From: Conexibacter arvalis
GTDB lineage: Bacteria; Actinomycetota; Thermoleophilia; Solirubrobacterales; Solirubrobacteraceae
DNA: 64,000 nt
Assembly (NCBI RefSeq): GCF_014199525.1
Contig: NZ_JACHNU010000001.1
Span: forward strand, 310,001 to 374,000
Reading direction: 5' to 3'
Position numbers and translations under genes: made by a program. How positions within the stretch are numbered: position 1 is the stretch's first letter; each line of letters opens with the position of its first letter. The notes below the pieces were generated by a model. The model had not been told where the DNA came from. It worked only from the letters and a program-made list of their open reading frames with translations, and ran no database searches. This document shows, in pieces, positions 1 to 64,000 of the stretch.

Positions 1-422
1 CGCTGGAGCAGCGCGCGTCGCGCGACCGCCCCGCGGCCGCGCCGAGCCCCTACGAGCAGGAGCTGCTCGCGCGCTTCGTCGACGCGCACGAGCGCCAGGA
101 CGCGGACGCCGCGCTCGCCGCCGTGCGCGACGACATCCGCGTCACGATGCCGCCCTACCCGTGGCTGTTCGAGGGCGTGGAGGCGATCGCGGGCCTGCTG
201 GCGAGAGCGTTCGGCGGCGGCGAGTTCGGCGGCGACTGGCGGCTGCTGCCGACCGCCGTCAACCGGATGCCGGCGGCGGCCAGCTACCTGCGCAGGGATG
301 GCGACACCGTCTTCCGTCCGATGAAGCTCGACGTGCTGCGGGTCGAGGGCGACCGGATCGCCGAGATCACGACCTTCGGGCCGCAGCCGTTCGCGGCGCT
401 CGGCCTGCCGCCGTCGCTGTAG
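1..422 (+). CDS. ECF sigma factor, C-terminal part only (SnoaL-like domain)
   Basis: The open frame enters from the left edge and ends at TAG 420-422, giving about 139 residues. What remains is the SnoaL/NTF2-like tail of an ECF sigma factor: a segment reading RFVDAHERQDADAAL, then DDIRVTMPPYPW, then a closing GDRIAEITTFGPQPFAALGLP. The sigma factor at 15550-16614 in this window ends with the same layout (GYVDAWQRGDVEAV, TMPPMATWY, AGRIAEITGF), which is the basis for the call. In this family sigma regions 2 and 4 lie upstream, so they should be outside the window. In related sigma factors such tails modulate activity of the core; the trigger here cannot be read from the sequence. Confidence 0.8.
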   Translation, partial: LEQRASRDRPAAAPSPYEQELLARFVDAHERQDADAALAAVRDDIRVTMPPYPWLFEGVEAIAGLLARAFGGGEFGGDWRLLPTAVNRMPAAASYLRRDGDTVFRPMKLDVLRVEGDRIAEITTFGPQPFAALGLPPSL

Positions 423-487
423 CGGCGCCGGAGGGCGGCGGCGCGCTCTCCCGCCGGCCGCGTTGGCCCGCTCGACGCGCATGCGAT

Positions 488-506
488 TGGTCCTTCACGC
501 GGACCA
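488..506. promoter_or_regulatory. Inverted repeat upstream of the SDR gene
   Basis: TGGTCC, seven bases, GGACCA: perfect 6-bp arms, followed at 517-522 by TACGCT, a possible -10 box. It sits about 60 bases before the start codon at 568. It may be an operator for an unidentified repressor; no regulator gene is adjacent. Confidence 0.3.
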
Positions 507-567
507 CTTCCGCGCGTACGCTGGCCGCGTCCGCACCGGACCTGGCCCTTCCACCGAGGAGATCGAC

Positions 568-1515
568 ATGCGGGTGTTCCTTGCCGGTGCGACCGGCGCG
601 ATCGGCCGGCCGCTCGTCCGCCGCCTGCTCGCCGCGGGCCACGCGGTCGTCGGGACGACGCGCACGCAGGGGAGAGCCGCCGCGCTGCGCGCCGCCGGCG
701 CCGAGGCGGTCGTGCTCGACGCGCTCGACGCCGCCGCGCTGCGCCGCGCGGTGCTCGACGCCCGCCCCGAGGTCGTGCTCAACGAGCTGACCGACCTCTC
801 GGCGCCGCTCAACCCGCGCCGCTACGCCCAGTGGCTGGAGAGCACGCAGCGGCTGCGGACCGAGTCGACCGCGACCCTGCTCGACGCCGGCCGCGAGGCG
901 GGCGCCCGCCGGATCGTCGTCCAGTCGGTCTGCTTCGTCACCGCCCAGCGGGGACCGTGGGTGCTCGACGAGGACGCCCCGCTCGACGACGCCGCGCCGG
1001 AGCTGACCGAGCCGGTCGCCGCGATGGAGCGGATGGTCGTCGACGCCGACGGGATCGAGGGGCTCGTGCTGCGCTACGGCTGGTTCTACGGCCCGGGGAC
1101 CTCGATCGGGCCGGGCGGCCAGCACGCCGAGATGGTCCGCCGCCGGCGGCTGCCGATCATCGGCGCCGGCGACGGCCGCTGGTCGTTCGTCCACGTCGAC
1201 GACGCCGCCGCGGCGACCGTGCTCGCGCTCGACGCCGGCGGCCGCGGCGTGCTGAACGTCGTCGACGACGAGCCGGCCCCGCAGCGCGAGTGGGTTCCGG
1301 AGCTGGCGCGCGCGATCGGAGCGCCGCCGCCGCGAACGGTGCCGGCGTGGCTGGCGCGCGCGGTCGGCGGCGAGCTGATCGTCCGCACTGGCACGACGAT
1401 GCGCGGCGCCAGCAACGCCCGCGCACGTGAGCGGCTCGGCTGGAGACCGGGGCGGCCGAGCTGGCGCGAGGGCTTCGCGGAGACCTTCGCGGAGCGCGCC
1501 GCCGCGAACGTCTGA
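568..1515 (+). CDS. NAD(P)-binding epimerase/dehydratase (atypical SDR)
   Basis: A 315-residue Rossmann-fold protein of the NAD-dependent epimerase/dehydratase group. The nucleotide-binding loop GATGAIG lies at residues 7-13. The sugar-epimerase-like motif YGWFYGPGT lies near residue 175, and a C-terminal block resembling RERLGWRP is typical of SDR family members that act on nucleotide sugars or small carbonyl compounds. The canonical YxxxK catalytic pair is not obvious, so this may be an atypical member used as a reductase or a sensor. The ATG at 568 is chosen because GAGGAG sits seven bases upstream and the Rossmann strand begins right after it; an in-frame ATG at 481 would add 29 unsupported residues. 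It stands alone and converges on the STAS-like gene. Substrate unknown. Confidence 0.85.
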   Translation: MRVFLAGATGAIGRPLVRRLLAAGHAVVGTTRTQGRAAALRAAGAEAVVLDALDAAALRRAVLDARPEVVLNELTDLSAPLNPRRYAQWLESTQRLRTESTATLLDAGREAGARRIVVQSVCFVTAQRGPWVLDEDAPLDDAAPELTEPVAAMERMVVDADGIEGLVLRYGWFYGPGTSIGPGGQHAEMVRRRRLPIIGAGDGRWSFVHVDDAAAATVLALDAGGRGVLNVVDDEPAPQREWVPELARAIGAPPPRTVPAWLARAVGGELIVRTGTTMRGASNARARERLGWRPGRPSWREGFAETFAERAAANV

Positions 1516-1519
1516 GCGC

Positions 1520-2152
1520 TCACACGGGGACGTGGTGACGGCCGCGCTCCCAGCTGCGGCGGCGCTCGCTCCAGCCGGGCGGGAGCCCGCCGTCGACCGC
1601 CTCGACCAGCTCGAGCCAGCCGAGCGCGTCGGCGTAGTCGCCCATCGCCGCCGACCGCGCCGCCCAGCGCAGCGAGCGCCCGACGGCGCGCCGGCGGCGC
1701 GCCGCCAGGTCGCCGCCCGCCGTCGGCGCGAGCGGCCCGTCGCCCGCAGCCCGCGGCGGTGCGGCCGCGTCCAGCGCCAGGCGCGCATCGACCCTGGTCG
1801 GAACCGGCCACAGGCGCAGCTCTCGATGAGCGGTGAAGATCCGTGCGTGCAGCGCCTCGGGGTTGCGCATGACCGCGGCGACCGGGCTCGCGAGCGTCGC
1901 GGTGGCCACGATGCGGAGCAGCCGTCCCTGCTGCCCCGCATCGAGCTCACCCGCCGCGCTCAGATCGAGCACGAGCCCGAGGCGGGCTTCCGCCGTCAGC
2001 TCCTCGATCCTGTTGCGCAACGTCATGGCGGCGGCGCGGTCGAACGGCCCTTCGAGCACGAAGAGCGCCGCACCGTCCGGGGGGAAGGCGAGCCGCCAGC
2101 GGCGTCCGAGCGATGGGCCCGTGACCGCCGCGGTTGCTTTGCAACCGTTCAC
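1520..2152 (-). CDS. STAS-domain-like protein with a conserved Arg-rich tail
   Basis: About 210 residues. The middle (roughly residues 25-115) looks like a STAS domain: a strand (ALFVLEGPFD), a helix with AAAMTLRNRIEELTAEA, then a strand LGLVLDLSAAGELD and a helix with GQQGRLLRIV. STAS proteins often act as anti-anti-sigma factors, but the usual phosphorylated Ser is not evident. The tail reads RSLRWAARSAAMGDYADALGWLELVEAVDG, probably a small helical hairpin. The start is uncertain: GTG at 2152 has TACGGT six bases upstream, matching the leaderless geometry seen elsewhere here; ATG 2155 and TTG 2185 also fit. It is divergent from the PAS/LuxR gene, so a partner-switch role is possible but is inference. 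Confidence 0.55.
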   Translation of the reverse strand: MNGCKATAAVTGPSLGRRWRLAFPPDGAALFVLEGPFDRAAAMTLRNRIEELTAEARLGLVLDLSAAGELDAGQQGRLLRIVATATLASPVAAVMRNPEALHARIFTAHRELRLWPVPTRVDARLALDAAAPPRAAGDGPLAPTAGGDLAARRRRAVGRSLRWAARSAAMGDYADALGWLELVEAVDGGLPPGWSERRRSWERGRHHVPV

Positions 2153-2158
2153 CATTCC

Positions 2159-2164
2159 ACCGTA
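2159..2164 (-). promoter_or_regulatory. Possible -10 box for the STAS-like gene
   Basis: TACGGT on the minus strand ends six bases before the GTG at 2152, a spacing that would place the transcript start at or next to the start codon. No convincing -35 box is visible. Confidence 0.35.
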
Positions 2165-2307
2165 TCCGCCGCCACCACCACTCAAGGATGGTCGTGCGCT
2201 ACTCGTTGGGGCGGCCCCGCCAACACGCCTTAATCCTCATGGAAGCGAGCCAAACGCGGGAGACTCGGACCTGCGGCGCCTCCCGAACCGAGGAACGAGG
2301 TGGTCTC

Positions 2308-3354
2308 ATGGCTGCGAGCGCCAACTCCAGAGCGGTCAGAGCGCGCGATGCGCTCGCGGACGCACCGGCCGCCGACCCGCGCGAACCGCTGTGGTCGCAT
2401 GAGCCGGCGCGGATGACCGTCGCGCCGGACGGGACGATCGCGACATGGAGCGGGGAGGCGCGCGAGCTGCTGGGGTGGGCGGAGCGCGAGGTGCTCGGCA
2501 GAGCGCTCTCGTCGCTGCTGACGAGCCCGTCGCCGGAGGAGGCGCGGCGGCTGCTCGACGCCGTCCTCGACGGGCGGCCGCTCGACGGGCTCGCCTGCGC
2601 CTGCCGCACGAAGGAGGGGCCGGCCTCCCCGCTGCGCCTGAGCGCGGCGCTCCGTCGCCGCGGCGAGGAGCCGGCCGTGCTGGAGGTGCGGCTCGCCTGC
2701 GCCGGCCTGACCGGCTGGTCGCTCGCCGAGCACCCCGAGCTCGACCTCGAGCGGATGGCCGGCATCGGCACCTGGAAGTGGTCGTACGCGACCGGCGAGA
2801 TGACCTGGTCGCGCCAGCTCGCCGTGCTGCACGGCGAGCATCCGGCGCGGACCGGCTCCGGCGACCGGCGGCTCGCGGCCGCCGCGCATCCCGACGATCG
2901 CGCCGCGCTCCAGCTGCTGCTGGAGCGGGCGGCGCTCGACGGCGGGCCGGTCACCGCCCGCTATCGGCTGATGCGCGCCGACGGCGGGCTGCGGCACGTC
3001 CACCTCCACGCCGAGGTCGTCTGCGACGCGGACGGCGTCGCCTCCGCGCTGGTCGGCTACGTCCAGGACGTCACCGCCCTGCCGGCCGTGATCCACGACG
3101 GCGGCGCGGAGGGGATGCGCTCCGCGCCGGGCGAGACGGTCCTGCTGCGCCGGCTCAGCGCACGTCAGCGGGAGGTGCTCGCGCTGCTGTCGGATGGGCT
3201 CGGGACGGCGGAGATCGCCGCTCGTCTCTACCTGTCGGAGTCGACGGTGAAGTGGCACGTCAAGAAGATCCTGCGCGCCCTCAACGCCGCCAACCGCGCC
3301 GAGGCGGTCGCGCGCTACCTGCGCGCCCTGGCCGCGGCGCCGGCGCCGCGCTGA
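2308..3354 (+). CDS. PAS-domain LuxR-family transcriptional regulator
   Basis: 348 residues. Residues about 35-130 form a degenerate PAS domain (WSGEARELLGWAEREVLGR). Residues about 145-255 form a second PAS/PAC unit (TWKWSYATGEMTWS, then ARYRLMRADGGLRH and VGYVQDVT). The C-terminus is a LuxR-type helix-turn-helix (LSARQREVLALLSDG, then LYLSESTVKWHVKKIL). There is no receiver or kinase domain, so the protein probably senses a small ligand, light or redox state directly through PAS and binds DNA itself. The start at 2308 is supported by GAGGTGG a few bases upstream; open frame further upstream crosses the divergent promoter region. It converges on the acyltransferase gene with only 19 bases between stops. 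Target genes are not apparent. Confidence 0.85.
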   Translation: MAASANSRAVRARDALADAPAADPREPLWSHEPARMTVAPDGTIATWSGEARELLGWAEREVLGRALSSLLTSPSPEEARRLLDAVLDGRPLDGLACACRTKEGPASPLRLSAALRRRGEEPAVLEVRLACAGLTGWSLAEHPELDLERMAGIGTWKWSYATGEMTWSRQLAVLHGEHPARTGSGDRRLAAAAHPDDRAALQLLLERAALDGGPVTARYRLMRADGGLRHVHLHAEVVCDADGVASALVGYVQDVTALPAVIHDGGAEGMRSAPGETVLLRRLSARQREVLALLSDGLGTAEIAARLYLSESTVKWHVKKILRALNAANRAEAVARYLRALAAAPAPR

Positions 3355-3373
3355 GGCGCGGTGCCGGCCCCGC

Positions 3374-5296
3374 TCAGCGCCGGATCGCCGCGGCGACGGC
3401 GCGCATGTAGGCGACGGCGCCGGCGGGGCGGGGATGGGTGCCGTCGTCGTACAGGAGGTCGCCGTCGTCGCTCGCTTCGTGCCAGTCGGCGACGGTCGCC
3501 TGCGGCCAGGTCGAGGCCAGCTCGTCGAGCTTCGCGTTCGTCTCGTCGGCCCAGCTCGCCTCCGGGGAGCGGACGTTGACGAGCACGACGCGCGGCACGC
3601 CCCTCAGCGCCTCCTTCAGCTCCAGCAGGTCGTCGCGGTAGAGCGGCCCGTTCTCGCCGGTCTGCACGACGACGACCGGCGGCAGGCCGCCGCTGTCGCG
3701 GTACTCGCGCAGGCGGGCGGCGATCTCGGCCGGTTGACGCGAGACGGCCGCGTCGACGCGCGCATGCAGGCGCCGCTGGAGCGGCTCGATCGCCGCCAGC
3801 ATCACCGACGCGCCGACCGCCAGTATCGGCCCGCGCGGCGCGGCGCGCCGTCGCGACGCCGGCGCCGCACCGGAGCCGGCGGCGTCCCTCGCCGCTTCGC
3901 CCGCTTCGCCCGCGCCGCCCGCCCCGCCCGCGCCGCCCGCGCCGCCCGCACCGCCTGCGCCGCGCGCCCCGGCCGGCCGCCTGCCGTCGCCGGCGGCCCC
4001 CAGCGGCGGGCGGCCCGCCGACGCCGCCAGGCCGGCCGCGGCGGCGGGGGCGCGTGCGAGCGCCGACTCGGTGTGGGCGGCCGGCAGCTCCCGCTCCGCA
4101 GCCGGCCACGCCACCGCGCCCGCGACGAGCAGCGCCAGTGCGGCCGGCGCGGCGGCCAGCGCGACGCGGCGGCGCGGCGCGGTCAGTCCGCCGAGCCACG
4201 CCCGCAGCCGCGCCTGGGCCTCGCCGTGCCGGACCGGCATCTCGACCCAGCGATAGGAGAGCGCGGCCAGCGCCACCGTCGCGGCGATCTGAAGCGGGAC
4301 GAGCAGCCGCAGGTCGAGCCGCACGTCGAGCTCCGGCCGCGTCAGCGCCATCACCGGCCAGTGCCACAGGTAGATGCCGTAGCTGCGCGCCCCGATCCAG
4401 ACGAGCGGCGCCCAGCCGAGCGCGCGCGCGACGCGGCTGGAGGGATGGGAGGCGCTCGCGATCAGCAGCGCCGCGCCGACGGCGACCAGCGTCAGGCCGC
4501 CGGTGTAGACGAACGGGTCGCGGTCGACCCAGCCGAGCACGCCCCACAGCACGATCGCGAGGCCGACGACGCCCATCAGGTCGAGGTCGAGCCGCGCGCC
4601 GCCGCCGACCATGCGGACCCCCGGCCGCATCGCCGGCCAGGCGAACGCGAGCGCGACGCCGATCAGCAGCGGCGTCGCGCGCGTGTCGGTGCCGTAGTAG
4701 ATCCGCGTCGGGTCGGCGGCGGGATCGTGGAGCAGCGCCATCAGCAGCGCCGAGGCGGCCGCGGCGGCGAGCGCCAGCAGCGCGACGCTCGCCGGCCGCA
4801 GCCACCGCAGCCCGAGCAGCAGCAGCGGCGGCCACAGCAGGTAGAACTGCTCCTCGACCGCCAGCGACCAGAAGTGCTGGAGCAGCGACGGCCGCCCGAA
4901 CGCCTCGAAGTACGAGCGCTCGGCGAAGACCTGATGCCAGTTGTTGACGTACAGCGCGGAGGCGAGCGCGTCGCCGCGGAGCGCCGGCAGGTCCTCGGAG
5001 GAGAGCAGCGCCACGGCCGCCAGCGAGACGACGATCACGAGCAGCGCCGCCGGCAGCAGCCGCCGCGCCCGTCTGAGCCAGAAGCGCAGAAGATCGACCG
5101 ACCCGGTGCGCGCGTGCTCCTGCAGCAGCAGCGAGGTGATCAGGAAGCCGCTGAGGACGAAGAAGAGGTCGACGCCGAGGAAGCCCCCGGGAACCCAGTC
5201 CACCCGTCCGTGGAAGAGCACGACCATCGCGACCGCGAGCGCGCGGACGCCGTCGAGCCCCGGCCGATACGCCAGGACCTTGCCCTGACCCGTCAC
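3374..5296 (-). CDS. Acyltransferase-3 (OafA/YrhL-type) with C-terminal SGNH domain
   Basis: About 640 residues, an O-acetyltransferase acting on cell-surface glycans. Residues 8-370 form the membrane acyltransferase-3 domain: it begins YRPGLDGVRALAV, has the essential His at about 29 (VLFHG) and carries WSLAVEEQFYLLWP at 143-156. After about 10 membrane helices comes a Pro/Ala/Gly-rich linker including a (GAG)n run encoded near 3900-3965. The C-terminal SGNH-like domain starts with VGASVMLAA and ends with DDGTHPRPAG, which contains the Asp-x-x-His pair. Known homologues move acetyl groups across the membrane and transfer them via the SGNH domain. The GTG start is chosen because the family motif begins ten residues later and TACCCT lies six bases upstream. 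Confidence 0.9.
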   Translation of the reverse strand: MTGQGKVLAYRPGLDGVRALAVAMVVLFHGRVDWVPGGFLGVDLFFVLSGFLITSLLLQEHARTGSVDLLRFWLRRARRLLPAALLVIVVSLAAVALLSSEDLPALRGDALASALYVNNWHQVFAERSYFEAFGRPSLLQHFWSLAVEEQFYLLWPPLLLLGLRWLRPASVALLALAAAAASALLMALLHDPAADPTRIYYGTDTRATPLLIGVALAFAWPAMRPGVRMVGGGARLDLDLMGVVGLAIVLWGVLGWVDRDPFVYTGGLTLVAVGAALLIASASHPSSRVARALGWAPLVWIGARSYGIYLWHWPVMALTRPELDVRLDLRLLVPLQIAATVALAALSYRWVEMPVRHGEAQARLRAWLGGLTAPRRRVALAAAPAALALLVAGAVAWPAAERELPAAHTESALARAPAAAAGLAASAGRPPLGAAGDGRRPAGARGAGGAGGAGGAGGAGGAGEAGEAARDAAGSGAAPASRRRAAPRGPILAVGASVMLAAIEPLQRRLHARVDAAVSRQPAEIAARLREYRDSGGLPPVVVVQTGENGPLYRDDLLELKEALRGVPRVVLVNVRSPEASWADETNAKLDELASTWPQATVADWHEASDDGDLLYDDGTHPRPAGAVAYMRAVAAAIRR

Positions 5297-5302
5297 CAGC
5301 TC

Positions 5303-5308
5303 AGGGTA
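5303..5308 (-). promoter_or_regulatory. Likely -10 box, leaderless start of the acyltransferase
   Basis: TACCCT on the minus strand is followed by GAGCTG and then GTG. A transcript starting six or seven bases after the box would begin at the start codon. No Shine-Dalgarno sequence is present. Confidence 0.45.
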
Positions 5309-5414
5309 GCCTCGCTGACGGCCCCACCGAGACCGAGCGCGGGCGCGCCCGTTTCCCATCGGCGCGCGCGGGAATGACCCGCGTGACGCACGACCGAACC
5401 AAAGGACCCACCGC

Positions 5415-5915
5415 ATGACCGTTTCCCTGCCCAACCGGATCGCGCTGCTCGCCGTCGCGCTCCTCGCGATGCTCGCGCTTCCCGTCGCCGCGCGCGCCGA
5501 CGACCAGTCGTTCGCGCGCACCGCGATCGAGCGATCCCAGGCGCTGGGCAGATACGAGCGCGCCGTCAACAGAGCGATGAACCGCCTCGCCCGCACCGGC
5601 CCGAAGTCGTACGCCGCGACCCGCAGAGTCGTGAGAACCGCGATCCGCCAGGTCGTCCGCACGCGCACCGGCATCAGAAAGCTCGAGACGTCGACGCCGG
5701 CCGGCGCCGACGCGAAGGCGACGCTGCTGCGTCTGCTCGCGGTCGAGCAGCGCGCCTACCGGACGCTCGACCGCGCGATCGCCGCCGGCCAGCGGGGCAA
5801 GTCCGGAACCGCGCGGACGCTCGTGACGCGCGCCAACCGGCAGCTCAGATCGATCACGAGAGAGGCGATCGCGCTCGGCATGGAGCTGAGCCGGCTCGCC
5901 GCCGGCGTCGCCTGA
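5415..5915 (+). CDS. Exported helical protein of unknown function
   Basis: 166 residues with a clear signal peptide: a Lys/Arg-poor N-terminus, hydrophobic core ALLAVALLAMLALPV and a likely cleavage site after ARA (about residue 28). The mature part is basic, helical and without Cys, with Arg/Thr/Ala-rich heptad-like stretches (ARTAIERSQALGRYERAVNRAMNRLA). I do not recognise a family. About a quarter of its arginines use AGA, high for this GC content. A perfect 14-bp hairpin follows the stop. It is divergent from the acyltransferase, so a cell-envelope role is a reasonable guess and no more. Confidence 0.65.
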   Translation: MTVSLPNRIALLAVALLAMLALPVAARADDQSFARTAIERSQALGRYERAVNRAMNRLARTGPKSYAATRRVVRTAIRQVVRTRTGIRKLETSTPAGADAKATLLRLLAVEQRAYRTLDRAIAAGQRGKSGTARTLVTRANRQLRSITREAIALGMELSRLAAGVA

Positions 5916-5932
5916 CGCCCGGGCGGCCGCGC

Positions 5933-5966
5933 CGCTCGCTCTGTCGCCGACTCGACAGAGCGAGCG
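5933..5966 (+). terminator. Strong hairpin after the exported protein gene
   Basis: Perfect 14-bp arms (5933-5946 and 5953-5966) around the six-base loop CCGACT. There is no U-run after it, as is common for terminators in high-GC actinobacteria. Confidence 0.55.
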
Positions 5967-5987
5967 TGCGGACGCCGACAGTCGCCG

Positions 5988-5993
5988 TAAGCT
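5988..5993 (+). promoter_or_regulatory. Possible -10 box for the beta-propeller gene
   Basis: TAAGCT, about 50 bases before the ATG at 6044. It lies just past the terminator hairpin, so it is the natural promoter position for the next gene. Confidence 0.3.
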
Positions 5994-6043
5994 GCGGGCG
6001 CGAGTCTGTCGGAGCACGCCGAACTCGACCGAACGAGGCCCCG

Positions 6044-7447
6044 ATGCGATCGATCCGCCGTCCGCAGCTCACCGCGCGCGCAGCGCTCGCCCCCGCCGCG
6101 CTGCTCGCGCTGGCCCTCTCGCCCGCCGCCGCCGGCGCCGCGCCGGCCGTCGCGGGCGAGCTCAGACTGACCGAGACGCCCCGCCAGCTGGCGCAGGGAC
6201 CGGACGGCGCCGTCTGGGTCGCGCTCGCGGGCCCGACGAACGAGCTGGCGCGCATCGCGCCCGACGGCACGGTCACCGAGTACGACAACCCGAGATTGAG
6301 ATCGCCGGTCGGGATCGCCGCCGGGCCCGACGGCAACCTGTGGCTGACGCAGGCGGCGGAGGTCGTGCGCGTCTCGCCGGCCGACCCGACGAACGGCACC
6401 GCCTTCCCCGCTCCGGCGATCGGAACCGCCCAGGAGATCGTCGCCGGGCCGGACGGCAACCTCTGGACCGCGTCGCTCGACAACGCGCTGCGGATCACGC
6501 CGGCCGGCAACGTCAGACAGTTCCTCGTCTCGGGCATGCAGGCGCGCGGGATCGCCGACGTCGGCGACGGCACGCTCGCGATCGCCGACTTCGGCGGCGC
6601 GCGGATCGTCCGCCTGACGACCGACGGGGCGGCGACCTTCGTCCCGACTGGCGGCAACCCGATGGACGTCGCCGCCGGCGCCGGCGGCCAGCTCGCCTAC
6701 ACCAACCCGCTCGCGACGCCGCAGCAGCTCGGCCGCATCGCGCCCGGCGGCGGCGCCGTCACGACCGACGTGCCGCAGACCGACCCGTTCGGGATCGCCT
6801 ACGGCGCCGACGGCGCGTACTGGGTCGCGAACTTCGCGGGCGACAGCGTCAGCCGCTTCACCGCCGACGGCGCCGTCGCGCCGCTGCCCGGGCTGAGCGC
6901 CGGCGCCGGGCCGCGCTGGGTCGCGCCCGGCCCCGGCAACACGCTGTGGGTCGCGCTGGAGACGGCGAGAGCGGTCGCCCGCATCACCGGCGTCGAGCCG
7001 GCGCCGACCGGCGGCGGGAGCGGCGGAGGCGGGAAGGGCGGCGGCGGGGGCGGCAGCGGAGCGGACACGACCGCGCCCCGCGTCACCGGCGTCGCCGTCG
7101 ACCTGCGGCGGACCGCCAGGGGATCGCGCGGCCGGCTGCTGCTGACGCTGTCGGAGCGGGCGACCACGACGATCAAGGTCGAGCGGCGCGTCGCGGGCCG
7201 CCGAGCCGGCGGCCGCTGCGCGGCGCCGAGACGGGCCCGCCGCGGCGCGCGGAGATGCGTCCGCTGGGTCTCCGCCGCCAAGCCGGTCCGCCGCCGGCTC
7301 GGGCGGGGCCGCCACGTCGTCCGGCTCGCCGGCGGGCGGGTGCTGGCGCCGGGCCGCTACCGCGTCGCGATCGCCGCCCGCGACGCCGCCGGCAACGCGA
7401 TGCGCACCCGCACGTTCGCCTTCCGCGTCGTCAAGCTCGCGCGCTGA
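6044..7447 (+). CDS. Exported Vgb/NHL-type beta-propeller protein
   Basis: 467 residues. A Tat/Sec-like signal peptide (basic start, then ALAPAALLALALSPAAAGA) precedes a repeat domain of about residues 35-320. There the motif GPDGNLW or a variant recurs roughly every 40 residues: QGPDGAVWVALAG, AGPDGNLWLTQA, AGPDGNLWTASL, GADGAYWVANF, PGPGNTLWVALE. This is the virginiamycin B lyase/streptogramin lyase repeat, a seven-bladed propeller. A Gly-rich linker (about 328-345) leads to a basic Ig-like C-terminal domain (DTTAPRVTGVAVDL). Vgb-type propellers in soil bacteria are often of unknown function, so lyase activity should not be assumed. ATG 6044 starts the signal peptide; GAACGAGG lies upstream. 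Confidence 0.8.
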   Translation: MRSIRRPQLTARAALAPAALLALALSPAAAGAAPAVAGELRLTETPRQLAQGPDGAVWVALAGPTNELARIAPDGTVTEYDNPRLRSPVGIAAGPDGNLWLTQAAEVVRVSPADPTNGTAFPAPAIGTAQEIVAGPDGNLWTASLDNALRITPAGNVRQFLVSGMQARGIADVGDGTLAIADFGGARIVRLTTDGAATFVPTGGNPMDVAAGAGGQLAYTNPLATPQQLGRIAPGGGAVTTDVPQTDPFGIAYGADGAYWVANFAGDSVSRFTADGAVAPLPGLSAGAGPRWVAPGPGNTLWVALETARAVARITGVEPAPTGGGSGGGGKGGGGGGSGADTTAPRVTGVAVDLRRTARGSRGRLLLTLSERATTTIKVERRVAGRRAGGRCAAPRRARRGARRCVRWVSAAKPVRRRLGRGRHVVRLAGGRVLAPGRYRVAIAARDAAGNAMRTRTFAFRVVKLAR

Positions 7448-7448
7448 G

Positions 7449-7464
7449 CGGACCGCGCGGTCCG
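7449..7464 (+). terminator. Palindrome after the propeller gene
   Basis: A perfect 16-base palindrome CGGACCGCGCGGTCCG directly follows the stop codon. It can fold as a 6-bp stem with a four-base loop and probably ends transcription. Confidence 0.4.
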
Positions 7465-7591
7465 GCGCCGCGGCCCACCCCCCGTCGGCGGGCTGCGACG
7501 CCGCGCCACCGTCTCCGCGCTGACCGCGACCGATGAGCCGCGGCCGCGCGGGCGGTCGACAGTGCGAGCAACCAGATCTGGAGGCATCGCG

Positions 7592-7963
7592 ATGTTCGGG
7601 CAGACGAAGGCGTTCAGCGGGTTCTCGGTCGACGACCTGGAGGCCGCGCGCCGCTTCTACGCGGAGACGCTCGGGTTGAGAGTGACCGAGGGGAACGGCC
7701 TGCTGACGCTCCACCTCGGCGGCGAGGTGCCGGTGCTGGTCTACCCGAAGGGCGATCAGCACGAGCCGGCGTCGTTCACCGTCCTCAACTTCCCGGTCGA
7801 CGACGTCGACGCCGCGGTCGAGCAGCTGACCGAGCGGGGCGTGTCGTTCGAGCGCTACCCGCAGTTCGACCAGGACGAGAAGGGCGTGATGCGCGACAAC
7901 GGCCCGACGATCGCCTGGTTCAAGGACCCGGCCGGCAACGTCATCTCGGTGCTGGAGGCCTGA
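7592..7963 (+). CDS. VOC-family (glyoxalase/bleomycin-resistance fold) protein
   Basis: 123 residues forming two beta-alpha-beta-beta-beta units. Unit one is [23 protein letters not shown]; unit two contains [18 protein letters not shown] and ends in the hallmark [17 protein letters not shown] proteins bind a metal and catalyse glyoxalase, dioxygenase or isomerase reactions, or bind antibiotics; the substrate cannot be told. ATG 7592 has GGAGG nine bases upstream. It precedes a DGPF protein and an ECF42 sigma factor in the same orientation, a grouping known for this sigma class, so it may belong to that regulon. Confidence 0.85.
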
Positions 7964-8083
7964 GCACGGCAAGCGCCTGCGCGCCAACTGGCGCCGTCTG
8001 TCGAATCCGCCGGTCGCCGATTCGTCGTCTCGGTGACGGCGGAGTCGGCGAGACTTCGCGCACGACGACCAGGAGGACGGCAG

Positions 8084-8500
8084 ATGCCGCGCTTCATGAT
8101 GTTCATGCAGCCCAACGTCTCCGACGACCGATGGGAGCCGACCCCCGCGGAGGTCACGGAGATGATGACGTACAACGAGGAGCTGACGAGAGCCGGCGTG
8201 CTGCTCGCGCTCGACGGCCTCCACCCGCTCTCCGACGGCGCCCGCGTCCGCTTCGGCGGCGGCCGCGCGACGACGCTCGACGGCCCGTTCGCGGAGGCGA
8301 AGGAGGTCGTCGGCGGCTACTGGATCATCCAGGCGGGATCGCTGGAGGAGGCGACCGAGTGGGCGCGCCGCTGTCCCGCGCGCGACGGCGATCAGATCGA
8401 GGTCCGCCGCATCCAGGAGATGAGCGACTTCCCCGAGGACGTCCAGGCGGTCGCGCACCTCTCGAGCGAGCCGCCCGAGCAGACGGTCGCCGGCTCATAG
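8084..8500 (+). CDS. YCII/DGPF-domain protein
   Basis: 138 residues. The family signature DGPFAEAKEVVGGYWII lies at about residues 66-82; the N-terminus MPRFMMFMQPN and the block MMTYNEELTRAGVLLALDGLHP are typical. DGPF proteins have a ferredoxin-like fold and are strongly linked to ECF42 sigma factors; their biochemical role is not established. AGGAGG sits nine bases upstream of ATG 8084. The TAG stop overlaps the TAGGAT box of the following sigma gene and the two frames are only ten bases apart, so the pair is presumably co-regulated. Confidence 0.9.
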   Translation: MPRFMMFMQPNVSDDRWEPTPAEVTEMMTYNEELTRAGVLLALDGLHPLSDGARVRFGGGRATTLDGPFAEAKEVVGGYWIIQAGSLEEATEWARRCPARDGDQIEVRRIQEMSDFPEDVQAVAHLSSEPPEQTVAGS

Positions 8501-8503
8501 GAT
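8498..8503 (+). promoter_or_regulatory. Likely -10 box, leaderless start of the ECF42 gene
   Basis: TAGGAT followed by seven bases and GTG 8511. The TAG is also the stop codon of the DGPF gene, so transcription of the sigma gene could start independently of its neighbour. Confidence 0.4.
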
Positions 8504-8510
8504 CGGGACC

Positions 8511-9842
8511 GTGAGGGGCGAGGCGCGTGGAGGAGGGAGCGGCGGACCGGGCGGCGGCGACGCCGCCGCCCGCGCCCGGCGCACCGTCGACGCGATCTGG
8601 CGGATCGAGTCGCCGCGGCTGATCGCGGCGCTGACGCGGATGGTGCGCGACGTCGGCGTCGCCGAGGACCTCGCACAGGACGCGCTCGTCGCCGCGCTGG
8701 AGACGTGGCCGCGGTCGGGCGTCCCGGACAACCCGGGCGCGTGGCTGATGGCGACCGCCAAGCACCGCGCGATCGACCTGATGCGCCGCGCCCGCACCTA
8801 CGAGGACAAGCGCGAGCAGGTCGAGCGCGAGGTCGGGCTCCAGTTCGCGCTCGGCGCCAGCGCGTTCGACGCCGCCCACGAGGAGGTCGGCGACGACCTG
8901 CTCGCGCTGATGTTCATCTGCTGCCACCCGCTGCTCGGCCGCGACGCCCAGGCGGCGCTGACGCTGCGGCTGCTCGGCGGCCTCACGACGAAGGAGATCG
9001 CGCGCGCCTTCCTCGCGCCCGAGGCGACGATCGGCCAGCGGATCTCGCGCGCGAAGAGAACGCTCGCCCAGGCGAGAGCGGCCTTCGAGGTCCCCGCCGG
9101 CGACGAGCTGGGAGAGCGGCTGGCGGCGGTGATGCGGGTCGTCTACCTGATCTTCAACGAGGGCTACGCGGCGACCGCCGGTGACGACTGGATCCGCCGC
9201 GACCTGTGCGAGGAGGCGCTGCGGCTCGGCCGCATGCTCGCCGAGCTGGCGCCGCGCGAGGGCGAGGTCCACGGGCTCGTCGCGCTGATGGAGATCCAGG
9301 CGTCGCGCCTGCACGCCCGCACGGGCCCCGACGGCGCGCCGATCCTGCTGCTCGACCAGGACCGCTCGCGCTGGGACCTGCTGCTGATCGGCCGCGGGCT
9401 GAAGGCGCTCGACCGCGCCGAGGCGCTCGGCGATGCGCGCGGCCCGTACGCGCTGCAGGCGGCGATCGCGGCCTGCCACGCGCGCGCCCGCACGCCGCAG
9501 GAGACCGACTGGCCGCGGATCGCGGCCCTCTACGCCGCGCTGGCGCAGGTCCAGCCGTCGCCGGTCGTCGAGCTCAACCGCGCCGTCGCGCTGGCGATGG
9601 CGTTCGGCCCCGAGGTCGGGCTGAGGCTGGCCGACGAGATCGCGGCGAGCGGCGCGCTCGACGGCTACCACCTGCTGCCGGCCGTCCGCGCCGACCTGCT
9701 CGCGAGACTGGGCCGCGCGGAGGAGGCGCGCGACGAGCTGGCGCGCGCCGCCGAGCTGACCGGCAACGAGCAGGAGCGCGGCCTGCTGCTCGCGCGCATG
9801 GCGACGCTCGGCGGCGAGGCAGCGCGCGCCAGGCGCGCCTGA
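8511..9842 (+). CDS. ECF42-type RNA polymerase sigma factor with TPR-like tail
   Basis: 443 residues, about twice a simple ECF sigma. Region 2 spans about residues 30-100 (IWRIESPRLIAALTRMVRDVGVAEDLAQDALV, then PGAWLMATAKHRAIDLMRR). Region 4 spans about 145-190 (LTLRLLGGLTTKEIARAFLAPEATIGQRISRAK). The remaining 240 residues are an all-helical TPR-like extension (VYLIFNEGYAATAG; ELNRAVALAMAFGPEVGL) typical of ECF42. There is no anti-sigma gene nearby; in this group the C-terminal extension is thought to regulate activity. The first 20 residues are a Gly/Arg-rich lead, and GTG 8511 is the start consistent with the upstream TAGGAT box. Confidence 0.9.
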   Translation: MRGEARGGGSGGPGGGDAAARARRTVDAIWRIESPRLIAALTRMVRDVGVAEDLAQDALVAALETWPRSGVPDNPGAWLMATAKHRAIDLMRRARTYEDKREQVEREVGLQFALGASAFDAAHEEVGDDLLALMFICCHPLLGRDAQAALTLRLLGGLTTKEIARAFLAPEATIGQRISRAKRTLAQARAAFEVPAGDELGERLAAVMRVVYLIFNEGYAATAGDDWIRRDLCEEALRLGRMLAELAPREGEVHGLVALMEIQASRLHARTGPDGAPILLLDQDRSRWDLLLIGRGLKALDRAEALGDARGPYALQAAIAACHARARTPQETDWPRIAALYAALAQVQPSPVVELNRAVALAMAFGPEVGLRLADEIAASGALDGYHLLPAVRADLLARLGRAEEARDELARAAELTGNEQERGLLLARMATLGGEAARARRA

Positions 9843-9864
9843 GCCGCCGGCGCACCCGCGGGCG

Positions 9865-10575
9865 CTACCGCGGCTCTGCCGCCGGCTGCGCCAGCAGCTC
9901 GCGCGATGTCGCGACGTGGGCGCGCATCCGCTCGGCGGCGTCGTCGCCGTCGGCGGCCTCGATCGCGGCGAGGATCTCGCGGTGCCCCTCCAGCGAGACC
10001 GACGGGCGGCCGACGTGGGTCAGCGACGCGGCGGAGGTGCGGTCGACCAGCTCGGCGAGCTGGTCCATCAGATCTCTCAGCAGCGGGTTGCGGGCCGCCT
10101 CGACGATCGCGAGGTGGAAGGCGCGGTCGCCCTCGATCCCGTCCCCGCCGGCGGCGATCGACGCCTCCATCTCGTCGAGCGCGGCGCGCATCGCGTCGAG
10201 GTCGCGGTCGTCGCGGCGCTCGGCGGCCAGTCGCGCCGCCTGCGCCTCGATCCCCTCGCGCACCTCCCAGATCATCGGGTGGTCGACCTCGCTGCCGGCG
10301 ATCTCGGAGGCGAGGCTGGGGATCACGTCGCGCGAGGAGCGCAGCAGGTAGACGCCGTCGCCGTGGCGGATGTCGACCAGCCCGAGCACCTTCAGCGCCG
10401 TCAGCGCCTGCCGCACCGAGGTGCGGCTGACGCCGAGCCGCGCCGCCAGCTCGCGCTCGGCCATCAGCCGGTCGCCCGGCCGCAGCTCCTGCGCGTCGAT
10501 GAAGGCGCGCAGCCGTTCGACGACCTGCTCGTAGAGCGGGCTGCGCGGGATCGGTCTGAGGTCGGCGTCGGACAC
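9865..10575 (-). CDS. GntR/FadR-family transcriptional regulator
   Basis: 236 residues. The N-terminal winged helix (about residues 12-78) reads YEQVVERLRAFIDAQELRPGDRL, AARLGVSRTSVRQALTALKVLGLV and RHGDGVYL. The C-terminal FCD ligand domain (about 95-225) has the metal-site pattern DRAFHLAIVEAARNPLL and EGHREILAAIEAAD. FadR-subfamily proteins bind organic or amino acids and operators of the type TNGTNNNACNA. It is the last gene after gcvPA-gcvPB, 27 bases downstream, so it probably responds to a glycine-related ligand and controls that operon. A matching half-palindrome lies upstream of gcvPA. It converges on the ECF42 gene. Confidence 0.9.
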   Translation of the reverse strand: MSDADLRPIPRSPLYEQVVERLRAFIDAQELRPGDRLMAERELAARLGVSRTSVRQALTALKVLGLVDIRHGDGVYLLRSSRDVIPSLASEIAGSEVDHPMIWEVREGIEAQAARLAAERRDDRDLDAMRAALDEMEASIAAGGDGIEGDRAFHLAIVEAARNPLLRDLMDQLAELVDRTSAASLTHVGRPSVSLEGHREILAAIEAADGDDAAERMRAHVATSRELLAQPAAEPR

Positions 10576-10602
10576 GGGCGGCTCGGCGTCGGCGGCTGGC
10601 GG

Positions 10603-12129
10603 CTACAGCGGCTGGCGGATCACCGGCCGCTTCGCCGCGCCGGCCTCGTCGAGCCGGCGGACCGGCGTGGTGTACGGGGCGTTGCGCGCGATCTCCGGAT
10701 CCTCCTTCGCCTCGCGCAGGATCTCGGCGACGACCGCGGCGAAGTGGTCGAGCGTCTCCTTCGTCTCGGTCTCGGTCGGCTCCAGCAGCAGGGCCTCGTC
10801 GACCAGCAGCGGGAAGTAGACCGTCGGCGGGTGGACGCCGTGGTCGAGCAGCCGCTTGGCGAGGTCGAGCGTTCTGATCCCCAGCTCTCTCTTCATCGGC
10901 GCGCCCGACAGCACGAACTCGTGCATGCAGACGCGGTCGAAGGCGGCCGGCAGGTACTCGGCGACGCCCGCTCTTCTCAGCAGGGCGAGCAGGTAGTTGG
11001 CGTTGAGGACGGCCGTCTCCGACGCGTCTCTCAGGCCGGCGCCGCCGAGCGAGCGGATGTAGGCGTAGGAGCGGACGAAGACGCCGTAGTTGCCCTGGAA
11101 GCCGCGGAGCTTGCCGATCGACTTGGGACGGTCCTCGTCGAGGTCGAAGGTCCCATCGCCGCGCTTGACGACCTGCGGCTTGGGCAGGAACGGCTCGATC
11201 CGCTCCGAGACGGCGATCGGGCCGGCGCCGGGGCCGCCGCCGCCGTGCGGCTGCGTGAACGACTTGTGCAGGTTGAAGTGCACGATGTCGAAGCCCATGT
11301 CGCCCGGACGGGTGATCCCCATGATCGCGTTGAGGTTGGCGCCGTCGTAGTAGAGCGTCGCGCCGACCCCGTGGACGATCTGCGCGATCTCCTCGATGTT
11401 GCGGTCGAAGACCCCGAGCGTGTTGGGGTTGGTCAGCATCAGGCAGGCGACCGACTCGTCGGCCTTCGCGCGCAGGTCGTCGACGTCGACCCCGCCGTCG
11501 GGCGCGGTCCCGACCTTGACGACCTCGTAGCCGGCCATCGTCACCGTCGCCGGGTTGGTGCCGTGGGCGGTGTCGGGGGTGAGGACCTTCGTGCGCTTCT
11601 CGCCGCGGTCCTCGTGGTAGGCGCGCGTCAGCAGCAGGCCGGCCAGCTCGCCGTGCGAGCCGGCGGAGGGCTGGAGCGAGACGTGCGGCAGCCCCGCCAC
11701 CTCGGCGAGCGCCTCCTGCAGGCCGTGCATCAGCTCCAGCGCGCCCTGCGCCCGCTTCGGGTCCTGCAGCGGGTGCAGCCGGGCGTTGCCGGGCAGGCCG
11801 GCGACCCGCTCGTGCAGCTTCGGGTTGTGCTTCATCGTGCACGAGCCGAGCGGGTAGAAGCCGGTGTCGAGGTCGAAGTTGCGCTTCGACAGGCGGTTGT
11901 AGTGGCGCACGATCTCCGGCTCGGAGACCTCCGGCAGCGCGGCCGGCGTCGTGCGCAGGAAGCGCTGCGGGATCAGCTCGGCGAGCGGTCGCTCGGGCAC
12001 GTCGAGCGGCGGGGCGGCGAAGGCGCGGCGGCCGGGGACCGAGCGCTCGTAGATCGTCGTCGCGTCGTCGCGCTGGAACGGGATGCCCGTCTGCGGCGCG
12101 TCGGCGATCTTGTCGAAGGTCGCGCTCAT
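10603..12129 (-). CDS. gcvPB: Glycine dehydrogenase (decarboxylating) subunit 2
   Basis: 508 residues. This is the PLP-binding subunit of the P-protein of the glycine cleavage system, which decarboxylates glycine and passes the aminomethyl group to the lipoyl H-protein. The PLP lysine is at about residue 289 in HFNLHKSFTQPHGGGGPG. Other hallmarks are YPLGSCTMKHNPK near 92-104, TAHGTNPATVTMAGY and YYDGANLNAIMG. The N-terminal extension of about 60 residues is normal for the split form. Its ATG overlaps the stop of gcvPA (ATGA), implying translational coupling and 1:1 synthesis. gcvT and gcvH are not in the window. Confidence 0.96.
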   Translation of the reverse strand: MSATFDKIADAPQTGIPFQRDDATTIYERSVPGRRAFAAPPLDVPERPLAELIPQRFLRTTPAALPEVSEPEIVRHYNRLSKRNFDLDTGFYPLGSCTMKHNPKLHERVAGLPGNARLHPLQDPKRAQGALELMHGLQEALAEVAGLPHVSLQPSAGSHGELAGLLLTRAYHEDRGEKRTKVLTPDTAHGTNPATVTMAGYEVVKVGTAPDGGVDVDDLRAKADESVACLMLTNPNTLGVFDRNIEEIAQIVHGVGATLYYDGANLNAIMGITRPGDMGFDIVHFNLHKSFTQPHGGGGPGAGPIAVSERIEPFLPKPQVVKRGDGTFDLDEDRPKSIGKLRGFQGNYGVFVRSYAYIRSLGGAGLRDASETAVLNANYLLALLRRAGVAEYLPAAFDRVCMHEFVLSGAPMKRELGIRTLDLAKRLLDHGVHPPTVYFPLLVDEALLLEPTETETKETLDHFAAVVAEILREAKEDPEIARNAPYTTPVRRLDEAGAAKRPVIRQPL

Positions 12130-13517
12130 CGTCCCGCCTCCGCGCCGGCGCCGACGGTGGCGCGTCGGTGGGCGGCGACGGCGCCCGCGAGCGCGTCGGC
12201 GAAGCGGTCGATCTCGGCCTTCGAGCGCTGCTCGGTGATCGCGACCAGCAGGCCGTCGGCGTATTCGTCGTAGCTGCGGCCGAGGCGGTAGCCGGCGTTG
12301 ATCCCCTGCGCGGCGAGCTGCTCGACGACCGCCTCGACGTCGGCGTCGAGCCGCAGCGCGAACTCGCGCACGACCGGCGCGTCGTGGAGCGCCGTGACGC
12401 CGTCGATCGCGGTCAGTCGCTCGCGCGCGTAGGCGGTCCGGCGCACGAGCAGCTCGCCCAGCTCGACGAGCCCCTCGCGGCCGAGCCACGACAGGTAGAT
12501 GACGCCCGCGAGCGCGTTGAGCGCCTGCGCGGTGCAGATGTTCGAGGTCGCCTTCTCGCGGCGGATGTGCTGCTCGCGCGTCTGCAGCGTCAGCACGAAG
12601 CCGCGGCGGCCGTCGACGTCGGTCGTCTCGCCGGCGATGCGGCCGGGCATGCGGCGGATGTGCTCCTGCGCGGCGGCGAAGAAGCCGAACGACGGGCCGC
12701 CGAAGTCGAGCCGGTTGCCGAGCGTCTGGCCCTCGCCGACGGCGATGTCGACGCCCTGCTCGCCGGGCGGCTGGAGGATCCCGAGCGGGATCGGGTCGCA
12801 GGCGCAGATCACGAGCGCGCCGTGCTCCTTGGCGACGGCGGTCAGCGCCGCGACGTCCTCGACCGAGCCGAGGAAGTTCGGCTGCTGCAGGACGACCGCC
12901 GAGACGTCGTCGGCGAGCGCGGCCTTCAGCGCCTCCAGGTCGGTGACGCCGTCGGTCAGCGGGATCTCCTCGACCGTCTGGCCGTAGCCGTGGGAGAGCG
13001 TCTCGAGCGTCTCGCGGCTGTGCGGGTGGACGCCGCGGGAGGCGAGCACGCGCGGGCGGCCGTTGGTCAGCTTCGCGAGGTAGCCGGCGGCGCCGACGGC
13101 GCTCGGACCCTCGTAGACGGAGGCGTTGGAGACCGGCAGGCCGGTCAGCTCGCTGATCGCCGTCTGGTACTCGAACATCACCTGCAGCCCGCCCTGCGAG
13201 ATCTCCGGCTGGTAGGGCGTGTAGGGCGTGAGGAACTCCGAGCGCAGGATGATCGAGTCGATCAGCGCCGGCACGTAAGAGTCGTACATCCCGGCGCCGA
13301 GGAAGCTCACCTCGTCCTCGGCCGAGACGTTCCTGGCGGCGAGGTCGCGCAGGTGGGCGTAGACCTCCTGCTCGGACAGCCCCGCGGGCAGGTCGAGGCC
13401 GCGCCCCAGCCGCAGCGCGGCGGGGATGTCGGCGAACAGCGCCTCGACCGAGTCGACGCCGATCGCGTCGAGCATCGCGCGACGGTCGGCGTCAGTGACG
13501 GAGGTGTACGTGCTCAT
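12126..13517 (-). CDS. gcvPA: Glycine dehydrogenase (decarboxylating) subunit 1
   Basis: 463 residues, the non-PLP partner that forms the heterotetrameric P-protein with gcvPB. Recognisable blocks are FLGAGMYDSYVPALID, TPYTPYQPEISQGGLQ, FEYQTAISELTGLPVSNASVYEG, the conserved GEGQTLGNRLDFGGPSFGFF and the closing LTLQTREQHIRREKATSNICT. The ATG at 13517 begins the family-typical STYTSVTDADRRAML; a longer upstream frame is low-complexity and unsupported. The gene opens the operon gcvPA-gcvPB-gntR. A candidate promoter box (TACCGT on the minus strand, 13612-13617) and a FadR-type half-palindrome lie upstream. I looked for a tandem glycine riboswitch in the leader and see none. Confidence 0.96.
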   Translation of the reverse strand: MSTYTSVTDADRRAMLDAIGVDSVEALFADIPAALRLGRGLDLPAGLSEQEVYAHLRDLAARNVSAEDEVSFLGAGMYDSYVPALIDSIILRSEFLTPYTPYQPEISQGGLQVMFEYQTAISELTGLPVSNASVYEGPSAVGAAGYLAKLTNGRPRVLASRGVHPHSRETLETLSHGYGQTVEEIPLTDGVTDLEALKAALADDVSAVVLQQPNFLGSVEDVAALTAVAKEHGALVICACDPIPLGILQPPGEQGVDIAVGEGQTLGNRLDFGGPSFGFFAAAQEHIRRMPGRIAGETTDVDGRRGFVLTLQTREQHIRREKATSNICTAQALNALAGVIYLSWLGREGLVELGELLVRRTAYARERLTAIDGVTALHDAPVVREFALRLDADVEAVVEQLAAQGINAGYRLGRSYDEYADGLLVAITEQRSKAEIDRFADALAGAVAAHRRATVGAGAEAGR

Positions 13518-13818
13518 GCGTGCTCGGCGCCCTTTCTGGAGCAGGTCATGCCGCGGCGGTCGCGGAACGGGGGAATGGCTGGTCGTCCAGAGGTTGGACC
13601 ACTGGAACAGAACGGTAGCGAACCGGCGGGCGGATCGGGCGACGCCGGCGGCGCAGGCGACGCGGGCGACACACGCGGCGCGCGCGGTGCAGGCGCCACC
13701 GGCGGCGCAGGCGAGGCAGGCGCCACGGGCGACGCGGGCCGCGCGGCGGCGCCGGCGATCAGCGGCGCGACGCGGGGCGCCGTCGCCGCCACCCACGCGC
13801 CGCGCAGGGCGCCGAGGT
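13518..13818. other. Intergenic region with Gly/Ala-codon-like tandem repeats
   Basis: This 301-base gap between the efflux gene and gcvPA holds the gcvPA promoter half (13560-13620). Then, from about 13635 to 13760, runs a low-complexity stretch built on GGCGCAGGCGACGCGGGCGAC-like units of 9-12 bases. Open frames cross it on both strands but read only as Pro/Ala or Gly/Asp repeats, and I assign no gene. Confidence 0.5.
13591..13601. promoter_or_regulatory. Candidate GntR/FadR operator before gcvPA
   Basis: AGGTTGGACCA (minus strand TGGTCCAACCT) matches the FadR-type pattern TGGTNNNACCA except for the outermost base. It overlaps a second inverted pair, GTCCA-ACCTC-TGGAC, on the minus strand. 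It lies just downstream of the presumed -10 box, where a bound repressor would block transcription. The GntR gene closes the same operon. Confidence 0.45.
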
Positions 13819-15330
13819 TCACGCCGCCTCCGCGCGCACCGGCGCCGGACGCCGCTCGCCCCGCCCGCCGCCGCCCACTGCCCGCTCGCCGGACGCCGCC
13901 GCGCCGGCCTCGGCCGGGCGGCTCGGGCGCAGCACGGTCAGCGCGACGACCAGCGCGACCGCCGCGAGGCCGGCGCCGATCAGGAAGGCGAAGTGGAAGC
14001 CGCCGGTCAGCGCCGCGAGCTGCCCGTCGCCCTGCTGCGCGAGCCTGTCGGCGCGGGTCGCCGACAGCGTCGCCAGCACCGCCAGCCCGACGGCGCCGCC
14101 GACCTGCGCGGTCGTGTTGACGAGGCCGGAGGCGAGCCCCGCCTCGTCCGGGCGCGCGCCCGACATCGCGAGGTTCATCAGCGCCGGGAAGGCGAGGCCG
14201 GCGCCGAGGCCGAGCAGCACCATCACCGGCAGCAGGTCGACCCAGTAGTCGCCGGCGACCGGGACGCGCGCGAACCACAGCAGCGCCGCGGCGATCGCGA
14301 CGATCCCCGGCAGCATCGTCGCGCGGGCGCCGTAGCGGGTGACGAGCCGCTCGGAGTAGCCGATCGACAGCGTCCCCATCACCAGCGTCGCCGGCAGGAA
14401 GGCGAGGCCGGTCCGCAGCTCGTCGTAGCCGAGCACGCGCTGGAGGTAGAGCGCGCCGAGGAAGAACATCCCGAACATCCCGGCGACGAGCAGGATCTGG
14501 ATCGCGTTGGCGCCCGAGACGTTCGCGGAGCGGAAGATCCGCAGCGGCACGAGCGGGTTGCGCGCGGTCGCCTCGCGCGCGACGAAGGCGGCGAGCAGCG
14601 CCAGCGCGACGGCGCCGAACAGCAGCGTCGGGGCGGCGCCCCAGCCCTCCTCGGCGGCCGGCTTGACGATCGTGTAGACGCCGAGCATCAGCGCGCCGGT
14701 GACCAGCAGGGCGCCGGGCGCGTCGGTGCCGTGGCCGAGCCCGAGGCCCGGCTCGTCGGCGAGCAGGCGCGCGGCGAGCAGCGCCGTGCCGATCCCGATC
14801 GGCAGGTTGACGAAGAAGATCCAGTGCCACGAGATCGACTGCGTGATCGCGCCGCCGGCGAGCAGCCCGATCGAGCCGCCGGCCGAGGCGACGAAGGCGA
14901 AGACGCCGATCGCCTTCGCCTGCTCCCGCGGCGCGGGGAACATCGTCACGATCATCCCAAGGATCACCGCCGAGGTCATCGCGCCGCCGGCGCCCTGCAC
15001 GAAGCGGGCGACGACGAGCATCCCGCTGCTCTGCGCCAGCCCGCACAGCAGCGAGGCGAAGGTGAACAGCGCGAGGCCGGCGAGGAAGATCCGCTTGCGG
15101 CCGACGAGGTCGCCGATCCGCCCGGCGAGCAGCAGCAGCCCGCCGAACGCGATCATGTACGCGTTGACGACCCACGCGAGGCCGGACTGCGAGAAGCCGA
15201 GGTCGTCCTGGATGTCGGGCAGCGCGACGTTCACGACGGTCGCGTCGAGCACGATCATCAGCATGCCGGTGCAGAGGACGTAGAGGGCGATCCAGCGCCT
15301 GCGATCCGGTGGTGCGGTGGTGGCGGTCAT
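13819..15330 (-). CDS. DHA2-type MFS drug efflux transporter (EmrB/QacA group)
   Basis: About 503 residues and 14 predicted membrane helices. Motif C-like and motif D1 features are visible: LDATVVNVALPDIQDDLGFS (helix 1), AYMIAFGGLLLLAGRIGDLVGRKR (motif A after helix 2), ARFVQGAGGA and ISWHWIFFVNLPIGIG. These proteins export drugs or dyes by proton antiport. ATG 15330 is preferred because GGAG sits six bases upstream; an ATG at 15342 adds four residues. It follows the TetR-sigma operon on the same strand after a 219-base GC-rich gap, so it may be part of, or separate from, that unit. The C-terminus is a hydrophilic Ala/Arg-rich tail. Confidence 0.92.
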   Translation of the reverse strand: MTATTAPPDRRRWIALYVLCTGMLMIVLDATVVNVALPDIQDDLGFSQSGLAWVVNAYMIAFGGLLLLAGRIGDLVGRKRIFLAGLALFTFASLLCGLAQSSGMLVVARFVQGAGGAMTSAVILGMIVTMFPAPREQAKAIGVFAFVASAGGSIGLLAGGAITQSISWHWIFFVNLPIGIGTALLAARLLADEPGLGLGHGTDAPGALLVTGALMLGVYTIVKPAAEEGWGAAPTLLFGAVALALLAAFVAREATARNPLVPLRIFRSANVSGANAIQILLVAGMFGMFFLGALYLQRVLGYDELRTGLAFLPATLVMGTLSIGYSERLVTRYGARATMLPGIVAIAAALLWFARVPVAGDYWVDLLPVMVLLGLGAGLAFPALMNLAMSGARPDEAGLASGLVNTTAQVGGAVGLAVLATLSATRADRLAQQGDGQLAALTGGFHFAFLIGAGLAAVALVVALTVLRPSRPAEAGAAASGERAVGGGGRGERRPAPVRAEAA

Positions 15331-15549
15331 CACGAGCTCCATGCGTCGGGGTCGTGAGTAGGACCGACCCCCGCCGCCGAACTCATCGCCGGCCGCGCCC
15401 GCGTCGGCGCGGCGCCGCTCGCTCGCCGCGCCGCTCTGCGCCCGACCGCGGCGCCGCTCGCCGCCGCGCCGCTCCCGCCGCGCCGCTCGCCGGCCGCGCC
15501 TGCGTCGCCGCGGGCGCCGCTCCCCGCGCGCGCCGCCTCGCCCCGCCTC

Positions 15550-16614
15550 CTACGCCGGCAGCGACGCCGGCAGGCCGAAGCGCGTGAAGAGCGCGGGGCT
15601 GACGAAGCCGGTGATCTCGGCGATCCGGCCCGCTCTCAGCGTCAGCACCTGGAGGACGGTCGGCATGTGCGCGCCCTCGGACTCGACCCAGCTGTAGGTG
15701 CCGAAGGCCGGCTGGCCGTTGGCGGTCGTCGGCACGACCTTGACGCGGCGGCGGCCGAGCGAGTCGTAGACGCGGCCGTTGAAGGCCCACTCGCGCAGGA
15801 AGACGACGATCTGCTCGTCGCGGTACCAGGTCGCCATCGGCGGCATCGTCAGGACGGCGTCGTCGGCGAGCATCGCGACGACCGCCTCGACGTCGCCGCG
15901 CTGCCAGGCGTCGACGTAGCCCTCGACGACCTCGCGCAGTCCGTCGTCTCCGAGCGCCCGCAGCGTCTCCTGCTGCGACTGCTCCGGCAGCTTGTCGTCG
16001 ACCGCTCTGCGCGCCCGCTGGAGCGCGCTGTTGACCGACGGGACGGTCGTCTCGAGCGAGTCGGCGACCTCCTTGGCGGAGAAGCCGAGCACCTCGCGCA
16101 GGATCAGCACGGCGCGCTGGCGGGCCGGCAGGTGCTGCATCGCGGCGACGAACGCCAGCTCGACGCTCTCGCGCTGCTCGTAGCGGGCCTCCGGCGCGGC
16201 GAGCCCGTCGGGGATCGCGAGCGGGTCGTCGGGGAACGGCTCGATCCAGACGGTCTCGCTCAGCGGCGCGCCGGGGCCGGGCGCGGCGTCGGCGGGCGGG
16301 CCGTACTCGAGCGGCGTCGTCCGTCTCGGCCGCTTGCCGATCAGGTCGAGGCAGGTGTTCGTCGCGATCCGGTAGAGCCACGAGCGCAGCGAGCTGCGCG
16401 CCTCGAAGCGGCCGATCGCCCGCCAAGCGCGCAGCAGCGCGTCCTGGAGCGCGTCCTCGGCGTCGTGGATCGAGCCGAGCATCCGGTAGCAGTGGGCGAG
16501 CAGCTCGCCGCGGTAGCGCTCGACGAGCTGCTGGAAGGCGCGCTCGTCGCCGCCGCGGGCGGCCTCCAGCTGCAGCTTCTCGGTCGTCGTGGGCGTGATC
16601 GGTCCGGGGCTCAT
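15550..16614 (-). CDS. ECF sigma factor with SnoaL-like C-terminal domain
   Basis: 354 residues. Region 2 spans about residues 12-85 (FQQLVERYRGELLAHCYRMLGSIHDAEDALQD, then LRSWLYRIATNTCLDLI). A family-specific insert reads YGPPAD and ETVWIEPFPDDPLA. Region 4 spans about 150-205 (LPARQRAVLILREVLGFSAKEVADSLETTV). The SnoaL/NTF2-like tail occupies about 225-354. The length and the WIEP(F/Y)P insert fit the sigma group annotated as TIGR02960 (SigX5-like). Its ATG overlaps the TetR stop (ATGA), so its synthesis is coupled to that repressor. No anti-sigma gene is adjacent; the tail may bind the signal. The truncated gene at the left edge of the window is a paralogue. Confidence 0.92.
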   Translation of the reverse strand: MSPGPITPTTTEKLQLEAARGGDERAFQQLVERYRGELLAHCYRMLGSIHDAEDALQDALLRAWRAIGRFEARSSLRSWLYRIATNTCLDLIGKRPRRTTPLEYGPPADAAPGPGAPLSETVWIEPFPDDPLAIPDGLAAPEARYEQRESVELAFVAAMQHLPARQRAVLILREVLGFSAKEVADSLETTVPSVNSALQRARRAVDDKLPEQSQQETLRALGDDGLREVVEGYVDAWQRGDVEAVVAMLADDAVLTMPPMATWYRDEQIVVFLREWAFNGRVYDSLGRRRVKVVPTTANGQPAFGTYSWVESEGAHMPTVLQVLTLRAGRIAEITGFVSPALFTRFGLPASLPA

Positions 16615-17288
16615 CGTCTCTCCAGGAAGCGGCGCTCGATGCCGTCGAGCAGCACGTCGAGGGCGGCGTCGAACGAGGTGTCGTGCGGTCTTCCGCGCAT
16701 CGCCGGGAAGACCTTCGCCATCTGCGGGAACGAGCCGGGATCGGCTCTGGACAGCTGCTGCTCCAGCGCGGCGTCCTCGCGCAGCGTGACGACGTGGAGC
16801 GCATGGCCCATCGTCCACTCGTGGACGATCCGCAGCGCCGTCCACGCGTCGGCCGGGTCGATCCCGAGGCCGGCGACCGCGGTCGCCGACTGCTCGGCGC
16901 GGCGCAGGTGGTTGGGCCCGACGCGCGGCCCGCGCCCGAAGGCGCTCAGCATCCACGGGTGGGCGAGGTAGGCGGCGAAGGCCTGGCGCGCGATCGCCCC
17001 GATCGCCTCGCGCCAGCCGCTCGGCAGCTGCGGCACGATCAGCTCCGCCGAGACCTCGTCGAGCATCAGCGCGACGAGGTCGTCCTTGGAGGCGATGTGC
17101 GTGTAGAGGCTCATCGGCCGCGCGCTCAGCGCCGCGGCGACTCTGCGGATCGAGACGGCGTCGAGTCCCTCGGCGTCGGCGATCTCCAGCGCCGCGGCGA
17201 CGATCGTCGCGCGCGTCAGCCCGCCCCTCGCGGCCGCGCCGCCCGCGACGGCCTCGCTCCACTCCAGCTCTGACGCGCGATTGGGCAC
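16611..17288 (-). CDS. TetR-family regulator (TetR_C-type)
   Basis: 225 residues. The HTH (about residues 22-70) reads TRATIVAAALEIADAEGLDAVSIRRVAAAL, then MSLYTHIASKDDLVALMLD. The C-terminal ligand domain resembles the TetR/tetracycline-repressor C-terminal family (WREAIGAIARQAFAAYLAHPW, then ALRIVHEWTMGHAL). GTG 17288 is preferred: TAGGCT ends eight bases upstream and GGAGG lies in between. It is divergent from the efflux gene at 17521, with two long palindromes in the 232-base gap, the classic repressor/pump arrangement. It is also translationally coupled to the downstream sigma factor, so a ligand that releases the repressor might change sigma supply too (inference). Confidence 0.9.
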   Translation of the reverse strand: MPNRASELEWSEAVAGGAAARGGLTRATIVAAALEIADAEGLDAVSIRRVAAALSARPMSLYTHIASKDDLVALMLDEVSAELIVPQLPSGWREAIGAIARQAFAAYLAHPWMLSAFGRGPRVGPNHLRRAEQSATAVAGLGIDPADAWTALRIVHEWTMGHALHVVTLREDAALEQQLSRADPGSFPQMAKVFPAMRGRPHDTSFDAALDVLLDGIERRFLERR

Positions 17289-17296
17289 GGCCTCCG

Positions 17297-17302
17297 AGCC
17301 TA
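17297..17302 (-). promoter_or_regulatory. Possible -10 box for the TetR gene
   Basis: TAGGCT on the minus strand, eight bases before GTG 17288. A GGAGG between box and start could serve translation if the transcript begins slightly earlier. Confidence 0.3.
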
Positions 17303-17431
17303 CCGACCGTTCCGCGCGCCGCTCCCCGCGCCCGCGCGCCGTCCCGCGCGCCGTCCCGCCGACGCTCGTGCCCTCCCGGCCTACGCGCCCTCCCGCCGAC
17401 GCTCGCGCCCCGCGCCCTCCCGCCGGCGCCC

Positions 17432-17476
17432 GCATTGGCCTTCCGCACGTGCTCAAGACGTGCAGAAAGCCAATGC
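17432..17476. promoter_or_regulatory. Long inverted repeat, operator candidate 1
   Basis: Arms of 19 bases (17432-17450 and 17458-17476) match at 17 positions, starting GCATTGGC and ending GCCAATGC, with a seven-base spacer. It is in the gap between the TetR and efflux genes. Confidence 0.5.
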
Positions 17477-17482
17477 GCCACT

Positions 17483-17520
17483 GCCGTACACCGTATCGGC
17501 CGTGCGATACGGTGTACGGC
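17483..17520. promoter_or_regulatory. Perfect 16-bp inverted repeat, operator candidate 2
   Basis: GCCGTACACCGTATCG, six bases, then the exact reverse complement. It ends immediately before ATG 17521. The GTACACCGTAT core resembles known TetR-family operators. Its position would let a bound repressor block transcription start or entry at the efflux gene. Confidence 0.65.
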
Positions 17521-18969
17521 ATGACCATCGAGACTGCCCCTCGGCCCGCTTCCGACCGCGCGCTCCGCGCCGTCGCGGGCGTCGTCGTGCTCGGGGGATT
17601 CCTGACGATCCTCGACACGACCGTCGTCACCGTCGCCGTCGACACGCTCGCGCGCGGGCTGGATGCGCCGCTGGCGACGATCCAGTGGGTCACGACCGCC
17701 TACCTGCTGGCGCTCACGGCGACGATCCCGCTGACCGGCTGGGCCGCCGACCGCTTCGGCGCCGCCCGTCTGTTCGCCGCCGCCGTCGCGCTCTTCACCG
17801 CCGGCTCGGCGCTCGCGGCGGCGGCGTGGTCGGCCGAGTCGCTGATCGCCGCCCGTGTCGTGCAGGGACTCGGCGGCGGGGCCGTGCTGCCGGCCGGGAT
17901 CACGTTGATCGGCCAGGTCGCCGGGCCGGAGCGAATGGGCCGGGCGATGAGCGCGGTCGGCGTGCCGATGCTGCTCGGGCCGGCGCTCGGTCCGGTGTTC
18001 GGCGGTTGGCTGCTCGACGTCGCGTCGTGGCGCTGGATCTTCCTCGTCAACCTGCCGGTCGGACTGCTCACGCTGGCGCTCGGGGCCCAGCTGCTGCCGG
18101 CCGAGCGGCCGACCCGCCCGGCGCAGCAGCTCGACGTGCGCGGCCTCGCGCTGCTGTCGCCCGGCATGGCCCTGCTCGTCTACGGCCTGTCGAAGACGGC
18201 CGCGAGCGATCCCGGCGCAGCGCACGCCGTCGTCCCGACCGTCACCGGCCTCGCCCTCGTGGCGCTGTTCACGGCCCATGCGCTGCGCCGCCGCCCCGGC
18301 TCCGCCACGGCGGTCGGCGACGGCCCCACCAGCGGCCGCCCCGAGCCCCTGCTCGACCTCCGCCTCCTGCGCGTCCCGTCGGTCGCCGCCTCGGCGGTCG
18401 CGCTGCTGCTGCTCGGCGGCGCATTCCTCGGGACGCTCTTCCTGCTGCCGCTCTATTTCCAACAGGTCCGCGGCGAGTCGCCGCTCGACACCGGTCTGCT
18501 GCTGCTCGGGCAGGGGCTCGCCGCGGCGCTCGCGATGCACCTCGCCGGCCGCGCGGCGGAGCGGTTCGGCGCCGGGCGGGTCGTCGTCGCCGGCCTCGTG
18601 CCGTTCGCGCTCGCGCTCGCGGCGCTGACGCAGGTCGGCGAGACGACCTCCTATCTCGCGGTCGAGGGCGCGCTGCTGCTGTTCGGCGTCGGGATGGGGA
18701 CGACGATGATGACCGCGATGACCGCCGCCTACCGGACGCTCGCCCGGCCGCAGGTCGCGCGCGCGACGGCGCTGCTGACGATCGTCCAGCGCCTCGGCAG
18801 CTCGCTCGGCGTCGCGCTCGTCGCCGTCTCGCTCCAGCGCGGCGGCGCGGGCGCCGCGGGCGCTGCACCGGCCGGCGCCTTCGCCGACACCTTCCGCTGG
18901 CCGCTGCTGCTCGTCCTGCTGGCGCTGCCGGCGGCCGCGCTGCTCACGCGCGAGGCGCGGCGGACATGA
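17521..18969 (+). CDS. DHA2-type MFS drug efflux transporter
   Basis: 482 residues, 14 predicted helices. Helix 1 is LGGFLTILDTTVVTVAVDTL; motif A follows as LTGWAADRFGAARLF; motif C-like segments include RVVQGLGGGAVLPAGI and ASWRWIFLVNLPVGL. It is a proton-driven exporter of the EmrB/MDR type. There is no spacing for a normal Shine-Dalgarno site: the bases up to ATG are the right arm of a perfect palindrome, so translation may be leaderless or depend on GGTG within the arm. It is divergent from and probably repressed by the TetR at 16611-17288. Confidence 0.92.
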   Translation: MTIETAPRPASDRALRAVAGVVVLGGFLTILDTTVVTVAVDTLARGLDAPLATIQWVTTAYLLALTATIPLTGWAADRFGAARLFAAAVALFTAGSALAAAAWSAESLIAARVVQGLGGGAVLPAGITLIGQVAGPERMGRAMSAVGVPMLLGPALGPVFGGWLLDVASWRWIFLVNLPVGLLTLALGAQLLPAERPTRPAQQLDVRGLALLSPGMALLVYGLSKTAASDPGAAHAVVPTVTGLALVALFTAHALRRRPGSATAVGDGPTSGRPEPLLDLRLLRVPSVAASAVALLLLGGAFLGTLFLLPLYFQQVRGESPLDTGLLLLGQGLAAALAMHLAGRAAERFGAGRVVVAGLVPFALALAALTQVGETTSYLAVEGALLLFGVGMGTTMMTAMTAAYRTLARPQVARATALLTIVQRLGSSLGVALVAVSLQRGGAGAAGAAPAGAFADTFRWPLLLVLLALPAAALLTREARRT

Positions 18970-18975
18970 CCGCGC

Positions 18976-20322
18976 CTACGCGTGGACGCGGACCCGCTCG
19001 GGAGCGGGGGCGGCGCGCGCGGAGCTGTCGAGGCTGGTCTGGCTGATCAGCCGCTCGCGGCGGTTGCGGGCGACGATCGTCCACATCCAGCGGGCGACCG
19101 CCTCGAAGCGGTTGCCCCAGCCGACGAGGTAGGCGATGTGGACGAAGCCCCAGATGTAGAAGGCGAGCAGGCCGGTCAGCTTCATGCCGAAGACGTTCGC
19201 GACCGCGTGGGTGCGGCCGATCGTCGCCATCGTCCCCTTGTCCTTGTACCTGAAGGCCGGCGGCTCGGGCTGCTCGCCGATGCGGGCGGCGATCACCTTG
19301 CCGACGTGGCGCCCCTCCTGGATCGCGGCCTGCGCGACGCCGGGGACGCCCGGCCGCGCGACCATGTCGCCGATCGCGAAGACCTCGGGATGGACCGGCA
19401 GCGTCAGGTCGTGGCGGACGAGCAGGCGGCCGGCGCGGTCGGTGCTCGTCCCCGACGCCTCGGCCAGCATCGCGGCCAGCGGCGACGCCTGCACGCCGGC
19501 GGCCCACAGGACGGTCCGCGACGGGACGCGGCGCTCGCCCGCCTCGTCGCGCACGTCGATGCCGTCCGCGTCGATCCCGACGGCCATCGCGCCGAGCTCG
19601 ACGTCGACGCCGAGCTTGCGCAGGTCCTTCTCGGCGTGGCGACGGAGCTTCTCCGGGAACGGCGGCAGGACGCTCGGCGCGGCGTCGAGCAGCACGACCC
19701 TCGCCTCGCGCGGGTCGAACGAGCGATGCTCCTTCTTGAGGATCTTGCGCGCGAGGATCGCGATCTGGCCGGCCAGCTCGACGCCGGTCGGGCCGGCGCC
19801 GACGACGACGAACGTCAGCAGCGCCGCGCGCTCCTCCGGCGTCTGCGCCTGCTCGGCCTGCTCGAACGCGAGCAGGATGCGGCTGCGGACGCGGTTGGCG
19901 TCGTCGAGCGTCTTCATGCCGGGGGCGTCGGGCGCCCACTCGTCGTGGCCGAAGTAGGAGTGGGTCGCGCCGGCGGCGACGATCAGCGTGTCGTAGGGGA
20001 CCTCCAGCTCGTGCTGGCCGGCCACCTGGACGACTCTCTGCTCGAGGTCGAAGCCGTGGACGTCGCCCATCAGCACCCGGACGTTGTCCTGGCCGCGGAA
20101 GAGGCTGCGCATCGCCGGGGCGATCTGGCCGGGCGAGAGCATGCCCGTCGCGACCTGGTAGAGCAGCGGCTGGAAGAGGTGGTGGTTGTTGCGGTCGATG
20201 AGGGTGACGTCGACCGGCAGCCGCCTCAGGGCCTTGGCGGCGCGCACGCCGCCGAAGCCGCCGCCGACGATCACGACGCGATGCCGCCGTCTCTCGTCGT
20301 TGTCCTTCGAAGTCCACCCCAT
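18976..20322 (-). CDS. ndh: Type II NADH dehydrogenase
   Basis: 448 residues. This is a single-subunit FAD enzyme that passes electrons from NADH to quinone without pumping protons. The FAD-binding GGGFGG follows strand one at about residues 20-25; the second nucleotide fold VVVGAGPTGVELAGQI lies near 175-190; the FAD-binding AIGDMVARPG follows near 310. The C-terminal amphipathic region (LLAFYIWGFVHIAYLVGW) suits peripheral membrane attachment. ATG 20322 is preferred over 20361 because AGAGG precedes it and the family start is short. A CRP-like palindrome lies in the divergent gap with the MOSC gene. Confidence 0.93.
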   Translation of the reverse strand: MGWTSKDNDERRRHRVVIVGGGFGGVRAAKALRRLPVDVTLIDRNNHHLFQPLLYQVATGMLSPGQIAPAMRSLFRGQDNVRVLMGDVHGFDLEQRVVQVAGQHELEVPYDTLIVAAGATHSYFGHDEWAPDAPGMKTLDDANRVRSRILLAFEQAEQAQTPEERAALLTFVVVGAGPTGVELAGQIAILARKILKKEHRSFDPREARVVLLDAAPSVLPPFPEKLRRHAEKDLRKLGVDVELGAMAVGIDADGIDVRDEAGERRVPSRTVLWAAGVQASPLAAMLAEASGTSTDRAGRLLVRHDLTLPVHPEVFAIGDMVARPGVPGVAQAAIQEGRHVGKVIAARIGEQPEPPAFRYKDKGTMATIGRTHAVANVFGMKLTGLLAFYIWGFVHIAYLVGWGNRFEAVARWMWTIVARNRRERLISQTSLDSSARAAPAPERVRVHA

Positions 20323-20390
20323 GAGCCTCTGTCCTTCTCGATCACATTCGACCAGGCACACACATTGAAAAGCGGTGACAGTCCGGCCTC

Positions 20391-20406
20391 TGTGAGATCG
20401 CTCGCA
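20391..20406. promoter_or_regulatory. CRP/FNR-type half-conserved site between ndh and MOSC gene
   Basis: TGTGA-GATCGC-TCGCA: correct six-base spacing and nine of ten consensus bases for a CRP-family operator (TGTGA-N6-TCACA). It lies about 70 bases upstream of ndh and about 70 upstream of the MOSC start. Confidence 0.35.
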
Positions 20407-20458
20407 CAGACGCGCACGCGACGAGAGGGGTGCCGATCGCCACGAGCGCGCGGCCGGC

Positions 20459-20464
20459 TACGCT
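20459..20464 (+). promoter_or_regulatory. Possible -10 box for the MOSC gene
   Basis: TACGCT eight bases before ATG 20473. No Shine-Dalgarno sequence is seen between box and start. Confidence 0.35.
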
Positions 20465-20472
20465 CCACCGCG

Positions 20473-21120
20473 ATGGCCACCCTCCTCTCCGTCAACGTCG
20501 CCAGGCCGGAGCCGATCGGGCTGCGCAGGGGCCGGCCGGTCCCGAGCGCGATCGCCAAGCGGCCGGTCGAGGGACGCGTGCGGGTCGAGGGCGTCAACGT
20601 CGCCGGCGACGACCAGGCCGACCGGATCGCCCACGGCGGCCCCGACAAGGCCGTCTACGCCTATGCGCGCGAGGACGCCGACTGGTGGGCCGGCGAGCTG
20701 GGACGCGAGATCCCGCACGGCATGTTCGGCGAGAACCTGACGACCACCGGCGTCGACTGCACGAACGCCGTGATCGGCGAGCAATGGCGGATCGGCACGG
20801 TGCTGCTGGAGGTCTGCCAGCCGCGCGTCCCCTGCTTCAAGCTCGGCCTTCGCTTCGACGACCCGCAGATGCTGAAGCGGTTCGCGCAGGCGTCGCGGCC
20901 GGGCGCCTACCTGCGGATCGTCGAGGAGGGCGAGCTCGGCGCCGGCGACGCCGTCGAGCTGCTCGACCGCCCCGACCACGGCGTGACGATCCGGCTCGTC
21001 TCCGACGCGATGCTGCTCGACGAGGAGCTGCTGCCCCGCACGCTCGCCGCGCCGCAGCTCCCGGAGCGCCTGCGCGGCTGGATCGAGCAGCGCGCGGAGC
21101 AGCCGGACGCGGCGCAGTAG
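20473..21120 (+). CDS. MOSC-domain protein (YiiM-like)
   Basis: 215 residues. The MOSC core has GVNVAGDDQADRIAHGGPDKAVYAYA, then FGENLTTTGVD, then the conserved Cys-containing QPRVPCFKLGLR; Cys is expected to bind a sulfur- or molybdenum-cofactor-related ligand. The layout matches YiiM-type proteins, which reduce N-hydroxylated compounds using the molybdenum cofactor. Family members are about 220 residues, so it is full length. No electron-transfer partner is adjacent. The ATG follows a TACGCT box with no ribosome-binding site, suggesting a leaderless message. Confidence 0.88.
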   Translation: MATLLSVNVARPEPIGLRRGRPVPSAIAKRPVEGRVRVEGVNVAGDDQADRIAHGGPDKAVYAYAREDADWWAGELGREIPHGMFGENLTTTGVDCTNAVIGEQWRIGTVLLEVCQPRVPCFKLGLRFDDPQMLKRFAQASRPGAYLRIVEEGELGAGDAVELLDRPDHGVTIRLVSDAMLLDEELLPRTLAAPQLPERLRGWIEQRAEQPDAAQ

Positions 21121-21169
21121 CCGGCCAGCGCCGCCGGCGACCGGCGTCGCGACCCGGGCGCGGCCCCTC

Positions 21170-21745
21170 CTACGGCCCGATCAGCTCGCCGGCGAGCAGG
21201 TCCATCAGCAGCCCGTCGCGCCAGACGCCGTCGGGGTCGCGCCAGTAGCTGCGCAGCACGCCGACCGGCTTGAAGCCGAGCCGCTCGTAGGCGCGGATCG
21301 CGTTGCCGTTGGCCGCCGCCGGGTCGATCGTGATGCGGTGGTGGCCGCGCGCCTCGAACAGGTGGCGCGCGAGCGCGGCGATCGCCTCGGGGCCGTAGCC
21401 GCGGCCTTGGTGGTCCGGGTGGAGCGCGAGGTCGATCCCGGCGTGGCGGAAGTCGGGCTCGTTCTCCTCCCAGCTCTGGATCACGCCGATCGTCTCGCCC
21501 CCGTCGCGCAGCTCGATCGCGTAGCTGTCGGTGCCCTCCTCCGGGGCGACGGCGTCGTCGAGGTTGCCGTCGGGATCGCCCCACCAGCGCGCCACCTCGG
21601 GCGCCGCGAGGATCTCGCGCATGCGCTCGCGGTCGCCCTCCCCGGCCGCCCGCAGCCGGACCCGTCTGCCCTCGATCACGGGCAGGTCGGCACGGAGGGG
21701 ATGCCGAGCGTGTGCCCGACGCGTGGCGTCACGATCTGCAGCCAT
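21170..21745 (-). CDS. GNAT acetyltransferase, AAC(6')-like
   Basis: Up to 191 residues. Acetyl-CoA-binding motif A reads DLALHPDHQGRGYGPEAI (QGRGYG is the pyrophosphate loop). It is followed by ITIDPAAANGNAIRAYERLGFKPVGVLRSY, the motif B region typical of aminoglycoside 6-prime-N-acetyltransferase relatives. The N-terminal block ILAAPEVARWWGDPDG fits the same group. Substrate may be an aminoglycoside, an amino acid or a protein terminus; resistance is not proven. The start is uncertain: ATG 21745 overlaps the upstream lipoprotein stop by 17 bases, while GTG 21679 matches the usual family start (IEGRRVRLR). Confidence 0.85.
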   Translation of the reverse strand: MAADRDATRRAHARHPLRADLPVIEGRRVRLRAAGEGDRERMREILAAPEVARWWGDPDGNLDDAVAPEEGTDSYAIELRDGGETIGVIQSWEENEPDFRHAGIDLALHPDHQGRGYGPEAIAALARHLFEARGHHRITIDPAAANGNAIRAYERLGFKPVGVLRSYWRDPDGVWRDGLLMDLLAGELIGP

Positions 21746-22337
21746 CGCCCCAGCGCGGAAAAGCGATCCCGTCGAGCACACGCTGTGCTTGTCGGCGCAG
21801 CGCTGCTCCGCTCGGCGGCGCCGCGATGTCCACGCTGACTTCGACGTAGTAGTCCGAGTCGCGCGCACCGCGCGCCGAGTACTCGACGACGTCCGGTCGT
21901 CCCTCCAGCGTGCCGCGCTGCATCTCGCTCAGACGCAGCGAAGCCTGCGTCAAGCGTGGGTAGCCCGCTGACGGTTGCACGCCCTCGCACAGTCGCTCGT
22001 CCGCTCTCCCGCCGGGCGCTCGTCGAAGCAGCAGCACCGTCACCATCGCGCCCGGTCTTCGGAGGTCGCCTGCAGGGCCGGTGCGACCAGTGAACTCCAC
22101 GCCACGAGTGGCAGCGTACGCATCGGCGACCGCGCCCCGGCGTGTGAGCGCCGCGTCCTCGCGGACGACATGCCACCCACGCGGGAGCGTGTCGAACCTG
22201 GCCGCTTCGACCGTCGTCGCCGCTCGGCGCTCCGCGCGTGCGTCGTCGTCCGTGTCGCTGTCTGAAGCACAACCGCCGAACGCGATCATCGCGCACGCCA
22301 GCAGGCAACCGAGCGTCAACGTCCCGAATCCCGTCAC
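21729..22337 (-). CDS. Putative lipoprotein of unknown function
   Basis: 202 residues. A lipoprotein signal peptide reads TLGCLLACAMIAFGGC, with the modified Cys near residue 23, followed by a Ser/Asp-rich linker. The mature domain (about 45-200) has TLPRGWHVVREDAALTRRG, a hydrophobic strand MVTVLLLRR and DYYVEVSVDIAAPP. This is a small alpha/beta domain I do not recognise. GTG 22337 has GGGAGG at a good distance. It overlaps the acetyltransferase start, so the two are probably co-transcribed. It is expected on the outer face of the membrane. Confidence 0.7.
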   Translation of the reverse strand: MTGFGTLTLGCLLACAMIAFGGCASDSDTDDDARAERRAATTVEAARFDTLPRGWHVVREDAALTRRGAVADAYAATRGVEFTGRTGPAGDLRRPGAMVTVLLLRRAPGGRADERLCEGVQPSAGYPRLTQASLRLSEMQRGTLEGRPDVVEYSARGARDSDYYVEVSVDIAAPPSGAALRRQAQRVLDGIAFPRWGDGCRS

Positions 22338-22553
22338 GCTTGCCTCCCTCCCGCTGTTGATGCAACGCCTTGGCGATGATCTCAAAGCATGCGAACAGAA
22401 CATGGCGCGCAAACCGATCGGCTGACCGCAGCCTCCGACGTGAACCCGGCCGACGCTTTGTAGAACCGGAGCTCCGATCGGCGGCGCCCGGCCGCCCGGT
22501 CCACCGGTCTGACCGCGCCGGGCCGGCGGCTTGCGGCAGGATTCCCGGAGCCC

Positions 22554-24413
<1,860 letters not shown>

Positions 24414-24470
24414 CGAGAGCGGCCCGACCGCAGGGCGCCGCGAACGACGCGCCCGACGTGAAGACCCGCT

Positions 24471-24606
24471 GCGCCGGCGCGCCCCAGGTCTGGCCCGCCG
24501 GCGCGCATCGGGTCTGGGCCGCCGGCGCGCGCCAGGTCTGGCCCGCCGGCGCGCGCCAGGTCTGGCCCGCCGGCGCGCGCCAGGTCTGGCCGGCCGGCGC
24601 GCGCGG
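24471..24606. repeat. 24-bp tandem repeat made of palindromes
   Basis: About five and a half copies of a 24-base unit, CCAGGTCTGGCCCGCCGGCGCGCG with small changes. Each unit holds two palindromic cores, GGCGCGCGCC and CCAG-GT-CTGG. It fills the gap between the ABC-F and FUSC genes. It can be read through as QVWPAGAR repeats, but I take it as non-coding. Confidence 0.7.
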
Positions 24607-24667
24607 GTCCGGTCGGCCGACCGCGAGGGTGGCCGCGGCGACGGTTGTCCGGAATGCTGTGCGGCAG

Positions 24668-26815
24668 ATGTCCCGCTGGCGACCGGCGATCAGCGACCCC
24701 GGACTGTTCGGTCTGCGCAACGCGGCGCGCGCCGCGCTCGTGATGCCGGCCGTCTTCGCCTTCGCGCACTTCGTCGTCGACGACCCGCAGACGACGCTGT
24801 TCGCCGCCTTCGGCTCGTTCGCGGTGCTCGTCTTCGCCGACTTCGGCGGGACGCCGCGCCAGCGGCTGGAGGCGTACGGCGCGCTGGCGCTGGCCGGCAC
24901 GGTGCTGATCGCGCTCGGGACGCTCTGCTCGCGCACGACCTGGGCGGCGACGGCGGCGATGGCCGCGATCGGCTTCGCGATCCTCTTCGCCGGGATCGTC
25001 AACGGCTGGCTGGCGGCCGGCGCGACCGCCGCGCTGCTGACGTTCGTGCTGCCGGTCTCGCTGCCGGCGGACGTCGCCGAGATCGCGCCCCGCCTGCTCG
25101 GCTGGGGCATCGCCTGCCTCGCCGGCACCGCCGCCCAGCTGGTGCTGTGGCCGCGGCGACCGCGCGACGCGCTGCGCGACCAGCTCGCCGACGCCGCGCG
25201 CGCCCTGGCGGCGCAGGTCGCCGCGCCCACTCCGGAGCGCGAGGCGGCGGCGGCCACCGCGGTGCGGGAGCTGGAGCGGCGCTTCCTCTCGACGCCCTAC
25301 CGCCCCGCCGGCCCGACCGCGACCGCCGCCGCGCTCGCCTACCTCGTCGACGAGCTCGCCTGGCTCGCCGCCCTCGACGCCCAGCCGCTCCCCGGCGCCG
25401 GCGCACCGGACGCATCCGCCGACGACCGCGCCCTGCTCGGCGCCGCCGCGCGCACGCTCCACACGGCGGCCGATGCGCTCGACGAACCGCACCGCGCGAG
25501 CCGCCGTCGCGCGCTGCACGACGGCCTGGCGGCGTTGGATGCGGCGCGCGACGAGCTCACGAAGCGGCTGCCCGAGCGCTCGCAGGCGGCGGCCGCGGCT
25601 GGGGAGACGGCGCTCCAGCAAACGGTCGCCGAAGCCTTCCGCCACACCGCGGTCGCGCGCGCGGCCGCGGACGTCGGCCGCGCCGCGCTGGTCGCGGCCG
25701 GCGAGTCGCCGCCGCGGCTCGCGGAGGCCGGTCGCGCCGCCGAGCGGCTCGCGGCCGACCACGCGAGCGCGCGCTCGGTCTGGTTCCGCAACAGCGTGCG
25801 CGGCGCCGTCGCGCTCGCGCTGGCGGTGCTCGTCGCCCACGAGACCGGCGTGCAGGAGGGCTTCTGGGTCGTGCTCGGGACGCTGTCGGTGCTGCGCTCC
25901 AACGCGCTCGGGACCGGCGCGACGATCGTCGGCGCGCTCGTCGGCACCGCGCTCGGGATCGTCGCCGGCGCGGCGATCGTGCTCGCGATCGGGACGAGCG
26001 GCCCGGCGCTGTGGGCCTGCCTGCCGCCGGCGGTGCTGCTCGCCGCCTACGCGCCGCGCGCGATCTCGTTCCCCGCCGGCCAGGCCGGCTTCACCGTGCT
26101 GCTGCTGGTGCTCTTCAACCTGCTGAGACCGGTCGGCTGGGAGGTCGGGCTGGTGCGGATCGAGGACGTCGCGCTCGGCTTCTCGGTCAGCCTGCTCGTC
26201 GGGCTGCTGTTGTGGCCACGCGGCGCCGGCGCGCTGCTGCGCGCGACGCTCGGCGACGCCTACGCCCGCGGCGCCGACCACGTGCGGGCGGGGCTGCACG
26301 CGCTGACCGCGCCGGCCGGCGCGGCCGACGGGGCGCTGGCGGCGGCCGAGCGGGCCGCCGAGGGCAGCGGGCGGCGGCTCGACGACGCGCTGCGCCAGTA
26401 CCTCTCCGAGCGCGGCGGCGACCACGCCGGACCGGCCGACGTCGCCGCGCTCGCGGCCGGCGCCGCGAGCGTGCGCCGGACGGCCCGCTCGCTCGCGGCG
26501 CTCGTCCCTGACGGCGACGACTCGCCGCTGCTGGAGCAGGGCGCCCGCGCGCTCTCCGACGACGTGCGCGCGGTGCACGACTGGTACGAGGGCCTCGGCC
26601 GCGCACTCGCCGCCGGCGAGGACGCCCCAGCGCTGCCGGCGCGCGACGGGAGCGCCCAGGAGCACGTCCTGCGCTGCGCCAGCCAGGCGGTCGCGGCACG
26701 CGACACCGGAGCGACCGCGGCCGCGTTCGCGCTGCTGTGGGCGAGCCTCCACCTCGACGACCTGCGGCGGCTCGAGCGCCGCCTCCGCGCCCCGGCCGAG
26801 GCGTTCGCGCGCTAG
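24668..26815 (+). CDS. FUSC-family membrane protein (aromatic acid exporter-like)
   Basis: About 715 residues. Two blocks of membrane helices flank a soluble middle. The first (about residues 15-170) includes ARAALVMPAVFAFAHFVV, then FGSFAVLVFADFGG, the FUSC-type motif. The second (about 370-530) includes RNSVRGAVALALAVLVAH and GFWVVLGTLSVLRSNALGTG, the classic FUSC repeat. The middle and C-terminal regions are helical and cytoplasmic. Relatives export hydroxylated aromatic acids or carry out unknown membrane roles. ATG 24668 is chosen because the family motif starts soon after it; a GTG at 24458 would translate the upstream tandem repeat. It ends at a bidirectional hairpin. Confidence 0.85.
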   Translation: MSRWRPAISDPGLFGLRNAARAALVMPAVFAFAHFVVDDPQTTLFAAFGSFAVLVFADFGGTPRQRLEAYGALALAGTVLIALGTLCSRTTWAATAAMAAIGFAILFAGIVNGWLAAGATAALLTFVLPVSLPADVAEIAPRLLGWGIACLAGTAAQLVLWPRRPRDALRDQLADAARALAAQVAAPTPEREAAAATAVRELERRFLSTPYRPAGPTATAAALAYLVDELAWLAALDAQPLPGAGAPDASADDRALLGAAARTLHTAADALDEPHRASRRRALHDGLAALDAARDELTKRLPERSQAAAAAGETALQQTVAEAFRHTAVARAAADVGRAALVAAGESPPRLAEAGRAAERLAADHASARSVWFRNSVRGAVALALAVLVAHETGVQEGFWVVLGTLSVLRSNALGTGATIVGALVGTALGIVAGAAIVLAIGTSGPALWACLPPAVLLAAYAPRAISFPAGQAGFTVLLLVLFNLLRPVGWEVGLVRIEDVALGFSVSLLVGLLLWPRGAGALLRATLGDAYARGADHVRAGLHALTAPAGAADGALAAAERAAEGSGRRLDDALRQYLSERGGDHAGPADVAALAAGAASVRRTARSLAALVPDGDDSPLLEQGARALSDDVRAVHDWYEGLGRALAAGEDAPALPARDGSAQEHVLRCASQAVAARDTGATAAAFALLWASLHLDDLRRLERRLRAPAEAFAR

Positions 26816-26818
26816 CGA

Positions 26819-26844
26819 GGCGCGGCCGCGGGCGCGGCCGCGCC
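26819..26844. terminator. Bidirectional hairpin between convergent genes
   Basis: Perfect 11-bp arms GGCGCGGCCGC/GCGGCCGCGCC with a four-base loop. It lies between the stop of the FUSC gene and the stop of the UBP zinc-finger gene. Confidence 0.5.
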
Positions 26845-26870
26845 GGCGCGCCCGACCTCCCGCCGCCCGC

Positions 26871-27194
26871 TCACGGGCCCCATTCGAGCGCGAGCGGCGA
26901 GGGCGGGATTCTCGTCTCGCCGTGGACCTGCGGCAGCGCCAGGCCGACCTCGTCGGCGAAGCACCACGACCACGTCTCGCCCGGCTCCAGCGAGCGGATC
27001 AGGGGATGGCCGGAGTCGGCGAAGTGTCTTCTCGCGTGCTGGTTGGGCGAGTCGTCGCAGCAGCCGACGTGACCGCAGCCGAGGCAGATCCGCAGATGGA
27101 GCCATCTGTCGCCGGTCGCGAGGCAGTCCTCGCAGCCGTCGACCGACGCGGGCAGCTCGGTGACGGCGACGGTGTCGAGGTGGGTGCAGGCCAT
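26871..27194 (-). CDS. UBP-type zinc-finger protein
   Basis: 107 residues, nearly the whole length being one ZnF-UBP domain. Metal ligands are visible as CTHL near the start, CEDC, then CLGCGHVGCCDDSPNQHARRHFADSGHP, the core signature. In eukaryotes this domain binds the C-terminal Gly-Gly of free ubiquitin; stand-alone bacterial copies are widespread and their partner is unknown. GGAGGG precedes ATG 27194 and TAGCCT, a possible -10 box, lies about 45 bases upstream. It is not clearly linked in function to its neighbours. Confidence 0.9.
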   Translation of the reverse strand: MACTHLDTVAVTELPASVDGCEDCLATGDRWLHLRICLGCGHVGCCDDSPNQHARRHFADSGHPLIRSLEPGETWSWCFADEVGLALPQVHGETRIPPSPLALEWGP

Positions 27195-27260
27195 CGAGGC
27201 TCCCTCCGGATCGGACTGGTCGAGGTGAGGCTACCCGCCGCGGGCGATCGGCTCGACGGC

Positions 27261-28424
27261 TCACCCTCCGCCGCGCTCGAAGACGGGCGGCGTCAGCGGC
27301 GGAAGCGGCCCGCCCATCGCGTTCAGTCCGGCGGCGAACATCGTGGCCCGCTCGGCGGTCATGCCGTCCGTGACGTCGAGCCCGCTGCGCCCGTCGATCC
27401 CGTCCGGAAGCGCCATCGGGTCGATCGCGACGACGCCCAGCAGGCGATCGTCGACGATGATCGCGACGTGCTGGACGGCGGCGAGCTCCGGCAGGCCCGG
27501 ACGCAGCAGCGCCTGGCCGCGCCGCGAGACCGCGCGCGTGAGCTCGTGCACGCGGGCGTGCGCCTCGGCCCGGAAGGCGTAGCGGACCGCCGGACCGCCG
27601 CTGCCGCGCGGGACGGCGCGCACCCGCTCGACGTCGGCGCCGGTCAGCGGCGGCCTCCCGCGCAGCACGTGGAAGCGGGCACGCGGATCGTCGCGGCCCG
27701 GCCCCATGCCGTCCGGGCCGAGCGCCTGCACGATCGCCGTCGGGCCCGGAACGCGCTCGGCGGCCGCCTCGGCGTCGGCGAGCGACATGCCGGCGCCCGG
27801 CTGGCCGGCCATCATGCTCGTCCGCAGCGACCTCGCATCGGTCCGGCTCGCGATCGGCCGCCCGTCGCGGTCGACGACGCTCTCCTCCCAGTCGTAGAAC
27901 GCGAGCTGGCCCGCTCCGAGCGCGGCGCCGATCTGGACGCGCTGGTTGGCGCGACCGCCCCGCCCGCTCGTCCACGACATGCCGGCGGCGACCCGCGAGC
28001 CGTCGCCGCGCACCTCCGCCGCCGGGTAGCCGACCGCGGCGAGCCGCGCGCGCACGCGCTCCAGCACGACGGCGTCGGCGCTCGCGCCCCATCTGACGGA
28101 GAAGCGCAGCCGCACGTCGCCGCGGACCGCGAGCGCCGCGCCGCTCCCGCCGCTCCCGTTCCCGCGGACGGTTGGCGCGCCGCGATCGCCGCGGAGCGTC
28201 GTGTCGTCCGCGGCGCCGCCGAGCGGCCCGCCGGGGACGAGCGCGACCGCCAGGGCGGCGACGAGCAGGGCGCCGGCGGCGGTGCCGCCCGCGATTCGGC
28301 GGCGGCTGCGGCGCCAGCGCAGGCGGCGCTCGGCCTCGATCAGCTGGCGGCCGACTCTCGCGAGCGGGTCGCCGTCGGGGGCGGGCGCGGAGGGCGCCCG
28401 CGGCGGGTCTCTGGTCACGGTCAT
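27261..28424 (-). CDS. Membrane protein with SecD-P1-like domain, partner of an ECF sigma factor
   Basis: 387 residues. A basic cytoplasmic start of about 43 residues leads to one membrane helix (AGGTAAGALLVAALAVALVPG, about 44-65), and the rest should be outside. The outer part resembles the P1 region of SecD. An early ferredoxin-like unit reads LRFSVRWG, then ADAVVLERVRARLAAVGY. Later comes PPLTGADVERV, then YAFRAEAHARVHELTRAVSRRG, then VAIIVDDRLLGVVAIDP, then SGLDVTDGMTAERATMFAAGLNAMGGPLP, which parallels SecD's head domain ending (substrate-exit GGFTxEEAxxLAxxLRAGALP). The six RND-type helices of SecD are missing. Its ATG overlaps the sigma factor stop (ATGA), so it is a candidate anti-sigma or sensor subunit rather than a translocase part. 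Confidence 0.7.
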   Translation of the reverse strand: MTVTRDPPRAPSAPAPDGDPLARVGRQLIEAERRLRWRRSRRRIAGGTAAGALLVAALAVALVPGGPLGGAADDTTLRGDRGAPTVRGNGSGGSGAALAVRGDVRLRFSVRWGASADAVVLERVRARLAAVGYPAAEVRGDGSRVAAGMSWTSGRGGRANQRVQIGAALGAGQLAFYDWEESVVDRDGRPIASRTDARSLRTSMMAGQPGAGMSLADAEAAAERVPGPTAIVQALGPDGMGPGRDDPRARFHVLRGRPPLTGADVERVRAVPRGSGGPAVRYAFRAEAHARVHELTRAVSRRGQALLRPGLPELAAVQHVAIIVDDRLLGVVAIDPMALPDGIDGRSGLDVTDGMTAERATMFAAGLNAMGGPLPPLTPPVFERGGG

Positions 28425-28996
28425 GCGTCCTGCTCCCGGGTTCGGTCGATGCGCGCGCCGAGCCGGCGCAGCCCGCGGTGGACGCGGGCGCGCACGTTCG
28501 CCTCGCTCGTGTCGAAGCGCGCCGCCAGCTCGGCGTAGCCGGCCTCCTCGACGACGCGCGCCAGCACCGCCTCACGCTGGTCGGGCGGCAGATCGGCGAC
28601 CAGCCGCATCGCCAGCTCGCCGTCGGCCTGCTCGCTGAGCCGCCGGTCGACCTCGGCGATCTCGTCGCGCGTCAGGTCGAGCGCGTCGATCCGCAGACGC
28701 CGCAGCGCGCGGCCGGCGACATACGAGCGGCGCCGCGCGTCGAGCAGCTTGTGGTTGGCGATCCCGAACAGCCACGCGCGCACCGGTCCGTCCGCCGCGC
28801 GGTAGCGGGCGGCCGCGTGCAGCGCCGACGCGAACGTCTCGGCGGTCAGGTCGAGCGCCTGCTCGGTCGAGCGCGTCCGCGCCCGCAGATAGGCGAGCAC
28901 GGCCGGCGCGTGGCGCTCGTAGACGGGGCCGAAGGCGGCCGGGTCGCGGCGCGTGGCGGCGAGCAGCGCCGCGTCGGAGTCGTCTGCTGGTGCCAT
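28421..28996 (-). CDS. ECF RNA polymerase sigma factor
   Basis: 191 residues. Region 2 is about residues 12-80 (FGPVYERHAPAVLAYLRARTRSTEQALDLTAETF, then VRAWLFGIANHKLLD). Region 4 is about 130-180 (LPPDQREAVLARVVEEAGYAELAARFDTSEANVRARVHRG). The size is that of a simple ECF factor that normally needs an anti-sigma partner. The stop overlaps the start of the SecD-P1-like membrane protein, the usual place for an anti-sigma gene. TAG and ATG overlap at the start (GTAGATGG), so no standard ribosome-binding site is obvious. It is divergent from the orphan at 29110. Confidence 0.92.
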   Translation of the reverse strand: MAPADDSDAALLAATRRDPAAFGPVYERHAPAVLAYLRARTRSTEQALDLTAETFASALHAAARYRAADGPVRAWLFGIANHKLLDARRRSYVAGRALRRLRIDALDLTRDEIAEVDRRLSEQADGELAMRLVADLPPDQREAVLARVVEEAGYAELAARFDTSEANVRARVHRGLRRLGARIDRTREQDA

Positions 28997-29097
28997 CTAC
29001 CCAGTGCTTCGCACGGGCGCCGGCGCTGTGACAGCACGACGCCGCCGCCGGTGGGAGATTCTCTCCGACGGCCCCCTCGCCGCTTGCCAGGCCGATC

Positions 29098-29103
29098 TAG
29101 ACT
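29098..29103 (+). promoter_or_regulatory. Likely -10 box, leaderless start of the orphan gene
   Basis: TAGACT, six bases, GTG 29110. The spacing places the transcript start on the start codon, and no ribosome-binding site is present. Confidence 0.45.
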
Positions 29104-29109
29104 CGAACG

Positions 29110-29925
29110 GTGCCCCCAGCTCCGCAGCGCAACCGGCCCGGCCGCGCGATCGTCCACCTCGACGCCGGCAGACCGGGCGTGGCGCTCCCGCTCGGCAGCG
29201 ACGTCGTCGAGGTGCTGCGGACGAAGGCCGCGGCGCTCGAGGCGCTCGCCGCGACGGTGGAGCGGATGCGGGCCGACGGCTGGCGGACCGAGGGCGCCGT
29301 CGGGCTCGCCTTCTCGCTCGGGATCGACGGCGTCAGCTTCGAGCGCGACCTGTCGGACTTCTCGCGGCTGGAGCGGGTCGCGCACGCGCTGCCGACCGGG
29401 ACCGTCGTCCACTGGCACCGCCACGACCGCACGTGGCGCACCGGCGGCTGGATCGCCGGCCTGCCGGCCGATCAGCAGCTCGGCGAGGCCGACGACCTGC
29501 CGGTGATCGTCCAGTCCGCCCGCAGCGGGCGCCAGACTCGCTGCGAGAGCCAGCAGCAGCTGGTCGAGGCGGTGCTGCTCCACCTCGGCGAGGTCGCCGA
29601 CGATCTCGACCTCGACCGGGCCCAGGCCGCACGCGCGGCCGAGGTGCGCGCGCAGATCGACGCGCTGCGGGCCGGCGAGCCGCCGCAGGTCTACTACCGC
29701 TTCGAGGGCTCGCCCGAGGCGGAGGACGCGCTCACCAGCGCCCACGTCGTCAACGTGCAGCCGGAGGGGCTCGCGCGCTGGGAGGGCTTTCTCGACGGCG
29801 TCACCGGCGAGCCGCTGTACGAGGGCGACAGCCGCCTGGAGGGACTGTCGGGGCTCGCCTTCCGCGACGGCTTCCGGCTCGGCGCCGAGCGCGCCCACCT
29901 GCTCGCGCCCCGCGGCCGGGGCTGA
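29110..29925 (+). CDS. Conserved-looking protein of unknown function
   Basis: 271 residues, soluble, without a signal peptide. I do not recognise it. The N-terminal half alternates strands and helices (AIVHLDAGRPGVALPLGSDVVEVL, then EGAVGLAFSLGIDGVSFERDL) and has a His-rich strand VVHWHRHDRTW near residue 100. A Cys follows in RQTRCESQQQLVEAVLL. A long helix with LGEVADDLDLDRAQAARAAEVRAQIDAL comes next, then YYRFEGSPEAEDAL and a C-terminal domain. The codon pattern is that of a real gene and it has a good -10 box. It is divergent from the ECF sigma/SecD-P1 pair, so it might be a target of that sigma factor, though the box here is the standard type. Confidence 0.55.
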   Translation: MPPAPQRNRPGRAIVHLDAGRPGVALPLGSDVVEVLRTKAAALEALAATVERMRADGWRTEGAVGLAFSLGIDGVSFERDLSDFSRLERVAHALPTGTVVHWHRHDRTWRTGGWIAGLPADQQLGEADDLPVIVQSARSGRQTRCESQQQLVEAVLLHLGEVADDLDLDRAQAARAAEVRAQIDALRAGEPPQVYYRFEGSPEAEDALTSAHVVNVQPEGLARWEGFLDGVTGEPLYEGDSRLEGLSGLAFRDGFRLGAERAHLLAPRGRG

Positions 29926-30027
29926 GCCGCCCGCGGCCACCGCCGCCCACGCCCCGCCCGCCGCCCCGCGCCCCGCGCCCGCGCCTCGACCCGCCCGCCG
30001 GCCGCGGCCGCCCGCCGCTCGCGCCGG

Positions 30028-31632
30028 CTACCCCGTGTACTCCCGCGCCAGCAGCGCGACGTGCAGCGTCAGCAGCTGCTCGGGGTCGCCGAGATCGACG
30101 CCGAGCAGCGCCTCGATCCGCGTCAGGCGGTGGTAGAGCGCCTGCCGGTTCAGGTGGAGCGCACGCGCCGTCTCGGCCTTCTGCCCGCCGTTGGCGAGCA
30201 GCGCCTCGAGCGTCGGCAGCAGCGCGAGCTTGCGCTGACGGTCGTGCGCGACGAGCGGCCCAAGGACCCGTCGGGCGAAGGCGGCCAGCTCCGCGTCGTC
30301 GCGGCCGCTCCACAGCAGCCGGCGCAGCTCCAGCCCCGCGACGTCGTGCCACGGGCGGGGCGGCAGCACGGCGGCGCTGGCCGCGCTCTCGGCCGCCATC
30401 CGCAGCTCGGCGCCGGCGTCGGCGAGCGCGCTGGCGCGGCCGGCGACGACCGTCGCCCCCTCGGCCGCCTCGGCGCCGAGCCGTCTCGCCAGCGTCGCGC
30501 GCACCAGCTCGGCGGCCGTCTCCACCGCGGCGCCCCGCTGCGCGGCGTCGCGCAGCGCAACCAGCAGCAGCGCGGTCGTCCCGCCCGGCCGCCGTCCCGC
30601 GACCGCCGGCAGCCCGCGGTCGGCGAGCAGCAGGCCGAGCTCGCGCAGCGCGACGTCCCAGTCGGCGTCGGCGGCGACCGTCTCCTCGCCGGCGCGCGCG
30701 GCGAGCGGCAGCACGAGCGCCGGCACCCGCTCCAGCCCGGCGGCGAGCAGCGCGCGGCCGACCGCGGCCGGCGCGATCCGCCCGTCGAGCAGGTTGACGA
30801 GCACGCTGCCGCGCTCGCGCGCGAGCAGCTCCTCCTCCTGGCGGGCGCGCAGCAGCGCGAGCGCGACGATCCCAGACGCCTGCTGCAGCGCGACCCTCGC
30901 GACGGTGTCGAGCGGCGGCCGCAGGTCGGCGACGAGCAGCCGCCCGTCCTCCTGGTGGCCGGCCATCCGCACCGCCGCGGCGGCCGTCCCGGGAGCGGCC
31001 GCGCCGGCGCCGCCGAGCCGCGCGACCTCCCAGCGGTCGAGCGGGTCGCCGTCGAAGCCCGGCGGCAGCCCGTGCGACAGCAGCTGGCCGGCGGGGTCCT
31101 CGAGGAAGACCGGGGCGTGCAGCGTCGTCGCGAGCGCGGCGAGCACCGCCGGGATCCCCTCGCCGTCGAGCATCATGCCGGTCAGCTCGCGCTGGATCTG
31201 CTCGCCGCGGCGCAGCAGCGCGTAGTGGGAGGAGACGATCTCGGTGTGGATCGCCTCGGTGACGGCGACGAACGGGATCTCGCTGCGCAGCGCGACGAGC
31301 GGCAGGAGGTGGCGCTCCGCGGCGGCGACGAGCGGCGGCGGCAGCTCTCTGAAGACCGTTCCCAGCTCGATCACGAGCGCGACCGCGCCGCGCTCGGCCA
31401 GGCCCTCGACGTATCTGCGCTGCTCGGCGGCGCGCGCGCCGATCCCCATCCCGGTCGTCAGTAGCATCTCGCCGCCTGACAGCAGCGAGCCGATGTTCGC
31501 CGCCTCGCCGGCGTGGACCCAGCGGATCGGCGTGTCGAGCCGCTCCGCGCCGGCGACGACCTCGGGCAGCCCGCGGCGCAGCACCGGCAGCTCCAGCGCG
31601 CGGCGGACGGTGATGTCGGGCGGGGCTCTCAC
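30028..31632 (-). CDS. PucR-family transcriptional regulator
   Basis: 534 residues. The N-terminal PucR sensory domain spans about 5-125 (TVRRALELPVLRRGLPEVVAG, then RWVHAGEAANIGSLLSGGEMLLTTGMG). A GGDEF-related middle spans about 290-430. The C-terminal CdaR/HTH_30 domain reads LALLPTLEALLANGGQKAETARALHLNRQALYHRLTRIEALLG. PucR-type activators control purine, GABA or other nitrogen-compound catabolism. It lies just downstream of, and in the same direction as, the dehydrogenase and aminotransferase genes but is separated by a hairpin, so it is probably their regulator with its own promoter (TATCCT near 31679-31684, minus strand). Confidence 0.92.
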   Translation of the reverse strand: MRAPPDITVRRALELPVLRRGLPEVVAGAERLDTPIRWVHAGEAANIGSLLSGGEMLLTTGMGIGARAAEQRRYVEGLAERGAVALVIELGTVFRELPPPLVAAAERHLLPLVALRSEIPFVAVTEAIHTEIVSSHYALLRRGEQIQRELTGMMLDGEGIPAVLAALATTLHAPVFLEDPAGQLLSHGLPPGFDGDPLDRWEVARLGGAGAAAPGTAAAAVRMAGHQEDGRLLVADLRPPLDTVARVALQQASGIVALALLRARQEEELLARERGSVLVNLLDGRIAPAAVGRALLAAGLERVPALVLPLAARAGEETVAADADWDVALRELGLLLADRGLPAVAGRRPGGTTALLLVALRDAAQRGAAVETAAELVRATLARRLGAEAAEGATVVAGRASALADAGAELRMAAESAASAAVLPPRPWHDVAGLELRRLLWSGRDDAELAAFARRVLGPLVAHDRQRKLALLPTLEALLANGGQKAETARALHLNRQALYHRLTRIEALLGVDLGDPEQLLTLHVALLAREYTG

Positions 31633-31718
31633 GGCGCGTCGCAGGTCGTGCGCGGTCGCGGTCGCGCCTCCTCAGCGCAGGATACCCCCGCCGCGCCAGC
31701 CGCCCCCGGAACGACACG

Positions 31719-31744
31719 AGGCGCGCCCCGCGTGGGGCGCGCCT
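31719..31744 (-). terminator. Hairpin after the dehydrogenase gene
   Basis: Perfect 11-bp arms AGGCGCGCCCC/GGGGCGCGCCT with loop GCGT. It lies 31 bases past the mmsA stop and separates it from the pucR-type gene. Confidence 0.55.
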
Positions 31745-31775
31745 CAGCTCCTTCCAGGGGAGTTGTCGTCCGGGC

Positions 31776-33287
<1,512 letters not shown>

Positions 33288-33334
33288 GTGGTCAGGGCTC
33301 CGTTGGTGCGATGGGGACGGTTTGGGGCGCGGCG

Positions 33335-34732
33335 TCAGGCGGCGGTCGCGGTCGCGGGCTCGACGCCCATGAACGTACCCGCGTCGGCGAGCACCTCCGC
33401 GAGCCGGTCGACGATCTCGTCGAGGACGGCCGTGTCGCTGATCAGCGGCGGCGCGATCTGGAGGACCGAGTCGCCGCGGTCGTCGGCGCGGGCGATCAGG
33501 CCGGCGTCGAGCAGGCGGCCGGGGAGGAAGCCGCGCAGCAGCCGGTCGCGCTCGGGCTTGTCGAAGGTGCGGTTGCCGGCGTCGCCGACCAGCTCCATCG
33601 CCCAGAAGTAGCCGCGGCCGCGCACGTCGCCGACGATCGGCAGCGCGAGCAGCTCGCGCAGGCGGGACTCCAGATGGGCCTCGTTGGCGCGCACGTTCTC
33701 GAGCACGCCCTCGCGCTCGAAGATCTCGATGTTCTTCAGCGCGATCGCGGCGCTGACGGGGTGGCCGCCGAAGGTGATGCCGTGTCTGAGCGGGCTGTTC
33801 ATCGTCGCGACGACGTCGGCGACCTTGTCGCTGACGAGCACGGCGCCCATCGTCGCGTAGGCGGAGGTGAGCCCCTTCGCGGTCGTCGCCATGTCTGGGA
33901 CGACGCCCTCGCGCTCCGAGCCGAGCCAGTGGCCGAGGCGGCCGAAGCCGCAGATCACCTCGTCGGCGACGAGCAGCGCGCCGAACTCGTCGGCGAGTGC
34001 CCGCAGGCCCTTCCAGTAGCCGGGCGGCGCGACGAGGCAGCCGCCGGCGTTCTGGACCGGCTCGGCGATGATGACCGCGACCTCGTCGGGGCCGGCGGCG
34101 ACGATCGCGGCGCGGACCTCGTCGAGCAGCCGCTTGCAGAAGGCGGCCGGGTCGCCGCCGTCGGGGGCGCGGAACGCGTTCGTGTTGGAGACGTGCGTGA
34201 CCTCGATCGGCGGCGTGCCGAAGATCTCCTTGAAGCCGGGGACGCCGGTGAAGGAGAGGGCGCCGAGCGTGACGCCGTGGTAGGCGCGGTCGCGCGCGAT
34301 CGCCTTCGTCCGCTGCGGCTCCCCCTTGGCGACGAAGTGCTCGCGCGCGATCTTCCACATCGCCTCGACCGACTCCGAGCCGCCGGAGGTGAAGAAGACG
34401 TGGTTGAGCTCGCCGGGCATGATCTCGGCGAGCTTCTCGGCGAGCGCGATCGCCGGCGGATGCGCGGTCGCCCAGTTGGTGTTGAAGGCGAGCCGCTGCA
34501 TCTGCGACGCCGCCGCGGCCGCCATCTCCTCGCCGAACGAGTAGCCGATCTGGGAGCAGAAGAGGCTGGAGAGCGCGTCGACGTAGCGGTTGCCCTTGTC
34601 GTCGAAGACGTAGGGACCCTCGCCGCGGTCGAGCACGAGGAGGTCGCGCTCGCCGCCGTACGCCGCGGCGTGGTTGGTGAAGTGGAGCAGGAGGTGCTCG
34701 CGAGCCGAGTCGTGCAGCGCGGAGTGGGTCAT
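33335..34732 (-). CDS. Class III aminotransferase (beta-alanine/omega-amino acid:pyruvate type)
   Basis: 465 residues. It is a PLP enzyme with the lysine at about 286 in PDMATTAKGLTSAYATMGAV and the PLP aspartate in LLVADEVICGFGRLG. The phosphate-binding FFTSGGSESVEAMWKIAREH and YHGVTLGALSFTG are both clear. The group moves the amino group of beta-alanine, GABA or similar amines to pyruvate. Its pairing with mmsA favours beta-alanine or 3-aminoisobutyrate as substrate, since their semialdehydes are exactly what mmsA takes. A TetR gene lies 105 bases upstream on the same strand and a PucR gene downstream, so the pathway may be under dual control. ATG 34732 is the family start. Confidence 0.92.
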   Translation of the reverse strand: MTHSALHDSAREHLLLHFTNHAAAYGGERDLLVLDRGEGPYVFDDKGNRYVDALSSLFCSQIGYSFGEEMAAAAASQMQRLAFNTNWATAHPPAIALAEKLAEIMPGELNHVFFTSGGSESVEAMWKIAREHFVAKGEPQRTKAIARDRAYHGVTLGALSFTGVPGFKEIFGTPPIEVTHVSNTNAFRAPDGGDPAAFCKRLLDEVRAAIVAAGPDEVAVIIAEPVQNAGGCLVAPPGYWKGLRALADEFGALLVADEVICGFGRLGHWLGSEREGVVPDMATTAKGLTSAYATMGAVLVSDKVADVVATMNSPLRHGITFGGHPVSAAIALKNIEIFEREGVLENVRANEAHLESRLRELLALPIVGDVRGRGYFWAMELVGDAGNRTFDKPERDRLLRGFLPGRLLDAGLIARADDRGDSVLQIAPPLISDTAVLDEIVDRLAEVLADAGTFMGVEPATATAA

Positions 34733-34837
34733 GGGAGCAGCCTCGCGCCGTGCGCCGCCGCCCGCCAGGGTCAGACCGTCGCGATCTGGGGCAGTCGATC
34801 CGACGGCCTGTATGCCCGGCGCCGCGCTGCCGCCTCG

Positions 34838-35449
34838 CTACCGCAGCATCCGCAGCACGAGATCGGCGTGGAGCCTGCCGATCTCCTCCGGGTCGACGCC
34901 GCGATGGGGCCGGTACCAGCGAGCAGAGTCGACGCCGAGCGAGAGGATCGCGCGCACGGTTCCGGTGAGGTCGCCGACGTGCAGCTCGCCGCGCTCGGCG
35001 CCGGCCTCCAGCTCGGCGGCGAGGAGACGCTCGGTTGTGCGGCGCAGCTCGAGGATCTCGGCGAACCGCTCCGGCGGGAGCGCCCGCAGCTCGTGGGCGG
35101 TGACCTGGCCGAGCGTCGCGTGGCGGGCGTGCCAGGAGGAGAACGCCTCGACGAAGGCGGCGATGCGGCCCGCCGGCGACTGCTGCCCGTCCATCGCGTC
35201 GCGCGCCTCGGCGAGCACCGCCTCGTGGCCGATCCGCATGATCTCCGACAGCAGGTCGAGCTTGGAGCGGTAGTGGACGTAGACGGCCGCGGGGCTCATC
35301 CCGGCCCGTCTGGAGATGTCGCGCGTGGTCGCCGCCTCGAAGCCCCGGTCGGCGAAGGCGTCGAGCGCGGCCAGCAGCAGCCGGCGCGAGCTCTCCGACT
35401 CGACGTGCGCCCAAAGGTCGGCGTCCCGCCGAGCGATTCCGTCTTGCAT
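34838..35449 (-). CDS. TetR-family regulator
   Basis: 203 residues. The HTH (about residues 20-65) reads SRRLLLAALDAFADRGFEAATTRDISRRAGMSPAAVYVHYRSKLDLLSEI, a textbook TetR fold. The C-terminal ligand domain (WHARHATLGQVTAHELRALPPERF, then SLGVDSARWYRPHRGVDPEEIG) resembles regulators of fatty-acid or CoA-linked catabolism. It precedes the aminotransferase and mmsA genes on the same strand and probably regulates them. ATG 35449 is preferred: the long upstream extension of the frame is Arg-rich and crosses the promoter region. The GATCCT seven bases upstream fits the leaderless pattern loosely. Confidence 0.9.
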   Translation of the reverse strand: MQDGIARRDADLWAHVESESSRRLLLAALDAFADRGFEAATTRDISRRAGMSPAAVYVHYRSKLDLLSEIMRIGHEAVLAEARDAMDGQQSPAGRIAAFVEAFSSWHARHATLGQVTAHELRALPPERFAEILELRRTTERLLAAELEAGAERGELHVGDLTGTVRAILSLGVDSARWYRPHRGVDPEEIGRLHADLVLRMLR

Positions 35450-35774
35450 GTCCCACAGGATCGCGGATGAAGCCGCGAAACGGCCCCAGCGCAGCGCCCA
35501 CGGCCGCGTGCCCCGCGGCGGCGCGGCGGCATCGCTCGCCGCGCCGGGGCGACCTCGCTTTCGGCGCCGCGTCCGCCTCGCGCACCGCGCCGCCGTCCGC
35601 CCGGCACCAGCGCGCGCCGCCCGCCAGCTCGCGCCGCACACCGACTGTCAGCGCACCGGTTTCAAAGAAATATGGTGACTACGCCGATCCGGGTCATTGC
35701 CGTGCGGCGAACTGGCGCGCGACGGCCGCGTGGGGTACTCTAAGCAAGCGCTTAGTCACTGAAGGAGAGAACTC
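35450..35774. other. Divergent intergenic region with an AT-richer island
   Basis: This 325-base gap between the TetR gene and the small Cys/His protein gene is Arg/Ala-like GC-rich sequence up to about 35650. It then holds an unusually AT-rich patch (TTTCAAAGAAATATGG, about 35661-35676) followed by the palindrome at 35740-35755. I see no gene in it; it should carry both divergent promoters. Confidence 0.5.
35740..35755. promoter_or_regulatory. Palindrome before the small Cys/His protein gene
   Basis: CTAAGC-AAGC-GCTTAG: perfect 6-bp arms, containing the self-complementary AAGCGCTT common in TetR-family operators. TACTCT at 35736-35741 overlaps its left end as a possible -10 box, so binding would block transcription. 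The divergent TetR gene is the obvious candidate regulator. Confidence 0.4.
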
Positions 35775-36224
35775 GTGCTCTACCAGTTCAGCCGCGCGAT
35801 GTACCGGGCCCTCGCCGAGGGGATCAGCGACAGCCCGGGCGCATGCGCGAACGACCGCAGCAACCATGTCCGCGTGCTCCACGCCTGCGAGGCGACGCTG
35901 GAGCGGATGGCGACCGACCGGTGGTACTTCGCGAAGCCCACACGGAGCCTCATCCGCGAGCTGCGTCCCTACTTCCCGCTCTCCGAGCAGGCCCACATGA
36001 ACTCGATCGTCGAGCAGTACCTCTCGCTCGCCGACGAGGCGATCGAGGAGCAGTTCGAGAGCGGGTACGACTTCGCCGGCAACCGTCTCTGCTGCCGTGC
36101 GATGACGCGCAAGGGCACGCCCTGCCAGCGCCTGCCGCATCCGCGCAACGGCTACTGCCCCTCCCACCAGCACCTCGCCGACGCCGACGAGCTCGACCAC
36201 ACGCGCGTCGCCGTAGCCGCCTGA
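35775..36224 (+). CDS. Small protein with a C-terminal Cys/His knuckle
   Basis: 149 residues. The helical N-terminal part (MLYQFSRAMYRALAEGI, then RVLHACEATLERMATDR and LIRELRPYFPLSEQAHM) resembles no family I know. Residues about 105-130 hold CCRAMTRKGTPCQRLPHPRNGYCPSH, the C-x(6-8)-G-x-P-C-x(9)-Y-C-x(2)-H pattern seen in the short DUF5763-like zinc knuckle of phage and actinobacterial proteins. GTG 35775 follows AAGGAGAG at a good distance, so the start is firm. Function is unknown; RNA or protein binding through the knuckle is a guess. It is monocistronic, followed by a tandem-repeat tract. Confidence 0.75.
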   Translation: MLYQFSRAMYRALAEGISDSPGACANDRSNHVRVLHACEATLERMATDRWYFAKPTRSLIRELRPYFPLSEQAHMNSIVEQYLSLADEAIEEQFESGYDFAGNRLCCRAMTRKGTPCQRLPHPRNGYCPSHQHLADADELDHTRVAVAA

Positions 36225-36435
36225 CGGACACCACCGCCCCTTCGCTCGGCGCGCGTCCTCGCTGACGCGCGCCGGCGCGCTCGCGTCACCGCCCGCGCCG
36301 GTCCCGGCTGACGCGCGTCGGCGCGCTCCGTCACCGCCCGCGCCCGTCCCGGCTGACGCGCGCCGGCGCGCCCCTTGCGCCCAGGCGCGCGCGGGTCCAG
36401 AGCCGCGCGCCGCAGCCCGACGCGGGCCGCCTGAC
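36225..36435. repeat. Tandem repeat tract, about 45-48 bp units
   Basis: Three copies, the last partial, of a unit starting GCTGACGCGCGCCGGCGCGC and continuing with a CACCGCCCGCGCC-type half (starts near 36261, 36309 and 36354). Each unit contains the palindrome GCGCGCCGGCGCGC or a close variant. No gene is assigned; it lies between the stops of two convergent genes and may act in termination. Confidence 0.6.
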
Positions 36436-37254
36436 TCACCCGTGTCGCTCAGCCGGCTCCGCTGCCGGGAACTGCCGCTCCAGCCACGACCGCCACTGCT
36501 CCTCGGCGCGAGCGCGGGCGGCCTGGCCGGCCTCCCCGTAGAGATAGCCGCGCACGACCGCGTGGGTTCTGCCGGCCCGCTGGTGGACGGCGAGGTCGAC
36601 GATCCCGGGCGCGGGCTCGTCGGTCCGCAGCTTGACCTGCAGCGGACCGACGCTCTCGACGACGCCGCTGAGCCGCGGCGCCGTCCCCGCCACCGCGCGC
36701 CGCTGGCCGACGGCGAGGTCCTCCAGCGCGAGCGCGCCGAGCATCCGGCGCCAGGCGGCGTCGGCGTCGTCGCCGAGCGCGTGGAAGAGGATCACCGACG
36801 ACGTCGGCTGCCCGGCGAAGTGGGTCAGGTAGATGCGCAGGTGCTCCATGCCGTCGAGCCAGCCCTCGTCGGTCCCCGCCAGCTCGTCCTCCCAGTCGGC
36901 GCCGTCGCTGCGGAAGCCCGACGCGAGGCGGATGACGCAGGTGCCGCCGGCGCGCGCCTCGACGAGGATCTCCGTCGCCCACGGCGGCGCGTCCGCGTCC
37001 TCGGACCACTCCCGCTCCTCGTACGCGAAGCGACGCGGCGGATCCCACGCGGTGACGACGCCGCGCGAGTCGCCGAACGGGCCGTGGTGGGTGACGATCT
37101 CGCCGCCCTCGCACTCCTCGACCTCGGCCGGGACGAACCAGGCGGCGAGGCCCGGACCGGTCGCAATCGCCTCCCACACCTGCTCGGGAGTCGCTGGCAC
37201 CTCGACTTCGACGCGGACCATGCGGGCGTCGGGCGGATCGGGCGTCGTCGTCAT
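36436..37254 (-). CDS. SRPBCC/AHSA1-domain protein
   Basis: 272 residues. The N-terminal AHSA1-type SRPBCC domain spans about 10-145 (MVRVEVEVPATPEQVWEAIATGPGLAAWFVPAEVE, then WDPPRRFAYEERE and the C-terminal helix DEGWLDGMEHLRIYLTHFAG). A second SRPBCC-like unit or tail follows to about 270. These folds bind hydrophobic ligands in a deep pocket; many are paired with ArsR regulators. The ATG overlaps the stop of the ArsR gene (ATGA). The ligand is unknown, and the pair may form a sensing unit. Confidence 0.88.
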   Translation of the reverse strand: MTTTPDPPDARMVRVEVEVPATPEQVWEAIATGPGLAAWFVPAEVEECEGGEIVTHHGPFGDSRGVVTAWDPPRRFAYEEREWSEDADAPPWATEILVEARAGGTCVIRLASGFRSDGADWEDELAGTDEGWLDGMEHLRIYLTHFAGQPTSSVILFHALGDDADAAWRRMLGALALEDLAVGQRRAVAGTAPRLSGVVESVGPLQVKLRTDEPAPGIVDLAVHQRAGRTHAVVRGYLYGEAGQAARARAEEQWRSWLERQFPAAEPAERHG

Positions 37255-37946
37255 CTCGGCTCCTCGGTTTGTGGGTCCGGTGCGGGGTCGGGCTGCGCGG
37301 CGGCGTTGGTCTGCGCGGCGGCGAACGTCGCACCGACGGCGGGCCCCTCCCGCGATGGGCCGTCTTCTGCCGGCACGGGGTGCGCGGCGACGAGCAGGCG
37401 GTAGCTGCGCCCGTCGGCGACGGCGCCGTCGTGGTACTTGGAGACGAGCGCGGCGACCGCGCGGGTCAGCTCGTCGGCGAAGGCGGCGCGGTCGGCCGCC
37501 GAGCGGAAGCGGACCTCGGTGTCGAGCGCGAGCGTGGCGAGCCGGCGGTCGCCGCGACGGGCGCGCCGCGCCAGCGCGCCGACCTCGCGCACCGCCCGCC
37601 CCGCCAGCGCGACGAGGTAGGCGGCCGAGAGGCGGTCGGCGGCGCGCGCCGGATCGTCGGCGCCGGCCGAGCCGAGCGCGCCCGGCGAGACGGCATACGT
37701 CGCGGCGCTGGCGACGAGCAGCCGCTCGGTCAGCCCGCCGTGCCGCCGCTCGCCGGCGACCTCGACGAGGCCGTGGGACTCGAGCGTGCGCAGGTGGTAG
37801 TTGACCTTCTGCCGCGTGAGCCCGACCCGCTGCGCCAGCGCCGCCGCCGAGGCCGGCTCCGCCAGCTGCGCCAGCAGCCGCGCGCGGATCGGGTCGAGCG
37901 CGACCGCCGCGACGGCCGGATCCTCGATCACCTCGATGTCGAGCAT
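37251..37946 (-). CDS. ArsR-family transcriptional regulator
   Basis: 231 residues. The winged HTH (about residues 15-75) reads ALDPIRARLLAQLAEPASAAALAQRVGLTRQKVNYHLRTLESHGLVEV. It is followed by a helical region that is probably for dimerisation (DPARAADRLSAAYLVALAGRAVREVGALARR) and a Pro/Ala-rich tail. There is no Cys-based metal site, so it is not a classic arsenic sensor. It is co-transcribed with the SRPBCC gene (ATGA overlap). The start ATG 37946 is preceded by GGAG, and by a 7-bp perfect inverted repeat that also contains TTGACA, so autoregulation is likely. Confidence 0.9.
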   Translation of the reverse strand: MLDIEVIEDPAVAAVALDPIRARLLAQLAEPASAAALAQRVGLTRQKVNYHLRTLESHGLVEVAGERRHGGLTERLLVASAATYAVSPGALGSAGADDPARAADRLSAAYLVALAGRAVREVGALARRARRGDRRLATLALDTEVRFRSAADRAAFADELTRAVAALVSKYHDGAVADGRSYRLLVAAHPVPAEDGPSREGPAVGATFAAAQTNAAAQPDPAPDPQTEEPR

Positions 37947-37961
37947 GCACCAACTCCAGCA

Positions 37962-37981
37962 TTGACAAGAAGTTTTGTCAA
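37962..37981. promoter_or_regulatory. ArsR operator candidate with -35-like box
   Basis: TTGACAA, six bases, TTGTCAA: perfect 7-bp arms, 16 bases before the start codon. The minus-strand arm TTGACA matches a -35 box exactly, so a regulator bound here would block the promoter of its own gene. Confidence 0.55.
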
Positions 37982-38407
37982 GCTGTGGGTGCGAGGGATG
38001 TACGACGGCGGCCCAGGGCGATGCGCCGACGTCCTCCGGCCGCCGCCATCGCCGCCCCGCCGCCTGCCGTCGCCGCCCCGCCGCGCGCCGTGCCGCTCCG
38101 CCGCGCGCCGTGCCGCTCCGCCGCCCGCCGTCGCCGCCCCGCCGCGCGCCGACGTCCTCCGGCCGCCGCCATCGCCGCCCCGCCGCCTGCCGTCGCCGCC
38201 CCGCCGCGCGCCATGCCGCCCCGCCGCCCGCCGTCGCCGCCCCGCCGCGCGCCATCGCCGCCCCGCCGCCCGCCGTCGCCGCCCCCCGCCGCCGTCGCCG
38301 CCCCGCCGCCGGCCGTTGCCGGCCCAGCGCGCGCCGTCGCGGCCAGTGCGGCGACGCAGCACGCGCGTTGGGCGCGCGGCGGCGCGCCTCGATGACGGTG
38401 CGGCGTC

Positions 38408-38413
38408 TAGCCT
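38408..38413 (+). promoter_or_regulatory. Likely -10 box, leaderless start of the phosphotransferase
   Basis: TAGCCT, seven bases, GTG 38421. No ribosome-binding site is present. Confidence 0.45.
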
Positions 38414-38420
38414 GCAGCCG

Positions 38421-39509
38421 GTGCATGGCGACGACCTGACCGCGGAGGAGCGCCTGCTGCTGCGCGGCCGCCCGCCCGCGGCGGCGCTGCGCTGGGCCGC
38501 GCGGGCGGCGGGCGGCGTCGGTGCCGAGGTCGTCGCGGTCGAGGCGCTCGAAGGCGGCACCTCCTCCGCCGTCCACGCGCTCGACGTGCGCGACCGCGCC
38601 GGTCGCACGCGTGCGCTGGTCCTGCGTCGCTTCGTGCGCGCCGACTGGCTGGCCGAGGAGCCCGACGCCCCCTTGCGCGAGGCCGCCGCGCTCGACATCG
38701 TCGCGGCAGGTGGGCTCGTGGCGCCGCGGCTCGTCGCGCTCGACCCGCGGGGAGCCGAGATCGGCGACGGCAGACCGGCGCTGCTGATGACGCGCCTGCC
38801 CGGCCGCGTCGTCTGGACACCGCCACCCGACCAACTCGACACGTGGCTGCGCGGCCTCGCCGCGACGCTCCCGCAGATCCACGCAACCGTCCTCTCCTCC
38901 GCGTCGGCGCCCGCCACCCTCACGCCCCCGCCCGCTCCCACCGCGCCCACGGCCCCCGCCGCGCCCGCCGCGCCCGCCGCGCCCGCCGCGCCCACCGCGC
39001 CCACCGCGCCCGCCGCGCCCACCGCGCCCACCGCGCCCACCGCGCCCACCGCGCCCACCGCGCCCACCGCGATCGGGCGCTACTCGGACTGGGGGCTGCA
39101 CGTCGAGCGCCCGCCGGCCGGGTCGCGGCTGCCGGCGCCGACCTGGGAGCGGGCCTTCGCCGTCTTCGACCGGTCGCCGGAGGTCGGCGACAGACTGATC
39201 CACCGCGACTTCCATCCCGGCAACGTGCTCTGGCGCGACGGTCAGGTCAGCGCGATCGTCGACTGGGCGTGCGCCTCGCGAGGCCACCCGGACGCCGACG
39301 TCGGCTACTGCCGCGAGAACCTCGCCAGAGCGCATTCGGTCGCGGTCGCCGACCGCTTCCTCACCTTCCATCGCGCACTCACCGGCGCGGGCGAGCTCGA
39401 CCCGGCATGGGACGTGCGCGCCGCACTCGGCGGCTACGCCGCCGACGACCTCGTCGGCTGGTCGACGCGGGAGGACGCCTTCCTCGCGCAGGCCGTCGCG
39501 CGGCTGTAG
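38421..39509 (+). CDS. Aminoglycoside phosphotransferase-like kinase with an Ala/Thr-Pro repeat insert
   Basis: 362 residues of the APH/choline-kinase fold. The N-lobe has EALEGGTSSAVHALDVRD and a Lys/Arg strand (ALVLRRFV). The catalytic loop LIHRDFHPGNVLWRDG lies at about 258-273 (HxDxxxxN) and the metal aspartate in SAIVDWACASRGHPDADVGYC follows. Between N- and C-lobes a run of about 45 residues, TAP and AAP repeats encoded by GCGCCCACC/GCGCCCGCC units (about 38934-39070), breaks the fold. It could be a flexible linker or an error-prone repeat. Substrate may be an aminoglycoside, a sugar or an amine. A strong hairpin follows the stop. Confidence 0.88.
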   Translation: MHGDDLTAEERLLLRGRPPAAALRWAARAAGGVGAEVVAVEALEGGTSSAVHALDVRDRAGRTRALVLRRFVRADWLAEEPDAPLREAAALDIVAAGGLVAPRLVALDPRGAEIGDGRPALLMTRLPGRVVWTPPPDQLDTWLRGLAATLPQIHATVLSSASAPATLTPPPAPTAPTAPAAPAAPAAPAAPTAPTAPAAPTAPTAPTAPTAPTAPTAIGRYSDWGLHVERPPAGSRLPAPTWERAFAVFDRSPEVGDRLIHRDFHPGNVLWRDGQVSAIVDWACASRGHPDADVGYCRENLARAHSVAVADRFLTFHRALTGAGELDPAWDVRAALGGYAADDLVGWSTREDAFLAQAVARL

Positions 39510-39511
39510 CG

Positions 39512-39545
39512 GCGCGTGGCCGCTCGACGGCGAGTGGCCACGCGC
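39512..39545 (+). terminator. Strong hairpin after the phosphotransferase
   Basis: Perfect 10-bp arms GCGCGTGGCC/GGCCACGCGC, continued inside by a CTCG/CGAG stem. It starts three bases after the TAG stop and lies before the riboswitch promoter. Confidence 0.65.
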
Positions 39546-39599
39546 CGACGCCGCCCGAGCCGCGCACTTTTCCGACGCGTCGGCACTCCTCTCGTCGGG

Positions 39600-39605
39600 T
39601 AGCTT
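39600..39605 (+). promoter_or_regulatory. Probable -10 box of the riboswitch transcript
   Basis: TAGCTT, about 20 to 30 bases before the first conserved riboswitch stem, so the transcript would begin near 39612. Confidence 0.4.
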
Positions 39606-39634
39606 GCCGTCGAACTTCAAAGACGCAGCTCGCA

Positions 39635-39730
39635 TCTCGAAAGGGCAAACCACTCGCGAGGGTGGGACGCAAAGCCACGGGGCTCCAGATGGGAGGGAGC
39701 CAGCCGGGCCGCCGAAGGAGGCGTTCGAGA
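39635..39730 (+). promoter_or_regulatory. GEMM-type c-di-GMP-I riboswitch
   Basis: The core matches the GEMM consensus closely: GGGCAAACC, then CCACTC-GCGA-GGGTGG (a stem with a GNRA tetraloop), then GGGACGCAAAGCC. A second arm GGCTCC/GGAGCC and the 3-prime AGCCAGCCGGGCCGCCGA follow. Bases 39635-39641 (TCTCGAA) pair with 39724-39730 (TTCGAGA) to close the aptamer. The same TTCGAG is used in the competing hairpin just downstream. c-di-GMP riboswitches of this class control motility, biofilm and envelope genes; here the target is the secreted CAP-domain protein. This is a leader element, not a gene product. Confidence 0.9.
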
Positions 39731-39751
39731 CAGTCGCGGGCGCTCGAACGC
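39721..39751 (+). promoter_or_regulatory. Expression-platform hairpin of the riboswitch
   Basis: GCGTTCGAG, 13 bases, CTCGAACGC: perfect 9-bp arms ending three bases before the Shine-Dalgarno AAGGAG at 39754-39759. Its left arm overlaps the aptamer's closing strand, so the two structures exclude each other. If c-di-GMP stabilises the aptamer, the hairpin opens and the CAP gene should turn on (inference). Confidence 0.7.
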
Positions 39752-39767
39752 ACAAGGAGTTGTTGTC

Positions 39768-40328
39768 GTGCTTCGCTCAGTCGGGTCGCGGATGGCCGCA
39801 GCGGTCGTCGCGCTCGCCACCGGTCTCATCCTCCTCGCTACCATGCCGGCCGCCGCGCGCGCATGCGCCGGCGCCAACGCCAGCCCCGGCGCCAACCTCA
39901 AGCGCGCGAGCGCCGCGACGCTCTGCCTCCTCAACCGGCAGCGCAAGGCGCACGGCCTGCGGCCGCTCCGCGTCAACGGCGCGCTCAGAAAGGCCGCGGC
40001 ACGGCACTCCCGTGACATGGCCCGGCGGAACTTCTTCTCCCACACCTCCCCTGGCAACGTCTCGTTCGACCAGCGCATCCGACGCGCCAACTACCGTCCG
40101 CGCGGCGGCTGGTCGATCGGCGAGAACATCGCCTGGGGCAGCGGCCACCTCGCCAGCCCCGCGTCGATCGTGCGCAGCTGGATGAATAGCCCCGGTCACC
40201 GCGCCAACATCCTCAACCGCGGCTTCCGCAAGATCGGCGTCGGCGTCGCCCGCGGCGTCCCCTTCGCCGCCTCGGCCGCCGTCAGCCGCAGCGGCGGGCT
40301 CTACACGACCGACTTCGGCTCGCGCTGA
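39768..40328 (+). CDS. Secreted CAP/SCP-domain protein under c-di-GMP control
   Basis: 186 residues. The signal peptide reads VGSRMAAAVVALATGLILLATMPAAARA, cleavage near residue 32. The CAP domain occupies about 45-180: LCLLNRQRKAHGLRPLRVNGALRKAAARHSRDMARRNFFSH (the signature His and the HSRDM helix), then GENIAWG, and the SWMNSPGHRANILN helix. CAP proteins act outside the cell, often on the wall, lipids or host surfaces; here the function is unknown. GTG 39768 has a good AAGGAG eight bases upstream. The long leader is a GEMM riboswitch, so its level should follow c-di-GMP. No diguanylate cyclase gene is in the window. Confidence 0.92.
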   Translation: MLRSVGSRMAAAVVALATGLILLATMPAAARACAGANASPGANLKRASAATLCLLNRQRKAHGLRPLRVNGALRKAAARHSRDMARRNFFSHTSPGNVSFDQRIRRANYRPRGGWSIGENIAWGSGHLASPASIVRSWMNSPGHRANILNRGFRKIGVGVARGVPFAASAAVSRSGGLYTTDFGSR

Positions 40329-40330
40329 GG

Positions 40331-42439
40331 TCAGCTCAACGTCGCGAGCGTCGCGGGCACCACCGCCTCGGCTCCGGCCTTGCGCAGCTGCCCGCCGACC
40401 ATCGCGAGCGTGAACCCCGACAGGCGCCGGTCGTCGACGAGGACGCCGGTGCCGGGCGGCGGCTGCTGCACGACCGCGAAGGCGCCGCGCACGTTGGCCG
40501 CCTGCTGCGCGGCGTTCGCCATCTCGCGCTGCGGCGGGCGCTGCTCGCGCCGTTCGAGCAGCCGCAGGCGCGGGACGCCGAGCTGGCGCGCGAGCTGCTC
40601 GGCGAACGACTCGACGACCGCGCCGTTGGCGACCGACGGCACGTCGGTCACCCACGCCGGCGCCACTCCCGCGCCGCGCAGCGCCTCGGCAAGCGCGACG
40701 GCGACCTCGTCGTCGAGCCGGCCGGCGCGCAGCCCGCGCTCGATCGCCGGCCACCAGCCGCCGTCGCCGAGGCGCGCCAGCGCGAAGCCGGGCGCGACCA
40801 GCGCGTCGACCGGAATCTTGCGCATCGTGCCGGCGGGGTCCGGCGCCATCTTGCGCTGCTCCAGGACGATCGGCTTCGAGCGCAGATGGCGCTGCGCCTG
40901 CTCGACGAGCCGCTCGTCGGGCGGCGCGGCGTAGCGAGGACCGGCGCAGACCGAGCAGCGGCCGCAGTCGGCCGGCTCCGGATCGTCGAGCTCCTCCTGC
41001 AGCGCGCGCATCAGGCAGCGGCCGTCGGTCCCGAAGGCGGCCATCGCCTGCTGCTCGGCGCGGCGGAGCGCGGTGATCTGGGCGTAGCGGTCGCCGTCGT
41101 ACGACCAGCCGCTGTCGGGCACCGCGAACCAGCGCGTTCCTTCCCGGCGGACCGCGCCCTCGACGTCGAGGATCTTCAGCATCGCCTCGATGCGCCCGGC
41201 GCCGAGGTTGACGACCGCCATCAGCTCGCGGCTCGTCCGGCCCCTGCCGTCGGCGGTGGCGTCGTGCAGCTCAGCCAGCACCGCCTCGACCTTGTCGCGC
41301 GCCGGGAAGGCCTGCTCGATGAAGAAGTCCTGGATGCGGCGGTCCTCGGCGCCGCGCAGCAGCACGACCTCGGCGTGGGCGACTCCGCGACCGGCGCGGC
41401 CGACCTGCTGGTAGTAGGAGACGACCGAGCCGGGCGCCTGGTAGTGGACGACGAACTCGAGATCGGCCTTGTCGTAGCCCATCCCCAGCGCGCTCGTCGC
41501 GACCAGCGCCTTCACCTCGTTGCGCAGCAGCCGCTCCTCGGCTGCGATCCGCTCCTCGCTCGCCTGCTCGCCGCTGTACGCGAGCGCCGCGATCCCGTTG
41601 GCGGTGAGGAAGCTGGCGACCTGATCCGCGTCGCGCTTGGTGAGGGTGTAGACGATCCCCGAGCCGGGCAGCCGCGGCAGCGTCTCTACCAGCCATGCGA
41701 GCCGCTGCGCGGGCCGCGGCAGCTCCAGCGCCTCCAGCCGCAGGCTGCTGCGCCCGAGCGGCCCGCGGTAGGAGCGCAGCTCGCCGGCGCCGTCCCCCGG
41801 CGCGGTGCCGGCTCCGACGCCGAGCTGGTCGAGCACGTCGGCGACGACGCGGTCGTTCGCGGTCGCCGTCGTGCCGAGCACGGCGACACCGCTCGGCAGT
41901 GCCTCCAGCATCTCCTTCACGCGCCGGTAGTCGGGCCGGAAGTCGTGGCCCCAGTCGGAGATGCAGTGCGCCTCGTCGATCACGAGCAGCCCGACCGAGG
42001 CGGCGAAGAGCGGCAGCAGCTCGTCGCGGAAACGGGGGTTGTTGAGCCGCTCGGGCGAGATCAGCAGCAGGTCGACCTCGTCGGCGGCGAGCATCCCGCG
42101 GATCGCGTCCCACTCGTCGCGGTTGGTCGAGTTGATCGTGTGGGCCCGCAGACCGAGCCGCTGCGCGCCGGCGATCTGGTTGCGCATCAGCGCGAGCAGC
42201 GGCGAGACGATCAGCGTCGGCCCGGCGCCCTCGGCGCGCAGGAGCGCGGTGGCGACGAAGTAGACGGCCGACTTCCCCCAGCCGGTGCGCTGGACGCAGA
42301 GCACGCGGGCGCGGTCGGCGACGATGTCGTGGATCGCGTCGAGCTGGCCGTCGCGGAAGTCGGCGGCGGGGTCGCCGGTGAGGTCGCGCAGTCGGTCGAG
42401 CGCGGCGGCGGCGAAGTCGGGGGCGACGGAGGTGGGCAT
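40331..42439 (-). CDS. recQ: RecQ-type DNA helicase with C-terminal phosphoribosyltransferase-like domain
   Basis: 702 residues. Helicase motifs: Q-motif near 30, Walker A QRTGWGKS (Lys about 56), DEAH at 155-158 in LLVIDEAHCISDWGHDFRPDY, TTATAND, SATSALGMGY-type motif V, and QQVGRAGRG (motif VI). A RecQ zinc-binding region carries Cys in CGRCSVCAGPRY. The last 150 residues are not HRDC: VDALVAPGFALARLGDGGWW and VLVDDRRLSGFTLAMVGGQLRKAGA look like a ComF/PRTase-type domain with its PRPP loop (VDDxxxxGxT). The combination is known from actinobacterial RecQ proteins. Start ATG 42439 follows a TACGCT box seven bases upstream. It presumably unwinds DNA in recombination repair. Confidence 0.92.
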   Translation of the reverse strand: MPTSVAPDFAAAALDRLRDLTGDPAADFRDGQLDAIHDIVADRARVLCVQRTGWGKSAVYFVATALLRAEGAGPTLIVSPLLALMRNQIAGAQRLGLRAHTINSTNRDEWDAIRGMLAADEVDLLLISPERLNNPRFRDELLPLFAASVGLLVIDEAHCISDWGHDFRPDYRRVKEMLEALPSGVAVLGTTATANDRVVADVLDQLGVGAGTAPGDGAGELRSYRGPLGRSSLRLEALELPRPAQRLAWLVETLPRLPGSGIVYTLTKRDADQVASFLTANGIAALAYSGEQASEERIAAEERLLRNEVKALVATSALGMGYDKADLEFVVHYQAPGSVVSYYQQVGRAGRGVAHAEVVLLRGAEDRRIQDFFIEQAFPARDKVEAVLAELHDATADGRGRTSRELMAVVNLGAGRIEAMLKILDVEGAVRREGTRWFAVPDSGWSYDGDRYAQITALRRAEQQAMAAFGTDGRCLMRALQEELDDPEPADCGRCSVCAGPRYAAPPDERLVEQAQRHLRSKPIVLEQRKMAPDPAGTMRKIPVDALVAPGFALARLGDGGWWPAIERGLRAGRLDDEVAVALAEALRGAGVAPAWVTDVPSVANGAVVESFAEQLARQLGVPRLRLLERREQRPPQREMANAAQQAANVRGAFAVVQQPPPGTGVLVDDRRLSGFTLAMVGGQLRKAGAEAVVPATLATLS

Positions 42440-42446
42440 GCCGTCG

Positions 42447-42452
42447 AGCGTA
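42447..42452 (-). promoter_or_regulatory. Possible -10 box for recQ
   Basis: TACGCT on the minus strand, seven bases before ATG 42439; the arrangement suggests a leaderless message. Confidence 0.4.
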
Positions 42453-42590
42453 GCCGCGAGGGGGGCGAACTCTCGAGACCGCGCGAGAGATTTCGCAGCC
42501 CTGCGCACACGTGTCGCGATTCGATCGTCAGGCTCGATCGCATGCTCACTTCCCCGCCGCCTCCAGCACACGATGAATCGAGAACAACAT

Positions 42591-42609
42591 CGATCGGGTG
42601 GACCGATCG
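42591..42609. promoter_or_regulatory. VapB operator candidate
   Basis: CGATCGG, five bases, CCGATCG: perfect 7-bp arms, 28 bases before the vapB start and just upstream of the TAGCCT box at 42622-42627. It fits autoregulation by the antitoxin. Two extra CGATCG half-sites lie near 42522 and 42535. Confidence 0.5.
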
Positions 42610-42637
42610 AGACGAGGGTTCTAGCCTCCTCGATGCG

Positions 42638-42886
42638 ATGACGCTCCATGTAGACGACCCCGGATTCCTCGCCCTCCGCAGCGCCAGCGCGCGTCATCCG
42701 CTCGCCCGCCCGGAGGCGGTCGCGCAGCGTGATCGCGAGCACGTCGCGGCGGGAAGGCTTCCAACCGTCGAGGAGCGGGAACGGGCGATGCTCGCCGCCG
42801 CAGATGTGATCGCGAACCTCCCCGTGCTCGATGACCGCTCCCCGGAAGAGATCCTTGGCTACGACGAGTCCGGCCTTCCGACCTGA
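42638..42886 (+). CDS. vapB: VapB-type antitoxin
   Basis: 82 residues. The N-terminus (MTLHVDDPGFLALRSASARHPL) is a short ribbon-helix-helix-like DNA-binding part. The C-terminus (LPVLDDRSPEEILGYDESGLP) is the conserved toxin-neutralising tail of this antitoxin group. ATG 42638 is chosen for frame and size; a nearby ATG at 42633 is out of frame. The stop shares one base with the toxin start. The operator palindrome upstream supports autoregulation. There is no standard ribosome-binding site; TAGCCT ends ten bases upstream. Confidence 0.88.
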   Translation: MTLHVDDPGFLALRSASARHPLARPEAVAQRDREHVAAGRLPTVEERERAMLAAADVIANLPVLDDRSPEEILGYDESGLPT

Positions 42887-43275
42887 TGGTCGTCGACAGC
42901 TCGGCCATCATCGCAATCCTCCTCGACGAGCCCGAAAAGTGCCGTTTCGTACGACTCGTCGCAGCCGCACGCGAACCGTCGATCTCAGCAGCATCACTGC
43001 TCGAATGCGCGATCGTCATGCATCGGCGCGCGGGCGCGACGGGATTCGCGCAACTCGACGGGATAGTGCACGACACCGGGATCCGCTGCATCCCCGTCGA
43101 TCTCGACCAGGCACTCGCCGCGCGGCGGGCGTGGGTGCGGTACGGGAAGGGCAACTCGCCCGCGGGGCTGAACTTCGGCGACTGCTTCAGCTACGCGCTG
43201 GCGCGGACGATGGACCGGCCGCTGCTGTTCAAGGGCGGTGACTTCACGCGCACCGATGTGCGTGCGGCGGAGTGA
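42886..43275 (+). CDS. vapC: VapC-type PIN-domain ribonuclease toxin
   Basis: 129 residues. The PIN-domain acidic set is intact: Asp 4 (MVVDSSAIIAILLDEP), Glu 40 (ASLLECAIV), Asp 99 (NFGDCFSYALA) and Asp 119 (FKGGDFTRTD). PIN toxins of this family cleave specific tRNAs or rRNA and stop translation when unneutralised. The start overlaps the vapB stop by one base. It forms a type II toxin-antitoxin module with vapB. It converges on the ABC-2 permease gene, with a short palindrome between the stops. Confidence 0.93.
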   Translation: MVVDSSAIIAILLDEPEKCRFVRLVAAAREPSISAASLLECAIVMHRRAGATGFAQLDGIVHDTGIRCIPVDLDQALAARRAWVRYGKGNSPAGLNFGDCFSYALARTMDRPLLFKGGDFTRTDVRAAE

Positions 43276-43384
43276 ACGGCGGCAGGACGCGGCAAGCCCG
43301 GTGCGCATCCGCGACGCCGCGCGACCGTTGGCGGCCTCAGGCCCGCGCCTGCACCAGGCACGGCTGGAACCGCCGCGCGCGGCG

Positions 43385-44116
43385 CTACACCCGCACGGTG
43401 TCGCGGCGGTAGGCGCGGACGGCCAGCGCGGTCAGCACGACCGACCAGGCGGCGACGACGGCCCAGCCCTGCGCGCTCCAGCCGTCGCCGCCGACGCCGA
43501 CGTGGCTCGCCTGCACCAGCCAGTAGGAGGGGAGGCAGCGGGCGATGTCGAGCATCGCGCCGGAGGTGATCGGGAACCAGGTGCCGCCGAGCAGCGCCAG
43601 CAGCGACGTGACGCCGCCCATCACGGGGCCAATCGAATCGGCTGTGAGCAGGTGGCCGAGCGTGACGCCGAGCGCGGCGAAGGGCACCAGTCCGACGAGC
43701 ATCAGCGCCGTCATCGCGACCCACTCGCCGACGGGCAACCGCACGCCGAGCGCGAAGCCGGCGGCATAGAGCAGGACGATCGTCAGCAGTGCCATCGCGT
43801 AGGCGGTCGCGACCTTCGCACCGAGGTAGACCGGCGCCTTCAGCGGGGTGATCCGCAGCTGGCGGTTCCAGCCGACCGAGCGCTCGGCGGCGATGCGGCC
43901 GCCGCAGCTGATCGTCGCCATCATCGCGCCGAAGCCGGCGATCCCGACCATGTAGTAGAGGGGCACCGACAGCCCAAGGCCCTCGAAGTTCTCCTCGTTC
44001 GCGTTCGGGCCGGCGATCGCGACGTAGATGATCAGCGGGATGCCGAGCGAGAAGACGAAGAAGCGGCCGTTGCGGACGGTCCGCAGCAGCTCGTAGCGCA
44101 GGTACGTGAGCGTCAT
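43385..44116 (-). CDS. ABC-2-type transporter permease
   Basis: 243 residues with about six predicted membrane helices. The first is preceded by LRYELLRTVRNGRFFVFSLGIPLIIYVAIAG, typical of ABC-2 exporters. Later segments are YMVGIAGFGAMMATISCGGRIAAERSVGW and MALLTIVLLYAAGFAL. Its ATG overlaps the ATPase stop (ATGA). Together they form a small exporter of the daunorubicin/bacitracin-resistance kind, with the permease presumably dimeric. Substrate unknown. Confidence 0.9.
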   Translation of the reverse strand: MTLTYLRYELLRTVRNGRFFVFSLGIPLIIYVAIAGPNANEENFEGLGLSVPLYYMVGIAGFGAMMATISCGGRIAAERSVGWNRQLRITPLKAPVYLGAKVATAYAMALLTIVLLYAAGFALGVRLPVGEWVAMTALMLVGLVPFAALGVTLGHLLTADSIGPVMGGVTSLLALLGGTWFPITSGAMLDIARCLPSYWLVQASHVGVGGDGWSAQGWAVVAAWSVVLTALAVRAYRRDTVRV

Positions 44117-45090
44117 CGCCGCTCCCCCTCGTCGTCGTCTCCGGTCAGCTGCAGGAAGGCCTGCTCCAGCCCGGCGCCGCTGATCTCGATGTCGCGCGCC
44201 TCGCGATGCGCGGCCAGCAGGGCGCGGATCGCCGCGTCGGAGTCCGAGCAGGTGAGGATAACCGCATCGCCGTGGCGGTCGGCGGTGACGACCCCGGGCA
44301 GGGCGCCGAGCGCCGGGAGGTCGGCGCCCGGCAGCGTCGCGCGGATCGTGCGCGACCCGACCCGCGCCTTGATCTCGGTCGTCGGACCGTCTGCGACGAC
44401 GCGGCCGCGCGCCATCAGCACGGCGCGGTCGGCGTGGGCGTCGGCCTCGTCGAGGTAGTGGGTGGCGAAGACGACCGTCTTGCCGCGCGCCGCGAAGGCG
44501 CGCATCGTCGCCCAGAAGGCATGGCGGCCCTCGACGTCCAGCGCGACCGTCGGCTCGTCGAGCACGAGCAGATCGGGGTCGCCGACGAGCGCGATCGCGG
44601 CGCGCACCCGCTGCGTCTGGCCGCCGGAGAGGCGGTTCGTGCGCTGGCCTGCGATCGGCTCGATCCCGGCCAGCGCCATTACCTCGTCGACGTCCATCGG
44701 CACCGGGAACAGCGCGGCGGTCATCCGCACCAGCTCGCGCACGGTCAGGTCGCGGATCAGCGCGCCGGTCTGCAGCATCGCGCCGACGGCGCCTGCGTCG
44801 ATCGCGGCGGCGGGGCGCATGCCGAAGACCGAGACGGTGCCGGCGTCGGGCTCGGCCAGCCCGAGCATCATGTCGATCGTCGTCGACTTGCCGGCGCCGT
44901 TGGGGCCAAGCAGCGCGACCGTCTCGCCGCGCGCGATCGAGACGTCGATCCCGCGCACGGCGTCGACGGGCCCGGCCGCCGAGCGCCAGCGCTTCACCAG
45001 CCCTCTCAGCTCGATGCCGGCGGCGGCGCGCGGCGCCCCGTCCGGCTCGACGCCCGCGGGGCCTGCGGTTGTCGGAGTCGGGTTGCTCAT
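44113..45090 (-). CDS. ABC transporter ATPase
   Basis: 325 residues. Walker A GPNGAGKST, signature RLSGGQTQRVRAAIALVGDP, Walker B LLVLDEPTVALD and a switch His in VVFATHYLDEADAHADR. A C-terminal regulatory extension of about 80 residues resembles DrrA-type drug-export ATPases. It pairs with the permease downstream. ATG 45090 opens the frame after a short Pro/Ala lead. The hairpin at 45111-45140 sits just upstream and may be the site of a regulator that is not in the window; no two-component genes are adjacent. Confidence 0.93.
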   Translation of the reverse strand: MSNPTPTTAGPAGVEPDGAPRAAAGIELRGLVKRWRSAAGPVDAVRGIDVSIARGETVALLGPNGAGKSTTIDMMLGLAEPDAGTVSVFGMRPAAAIDAGAVGAMLQTGALIRDLTVRELVRMTAALFPVPMDVDEVMALAGIEPIAGQRTNRLSGGQTQRVRAAIALVGDPDLLVLDEPTVALDVEGRHAFWATMRAFAARGKTVVFATHYLDEADAHADRAVLMARGRVVADGPTTEIKARVGSRTIRATLPGADLPALGALPGVVTADRHGDAVILTCSDSDAAIRALLAAHREARDIEISGAGLEQAFLQLTGDDDEGERR

Positions 45091-45110
45091 GCGCTCAAGT
45101 GTGCGACGAG

Positions 45111-45140
45111 CGGACGGCCGGCAGCAGTGCCGGCCGTCCG
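45111..45140. promoter_or_regulatory. Perfect 13-bp inverted repeat before the ABC-2 operon
   Basis: CGGACGGCCGGCA, loop GCAG, then the exact reverse complement. It lies between the stop of the MMPL gene (33 bases away) and the start of the ABC ATPase (20 bases away). It may terminate MMPL transcription or serve as an operator. Confidence 0.5.
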
Positions 45141-45173
45141 GAATCGCCCGTGACATCCGTCACGGTCGGGGCA

Positions 45174-47324
45174 TCAGCCGCGCTCGAGCGCGACGCGCGG
45201 GAGGCGGCGTCGGATCCACGCCGGCATCCACCACGCCCAGCGGCCCATCAGCTCCATCGCGGCGGGGACGACGAGGCAGCGGATCACGACTGCGTCGAGC
45301 AGGATCGCGACCGCGAGGCCGAGCCCGAACTGCTTCATCATCCGGTCGGGGCTCATCATGAAGGCGCCGAAGACGACGACCATGATCGCGCCGGCCGCCG
45401 TCACGACCCGCCCGGTCTGCGCCAGCCCCTCGCGGACGGCATGCCGCGCGTCGCCGCTGCGCTCCCACTCCTCGTGCATCCGCCCGACGAGGAAGACCTC
45501 GTAGTCCATCGAGAGGCCGAAGACGATCGCGAAGATCAGGATCGGGATCGTCGCGTCGACCGGGCTGCCCTCGATCCCGAAGAGGCCGTGCTGGAAGACG
45601 AGCGTCACCGCGCCGAGCGCCGCGCCGATCGACAGCAGGTTGAGCAGCGCCGCCTTCAGCGGGATCAGCAGCGAGCGGAAGACGACCGCGAGCAGCAGCG
45701 CCGACAGCCCGACGACGATCGCGAGGAAGAGCGGCAGGCGCTCCTGGACCGCGTGGGCGTAGTCGTCGGAGCCGGCGGTCGTGCCGCCGACGAGGTAGGT
45801 CGCGCCGGTCTCGCGCGCCAGCGGCGGCAGCACCTCCTCGCGCAGCTCGGTCACGAGCCGCTGCGTCTCCTCGTCCTGCGGCTTGGCGTCCGGGTACGCG
45901 ATCACCGTCGCGACGTCGCTGCCCTCGGCCTGCTGCACCGGCGCGACGCCGGCGACTCCCGGGGCGCTCGCCAGCGTCGCGTGGAGGCGCTGCGCGGCGT
46001 TCTCGTCGCCGCCGTCGGAGACGACGACGAGCGGGCCGTTGTAGCCGGCGCCGAAGCCGTCGGCGAGCAGGTCGTACGCCTTGCGCGAGGTCGTCGCGCT
46101 GTCGTCGTTGCCGGCGTCGGCGAAGCCGAGCCGCATGTCGGTCGCGGGCAGTGCGAGCGCGACCAGGAAGGCGAGCGAGACGGCGAGGATCGCGGCCGGG
46201 CGGCGCTGGACGAAGGCCGCCCAGCGACGCCAGCGCTCGCCCTCGACCCGCTCGCGCTTGCGCGCCTTCAGCGCCCGCTTGCGGACGCTGCGCTCGATCC
46301 GCTTGCCGAAGATCGTCAGCAGCGCTGGCAGCAGCGTCAGCGAGGCGATCAGCGTCACCAGCACCGTCGCCGCGACGCCGAGCGCGACGCCCTGCAGCAT
46401 GCCGATGCCGAGCGCGACGAGGCCGAGCAGTCCGATGATCACCGTCGTCCCGGCGAAGACGACCGAGCGGCCGGCGGTGTCGAGCGCGATCCGCAGCGCG
46501 GCGTCGCGGTCGCGGTCGTTCAGCAGCTCCGCGCGGTATCGGGAGAAGATCAGCAGCGCGTAGTCGATGCCGACGCCGAGCCCGACCAGCGACATCAGCG
46601 GCGGCGTGAAGTCGGCGACGTCGAACAGGTGCGAGGCGACGACCATCACGGCGGTCGTGCCGCCGACGGCGGCGATCGCGGTGACGATCGGGATGCTCGC
46701 GGCCAGCAGCGAGCCGAAGAGGAAGACGAGGATCACCAGCGCGGCGAGCGTGCCGGCCGCCTCGGCTCCGCCGGCGCCGGCGTCGACGTAGCGGACGGCG
46801 TCGCCGCCCAGCTCGACCTGCAGCGCGCCGCTCTCGGCCGACTCGGCCGTCTCGATCAGCCGCTCGACCGACGCTCTCGGCACGTCCCCCGAGCTGCCGT
46901 CGAGCATCACGGTCGCGTGCGCGATCGTCCCATCTCTGGAGATCCCGCCGGGCCCAAGGGGATCGTCGACCGCGGCGACGTGGGGCAGCCTGCCGATCTC
47001 CGCGACCATCGACGCGATCCGCTCGCGCGTCCCGGGTGCGTCGATCCCGGCTGGAGCTCGCATCACGACGTCGACCGCGTCGCCGGCCTGGGCGGGGGCG
47101 CCGCGCTTCAGCGTGTCGAGCGCCTGCTGGGACTCGGTGCCGGGCAGCGAGAAGTCGTTGTTCCAGGCGGCGCCGATCGCGGTCGAGGCGCCGAGCACCG
47201 CCAGCAGCGTCACGACCCACAGCGCGATCGCGCGCCTGCGATTGCGAATCGACCAGTCTGCGAGCCGCTCGAAACGGCTCTCGAGGGGGCGCGGGCGGGC
47301 GCGCCGTGAGCGTGTGGAAGCCAT
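45174..47324 (-). CDS. MMPL-family RND transporter
   Basis: About 716 residues, two RND halves. Each has one helix, an outer loop domain, then a block of about five helices. Signature pieces: WSIRNRRRAIALWVVTLLAVLG (helix 1), LVGLGVGIDYALLIFSRYRAEL (helices 4-5, proton-relay region), and in the second half IFAIVFGLSMDYEVFLVGRMHEEWERSGD. The family exports lipids, siderophores or peptides in actinobacteria. ATG 47324 is preferred; a GTG at 47333 would add three residues. The gene is followed by the ABC-2 operon on the same strand. Substrate unknown. Confidence 0.92.
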   Translation of the reverse strand: MASTRSRRARPRPLESRFERLADWSIRNRRRAIALWVVTLLAVLGASTAIGAAWNNDFSLPGTESQQALDTLKRGAPAQAGDAVDVVMRAPAGIDAPGTRERIASMVAEIGRLPHVAAVDDPLGPGGISRDGTIAHATVMLDGSSGDVPRASVERLIETAESAESGALQVELGGDAVRYVDAGAGGAEAAGTLAALVILVFLFGSLLAASIPIVTAIAAVGGTTAVMVVASHLFDVADFTPPLMSLVGLGVGIDYALLIFSRYRAELLNDRDRDAALRIALDTAGRSVVFAGTTVIIGLLGLVALGIGMLQGVALGVAATVLVTLIASLTLLPALLTIFGKRIERSVRKRALKARKRERVEGERWRRWAAFVQRRPAAILAVSLAFLVALALPATDMRLGFADAGNDDSATTSRKAYDLLADGFGAGYNGPLVVVSDGGDENAAQRLHATLASAPGVAGVAPVQQAEGSDVATVIAYPDAKPQDEETQRLVTELREEVLPPLARETGATYLVGGTTAGSDDYAHAVQERLPLFLAIVVGLSALLLAVVFRSLLIPLKAALLNLLSIGAALGAVTLVFQHGLFGIEGSPVDATIPILIFAIVFGLSMDYEVFLVGRMHEEWERSGDARHAVREGLAQTGRVVTAAGAIMVVVFGAFMMSPDRMMKQFGLGLAVAILLDAVVIRCLVVPAAMELMGRWAWWMPAWIRRRLPRVALERG

Positions 47325-47474
47325 GGCCCGCACGCTCTCAACGGCGCGGCCGGCTGTCGCTGGGGCGCCGTGGCGTCCGCGCGGGGGCGCGCGGGCCGAT
47401 CGCGGCCGGGGGATATCCCCCGCCTGCGGTGGGGTCGCTCCGCGCTCCCGCTCCGCCCGGGTAGCGCCGACGGC

Positions 47475-48281
47475 TCAGGGTTGGATCAGCACCGGCGTGC
47501 CGCGCGGCGCGAGCGCCAGCAGCCGGTTGACGAGCCGCTGCGGCATCCGCACGCACCCGTGCGAGGCCGCCGACCCGAGCGGCGCCCCAAGGTACTCGGC
47601 GGCGTGGATCGCCGTCTGCGGCAGGCCGCCGTCGTACTCGGTCAGCGTGCGCGAGTAGGCGACGACGGCGAGCACGCGCGGGCCGAGCTTCGCCCTGCGG
47701 GGGACCGACGGCGCGGCGTCGACGGCGAACTGGCCGGTCGGCGTCGGGGTGCCGCGCGCGCCGATCACGACGCGCGAGCGCAGCCGCGTCTTGCCGGCGC
47801 GCTGGAAGACGAGCGTCCGCGCCGACAGGTCGACGACGATCCGGCGGTCGGTGCGGCGCACCGTCGCCGCGTATTCCGGGATCCAGCCGTGCGAGCCGGC
47901 CGGCATGCCCTTGACGAGCACGTCGAGCCAGCGCTCCCCGTCGACCACCCGCGACCCCAGCACCAGCAGCACCTCCGGCCCTCCCCACCACTGCGCCCGC
48001 GGCGTGAGGCGGCGGACGGCTCGCGCCCGCGGGTGGGGCCGGACCCGGGCGACGACCGGATCGACGATCCGCGCCGTCCACGCCGCCCGGGGCGTCGGCC
48101 CGTGGATCTCGGGCCCCGGCGCGTCGCCGGGCGCCTCCTGCCCGCTCTGATCGGACGGCGGCGGCTCCTGCCGGTCGGCCGCCGAGGCGACTGCTGGAGC
48201 GAGCGCGAGCACGACCAGCAGGAGGAGCGCGACGAGGCCGCGACGGCTCGGCACGGAGGTGGGAGGCGCGGATCGGAGCAT
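47475..48281 (-). CDS. L,D-transpeptidase (YkuD) with signal peptide
   Basis: 268 residues. The signal peptide reads RGLVALLLLVVLALAPAVASAA. An SH3-like region (about 70-150) contains WTARIVDPVVARVRPHPRA. The YkuD catalytic domain (about 150-265) ends in SHGCVRMPQRLVNRLLALAP, with the catalytic Cys at about 243 in the HGC motif. It forms 3-3 cross-links in peptidoglycan or attaches proteins to it. ATG 48281 is chosen over TTG 48290. It is divergent from the ABC exporter, with only 45 bases between starts, so the two probably share control. Active outside the membrane. Confidence 0.93.
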   Translation of the reverse strand: MLRSAPPTSVPSRRGLVALLLLVVLALAPAVASAADRQEPPPSDQSGQEAPGDAPGPEIHGPTPRAAWTARIVDPVVARVRPHPRARAVRRLTPRAQWWGGPEVLLVLGSRVVDGERWLDVLVKGMPAGSHGWIPEYAATVRRTDRRIVVDLSARTLVFQRAGKTRLRSRVVIGARGTPTPTGQFAVDAAPSVPRRAKLGPRVLAVVAYSRTLTEYDGGLPQTAIHAAEYLGAPLGSAASHGCVRMPQRLVNRLLALAPRGTPVLIQP

Positions 48282-48312
48282 GGGGAGCAAGGTGCCTTTA
48301 CAGCGGACCGCC

Positions 48313-48318
48313 TACCCT
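48313..48318 (+). promoter_or_regulatory. Possible -10 box for the ABC exporter
   Basis: TACCCT, eight bases, GTG 48327; a leaderless start is plausible. Confidence 0.35.
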
Positions 48319-48326
48319 TCTGCCTC

Positions 48327-50150
48327 GTGATCGAGGCCCCCGTCCATCCGCTGCGCCGTCTCTGGCGCCGTGCGCCGCGCTATCGCGGCCGCGTGGTGAT
48401 GGGAACCGTGTGGGCGGTCCTCAACCAGGTCTTCGACATCCTGCCAGAGCTCTTGATCGGCGTCGCGATCGACGTCGTCGTGCGCGAGGAGGGCAGCTTC
48501 GTCGGCCAGTGGACCGGGATCGACGATCGCGAGGCGCAGCTGTTCGTGCTCGCCGGCGTGACCGCGGTCGTGTGGCTGCTGGAGTCGCTGACCGAGTACC
48601 TCGCCCAACGCTCGTGGCGGACCCTGTCGCAGGCGCTCCAGCACGACCTGCGGATGGACGCCTACGGCCACGTGCAGGAGCTCGAGCTGGCGTGGTTCGA
48701 GGACCGCGAGGCCGGCAGACTGCTCACGGTCCTCAACGACGACGTCAACCAGCTCGAGCGCTTCCTCGACGTCGGCGCGCTGCAGATCATCCAGACCGCC
48801 ACCAGCGTCGTCGCCGTCGGCGCCGTCTTCCTCGTCATCTCGCCGCTGCTGGCGCTGCTCGCCTTCCTGCCGATCCCGGTGATCGTCGGCGGCTCGCTGC
48901 TGTTCCAGAGACGGCTCGAGCCGCGCTACGCGAAGGTCCGCGAGCAGGCCGGCCGGCTCGGCGGCCTGATCGGCGGCAACCTCGGCGGGATCGCGACGAT
49001 CAAGGCGTTCGGCGCCGAGCGGCGCGAGTCGCTGCGCGTCGAGGCAGCCTCCGACGCCTACGCGGAGGCCAACCGCGCGGCGATCACGCTCAGCGCCGCC
49101 TTCGTCCCGATCATCCGCGTCGCGATCCTCTGCGGCTTCATGGTCACGCTCGTCGTCGGCGGCCATCTGACGCTCAACGGGACGCTCGAGGTCGGCATGT
49201 ACTCGGTGCTCGTCTTCATGACCCAGCGGCTGCTGTGGCCGCTGACGCGCCTCGGCGAGACGCTCGACCTCTACCAGCGCGGCACCGCCTCGCTGCGGCG
49301 GATCCTCGACCTGATCGACGCGCCGATCTCGGTGCGGCCGGGCGCCCGCGAGCTGCCGCCGGCCGCCGACGGCGAGCGCGGCCGCGCGGTCTCCTTCGAC
49401 GCCGTCGAGTTCGTCTACCGCGACGGCGACGGCAGCGTCCGCACGCGCGTGCTCGACGGCCTCGAGCTGGAGGTGCGCAGCGGCGAGACGCACGCGATCG
49501 TCGGCCCGACCGGCGCCGGCAAGTCGACCGTCGTGAAGCTGCTGCTGCGCCTCTACGACGCCGAGGGCGGGACGGTCGCGATCGACGGCGTGCCGGTCGG
49601 CGAGCTGAGTTTCGAGAGCCTGCGCGGCGCGATCGGCTACGTCGGGCAGGACACCTTCCTGTTCGACGGCTCGGTCGCCGACAACCTCCGCTACGGCATG
49701 CCCGACGCGACCGACGAGCAGCTGCGCGCCGCCGCCGAGGCGGCCGAGGCGCACGAGTTCGTCGCCGCGCTGCCGCACGGCTACGACACGCCGGTCGGCG
49801 AGCGCGGCGTGCGGCTGTCGGGCGGCCAGCGCCAGCGGCTGACGATCGCCCGCGCGCTCGTGCGCGACCCCGCGATCCTCGTGCTCGACGAGGCGACCTC
49901 GGCGGTCGACAACGAGACCGAGGCGGCGATCCAGCGCTCGCTGCTGCGGATCAGCCGCGAGCGGACGACGATCGTGATCGCCCACCGCCTCTCGACGATC
50001 CGCCACGCCGACCGCATCCACGTGCTCGACGGCGGCAGGGTCGCCGAGGCCGGCACGCACGACGAGCTGCTCGCGCTGCGCGGCCGCTACGCCGCGCTGT
50101 GGGCGGTGCAGACCGGCGAGGTCGCGCAGGCGGACGCGGCGCTCGACTGA
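48327..50150 (+). CDS. ABCB-type half transporter (membrane plus ATPase)
   Basis: 607 residues. The first 330 residues are a six-helix exporter domain (GVAIDVVVREEGSFVGQ through VGMYSVLVFMTQRLLWPL). The ATPase follows with Walker A GPTGAGKST, signature LSGGQRQRLTIARALVRDP, Walker B ILVLDEATSAVD and an H-loop IVIAHRLSTI. It is a homodimeric lipid or drug exporter candidate, full length. GTG 48327 is supported by the TACCCT box and by family-like residues soon after. It is divergent from the L,D-transpeptidase. Confidence 0.93.
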   Translation: MIEAPVHPLRRLWRRAPRYRGRVVMGTVWAVLNQVFDILPELLIGVAIDVVVREEGSFVGQWTGIDDREAQLFVLAGVTAVVWLLESLTEYLAQRSWRTLSQALQHDLRMDAYGHVQELELAWFEDREAGRLLTVLNDDVNQLERFLDVGALQIIQTATSVVAVGAVFLVISPLLALLAFLPIPVIVGGSLLFQRRLEPRYAKVREQAGRLGGLIGGNLGGIATIKAFGAERRESLRVEAASDAYAEANRAAITLSAAFVPIIRVAILCGFMVTLVVGGHLTLNGTLEVGMYSVLVFMTQRLLWPLTRLGETLDLYQRGTASLRRILDLIDAPISVRPGARELPPAADGERGRAVSFDAVEFVYRDGDGSVRTRVLDGLELEVRSGETHAIVGPTGAGKSTVVKLLLRLYDAEGGTVAIDGVPVGELSFESLRGAIGYVGQDTFLFDGSVADNLRYGMPDATDEQLRAAAEAAEAHEFVAALPHGYDTPVGERGVRLSGGQRQRLTIARALVRDPAILVLDEATSAVDNETEAAIQRSLLRISRERTTIVIAHRLSTIRHADRIHVLDGGRVAEAGTHDELLALRGRYAALWAVQTGEVAQADAALD

Positions 50151-50260
50151 GCCACGGCGCCGCGGGCCGGCCATCCGCGGCGCACCGCGATCCGACCGGG
50201 TCCCCCCGCGGGGTCGCGCTGTCACGATCCCTCGGTCGAACCCGAGGAGACACCACCGCT

Positions 50261-51442
50261 ATGACCGATGTCGTGATCGCTTCCGCCGCCCGCACCGCCG
50301 TCGGCGGCTACGGGAAGTCGCTGAAGGACGTGCCGCCGAACGAGCTGGGCGCGACCGCCGCCCGCGCGGCGATCGAGCGCGCCGGGCTGCAGCCCGAGCA
50401 GATCGAGCACGTCGTCTTCGGCAACGTGATCCACACCGAGCCGAGAGACATGTACATGGCGCGCGTCGTCGGCATGAAGGCCGGCGTCCCGCAGGAGACG
50501 CCCGCCTTCACCGTCAACCGCCTCTGCGGCACCGGCGTGCAGTCGATCGTCTCCGCCGCACAGGCGATCCAGAGCGGCGACGTCGACGTCGCGCTCGCCG
50601 GCGGCTGCGAGTCGATGAGCCGCGGGCCCTACTGGCTGCCGACCGGCCGCTGGGGCGCGCGGATGGGCGAGGCGGCCGTCACCGACCCGGTCTCCGGCGC
50701 GCTGACCGATCCCTTCAACGACATCCTGATGGGCGTCACCGCCGAGAACCTCGCCGAGCGCGGCGGGATCACGCGCGAGCAGCAGGACGCCTTCGCGGTC
50801 GAGTCCCACCGCCGCGCCGCCGCCGCTCGCGACGCCGGCAAGTTCGAGGGCGAGATCGTCCCGCTGACGCTGAAGACCCGCAAGGGCGAGGTCGAGTTCA
50901 AGGTCGACGAGCACATCCGCGACGACGCGTCGATCGAGTCGATGGCGAAGCTGAAGCCGGTCTTCAAGCGCGACGGCGGCACCGTCACCGCCGGCAACGC
51001 CTCCGGCATGAACGACGCCGGCGCGGCGACCGTGCTGATGAGCGCCGCGAAGGCGCAGGAGCTCGGGACGCAGGTGAGAGCGCGGATCCTTGGCTACGCG
51101 ACCTGCGGCGTCGACCCGAAGATCATGGGCATCGGCCCGGTCCCGGCGATCAGGAAGGTGCTCGACCGCGCCGGCCTGGGGCTCGACCAGATCGGCGTCT
51201 TCGAGCTGAACGAAGCATTCGCGGCGCAGGCGCTCGCGGTCATGCAGGATCTCGACCTCGACCCGGCCAAGGTCAACCCCAACGGCGGCGCCGTCGGCCT
51301 CGGCCACCCGATCTCCGCGACCGGCACCGTCATCACGACGAAGGCGATCTCCGAGATGGAGCGCGAGGGCCACGACTACGGCATCGTCTCGCTCTGCATC
51401 GGCGGCGGCCAGGGGATCGCGCTGCTGCTCGGCAAGCCGTAG
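50261..51442 (+). CDS. Acetyl-CoA acetyltransferase (thiolase)
   Basis: 393 residues. Catalytic residues: Cys 89 in NRLCGTGVQS, His 349 in NGGAVGLGHPISATG, Cys 379 in SLCIGGGQG. It condenses two acetyl-CoA or cleaves acetoacetyl-CoA. Length and motifs are full and normal. GAGGAGA lies upstream of ATG 50261. A TetR regulator without a standard start follows it in the same direction. The type (biosynthetic or degradative) cannot be read from the sequence. Confidence 0.95.
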   Translation: MTDVVIASAARTAVGGYGKSLKDVPPNELGATAARAAIERAGLQPEQIEHVVFGNVIHTEPRDMYMARVVGMKAGVPQETPAFTVNRLCGTGVQSIVSAAQAIQSGDVDVALAGGCESMSRGPYWLPTGRWGARMGEAAVTDPVSGALTDPFNDILMGVTAENLAERGGITREQQDAFAVESHRRAAAARDAGKFEGEIVPLTLKTRKGEVEFKVDEHIRDDASIESMAKLKPVFKRDGGTVTAGNASGMNDAGAATVLMSAAKAQELGTQVRARILGYATCGVDPKIMGIGPVPAIRKVLDRAGLGLDQIGVFELNEAFAAQALAVMQDLDLDPAKVNPNGGAVGLGHPISATGTVITTKAISEMEREGHDYGIVSLCIGGGQGIALLLGKP

Positions 51443-51452
51443 CGGACAGCAC

Positions 51453-51477
51453 GCGGCGGCGCCCTCGGCGCCGCCGC
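51453..51477 (+). terminator. Hairpin after the thiolase gene
   Basis: Perfect 11-bp arms GCGGCGGCGCC/GGCGCCGCCGC with loop CTC, starting ten bases after the stop. Confidence 0.55.
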
Positions 51478-51555
51478 TCGCGCCCGGGCGGGAGGCGACG
51501 ATCCGACCTCTCCGCGCCACCCGTCCGGCGCCCGCCGCCGGGCGCGTCGCCTCGC

Positions 51556-51561
51556 TAGGCT
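51556..51561 (+). promoter_or_regulatory. Likely -10 box before the TetR gene with unusual start
   Basis: TAGGCT, five bases, then ATC 51567 in the frame of the TetR protein. The spacing matches the other leaderless candidates here. Confidence 0.4.
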
Positions 51562-51566
51562 CGGGC

Positions 51567-52109
51567 ATCGCCGTCCCCCGCCTGTCAGACCTCTCCCCGC
51601 GCGCGCTCGAGATCGTCGCCGTCGCCCGCCGGCTGCTCGAACGCGACGGCCCCGACGGCGTCTCGATGCGCCGCATCGCCGCCGAGCTGAACCTCCGCGC
51701 CCCGTCGCTGTACGAGCACGTCGCCGACAAGCGGGCGCTCGAGAACGCGATGATCTCCCAGGCCTTCTACGAGCAGGGCGACGCGACCCGCTCCGCGCTC
51801 GACGCCGCCGTCGCCGCCGACGGCGACCGGCTCGGCGCGATCGGCCAGGCCTTCCGCACCTACGCGCTGGAGCATCCCCATCTGTACCGGCTGATGACGC
51901 AGAGACTCGACCGCGCGGCGCTCGACCCCGGCGCCGAGCTGCACGCCGGCCAGCCGCTGCGCGACGCCGTCGGCGGCGACCTCGTCGAGGCGCGCGTCCT
52001 GTGGGCCTTCGCCCACGGCCTGATCATGCTGGAGCTGAACGACCGCTTCCCGCCCGGGACCGACCCGGACGAGCTGTGGGAGGTCGGGCTCGCGGCGCTG
52101 CGGCGCTGA
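51567..52109 (+). CDS. TetR-family regulator, start codon probably ATC
   Basis: About 180 residues. The HTH spans about residues 11-57: RALEIVAVARRLLERDGPDGVSMRRIAAELNLRAPSLYEHVADKRALE. The first usable ATG (51666) would cut off helix 1 and half of the HTH. In the coding frame there is no ATG, GTG or TTG between the upstream stop and 51666; the candidates are ATC 51567, right after a TAGGCT box, and CTG 51582. Related regulators begin at about this point (RLSDLSPRALEIVAVAR). The C-terminal domain (AFRTYALEHPHLYRLMTQ, then WAFAHGLIMLELNDRFPPGTD) is of the TetR_C_33/WHG kind. Target unknown. Confidence 0.75.
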   Translation: MAVPRLSDLSPRALEIVAVARRLLERDGPDGVSMRRIAAELNLRAPSLYEHVADKRALENAMISQAFYEQGDATRSALDAAVAADGDRLGAIGQAFRTYALEHPHLYRLMTQRLDRAALDPGAELHAGQPLRDAVGGDLVEARVLWAFAHGLIMLELNDRFPPGTDPDELWEVGLAALRR

Positions 52110-52247
52110 GGCGCGCTGCCCGCTCGACGTGGCACGTCGGCCTTCTCAGGCCGTGTCCGGTGCCGCCGCCGCCGAGCTTCCGGCCGCGGACGCCTGACCC
52201 GTGATCGCGCCGCCGGCGACGGCGGGCCGATTTCCCGCCGGAGCTGG

Positions 52248-52265
52248 TGCCGAATGGTTTTGTCG
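52248..52265 (+). promoter_or_regulatory. LacI operator candidate at its own gene (site 4)
   Basis: TGCCGAATGGTTTTGTCG matches the pair of sites upstream of the binding-protein gene at 13 of 18 positions and keeps the GGTTTTG core. It lies 40 bases before the lacI-type start and upstream of its -10 box. Confidence 0.5.
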
Positions 52266-52292
52266 TCCGTGCCGCCGAGCGTCTCACGGGAG

Positions 52293-52298
52293 TAAGAT
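52293..52298 (+). promoter_or_regulatory. Likely -10 box, leaderless start of the LacI-type gene
   Basis: TAAGAT, six bases, ATG 52305: the clearest of the leaderless candidates. Confidence 0.5.
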
Positions 52299-52304
52299 CG
52301 ACCG

Positions 52305-53366
52305 ATGTCCTCTCCTCGTGCGCGGCGCGTCGGCATCAAGGACGTGGCAGCAGCAGCCGGGGTGTCGATGTCGACGGTCTCCCACGCTCTCAACGGGAGG
52401 GGTCGGGTCGACCCGGCCACGCGCCAGCGCATCTCCGAGGTCGCCGACCGGCTCGGGTACCGGCCGAACGTCAACGCGGTCAACCTGCTGCGCGAGCGCA
52501 GCAAGACGCTCGCGCTGACGGTCTCCTCGCCGGAGGCCTCGCCGCTCAGCCTCTTCGACGTCGAGTTCCTCATCCGCCTCGCCAACGCCGCGACCGCCGC
52601 GGCGCTCGACGCCGGCTACGCGCTCGTCATCACGCCGTATCGCGGCGCGGAGACGTTCGACGGCATCGCGATCGACGGCGGCATCGTGATCGACCCGGAG
52701 ATGAACGACCCGCTGATCGCCGCGCTCGACAAGCGCGGCATCCCGCTCGTCACCAGCGGCCGCGACCTCGCCCGCGCCGACGTCCCGTCGGTCGACAACG
52801 ACCTCGTCGGGGGGCTGGCCGCGATCCTCGACCACCTTCACGATCGCGGCGCCGCGCGGGTCGCGCTCGTGACGACGTCGCAGCGGTACTCCTACGGCGT
52901 CGACGTCCGCGCGGCGTACGAGACCTGGTGCGCCGGCCACGGCATGGCTCCGCTCGTCCACGAGGTCGGCGCCCGCCTGACGGAGACCGCCGGCTACGAG
53001 GCGGCGATGAAGGCGCTCGGCGGGCCCGATCGCGCCGACGCGCTTCTGACCGCCTTCGACTGCCACGCCGCCGGCGCGGTGATGGCGGCGCGAGAGCTCG
53101 GCCTGGCGGTGCCCGCCGACGTCATGCTGGCGACGGCGACCGACAGCGAGAACGTCCGCTCCTGCAGCCCGCCGATCACGGCGCTCGACCTCCACCCGGA
53201 ACGCAACGGCAGGCAGGCCATCGCGCTGCTGATCGAGCGCATCGAGGGCGACGCGGCCCCGGCGACGACGGCCGTCACGATGCCCTACGACCTCGTCGAA
53301 CGCGCATCGACGGCGCGAGCGGCGATCGCGCCGCGCTCATCCGCCGTCGGCGCGCCGGCGCCCTGA
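52305..53366 (+). CDS. LacI-family transcriptional regulator
   Basis: 353 residues. The HTH (about residues 10-55) reads GIKDVAAAAGVSMSTVSHALNGRGRVDPATRQRISEVADRLGYRPN. The ligand domain (about 60-340) has the paired Rossmann layout (TLALTVSSPE, then GGIVIDPEMNDPLI, VDNDLVGGLAAILDHLHDRGAARVALVT). Ligand residues DVMLATATDSENVRSCSPPITALDL suit a small sugar-like or polar compound. It is divergent, via a shared terminator, from the amidohydrolase end of the importer cluster. Four related 18-bp sites in the region point to it as their regulator, with self-regulation. Confidence 0.92.
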   Translation: MSSPRARRVGIKDVAAAAGVSMSTVSHALNGRGRVDPATRQRISEVADRLGYRPNVNAVNLLRERSKTLALTVSSPEASPLSLFDVEFLIRLANAATAAALDAGYALVITPYRGAETFDGIAIDGGIVIDPEMNDPLIAALDKRGIPLVTSGRDLARADVPSVDNDLVGGLAAILDHLHDRGAARVALVTTSQRYSYGVDVRAAYETWCAGHGMAPLVHEVGARLTETAGYEAAMKALGGPDRADALLTAFDCHAAGAVMAARELGLAVPADVMLATATDSENVRSCSPPITALDLHPERNGRQAIALLIERIEGDAAPATTAVTMPYDLVERASTARAAIAPRSSAVGAPAP

Positions 53367-53382
53367 GCCGGGCGCCGGCGCG
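53351..53382. terminator. Bidirectional hairpin at the LacI stop
   Basis: Perfect 13-bp arms CGCGCCGGCGCCC/GGGCGCCGGCGCG with loop TGAGCC, containing the stop of the lacI-type gene. It separates two convergent genes. Confidence 0.55.
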
Positions 53383-53388
53383 TCGCGC

Positions 53389-54978
53389 TCACCCGCCGCG
53401 GTACGCGGCCGCGCCCGCGACGATCGTCGCCAGCACGGGCACGTCGGGCAGCTCGTCGGCCGGGCAGTCGACCGGGTCGGCGCCCAGCACCGTGAGGTCG
53501 GCGCGGCGGCCGACGGCGATCCGGCCCGCGACGTCAGCCTCCCCGGCGATCGCCGCCGCCGCGGTCGTGTAGCCCGCGAGCGCCTGCTCGGGCGTCAGCC
53601 GCTCGTGCGGCTCGAACGGCGCCGCGCCGATCGCGCCCGGCTGGCGCCGCAGCCGGCTCCAGGCCATTCCGACGCGCGGATCGCTCGACGCCACCGGCCA
53701 GTCGGATCCGAGCGCGACGATCGCGCCCGTCTCCGCGATGCTGCGCGCGGGAAAGCCCCGCTCGGTGCGCTCGCGGCCCAGCCGCGCGGCCCATTGGTCG
53801 CCGCCGTCCTCCCGCCGCCACTGCATGTGCAGCGGCTGCATCGACGCGGCGACCCCCTCGGCGGCGAAGCGGGGCAGATCGGCGGGGTCGAGCACCTCGA
53901 TGTGCTCGACGCGATGCGGCGCGCCCGGCCGCGGCAGCCCGCGGTACGCGTCGAGCACGGCGCGCACGGCGCGATCGCCGACGGCGTGCGTCGCGCACTG
54001 GAAGCCGGCCTCCGCGAAGAGCCGCACCGCCGCGGCGTACGCCTGCGGCTCCGGCCAGAACGGCTGTCCGCCGTCCCCGCAGGCGTCCGGCGCCCCGAGC
54101 CACGCGGTGCCCGACTCGACGACGCCGTCGAGGTAGAACTTGGCCGTGCCGCCGCGCCAGCGGACGCCGCGCTCGCCGACCAGCGGCAGCTGCGCGAGCA
54201 TCTCGTCGCGGGTCGTCTCCGGCGTCTGCCACAGCGGCACGACGAGGCGCACCGGCAGGGGCGCCGTCGCCTCCAGCTCGCGCAGCAGCGCGAACGTCTC
54301 CGGGCTGCCGTCCATCAGGTGCGCACCCGTCAGCCCCTGCGCCGACAGCCGCTCGAGCGCCTGCGCGGCCAGGCGGCGGCGCTCGCCGTCGCCGAGCTCG
54401 GGCACGACGTCGCGAACCAGCGCGATCGCCGCGAACTCCCGCAGCTCGCCGGTCGGCAGGCCGTCGCGGGTGGCGACCTCGGCAGCCTGCTCGAACCGCT
54501 CCGCGCCGGTGACCCCGGCGATCTCCAGCGCGCGCCGGCTCGCGAGCGCCGTGTGCTGGTCCATGAACGTCACCAGTGCGGGCGCGTCGCCGACGACCTC
54601 GTCGAGAAGCGCGCCGTCGAGCGGCCGGCCCTCGAACGCCTCGTAGGAGAGGCCCCAGCCGAGCACCCACCCGCTCGGGTCGCGGGCGCCCTCGCACAGC
54701 GCGTCGCGCAACTCCATGAGGGAGGTGCACGCGGTCAGGTCGACACCGCGCGTCTGCTCGACGAAGAACGGGTGCACGTGCGCGTCGACCAGCCCGGGGA
54801 CGACGTGCCGGCCGGCCCCGTCCAGCAGCTCGGTGCGCGCGTCGCAGCAGGCCCGGATCTCCGCGTCGTCGCCGACCGCGACGACACGGCCGTCGCGGCA
54901 GGCGACGGCCGTGGCGTGCGGCCGGCTGGGATCGAGCGTCCGGACGGTCGCTCCGACGATCGCGAGGTCGGCGCTCAC
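53389..54978 (-). CDS. Amidohydrolase (YtcJ-like, amidohydrolase-3)
   Basis: 529 residues. It is a TIM-barrel metal hydrolase. Metal ligands: HxH in PGLVDAHVHPFF (about residues 67 and 69), His in FQCATHAVGDRAV, His in PHRVEHIEVLD, and Asp in IVALGSDWPVASSDPR, the full amidohydrolase set. YtcJ-type enzymes cleave amides or cyclic ureas; the natural substrate is unknown. GTG 54978 starts a typical MSADLAIVGATVRTLDP. It is the last gene after the M24 enzyme, with a hairpin between them, so expression may be partial read-through. It could handle the product of the M24 reaction. Confidence 0.9.
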   Translation of the reverse strand: MSADLAIVGATVRTLDPSRPHATAVACRDGRVVAVGDDAEIRACCDARTELLDGAGRHVVPGLVDAHVHPFFVEQTRGVDLTACTSLMELRDALCEGARDPSGWVLGWGLSYEAFEGRPLDGALLDEVVGDAPALVTFMDQHTALASRRALEIAGVTGAERFEQAAEVATRDGLPTGELREFAAIALVRDVVPELGDGERRRLAAQALERLSAQGLTGAHLMDGSPETFALLRELEATAPLPVRLVVPLWQTPETTRDEMLAQLPLVGERGVRWRGGTAKFYLDGVVESGTAWLGAPDACGDGGQPFWPEPQAYAAAVRLFAEAGFQCATHAVGDRAVRAVLDAYRGLPRPGAPHRVEHIEVLDPADLPRFAAEGVAASMQPLHMQWRREDGGDQWAARLGRERTERGFPARSIAETGAIVALGSDWPVASSDPRVGMAWSRLRRQPGAIGAAPFEPHERLTPEQALAGYTTAAAAIAGEADVAGRIAVGRRADLTVLGADPVDCPADELPDVPVLATIVAGAAAYRGG

Positions 54979-54996
54979 CGCGACGCCCTCGCGGGC

Positions 54997-55021
54997 CGGC
55001 GGCGCCCGTCGGGCGCCGCCG
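54997..55021 (-). terminator. Hairpin between the M24 and amidohydrolase genes
   Basis: Perfect 11-bp arms CGGCGGCGCCC/GGGCGCCGCCG with loop GTC. It lies in the 64-base gap and may attenuate the operon. Confidence 0.5.
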
Positions 55022-55042
55022 CTGAACGAACCCGGTCGCCGC

Positions 55043-56269
55043 TCACCAGAACAGCATCGGCGTCGTCGTCAGGCGCTCGGGCGCACCGTCGCGGACGATC
55101 AGGATCTCCTCGAAGGAGGCCATCCCCACGCCCGGCTCCTGCACGAACGTCTCGACGGTCATCACCTGGCCGTCGAAGAACGGCTCGTCGACGTTCCACC
55201 AGCCTCTGTCGTCTTCGAAGGTCGCCGCGCCGTGCGACGGGATGATCGGACCGTGGAAGTAGGTGCTCAGGCCGTGGCCGTACAGATCCCACAGCGCGCC
55301 GCCCATCTCTTCGCCGTAGCCCATCGACTTGGCGAGGTCGTCGCCGACGATGCCGGCGTCGCGCGGCGTGGCGCCGACTCTCACCGCGTCGATGATCCGC
55401 TCGGTCAGCTCGACGGTGTTCTCGACCAGCTTGCGCTGCTCGGCCGAGGGGTTGCGCCCGCAGACCGAGCTGCGGCCCGGATCGACCCAGTAGCCCTCGA
55501 AGATCGGCCCGTAGACCCAGGCCCGGACCATGTCGCCGGGCTGGGGCGCCGTCTTCGAGTAGCCGTACAGCGGGTAGTCCCACATCGACATCTCGCTCTC
55601 GGCGCCGGTGTGGCACCCAAGGCGCTGGAAGCCGCCGCCGCGCCGGATGATCACCGAGCCGGCCTCGGCGGCCGCGTCGCACTGCCGCTCGCCGCGCAGC
55701 AGCCCCTCCATGAAGACCGTCAGCGCGGCGCTGGAGATCTCGCCGGCCTCGCGGATCAGGTCGAGCTCGCGCTCGCTCTTCCTGCTCTGCAGGCCGTAGA
55801 GCAGGTACTCCTCCGGGACCCACTCGATCTCCGGCGTCTCGGCGAGCAGGACCCGGTACATCTGCGCCGGCAGGAAGTCGTCGCCGAGGTAGGCGACTCT
55901 GCCGGCGATGCCGAGCTCTCTCAGCCGCTTCGCGAGCCCGAGCGGCAGGTTCTCCGTGTGGGCGAAGAAGCTGTCGACCGCGACGTAGCGCCGCTCGACG
56001 GTGTGGGTCTCCTCCGCGATGTGCAGCTCAGGCGCGTGGCCGCGGCGGAACAGCAGCGCCGCGAAGCTCAGCCCGAGCTGGCTGGCGCCGGCCGAGGACT
56101 CCTGGCCCGAGGCGTGCGAGGCGTAGTTGGAGAGGTACCAGACGTTGCCGGCCCGGTCGTAGCTGCCGCCGCTGCGCTGCCAGATGACCGCGGTGTCGTA
56201 GCCCATCTGCTCGAGCTGCTCGTCGAGGCGCGCCCAGCGGCTCTCGTATTCGTCCTGCGTGAAGTACAT
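55043..56269 (-). CDS. M24-family enzyme, creatinase-like, one metal Asp missing
   Basis: 408 residues. The pita-bread catalytic domain starts near 165. M24 metal ligands are Asp, Asp, His, Glu, Glu. Here Asp 263 (GYWVDPGRSS), His 332 (YGHGLSTYFHG), Glu 373 (MTVETFVQEPG) and Glu 387/388 (SFEEIL) are visible. The first Asp is replaced by Val 252 (AWVYGPIFEGY). Loss of metal ligands is known for creatinase, which works without metal. The N-terminal domain has the creatinase-like fold start DEYESRWARLDEQLEQMGYD. ATG 56269 follows AGGACG. A LacI-type site is 24 bases upstream. It may hydrolyse a small amide taken up by the adjacent importer. Confidence 0.85.
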   Translation of the reverse strand: MYFTQDEYESRWARLDEQLEQMGYDTAVIWQRSGGSYDRAGNVWYLSNYASHASGQESSAGASQLGLSFAALLFRRGHAPELHIAEETHTVERRYVAVDSFFAHTENLPLGLAKRLRELGIAGRVAYLGDDFLPAQMYRVLLAETPEIEWVPEEYLLYGLQSRKSERELDLIREAGEISSAALTVFMEGLLRGERQCDAAAEAGSVIIRRGGGFQRLGCHTGAESEMSMWDYPLYGYSKTAPQPGDMVRAWVYGPIFEGYWVDPGRSSVCGRNPSAEQRKLVENTVELTERIIDAVRVGATPRDAGIVGDDLAKSMGYGEEMGGALWDLYGHGLSTYFHGPIIPSHGAATFEDDRGWWNVDEPFFDGQVMTVETFVQEPGVGMASFEEILIVRDGAPERLTTTPMLFW

Positions 56270-56292
56270 CGTCGTCCTGTCGTTGGATGGGT

Positions 56293-56310
56293 TGCTGAAA
56301 GGTTTTGTCA
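56293..56310 (+). promoter_or_regulatory. LacI operator candidate before the M24 gene (site 3)
   Basis: TGCTGAAAGGTTTTGTCA, 14 of 18 positions equal to the strongest site. It lies between permease and M24 genes, suggesting an internal promoter under the same regulator. Confidence 0.5.
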
Positions 56311-56359
56311 CGGTCCGAGGCACGGCCTCGGAGCGATCGCTCCGGCGCTGCCGCGCCGC

Positions 56360-57406
56360 TCAGGAGCCGCGCGCGGCGCGCAGGCGCCGGCGACCGAGAT
56401 AGGCCGCGAGCGCGACGCCGGCCACGAGCGCGACGCCGTTGACGATGTCGCTGACGTAGGGCTGGACGCCGGCCAGGTTCAGGCCGCTCTTGAGCACGGC
56501 GAGGAAGATGATCGCCACGATCGCGCCGAAGACGTTGAAGCGCCCGGGGCGGATCGCCGCGGCGCTGAGGAAGGCGGCCGCGAACGCCGGCATCGTGTAC
56601 GTCTCGCCGACCCGCGGGCTCGCGCCGCCGGTGCGCGCGACCATCAGCATGCCGGCCGCGCCGGCGAGCAGGCCCGCCGTGACGAACGACATCAGCACCA
56701 GCCGCTGCGGGCGCAGGCCGACGAGCCGGGCCGCCTCCTCGTTGGACCCGAGCGCGTACAGGTAGCGGCCGATCGGCATGTGCTCCAGCACCCGCCACGC
56801 GAGCAGCGCGAGGACGACCAGGACGAGGAAGAGGTTCGGAACCCCGAGCGTCTGGCTCGACCCGAAGGAGATCAGATCCGACGGGATCCCCTGGATGATC
56901 GCCTGCCCGCCCGTGATGCCGTTGACCGCGCCGGTCATGACCAGCGCGGTGCCGAGCGTCACGACGACGGCGTTGACCCGTCCCCGCGTCACGACGAGGC
57001 CGTTCACGAGGCCGCCGAGCGCGCCGACCGCGAGCGCGACCGCGATCGCCGCCGGGAGCGGCGCCCCCTCGCTCAGCACCTTCGCCGCGAGCACAGCCGA
57101 GAGCCCAAGGTTCGCGCCGACCGACAGGTCGTACTGGTTGCAGACCAGCGGGACGAGGATCGCGAGCGTGGCGACGCCGAGCACCGCCTGGTTGGCGAGC
57201 AGCGCCTCCATGTTGGCCGTGGTCGGGAAGGTCGCGCTGGTCTCCCCCCAGACGCCGAAGAAGACGCACAGCGCGACGGTCACGAGCGCGAGCGTCAGCG
57301 CCTCGACCGTGTGGCCGAAGCCCGAGCGCCCGGACCTCGCCTCGCCGCTCCTGGCCGCCGGTGCGCCGGCTGCCTCCATCGGATCGGCCTCCGTCGTTCC
57401 GTTCAT
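56360..57406 (-). CDS. Ribose-type ABC transporter permease (RbsC-like)
   Basis: 348 residues, eight to ten predicted helices in the pattern of carbohydrate/BPD permeases. Hallmarks: [22 protein letters not shown] (the SVG signature after helix 2), [27 protein letters not shown], and [37 protein letters not shown], the conserved cytoplasmic loop. It forms the membrane channel of the importer with two copies. The ATG overlaps the ATPase stop (ATGA). Confidence 0.92.
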
Positions 57407-58941
57407 CGTGCCTCCGCATAGGTCAAGGTGTTCAGGTCGTCGGCCGTGAGGTCGGCGCACGGGACCTCGGCCGAGATGCGGCCCGCGACCAGGACCACGC
57501 AGCGGTCGCACAGCGCGACCAGCTCCTCCGCGTCGGAGGAGGCGACGAGGACCGCCGCGCCGCCGGCCGCAGCGGCTCTGATGACCGCGTGCAGCTCGGC
57601 GCGCGCGCCGATGTCGACGCCGTGGGTCGGCTCGTCGAGCAGCAGCAGCCGGGGGTCGCGCTGCAGCCAGCGGGCGAGCAGCACCTTCTGCTGGTTGCCG
57701 CCCGACAGCGTCGACAGCAGCGCCTCCTCGGAGGCGGCCCGGACGCCGAAGCCGGAGATCAGCTCTCTGGCGGCGCGACGCGCGCCGGCGCGGTCGATCG
57801 AGCCGAGCCCCCGCCGGTACCTTGGCATGACGACCATCGCGAGGTTGTCGGTCAGCGAGTGGTCGAAGAAGCCCATGTCGCCGCGGTGTTCGGGCAGGTA
57901 GGCGACGCCGGCCGCCATCGCCGCCGCGACGGAGCCGAGCGCCAGCGGGCGGCTGTCGACCGTCACGTCGCCCGCTGCCGCGCGCGCTCCGCCGAGCGCC
58001 GCCAGGATGCTCGAGCGGCCCGAGCCGACGAGGCCCGCGAGACCGGTGATCTCGCCCGGTCGCAGGTCGAGGTCGATCCCCCTCGCCCGGCCGCACGCGA
58101 GCCCCCGGACGGTGACGGCCGGCGCCGTGCCGGCGGCGAGCGCCGGGCGGTCGGCCGCGGCGCGGTGGTCGAGCTGTCCGCCGACGATCAGCGCGACGAG
58201 GCGGTCGTGGTCGATCTCGGCGCGCTCCAGCGAGCCCGCGACGACGCCGTCGCGCAGCACCGTCACGCGGTCGGCGATCTGCAGGACCTCCGGCAGGCGA
58301 TGGGAGATGTAGACGATCGACCGGCCCTCGGCCGCATACCGCTGCAGCGAGCTGAGCAGGTGCTGCGCGTCGCGCTCGGGCAGCGACGCCGTCGGCTCGT
58401 CGAGGACGAGCACGCCGCTGCCCTCCTCGCGCTGGGAGGCGAGCGCGCGTGCGATCGCCACGAGCGTCCGGTTCGCGGCGCTCAGGTCCGACAGCCGTGC
58501 GCGCGGCGAGACGGGCACCTCGAACCGGTCGAGGATCGCCTGCGCCGCACGCCGCTGACGGGACCAGCTGATCTGCCCCAGAGCCGAGCGCTCGAACTGC
58601 GCCCCGACCGCGAGGTTCTCGGCGACCGTCAGGTCCGGGAAGGTCGACGGCTGCTGGTGGACGAAGCGCAGGCCCGCTTCCCAGGCGTCGTCGGGCGTGA
58701 ACGTGCTCGCGTCGTGCTCGGCGTCTCCGAGCACGAGCGTCCCGCGATCTGCCGGCTGCACCCCGGCCAGCGCCTTCGTCAGCGTCGACTTGCCGGAGCC
58801 GTTGCCTCCGAGCAGCGCGTGGATCTCCCCGGCGCGCAGCTCGAGCGACACGCCGTCGAGCGCGACGGTGCCCGGGAACGCCTTGTGCAGCTCCCGGGCG
58901 GCCACGAGCACCCGCGAGGGACTCGCCGCAGCGACGTTCAC
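57403..58941 (-). CDS. Ribose-type ABC transporter ATPase, two domains (RbsA-like)
   Basis: 512 residues with two ABC modules. Domain 1: Walker [10 protein letters not shown], a degenerate signature region ([15 protein letters not shown]), Walker [12 protein letters not shown]. Domain 2: degenerate Walker [10 protein letters not shown], signature [19 protein letters not shown], Walker [16 protein letters not shown]. The asymmetry is normal for this family. The GTG at 58941 overlaps the binding-protein stop (GTGA). It drives uptake through the permease encoded downstream. Confidence 0.94.
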
Positions 58942-60074
58942 CCGACTCCCCACGCCTTCTCGTAGGCGGCGACGAAATCGATCGGCGGCTCGAAGCTGCC
59001 GCCCTCGGCCGGGAGGTTGTGGTCCTTGTCCCACGTCTGCAGGCCGATGCCCGAGCTCTCGGTCTTCTCGCCGTTGGCGAGGCGGATCAGCCCGTCGACG
59101 GCGGCATAGCCCTCCCACTTCGGCACGAAGCCGATCCCGGCGTCCTGCTGGATCCCGGCCCGCACCAGGTCGGGGGCGGGCGCGAGCCCCTCGGCGCCCA
59201 TCACGAACATCGATCCGCGGTTCTGCGACTGGATCGCCGGCCCGACGCCGCTGCTGATGATCGCGTCGATGTTGGTGTAGACCGAGTTCGCGTCCGGGTT
59301 CTTGATCAGCGCCTGCTCGGCCTTGGACTGCAGCGGGTTCCCGAGCTCGGAGTAGGTGAAGGGAACCTTGACGATCTCGCAGCCCGCGCACGCTCTGAGC
59401 TGCTCGTAGAGCCCGGCGTTCTGGATCTTGACGCCCTGCGACTCGCTGTTCTCGAACACCAGCGTCTTCGCCTTGCCCTCCGTCTTGGCGATGATCCAGT
59501 CGGCCTGCTGGCGGCCGTACGCCGCGATGAACTCGGCGAAGGTGCCCTCGGCGTACTCGACCGCGCCGTCGTAGAGCGGCTCCTGGGTCTCGTCGGTCTC
59601 GCTGCAGTCGAGCGACTCGATCCCGAACAGGGTCACGCCCTTGCGCTTCGCCGCCTGCAGCTGTCCGCGGGCGGAGGAGCAGTCGATCAGCCACGGGACG
59701 ACCGCGTCGGCGCCGGCCGCCACCGCCTGGGAGACGCCTTCGCCGAGGCTCGCGGGATTGCCCTTGGTGTCGAACACGTCGACCTCCCAGCCGAGCGATC
59801 GCCCGGCCTCCTTGAGGCCCTTCGAGCCTTCGGCGCAGTACGTCACCTGCTCGCCGCAGGAGATGACCCACACCTTGTAGTCCCTCGGCGCTCTCGGCGC
59901 GGTCGTGGGAGGGGCCTTGAACGTGCCTCTGTACTGCTCGTCGAGGCGCGCCTGGACCTCGGCGACGTACGCGTCGTCCGAGACGTCGGATCCGCTCGAC
60001 GACGAGTCGCTCCCACAGCCCGAGACAAGGGCGATTGCTGCTGCCATCGCGACGGCGGCGCGAAGTCGGCTCAT
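58938..60074 (-). CDS. Ribose-type solute-binding lipoprotein
   Basis: 378 residues. The lipoprotein signal [14 protein letters not shown] has the modified Cys at about 20, followed by a Ser/Asp-rich linker. The two-lobe periplasmic-binding fold has [24 protein letters not shown], then [12 protein letters not shown] and [24 protein letters not shown]. Extra Cys pairs (VTYCAEG, LIDCSS, RACAGC) may form disulfides. It is the capture protein of the importer. ATG 60074 has GGAGGAG upstream. The ligand is unknown; the neighbouring M24 enzyme and amidohydrolase favour a nitrogenous compound over a plain sugar. Confidence 0.9.
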
Positions 60075-60100
60075 AGGTGGTGCTCTCCTCCGGGTCACCC

Positions 60101-60118
60101 TGCCAAAACCTTGTGGCA
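60101..60118 (-). promoter_or_regulatory. LacI operator candidate (site 1)
   Basis: TGCCACAAGGTTTTGGCA on the minus strand, near-palindromic; 27 bases upstream of the binding-protein start. Confidence 0.6.
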
Positions 60119-60122
60119 GGTC

Positions 60123-60140
60123 TGCCAAAAGCTTATGGCA
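60123..60140 (-). promoter_or_regulatory. LacI operator candidate (site 2)
   Basis: TGCCATAAGCTTTTGGCA on the minus strand. It is palindromic except for one central pair and lies 22 bases, about two helix turns, from site 1. Confidence 0.6.
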
Positions 60141-60279
60141 GATCGGACCCGTTTGTCCAGAGCGCCGCTCCGAGCAGGTCAGAGGCGGCCGTCGCGCCGC
60201 CTCTCCCAGGCCGCGCGCAGGTCAGCCCGTCGCGTGCGACCGCACGCGCCGGCGGCGCCGATCGCGTGTGCCGGAGCGG

Positions 60280-62190
60280 CTAGCGGATGTCCTCGACCAG
60301 CGCCTCGTCGGCGCGGATGATGTGCATCACCGCGTTGATGAGCGCCAGGTGGGTGAAGGCCTGCGGGAAGTTGCCGAGGTGGCGGCCGCTGTGCGGATCG
60401 ATCTCCTCCGCGTAAAGGGCCAGCGGCGAGGCGTAGGAGAGCAGCTTGTCGCAGAGGTCGCGGGCGCGCTGGACCTCGCCGATCTCGACCAGCGCCGAGA
60501 CGAGCCAGAAGGAGCAGATCGCGAAGGTCCCCTCCTCGCCGACGAGGCCGTCGTCGGTCTCCTCGACCTTGTAGCGCAGGACCATGTCGTTGACGGTCAG
60601 CTCGTCGGCGATCGCCAGCACGGTGTTGCGCACGCGCGGATCGGAGGCCGGCAGGAAGCCGAGCATCGGGATCAGCAGCAGCGAGGCGTCGAGCGCGTCG
60701 GTGTCGTAGTGCTGGACGAAGACGCCGCGCTCGTCGACGCCCTGCTCGCAGATCTCGGCGTGCATCTCGTCGGCGGCCGCGCGCCACCGCTTCGCCGACT
60801 CGCGGTCGCCGCGCAGCCGCGCCAGCCGCGCGCCGCGGTCGGCGGCGACCCAGCAGAAGATCTTCGAGGAGGTGAAGTGCTTCGGCTCCCCGCGCACCTC
60901 CCAGATGCCGCGGTCGGGCTCGCGCCACTCGGCGACGGCGGTGTCGACCTGCCTGACGACCAGCGGCCAGAGGCGGTCGTCGAGGCGGTCGCCGGAGCGG
61001 ATGTGGAGCCGCAGCGAGTCGAGCAGCACGCCCCAGACGTCGTGCTGGCGCTGGTCCCAGGCGCCGTTGCCGATGCGGACCGGCTTGGCCCCCTCGTAGC
61101 CGGAGAGGTGGTCGAGGATCTGCTCCTCCAGCCTCTCGCGGCCGTCGATCCCGTACATGATCCCGAGCCGGCCGCCGGCCTCCAGCCGGTCGGTGATGAA
61201 GTAGAGGAAGTCGGAGGCCTCGCGGTCGAAGCCGAGCGTCGAGAGCCCCCACAGCATGAAGGTCGAGTCGCGCAGCCAGGTGTAGCGGTAGTCCCAGTTG
61301 CGCTCGCCGCCGGGCGTCTCGGGCAGCGAGGTCGTCGCCGCCGCCATCATCGCCCCGGTCGGCGCGTAGGTGAGGCCCTTCAAGGTCAGCGCCGAGCGCT
61401 GCAGGTAGACGCGCCACGGGTGGTCGGGGAAGCGGCCGCGGCTGATCCACTCGTGCCAGAAGTTGCCCGTGTAGCCGAGCTGCTCGTGGGCCTGCTCGAA
61501 GGTCTCCGGCGGCAGGTGGCTGCTCCAGCCCAGCGCGCAGAAGAGCGTGTCGCCGGCTCTCATGCGCGTCTCGGCACGGGCGCGCGGGCCCTCGAAGCCG
61601 AGCCGCATGTCGGTCCGCAGCCGCAGCTGCAGGTCGCTGCCCTCGACCGAGCAGATGCCGTCGCCGTAGCCGTCGCCGGCGTAGTCCCACGTGCCGCGGG
61701 TGCGGCCGTAGTCGAAGGCCGGCTCGCAGTCGAGCTCGACGTCGACGAAGCCGTTGAGGCAGCGCATCGTGCGCAGCAGCACGTGGGCCGCCTCGTGGTC
61801 GCGCGGCGAGCGGGCGTAGCGCCTGGAGCGCTCGTCGCCGTGGTGCCAGGGACCGATCACGAGCAGGTCGCGGACGACCAGCCAGCCGGTCGGCGTCCCC
61901 CACGTCGTCTCCAGGATCATCGTGCCGGGCAGGTAGCGGCGGTCGGCCGGCACGACCTCGTCGCGCGGGCCGACGCGGAAGCGGCCGGCGTGGCGGTCGA
62001 GGATGCTGGCGAAGACCGACGGCCCGTCCATCCGCGGCAGGCACATCCACTCGATGTTGCCGCTCAGCGCGACGAGCGCGCACACCTCGCAGTCCGACAG
62101 GAAGCCGTAGTCGGCGATCGGCGGATAGGGGCTCCCGCCGAGCGGGATCTCCTGCGCTGCGGGCTCGGCGGTTGCGACTTCGAACTCCAC
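60280..62190 (-). CDS. GH15-family glycoside hydrolase (trehalase/glucoamylase type)
   Basis: 636 residues. The N-terminal beta-sandwich starts PYPPIADYGFLSDCEVCALVALSGNIEWMCLPRMD, typical of bacterial GH15. The (alpha/alpha)6 barrel has GERNWDYRYTWLRDSTFMLWGL, then the acid-containing EEGTFAICSFWLVSA (Glu about 552-553) and YAEEIDPHSGRHLGNFPQAFTHLALI (Glu about 595-596), the two catalytic regions. Actinobacterial relatives act as trehalases or glucan hydrolases; the substrate is not settled. No signal peptide, so cytoplasmic. GTG 62190 is the start; TACATT lies ten bases upstream. Confidence 0.92.
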   Translation of the reverse strand: MEFEVATAEPAAQEIPLGGSPYPPIADYGFLSDCEVCALVALSGNIEWMCLPRMDGPSVFASILDRHAGRFRVGPRDEVVPADRRYLPGTMILETTWGTPTGWLVVRDLLVIGPWHHGDERSRRYARSPRDHEAAHVLLRTMRCLNGFVDVELDCEPAFDYGRTRGTWDYAGDGYGDGICSVEGSDLQLRLRTDMRLGFEGPRARAETRMRAGDTLFCALGWSSHLPPETFEQAHEQLGYTGNFWHEWISRGRFPDHPWRVYLQRSALTLKGLTYAPTGAMMAAATTSLPETPGGERNWDYRYTWLRDSTFMLWGLSTLGFDREASDFLYFITDRLEAGGRLGIMYGIDGRERLEEQILDHLSGYEGAKPVRIGNGAWDQRQHDVWGVLLDSLRLHIRSGDRLDDRLWPLVVRQVDTAVAEWREPDRGIWEVRGEPKHFTSSKIFCWVAADRGARLARLRGDRESAKRWRAAADEMHAEICEQGVDERGVFVQHYDTDALDASLLLIPMLGFLPASDPRVRNTVLAIADELTVNDMVLRYKVEETDDGLVGEEGTFAICSFWLVSALVEIGEVQRARDLCDKLLSYASPLALYAEEIDPHSGRHLGNFPQAFTHLALINAVMHIIRADEALVEDIR

Positions 62191-62314
62191 GAGACGAAGA
62201 AATGTAGCTGCCTCGCGGGGACGGGCGTATGTCCAAAGGGAGGGGGAGGTTCGTCCGGGCGTGGGGGCGCCGCCGGAGACGGCGCATGCGCGCGCTCGTT
62301 CCCGACGTCGCCCG

Positions 62315-63709
62315 CTACCCCGCGGCCAGCCCGCCGAGCAGGGTGCCGAGCGCGAGGCCGGCGCCCTGGGCGGTCGTCAGCCAGGTCAGCGCCTCGACCG
62401 CGTTGCGGGCGGGGACGAGGCGGTCGAGCAGCTCCAGCAGCGCGACGGTGAAGAGCCCGTAGCCGACGCCGGCGAGCGGGAAGGCCAGGCAGAGCGGGGC
62501 GAGCGGGTTGCCAGACGCACCGAGCGGCGTCGCGAGCAGACCGGCGGCGTGCGGGGATGCGGTCGTCGGGCTGAGCAGGGAGGCGAGCAGGCCGGCCGGG
62601 AGCGCGGTCGCGAGCAGCGCCAGCCCGCCGAGGGCGCGGGCGGCGGGGGCGCCCGCGCGGCGGCTTCGCCCGCTCCACAGCGCGCCGGCCGCGCTGCCGG
62701 CCGCGAGCAGCGCGAGCGGCAGCGCGGCGAGCTGCGGCGTCCCGGCGGCCTCGGCGCGGGCCGGCGCGAGCAGCTCGGCGGCGCCGAGCAGCGTGCCGGC
62801 GAGCAGGTCGCCGGCCAGCAGCACCTGCATCCCGCGGTTGCCGCGCAGCACCCCGCGCCGCCCACCTGCGCCGCACGGACCGCCTTCACCCGGACCTCTG
62901 TCATCCAGGTGTCGCTCTGCAACACCTGGATGACAGAGGTCTCCCCCGTCTCCCCCGACCGCCGGATCGGTGGGCGACGGGGCCGGCCGGGGGAGCGCCG
63001 AGGCCGCACGGGCGAGCAGGAGCGCCCCGGCGAGCGGGCCGAGCGCGAGGAGCGCCGGCGCGACCGCTGGAGCGGCGACGGTCGTCAACAGCGCGGCGAG
63101 CGCGGGGCCTGCGACGCCGCCGAGATCGCCGAGCAGCGCGTTGAGCGCGTGCGCCGTGCGGACGAGCGACGGCCCGGCGACGCGCGGCCACAGCGCTCGC
63201 GCCGCGGCGACCAGCGGCGGGGCACAGGCGCCGGCGAGCGCGGCGAAGACGATCAGCGCGGCGGTCGGCGCGCCCGCCACCCCTGCGTCGCCGCCGGCCG
63301 CCAGTACGCCGACGCCCGCCACCCCTGCGTCGCCGCCGGCCGCCAGCACGGCGCCGCCACCACCCGCACCGGCCGCCGGCATGCCGCCATCGGCCGGCGC
63401 GCCGGGCATGACGACGACACCGGCTGCCGCGGCGAAGGCGGTCAGCGCGAGTGCGTGGAGCAGGGCGAGGGCGAGCAGCGCGGGGCCGCCGCGGCGGTCG
63501 ACGAGACGGCCGCGCAGCGGGGCGAGCGACGCGGAGGCGGCCGTGAAGGCGGCGGCCGTCGCGCCCGCCGTCGGGAACGAACCGGTCGCGCGCTCGGCCG
63601 CGAGCACGATCACCAGCACCAGGCCGCCGAACGACAGCCATCCCAGCGCGCAGGCGCATGCCAGCGCCCGCGCTCCCGGCCGCGCCAGCAGCGCGCCGTA
63701 GACCGACAT
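62315..63709 (-). CDS. MFS-type transporter with a long inverted repeat in its central loop
   Basis: 464 residues, two groups of six helices, an MFS pattern: ACACALGWLSFGGLVLVIVLAAERATGSFPTAGATAAAF, RGRLVDRRGG (motif A after helix 2), and second half GNRGMQVLLAGDLLAGTLLGAAEL. The middle loop contains an extra stretch that the DNA shows to be an exact 20-bp inverted repeat (62893-62941). The first half also has a duplicated 14-residue unit, VLAAGGDAGVAGVG, encoded by a 42-base direct repeat near 63271-63354. It is probably still functional because the frame is open. Substrate unknown. The ATG follows a GAAGGAGAC-like ribosome-binding site. Confidence 0.85.
   Translation of the reverse strand: MSVYGALLARPGARALACACALGWLSFGGLVLVIVLAAERATGSFPTAGATAAAFTAASASLAPLRGRLVDRRGGPALLALALLHALALTAFAAAAGVVVMPGAPADGGMPAAGAGGGGAVLAAGGDAGVAGVGVLAAGGDAGVAGAPTAALIVFAALAGACAPPLVAAARALWPRVAGPSLVRTAHALNALLGDLGGVAGPALAALLTTVAAPAVAPALLALGPLAGALLLARAASALPRPAPSPTDPAVGGDGGDLCHPGVAERHLDDRGPGEGGPCGAGGRRGVLRGNRGMQVLLAGDLLAGTLLGAAELLAPARAEAAGTPQLAALPLALLAAGSAAGALWSGRSRRAGAPAARALGGLALLATALPAGLLASLLSPTTASPHAAGLLATPLGASGNPLAPLCLAFPLAGVGYGLFTVALLELLDRLVPARNAVEALTWLTTAQGAGLALGTLLGGLAAG
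62893..62941. repeat. Perfect 20-bp inverted repeat inside the MFS gene
   Basis: Arms of 20 bases (62893-62912 and 62922-62941; left arm starts GACCTCTGTCATCC) around the nine-base loop CGCTCTGCA. The sequence is AT-richer than its surroundings. It resembles a small interspersed palindromic element inserted in-frame in the loop between the two halves of the transporter. Confidence 0.65.
63271..63354. repeat. Two copies of a 42-bp direct repeat inside the MFS gene
   Basis: CGCCCGCCACCCCTGCGTCG and the following bases appear twice, at 63271 and 63313, nearly identical. They code for the repeated unit AAGGDAGVAG in a loop of the first half of the transporter. Confidence 0.55.
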
Positions 63710-63930
63710 CGAGGTCTCCTTCCGTCAGGCGCCGGCCCGAGCCGGCGCGGACACCGAACCGAACCGCCGGCGGGCGGCTACGGCGGCGTCAGGCGGAAGA
63801 AGCTGCGCGCGGTCACGACGACGATCCTACGCCGCCCGCCCCGCGCCGTCGACCGGCCCGGCGGAGGAGCGCAGGCCAGCGGTGCGCGCACGGGGCGGCG
63901 CAGCGGACGCGCCGGGGGCGAGCCGCGCCC

Positions 63931-64000
63931 CTACTCCGTCCGCAACCCCTCGGGGCGCATGGTGCGGCGCAGGGCGGGGAGGCTGGCGGCGGTGACGAGG
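63931..64000 (-). CDS. C-terminal end of an FtsX-type ABC permease
   Basis: Only 22 codons remain at the right edge, reading LVTAASLPALRRTMRPEGLRTE followed by TAG at 63931-63933. This end is characteristic of FtsX/MacB-type ABC transporter permeases in actinobacteria (SLPALRRTxRPExLRTE). The rest lies outside the window. The 221 bases between it and the MFS gene hold no gene that I can support. Confidence 0.6.
   Translation of the reverse strand, partial: LVTAASLPALRRTMRPEGLRTE

What the first reader, a model, noticed from the sequence alone, without database searches (positions are those of the whole stretch)
27261..28996. ECF sigma factor coupled to a membrane protein built on a SecD-P1-like domain
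The membrane protein has one helix and then segments matching the SecD periplasmic P1 domain order (PPLTGADVERV, HELTRAVSRRG, VAIIVDDRLLGVVAIDP, then the GM-TAERATMFAAGLNAMGGPLP ending), but none of SecD's RND helices. Its ATG overlaps the sigma factor stop, the usual anti-sigma position. This suggests a translocase sensor domain reused to sense envelope or secretion state; I know of no such characterised anti-sigma type.
Basis: partly seen in the sequence, partly recalled or inferred. Interest (0 to 1): 0.75.

Follow-up and report, generated by a model that had tools for sequence, protein, structure and literature searches.

The report
Sigma-factor partner with a SecD domain
In a soil bacterium and some of its relatives, the gene for a stress-type sigma factor is followed by a membrane protein whose outer part derives from SecD, a piece of the protein-export machinery, and because this pairing arose with several unrelated sigma factors the cell may be using an export-motor part as a sensor.

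Summary
At 28421-28996 (-) lies an ECF sigma factor. At 27261-28424 (-), overlapping it by ATGA, lies a 387-aa protein: a 43-residue basic N-terminus, one transmembrane helix, then a SecD P1 domain (base and head) with no RND helices. Homology to the genome's own intact SecDF is E 2e-21. A model built without any SecD sequence still retrieves SecDF P1 as the only strong PDB match.

The pair is not a one-off. Orthologues in two Conexibacter genomes also follow a 71%-identical sigma. A survey of 354 Thermoleophilia genomes found five more ECF/P1-only pairs in another genus and another family. On the sigma tree the P1-linked sigmas fall in four places, and one clade is rejected (p about 1e-36). 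In lineages related to the window's, the partner's N-terminal motif is that of ordinary ECF partners with unrelated ectodomains.

All 21 paralogous ECF loci checked, and the P1 operons of the window's sigma subfamily, carry an upstream GTCACA site, which suggests autoregulation.

[quoted passage not shown] What it senses (exported or unfolded polypeptide?) is untested. I found no published precedent in the library searched. New variant of a known kind.

The parts
28421..28996 (-). ECF sigma factor, 191 aa
   Evidence: Pfam Sigma70_r2 1.7e-14 and Sigma70_r4_2 2e-14; orthologues 71% identical in G004 and G005
27261..28424 (-). Single-pass membrane protein, 387 aa, probable anti-sigma factor with SecD P1 ectodomain
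   Evidence: Open frame, GC3 0.95, -4 overlap with the sigma stop; orthologues 39-42% identical
28296..28370 (-). Residues 19-43: basic cytosolic motif DPLARVGRQLIEAERRLRWRRSRRR, proposed sigma-binding part
   Evidence: Invariant positions across orthologues; motif shared with partners of paralogous ECFs, for the window only after orthologues are added to the model
28239..28295 (-). Residues 44-62: transmembrane helix, N-in by the positive-inside rule
   Evidence: Hydropathy
27273..28121 (-). Residues 102-384: SecD P1 domain (base and head)
   Evidence: Match to own SecDF; AlphaFold2 models and PDB comparison with 3aqo
27321..27680 (-). Residues 249-368: P1 head subdomain
   Evidence: Pfam PF22599, below cut-off in the window, above it in orthologues L123 and L124
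29009..29033 (-). Putative ECF promoter TGTCACA-N15-CGA just upstream of the sigma gene
   Evidence: Conserved in the P1 operons of L038, L039, L148, L149; GTCACA upstream of all 21 paralogous ECF loci

Best explanation
The two genes form an autoregulated ECF sigma / membrane regulator pair. The 387-aa protein is most likely a single-pass anti-sigma factor: its short basic cytosolic N-terminus binds and holds the sigma at the membrane, and its extracytoplasmic part is a SecD P1 domain recruited from the SecDF motor and freed from the RND helices. When P1 binds or loses its ligand the sigma is released, by regulated proteolysis or by a conformational change, and transcribes its own operon and perhaps others. 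By analogy with SecDF, where the P1 head holds the substrate-binding pocket, the likeliest ligand is an emerging or unfolded exported polypeptide, or the Sec machinery itself. Shown: domain homology, operon structure, recurrent linkage, conserved promoter-like site. Inferred: sigma binding, autoregulation, the release step, the ligand.
For: SecD P1 homology by sequence and by two structure models. Overlapping gene pair in the window and in G004, G005, G340, G341, G215, G216 and G226. P1-linked sigmas fall in four places on the sigma tree; one clade rejected, p-AU 3.7e-36, so the association recurred. Partners of 22 related ECFs have the same layout (short basic N-terminus, one helix, variable ectodomain), 19 of them with a -4 overlap. 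The N-terminal motif goes with the sigma lineage: present in L122-L124 and G340/G341, not in the G215, G216 and G226 proteins whose sigmas are unrelated. GTCACA site upstream of 21 of 21 paralogous loci and 5 of 5 P1 operons of this subfamily. The P1 head of SecD carries a substrate-binding cavity (PMC11470409).
Against: No anti-sigma domain model matches. No complex was modelled and no experiment exists. The window's own N-terminus does not score with the model of 22 paralogue partners (524 of 1000 shuffles as high), only with the model that includes its orthologues. The P1 sequences are divergent, so the ligand may have changed. P1-only lipoproteins without a sigma neighbour show that a free P1 can have another role.
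Confidence: 0.75

Rival explanations
1. It is an anti-sigma factor, but the P1-derived ectodomain now binds something unrelated to secretion (lipid, wall fragment, small molecule); the SecD ancestry explains the fold only.
For: Strong divergence of the ECF-linked P1 sequences (long branches); the SecD linker between base and head is shortened in the window and in L122 and L123; related ECF partners carry many other ectodomains.
Against: The P1 association recurred with unrelated sigmas, which suggests that a property of P1 itself was wanted; the P1 head passes Pfam in seven of nine ECF-linked members.
Confidence: 0.35
2. The membrane protein is not an anti-sigma factor but an effector or accessory secretion factor (a P1 holdase anchored by one helix) that the sigma switches on; the operon is a response module, not a sensor.
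For: P1-only lipoproteins (G079, G080, G081) and a P1-only gene between ruvB and yajC-secDF (G214) exist without a sigma and look like accessory factors.
Against: Position directly after the sigma with overlap, N-terminal motif shared with partners that have unrelated ectodomains; no other candidate anti-sigma gene in the two-gene operon.
Confidence: 0.15
3. A decaying duplicate of secD that happens to sit beside an ECF gene.
For: Divergent P1 sequence with shortened linker.
Against: Intact frame with GC3 0.95, conserved in three relatives, recurrent pairing in other lineages.
Confidence: 0.02

Closest known systems
SecD / SecDF, P1 domain (Pfam PF21760 and PF22599; Thermus SecDF P1, PDB 3aqo)
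   Same: Homologous P1 base and head, extracytoplasmic, anchored by one N-terminal helix
   Different: No RND helices, no SecF part, no GG motif; basic cytosolic N-terminus of its own; linked to an ECF sigma; the genome has a separate intact SecDF
Single-pass anti-sigma factors of ECF sigmas (RseA, RsiW, CnrY and RsbN types)
   Same: Gene directly after the sigma, short cytosolic N-terminus, one helix, extracytoplasmic sensor part
   Different: No recognisable class I anti-sigma domain; cytosolic part of 43 residues is shorter than the 50-residue limit used for class I (PMC7406223); ectodomain of SecD origin
One-helix partners of ECF sigmas in actinobacteria (e.g. NCBIfam CU044_5270 family; the uncharacterised partners of this ECF subfamily in Thermoleophilia)
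   Same: Operon position, N-terminus and helix layout; the G216 relative matches the N-terminal part of CU044_5270 weakly
   Different: Ectodomain replaced by SecD P1; no match over the family cut-off
VemP / SecD2F2 secretion monitor of Vibrio
   Same: A regulatory circuit that reports on SecDF activity, with the P1 head near the translocating chain (PMC11470409, PMC7793623)
   Different: VemP is an arrest peptide; here a copy of the P1 domain would be the sensor of a sigma pathway
ECF41 sigma factors
   Same: -35 element TGTCACA with about 16-base spacer (PMC3426412)
   Different: No C-terminal regulatory extension (191 aa protein); has a membrane partner; -10 element CGA rather than CGTC

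Membership tests
ECF sigma factor | Sigma-70 regions 2 and 4, no region 3, about 190 aa | tested here: met
   Pfam regions 2 and 4 over cut-off, 191 aa; TIGR02937 over cut-off
SecD/SecDF translocase subunit | P1 domain | tested here: met
   sub-threshold for Pfam in the window itself
SecD/SecDF translocase subunit | RND transmembrane helices and SecF part | tested here: not met
   One helix only, 387 aa
SecD/SecDF translocase subunit | Score over the NCBIfam cut-off for SecD or SecDF | tested here: not met
   No SecD model matches the window protein at E 1; relatives match at 17-66 bits, cut-offs 244 and above
Class I anti-sigma factor | Recognisable class I anti-sigma domain of at least 50 cytosolic residues | tested here: not met
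   No Pfam or NCBIfam match; cytosolic part 43 residues
Anti-sigma factor, any class | Binds and inhibits the neighbouring sigma | not testable with these tools
   No complex modelling or bench data; position and layout only
CU044_5270 family | Score over the NCBIfam cut-off | tested here: not met
   No match for the window protein; 19.1 bits against 100 for the G216 relative
ECF41 sigma factor | Large C-terminal regulatory extension | tested here: not met
   The sigma ends at residue 191, just after region 4; feature from PMC3426412
ECF41 sigma factor | -35 element TGTCACA | tested here: met
   29009-29033

The most novel reading that the evidence does not exclude
The P1 domain of the export motor has been recruited repeatedly as the ectodomain of membrane anti-sigma factors and directly reads export: it binds polypeptides emerging from SecYEG, in competition with SecDF, so that the sigma reports the load or failure of Sec export.
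Probability: 0.35. Interest if true: 0.82.

Novelty: new variant of a known kind. Interest (0 to 1): 0.64.

Why it matters
Anti-sigma factors are known with many ectodomains, but I found none described that carries a domain of the Sec motor. If the domain still binds exported chains, it gives a direct transcriptional readout of Sec export in actinobacteria and an isolated, motor-free P1 with which to study what P1 recognises. The wider pattern (one ECF subfamily, one N-terminal motif, one promoter element, swapped ectodomains) makes a whole set of uncharacterised Thermoleophilia sensors readable.

Tried and rejected
(1) Homology of the extra 174-178 aa between helix and P1 in L122-L124 to ectodomains of paralogous partners: not significant, so I do not claim that P1 was added to an older ectodomain. 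(2) Single or several origins of the P1 parts: unresolved. One clade of all ECF-linked P1 domains is not rejected (p-AU 0.43) although their sigmas clearly are not one clade; shuffling of one P1 lineage between operons and independent recruitment both remain open. Conexibacter and g13 sigmas as one clade is borderline (p-AU 0.054). (3) Regulon prediction by TGTCACAN15-16CGA in the own genome: only two sites upstream of ECF operons (this one and a paralogue's); the two others lie inside or at the edge of coding sequence. (4) Search for the pairing outside Thermoleophilia: 296 phylum genomes, shallow scoring; the candidates read were SecD/SecDF proteins or P1-only genes without a sigma. Absence is not shown. 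(5) PDB sequence search: nothing useful. (6) Literature searches for ECF or anti-sigma with SecD or P1: no precedent in the open-access library; the ECF reclassification paper and the 2015 actinobacterial survey are not held, so a mention there is not excluded. (8) A first pass over the own-genome sigma neighbours read minus-strand loci in the wrong orientation and was replaced.

Full report
Observation. On the minus strand the window holds an ECF sigma gene (28421-28996, 191 aa) and, starting in its stop codon (ATGA, 28421-28424), a 387-aa gene (27261-28424). The sigma passes Pfam for regions 2 and 4. The second protein has a 43-residue basic N-terminus, one hydrophobic helix (44-62) and about 325 extracytoplasmic residues. 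Pfam sees SecDF_P1_head at 249-368, but below its cut-off (E 0.0022). The genome is a Conexibacter or close to it by its neighbours.

SecD P1. Searched against its own genome, the protein hits the frame of the intact SecDF (identified) at E 2.3e-21 and 8e-6, covering residues 113-365. Three relatives of the same genus (about 40% identical) are closer to SecD, and two pass the Pfam cut-off. L124 still has the full SecD P1 including the linker between base and head, at about 46% identity to SecD of the same genus. AlphaFold2 with seven rows gave mean pLDDT 71 (most of P1 75-93), and with four ECF-linked rows and no SecD row 65, with nearly the same elements. Both retrieve SecDF P1 as the only strong PDB match, Foldseek E 5.8e-9 and 3.9e-9 for 3aqo_C. 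VIA-align gives Z 14.5 over 205 residues against 7.7 or less for chains outside the SecDF family. RND helices are absent, so the protein cannot be a motor.

Linkage. In G004 and G005 the orthologue directly follows a sigma about 71% identical to the window's; in G002 the contig ends just upstream. A survey of 354 genomes of the class, with follow-up, found further P1-only single-pass proteins directly after an ECF gene: G340 and G341 (same family, another genus), and G215, G216 and G226 (another family). All five pass Pfam SecDF_P1_head; of their sigmas, the four scanned have Pfam sigma-70 hits, and that of G216 was read as a close relative of the G215 sigma. The genes overlap by 4 to 11 bases where read. 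Deeper searches of family f10 and of selected genomes added none. P1-only proteins without an ECF gene also exist: lipoproteins in G079, G080 and G081, and a gene between ruvB and yajC-secDF in G214. Only four candidates per genome were scored in the wide survey, so 8 of 354 is a lower bound.

Recurrence. On a tree of 35 sigmas the P1-linked ones fall in four places (Conexibacter, g13, g96, g103), starred branches force four changes, and one clade is rejected (p-AU 3.7e-36); joining Conexibacter and g13 is borderline (p-AU 0.054), so at least three lineages are secure. The P1 domains are too divergent to say whether they come from one SecD-derived domain passed between sigma operons or from several recruitments. 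Within Conexibacter the least divergent member groups with the SecD proteins of its own genus plus one more (100/99), which fits a local origin there.

The pair within its family. Partners of 22 related sigmas (40-55% identity), from this and related genomes, are one-helix proteins, 19 of them with the same -4 overlap. Their short N-terminus has a common motif (hydrophobic-x-x-L-[EG]-x-x-L-x-x-A-x-x-R, then a basic stretch), and their ectodomains vary widely. An HMM of these N-termini picks out L122-L124 above all 1000 shuffles each and G340/G341 above all but two or three; it does not pick out the f10 proteins, whose sigmas are unrelated, nor the window protein itself; with the orthologues added the window scores above all its 1000 shuffles, though narrowly (10.6 against 9.7 bits). 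So the N-terminus goes with the sigma lineage and the ectodomain is the exchangeable part, as expected of an anti-sigma factor.

Promoter. TGTCACA-N15-CGA lies at 29009-29033, just upstream of the sigma gene. [TG]GTCACA with CGA 15-16 bases on is present in the P1 operons of this subfamily (5 of 5), and GTCACA is present upstream of all 21 paralogous loci checked; a random 200-base stretch of the window has NGTCACA-N14-17-CG[AT] with frequency 0.00075. It is absent from the two f10 loci tested. The -35 element equals that reported for ECF41 (PMC3426412), though this sigma lacks the ECF41 extension. Autoregulation is the inference; other targets are not evident.

Mechanism. Shown: architecture, homology, operon overlap, recurrence, conserved promoter-like site. 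Inferred: the N-terminus holds the sigma; P1 is the sensor; release by proteolysis (site-2 protease homologues are present, as in all 14 control genomes) or by conformational change. In SecDF the P1 head carries the substrate-binding pocket (PMC11470409), so an exported polypeptide is the first ligand to test. Rivals are a changed ligand and a P1 accessory factor that is not a regulator.

Novelty. I found no description of a SecD-P1 anti-sigma type in the open-access library; the two papers most likely to list such a group were not held. I rate it a new variant of a known kind: an ECF/membrane-regulator pair with an ectodomain not seen before in this role.

Noticed in passing
L102-L121 and own-genome loci L057, L065, L066, L130, L134: An expanded Thermoleophilia ECF subfamily: GTCACA upstream of every locus checked, one-helix partners with a shared N-terminal motif and many unrelated ectodomains.
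   Followed up: partly
L034:2968-4077, L035:2737-3792, L155:2066-3082: SecD P1-only lipoproteins (signal peptide with lipobox) in other Solirubrobacterales-like families, not next to a sigma gene; function unknown.
   Followed up: partly
L154:2600-3751: A P1-only membrane protein gene between ruvB and yajC-secDF in genome G214, apparently a tandem partial copy of secD.
   Followed up: partly
L164:1364-3317: Two P1-only frames in tandem in genome G444 (other class of the phylum), no sigma nearby.
   Followed up: no
L161, L162, L171, L172: Streptomyces-sized genomes carry a SecDF-like gene near a response regulator or histidine kinase gene, another possible link of SecDF to signalling.
   Followed up: no
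29110-29922 (+); L038:5172-5981; L039:5246-6040: Divergent neighbour of the sigma gene, about 265-271 aa, conserved in the relatives, no Pfam match.
   Followed up: partly
26871-27194 (-): A zf-UBP (ubiquitin-hydrolase-type zinc finger) protein of 107 aa follows the pair on the same strand; not there in the relatives read.
   Followed up: no
24458-24620 (+): Repeats (WPAGARQV...) at the start of the frame of a FUSC-like membrane protein; the true start is probably further in.
   Followed up: no
L153:2058-3458: The G226 P1 protein has about 130 further residues after P1, unlike the others.
   Followed up: no

Follow-up and report, generated by a model that had tools for sequence, protein, structure and literature searches.

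The window analysed here is the whole stretch of 64,000 nucleotides (64 kb) of Conexibacter arvalis DNA, within which a leader RNA precedes a gene for a CAP-family protein that stands alone: on its upstream side a gene of the APH kinase-like type has its end at 39509, and from 42742 a gene for a DEAD-box helicase runs towards it. The downstream protein, assigned to the CAP family in the preliminary description, matches PF00188 with 71.7 bits (E 1.2e-19), well over the cut-off of 21.1, and thereby shares the domain of the YkwD-like CAP superfamily. Additionally, a match to the SCP domain of 4ifa_A was obtained (E 2.9e-11), and the best NCBIfam match, spore_YkwD, lies under its own cut-off (92.1 vs 171 bits). 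The residues H80, H92, E119, and H144 are invariant among five CAP homologues; conserved His and Glu residues of this kind line the CAP cavity. The nearest named relatives of the gene that carry the same leader belong to Conexibacter species. Several repeats are located further upstream, including a 12-bp perfect inverted repeat between the APH gene and the riboswitch (CGGCGCGTGGCC/GGCCACGCGCCG, 39510-39521 / 39536-39547), which is not followed by a T run, 15.6 copies of a 9-base unit (CCGCGCCCA) at 38932-39071 that encode an Ala-Pro-Thr run within the APH-like kinase gene, and a second, GC-rich array at 38039-38344. The features of the leader and the gene are as follows.

39600-39605, + strand: TAGCTT, possible -10 element, proposed from the sequence
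39626-39631, + strand: CAGCUC, hypothetical anti-Shine-Dalgarno strand (helix g, partner GAGUUG at 39757-39762)
39628-39633, + strand: GCUCGC, 5' strand of helix d (partner 39736-39741), extending helix b
39635-39641, + strand: UCUCGAA, 5' strand of helix b, overlapping P1 and kept in same-genus leaders
39635-39717, + strand: c-di-GMP-I-GGC riboswitch aptamer (RF03167, 65.8 bits)
39636-39639, + strand: CUCG, 5' strand of canonical P1 (Rfam structure line; register one base off as read from the sequence)
39713-39717, + strand: CGAAG with one bulged A, 3' strand of canonical P1 (same source and register)
39721-39751, + strand: hairpin c, perfect 9 bp, GCGUUCGAG (39721-39729) with CUCGAACGC (39743-39751), 13-nt loop
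39724-39730, + strand: UUCGAGA, shared strand, pairing with 39635-39641 (helix b) or with the other arm of hairpin c
39736-39741, + strand: GCGGGC, 3' strand of helix d, inside the loop of hairpin c
39754-39759, + strand: AAGGAG, Shine-Dalgarno element read from the sequence
39768-40328, + strand: CAP-family protein gene (PF00188), 186 aa, GTG start, signal-peptide-like N-terminus

The aptamer was identified with cmscan, in which 39635-39717 matches the whole of RF03167 (c-di-GMP-I-GGC, model positions 1-80) at 65.8 bits (E 2.6e-13), the gathering score being 59, confirming the earlier proposal of a GEMM-type c-di-GMP riboswitch; the GEMM core and a GNRA-type loop (GCGA) are both present. The general class-I model of the same clan, RF01051 (GEMM), reaches 65.5 bits, with a cut-off of 35, so that membership in class I is firm, while the subfamily label, with a margin of 0.3 bits, is a close call. 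Only one other Rfam match, of lower score and from the same clan, was found in the window. The aptamer occupies a 5' leader position on the strand of the gene, its end lying 50 nt before the GTG. G20 and C92, the c-di-GMP-contacting positions in the Vc2 structure, are G in 108 of 110 aptamers and C in all 110, respectively, and the window carries both. Presumably, G20 is also the pocket position whose change gives a response to c-AMP-GMP. The G at this position in the window argues against a related dinucleotide such as 3',3'-cGAMP as the ligand, a reading to which a very small probability is assigned, even though some class-I variants are known to respond to c-AMP-GMP via a nucleotide change in the pocket (PMC9481103). 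The host genome (5.2 Mb, 18 contigs) contains 16 GGDEF and 9 EAL matches, and c-di-GMP is thus very probably both made and degraded in this organism.

P1 closes the aptamer in the Rfam structure as a short helix directly at the pocket, with C39636, U, C, and G39639 paired to C39713, G, A, A, and G39717 in the window. A complete P1 with four of four pairs occurs in 41% of 110 leaders, compared with 14% when strands are mismatched. The strands TCTCGAA at 39635-39641 and TTCGAGA at 39724-39730, as well as the 9-bp hairpin at 39721-39751, are all present where the preliminary description placed them, but its assignment of the first two as the stem closing the aptamer was not borne out, since the stem so named takes up the 5' strand of the family's P1.

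Outside the aptamer, use of TAGCTT as a -10 element would place the transcript start near 39611-39613. A TANNNT motif is found in four of five same-genus CAP leaders, the fifth having TGGTCT, at 28-35 nt upstream of the aptamer, and a strict promoter scan returned no match. The region of hairpin c (39718-39766) has a predicted energy of -17.2 kcal/mol. The hairpin does lie beside AAGGAG as described earlier, although the gap comprises two bases (39752-39753) instead of three, and the start codon GTG (39768-39770) follows eight bases past AAGGAG. A search for an intrinsic terminator found no terminator-like site, which points to translational control.

Helix b and hairpin c cannot form together because they have one strand in common, as had been claimed, and this shared-strand pair in the window outperforms 200 shuffles of the linker (p = 0.005). 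Among the 48 long leaders searched, the pattern was recovered at p<=0.05 in 9 of the 12 CAP leaders (mean p 0.04) and in 2 of the 36 others, a frequency of about chance (mean p 0.70), with pilin and other long-spacer leaders at chance level. The predicted three-strand pattern is thus specific to CAP among long-spacer leaders. Swapping in the 5' flanks of other leaders makes a poor null, because many leaders share the same P1 strand. The comparison across relatives likewise upheld the expectation that both stems are conserved with compensatory changes: all five leaders of the Conexibacter group that precede CAP genes retain b and c, two pairs of hairpin c are altered on both sides, and helix d shows G-C in three leaders and A-U in two, with U-G/U-A at another pair. 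The same three-strand design, built from different bases, is found ahead of CAP genes in another genus, Solirubrobacter, where CUCGA/UCGAG/CUCGA of Conexibacter is replaced by CCCGA/UCGGG/CCCGA, such that stems b and c survive the same exchange of U-A to C-G. The comparative set consists of five leaders in the genus and a handful in the second, with hand-cut strands and some bulges removed, and the covariation accordingly supports the stems but is not independent proof of them; a search of genome contigs for further CAP leaders of the genus yielded no new ones.

As judged from its sequence, the window leader is a class-I c-di-GMP riboswitch of a known, Rfam-named family with a locally conserved expression platform. 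It resembles RF03167 in its whole-model match above the gathering score, its retained pocket positions, and the exported-protein gene downstream, and it differs from many relatives in its 50 nt spacer and competing stems, since the Shine-Dalgarno element of many RF03167 members in the order lies directly at the 3' strand of P1, 7-26 nt before the start. The likeliest reading is a translational riboswitch that is ordinary for this family, with a platform particular to CAP genes.

In the proposed mechanism, two alternative folds share the strand 39724-39730, and competition for it would control translation of the secreted CAP protein. In fold X, the 5' flank and the 5' strand of P1 pair with the linker through helices b and d (39628-39641 with 39724-39741), whereas in fold Y canonical P1 (39636-39639/39713-39717) is kept and hairpin c forms two bases before the Shine-Dalgarno element. 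From the known architecture of the class, c-di-GMP would be expected to stabilise P1 and hence fold Y; helices b and d would act as the ligand-free competitor of P1, and the ligand would leave the linker strand to hairpin c. The Shine-Dalgarno element would be less accessible in fold Y, with the hairpin against it and possibly 39626-39631 paired with 39757-39762, resulting in less CAP synthesis, while translation would proceed from fold X when little ligand is present. The order of the strands fits this scheme, with P1 complete first, b and d next, and the second arm of the hairpin and the Shine-Dalgarno element last. The reading that a class-I c-di-GMP riboswitch controls translation of the secreted CAP protein by strand competition, with c-di-GMP lowering CAP synthesis, is given a probability of about one half.

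The sign of control is the weakest step of this model. Ligand binding had earlier been expected to expose the ribosome-binding site, and the anatomy points the other way: helix b competes with P1, so the ligand should favour P1 together with the hairpin beside the Shine-Dalgarno element, which suggests OFF as slightly likelier than ON. With canonical P1 and hairpin c enforced for fold Y, opening the region from the Shine-Dalgarno element to the start is predicted to cost 7.7-10.4 kcal/mol, compared with 5.0-8.3 kcal/mol in fold X, and to be dearer in all five same-genus leaders, whose two folds differ by no more than about 3 kcal/mol. In Solirubrobacter, the Shine-Dalgarno element is further from the hairpin, and the predicted difference in accessibility under enforced P1 has no consistent sign. 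These energies, computed with a generic hairpin standing in for P2/P3, constitute weak evidence, as the unconstrained fold of the real leader did not recover the aptamer.

The converse arrangement, in which stem b closes the aptamer and is stabilised by c-di-GMP, so that hairpin c cannot form, the ribosome-binding site becomes free, and expression is switched ON, is regarded as less likely but as a serious alternative. Stem b has 7 bp and is extended by d, exceeding P1 (4 bp with a bulge) in length, and in calculations that do not enforce P1, 11 of 12 leaders need less energy to open the start region when b is formed. Moreover, the fold with hairpin c is predicted to be equal to or better than fold X without ligand, so that ligand would be needed to form b; such a preference would fit stabilisation of fold X by the ligand, unless folding order decides. 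However, b displaces canonical P1, a helix with family-wide support, and ties up two adenosines that the family consensus places in J1/2, leaving the 3' strand of P1 and C92 unpaired or in a small GCC/GGC hairpin.

Returning to repression by c-di-GMP, helix g would explain OFF within a three-way junction as a hypothetical contributor; it appears in three same-genus folds with one compensatory pair in five sequences, and against shuffled flanks it was not significant (p about 0.2 each). Sequestration of the start codon by the 3' arm of the hairpin was also considered and rejected, as it is seen in a chimera fold of the window leader and is inconsistent in relatives.

Approximately 110 leaders of the order Solirubrobacterales were read for their downstream genes, and they fall into two spacer types. 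In about half, the Shine-Dalgarno element lies in or just past the 3' strand of P1 and the start is 7-26 nt away; the rest, including all CAP and most pilin leaders, have spacers of 37-90 nt. Masking of the start by an extended P1 gave no class signal among 52 short-spacer leaders (mean p 0.51), although the leader before a glycosidase gene in the host genome has such an extension. This leader (L001) contains the only further riboswitch copy of the genome (C1:1318554-1318633; L001 1501-1580), located 12 nt upstream of a gene for a GHL15 glycosidase-like protein; the flank on its 5' side, GCGCAUCGG, complements the start-codon-bearing UCGAUGCGC (p about 0.02), and RF01051 scores it at 71.8 bits, above the 69.1 of RF03167. 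As most leaders of the family in the order are without the three-strand pattern and must work otherwise, the CAP aptamer might also act by other means, for example through P1 alone or RNA stability, with hairpin c as a fixed insulator or stabiliser. The joint retention and joint change of b and c in CAP leaders of two genera make this explanation unlikely, in favour of strand competition as the switch.

RF03167 matches (E<=0.001) are distributed over 129 of 232 genomes and 39 of 54 genera of the order, and over 157 of 397 genomes in a sample of the phylum. The downstream clusters comprise type IV prepilins (15), CAP proteins (13 plus one doubtful gene call), GHL15-type glycosidases (13), Glyco_hydro_42-type proteins (10), subtilases (7), and two unknown exported families (16 and 13), alongside smaller groups with polysaccharide lyase, laminin-G, and beta-helix domains. 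Nearly all of these proteins have a signal-like N-terminal segment, as judged by eye. An exported protein or type IV prepilin is therefore the rule, and the earlier view of an extracellular target as unusual does not hold. CAP homologues occur in 107 of 146 family genomes, and one genome (G077) encodes a 58%-identical CAP homologue and has no RF03167 match; the putative link between CAP and riboswitch is limited to part of the family.

Searches of the open-licence literature found neither a link of c-di-GMP riboswitches to CAP domains nor anything on Conexibacter riboswitches, and two open papers mention c-di-GMP-I-GGC in lists of models only. The Bc2 riboswitch of Bacillus thuringiensis likewise precedes a gene for a surface or extracellular protein, but its target cap is a collagen adhesion protein and not a CAP/SCP-domain protein, the similarity of names being a coincidence (PMC4933901).

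It is fairly probable that the CAP leaders of the two genera share a platform in which a linker strand is contested between the extended anti-P1 helix of b and d and a hairpin that lies at the ribosome-binding site or close to it, within an exported-protein c-di-GMP regulon that includes pilins, glycosidases, polysaccharide lyases, and subtilases, with up to ten or so riboswitch copies per genome. CAP/SCP proteins would thereby be added as putative targets of c-di-GMP riboswitch control, in a little-studied order where the class mainly precedes exported proteins, and their leaders offer a compact, conserved test case for competition between an aptamer and a distant linker strand.

Several further observations concern individual leaders and genomes. 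Ten or eleven RF03167 copies per genome were counted in G169 of the order and in G433, G474, and G592 of the phylum. The prepilin leaders L067, L068, L079, L089, L090, L092, L096, and L099 have long spacers with recurring elements of their own, such as CGCGGAGCTGG, and no CAP-like three-strand pattern. Two relatives encode a second CAP paralogue on the upstream side of their riboswitch-CAP unit (G085 C23:275713-276258; G084 C42:81573-82052). Finally, in G082 of the same genus, two aptamers of identical score are located 1.2 kb apart (L033 660-734 and 1834-1908), each preceding a paralogous polysaccharide-lyase-like gene, and they represent a duplicated riboswitch-gene unit.
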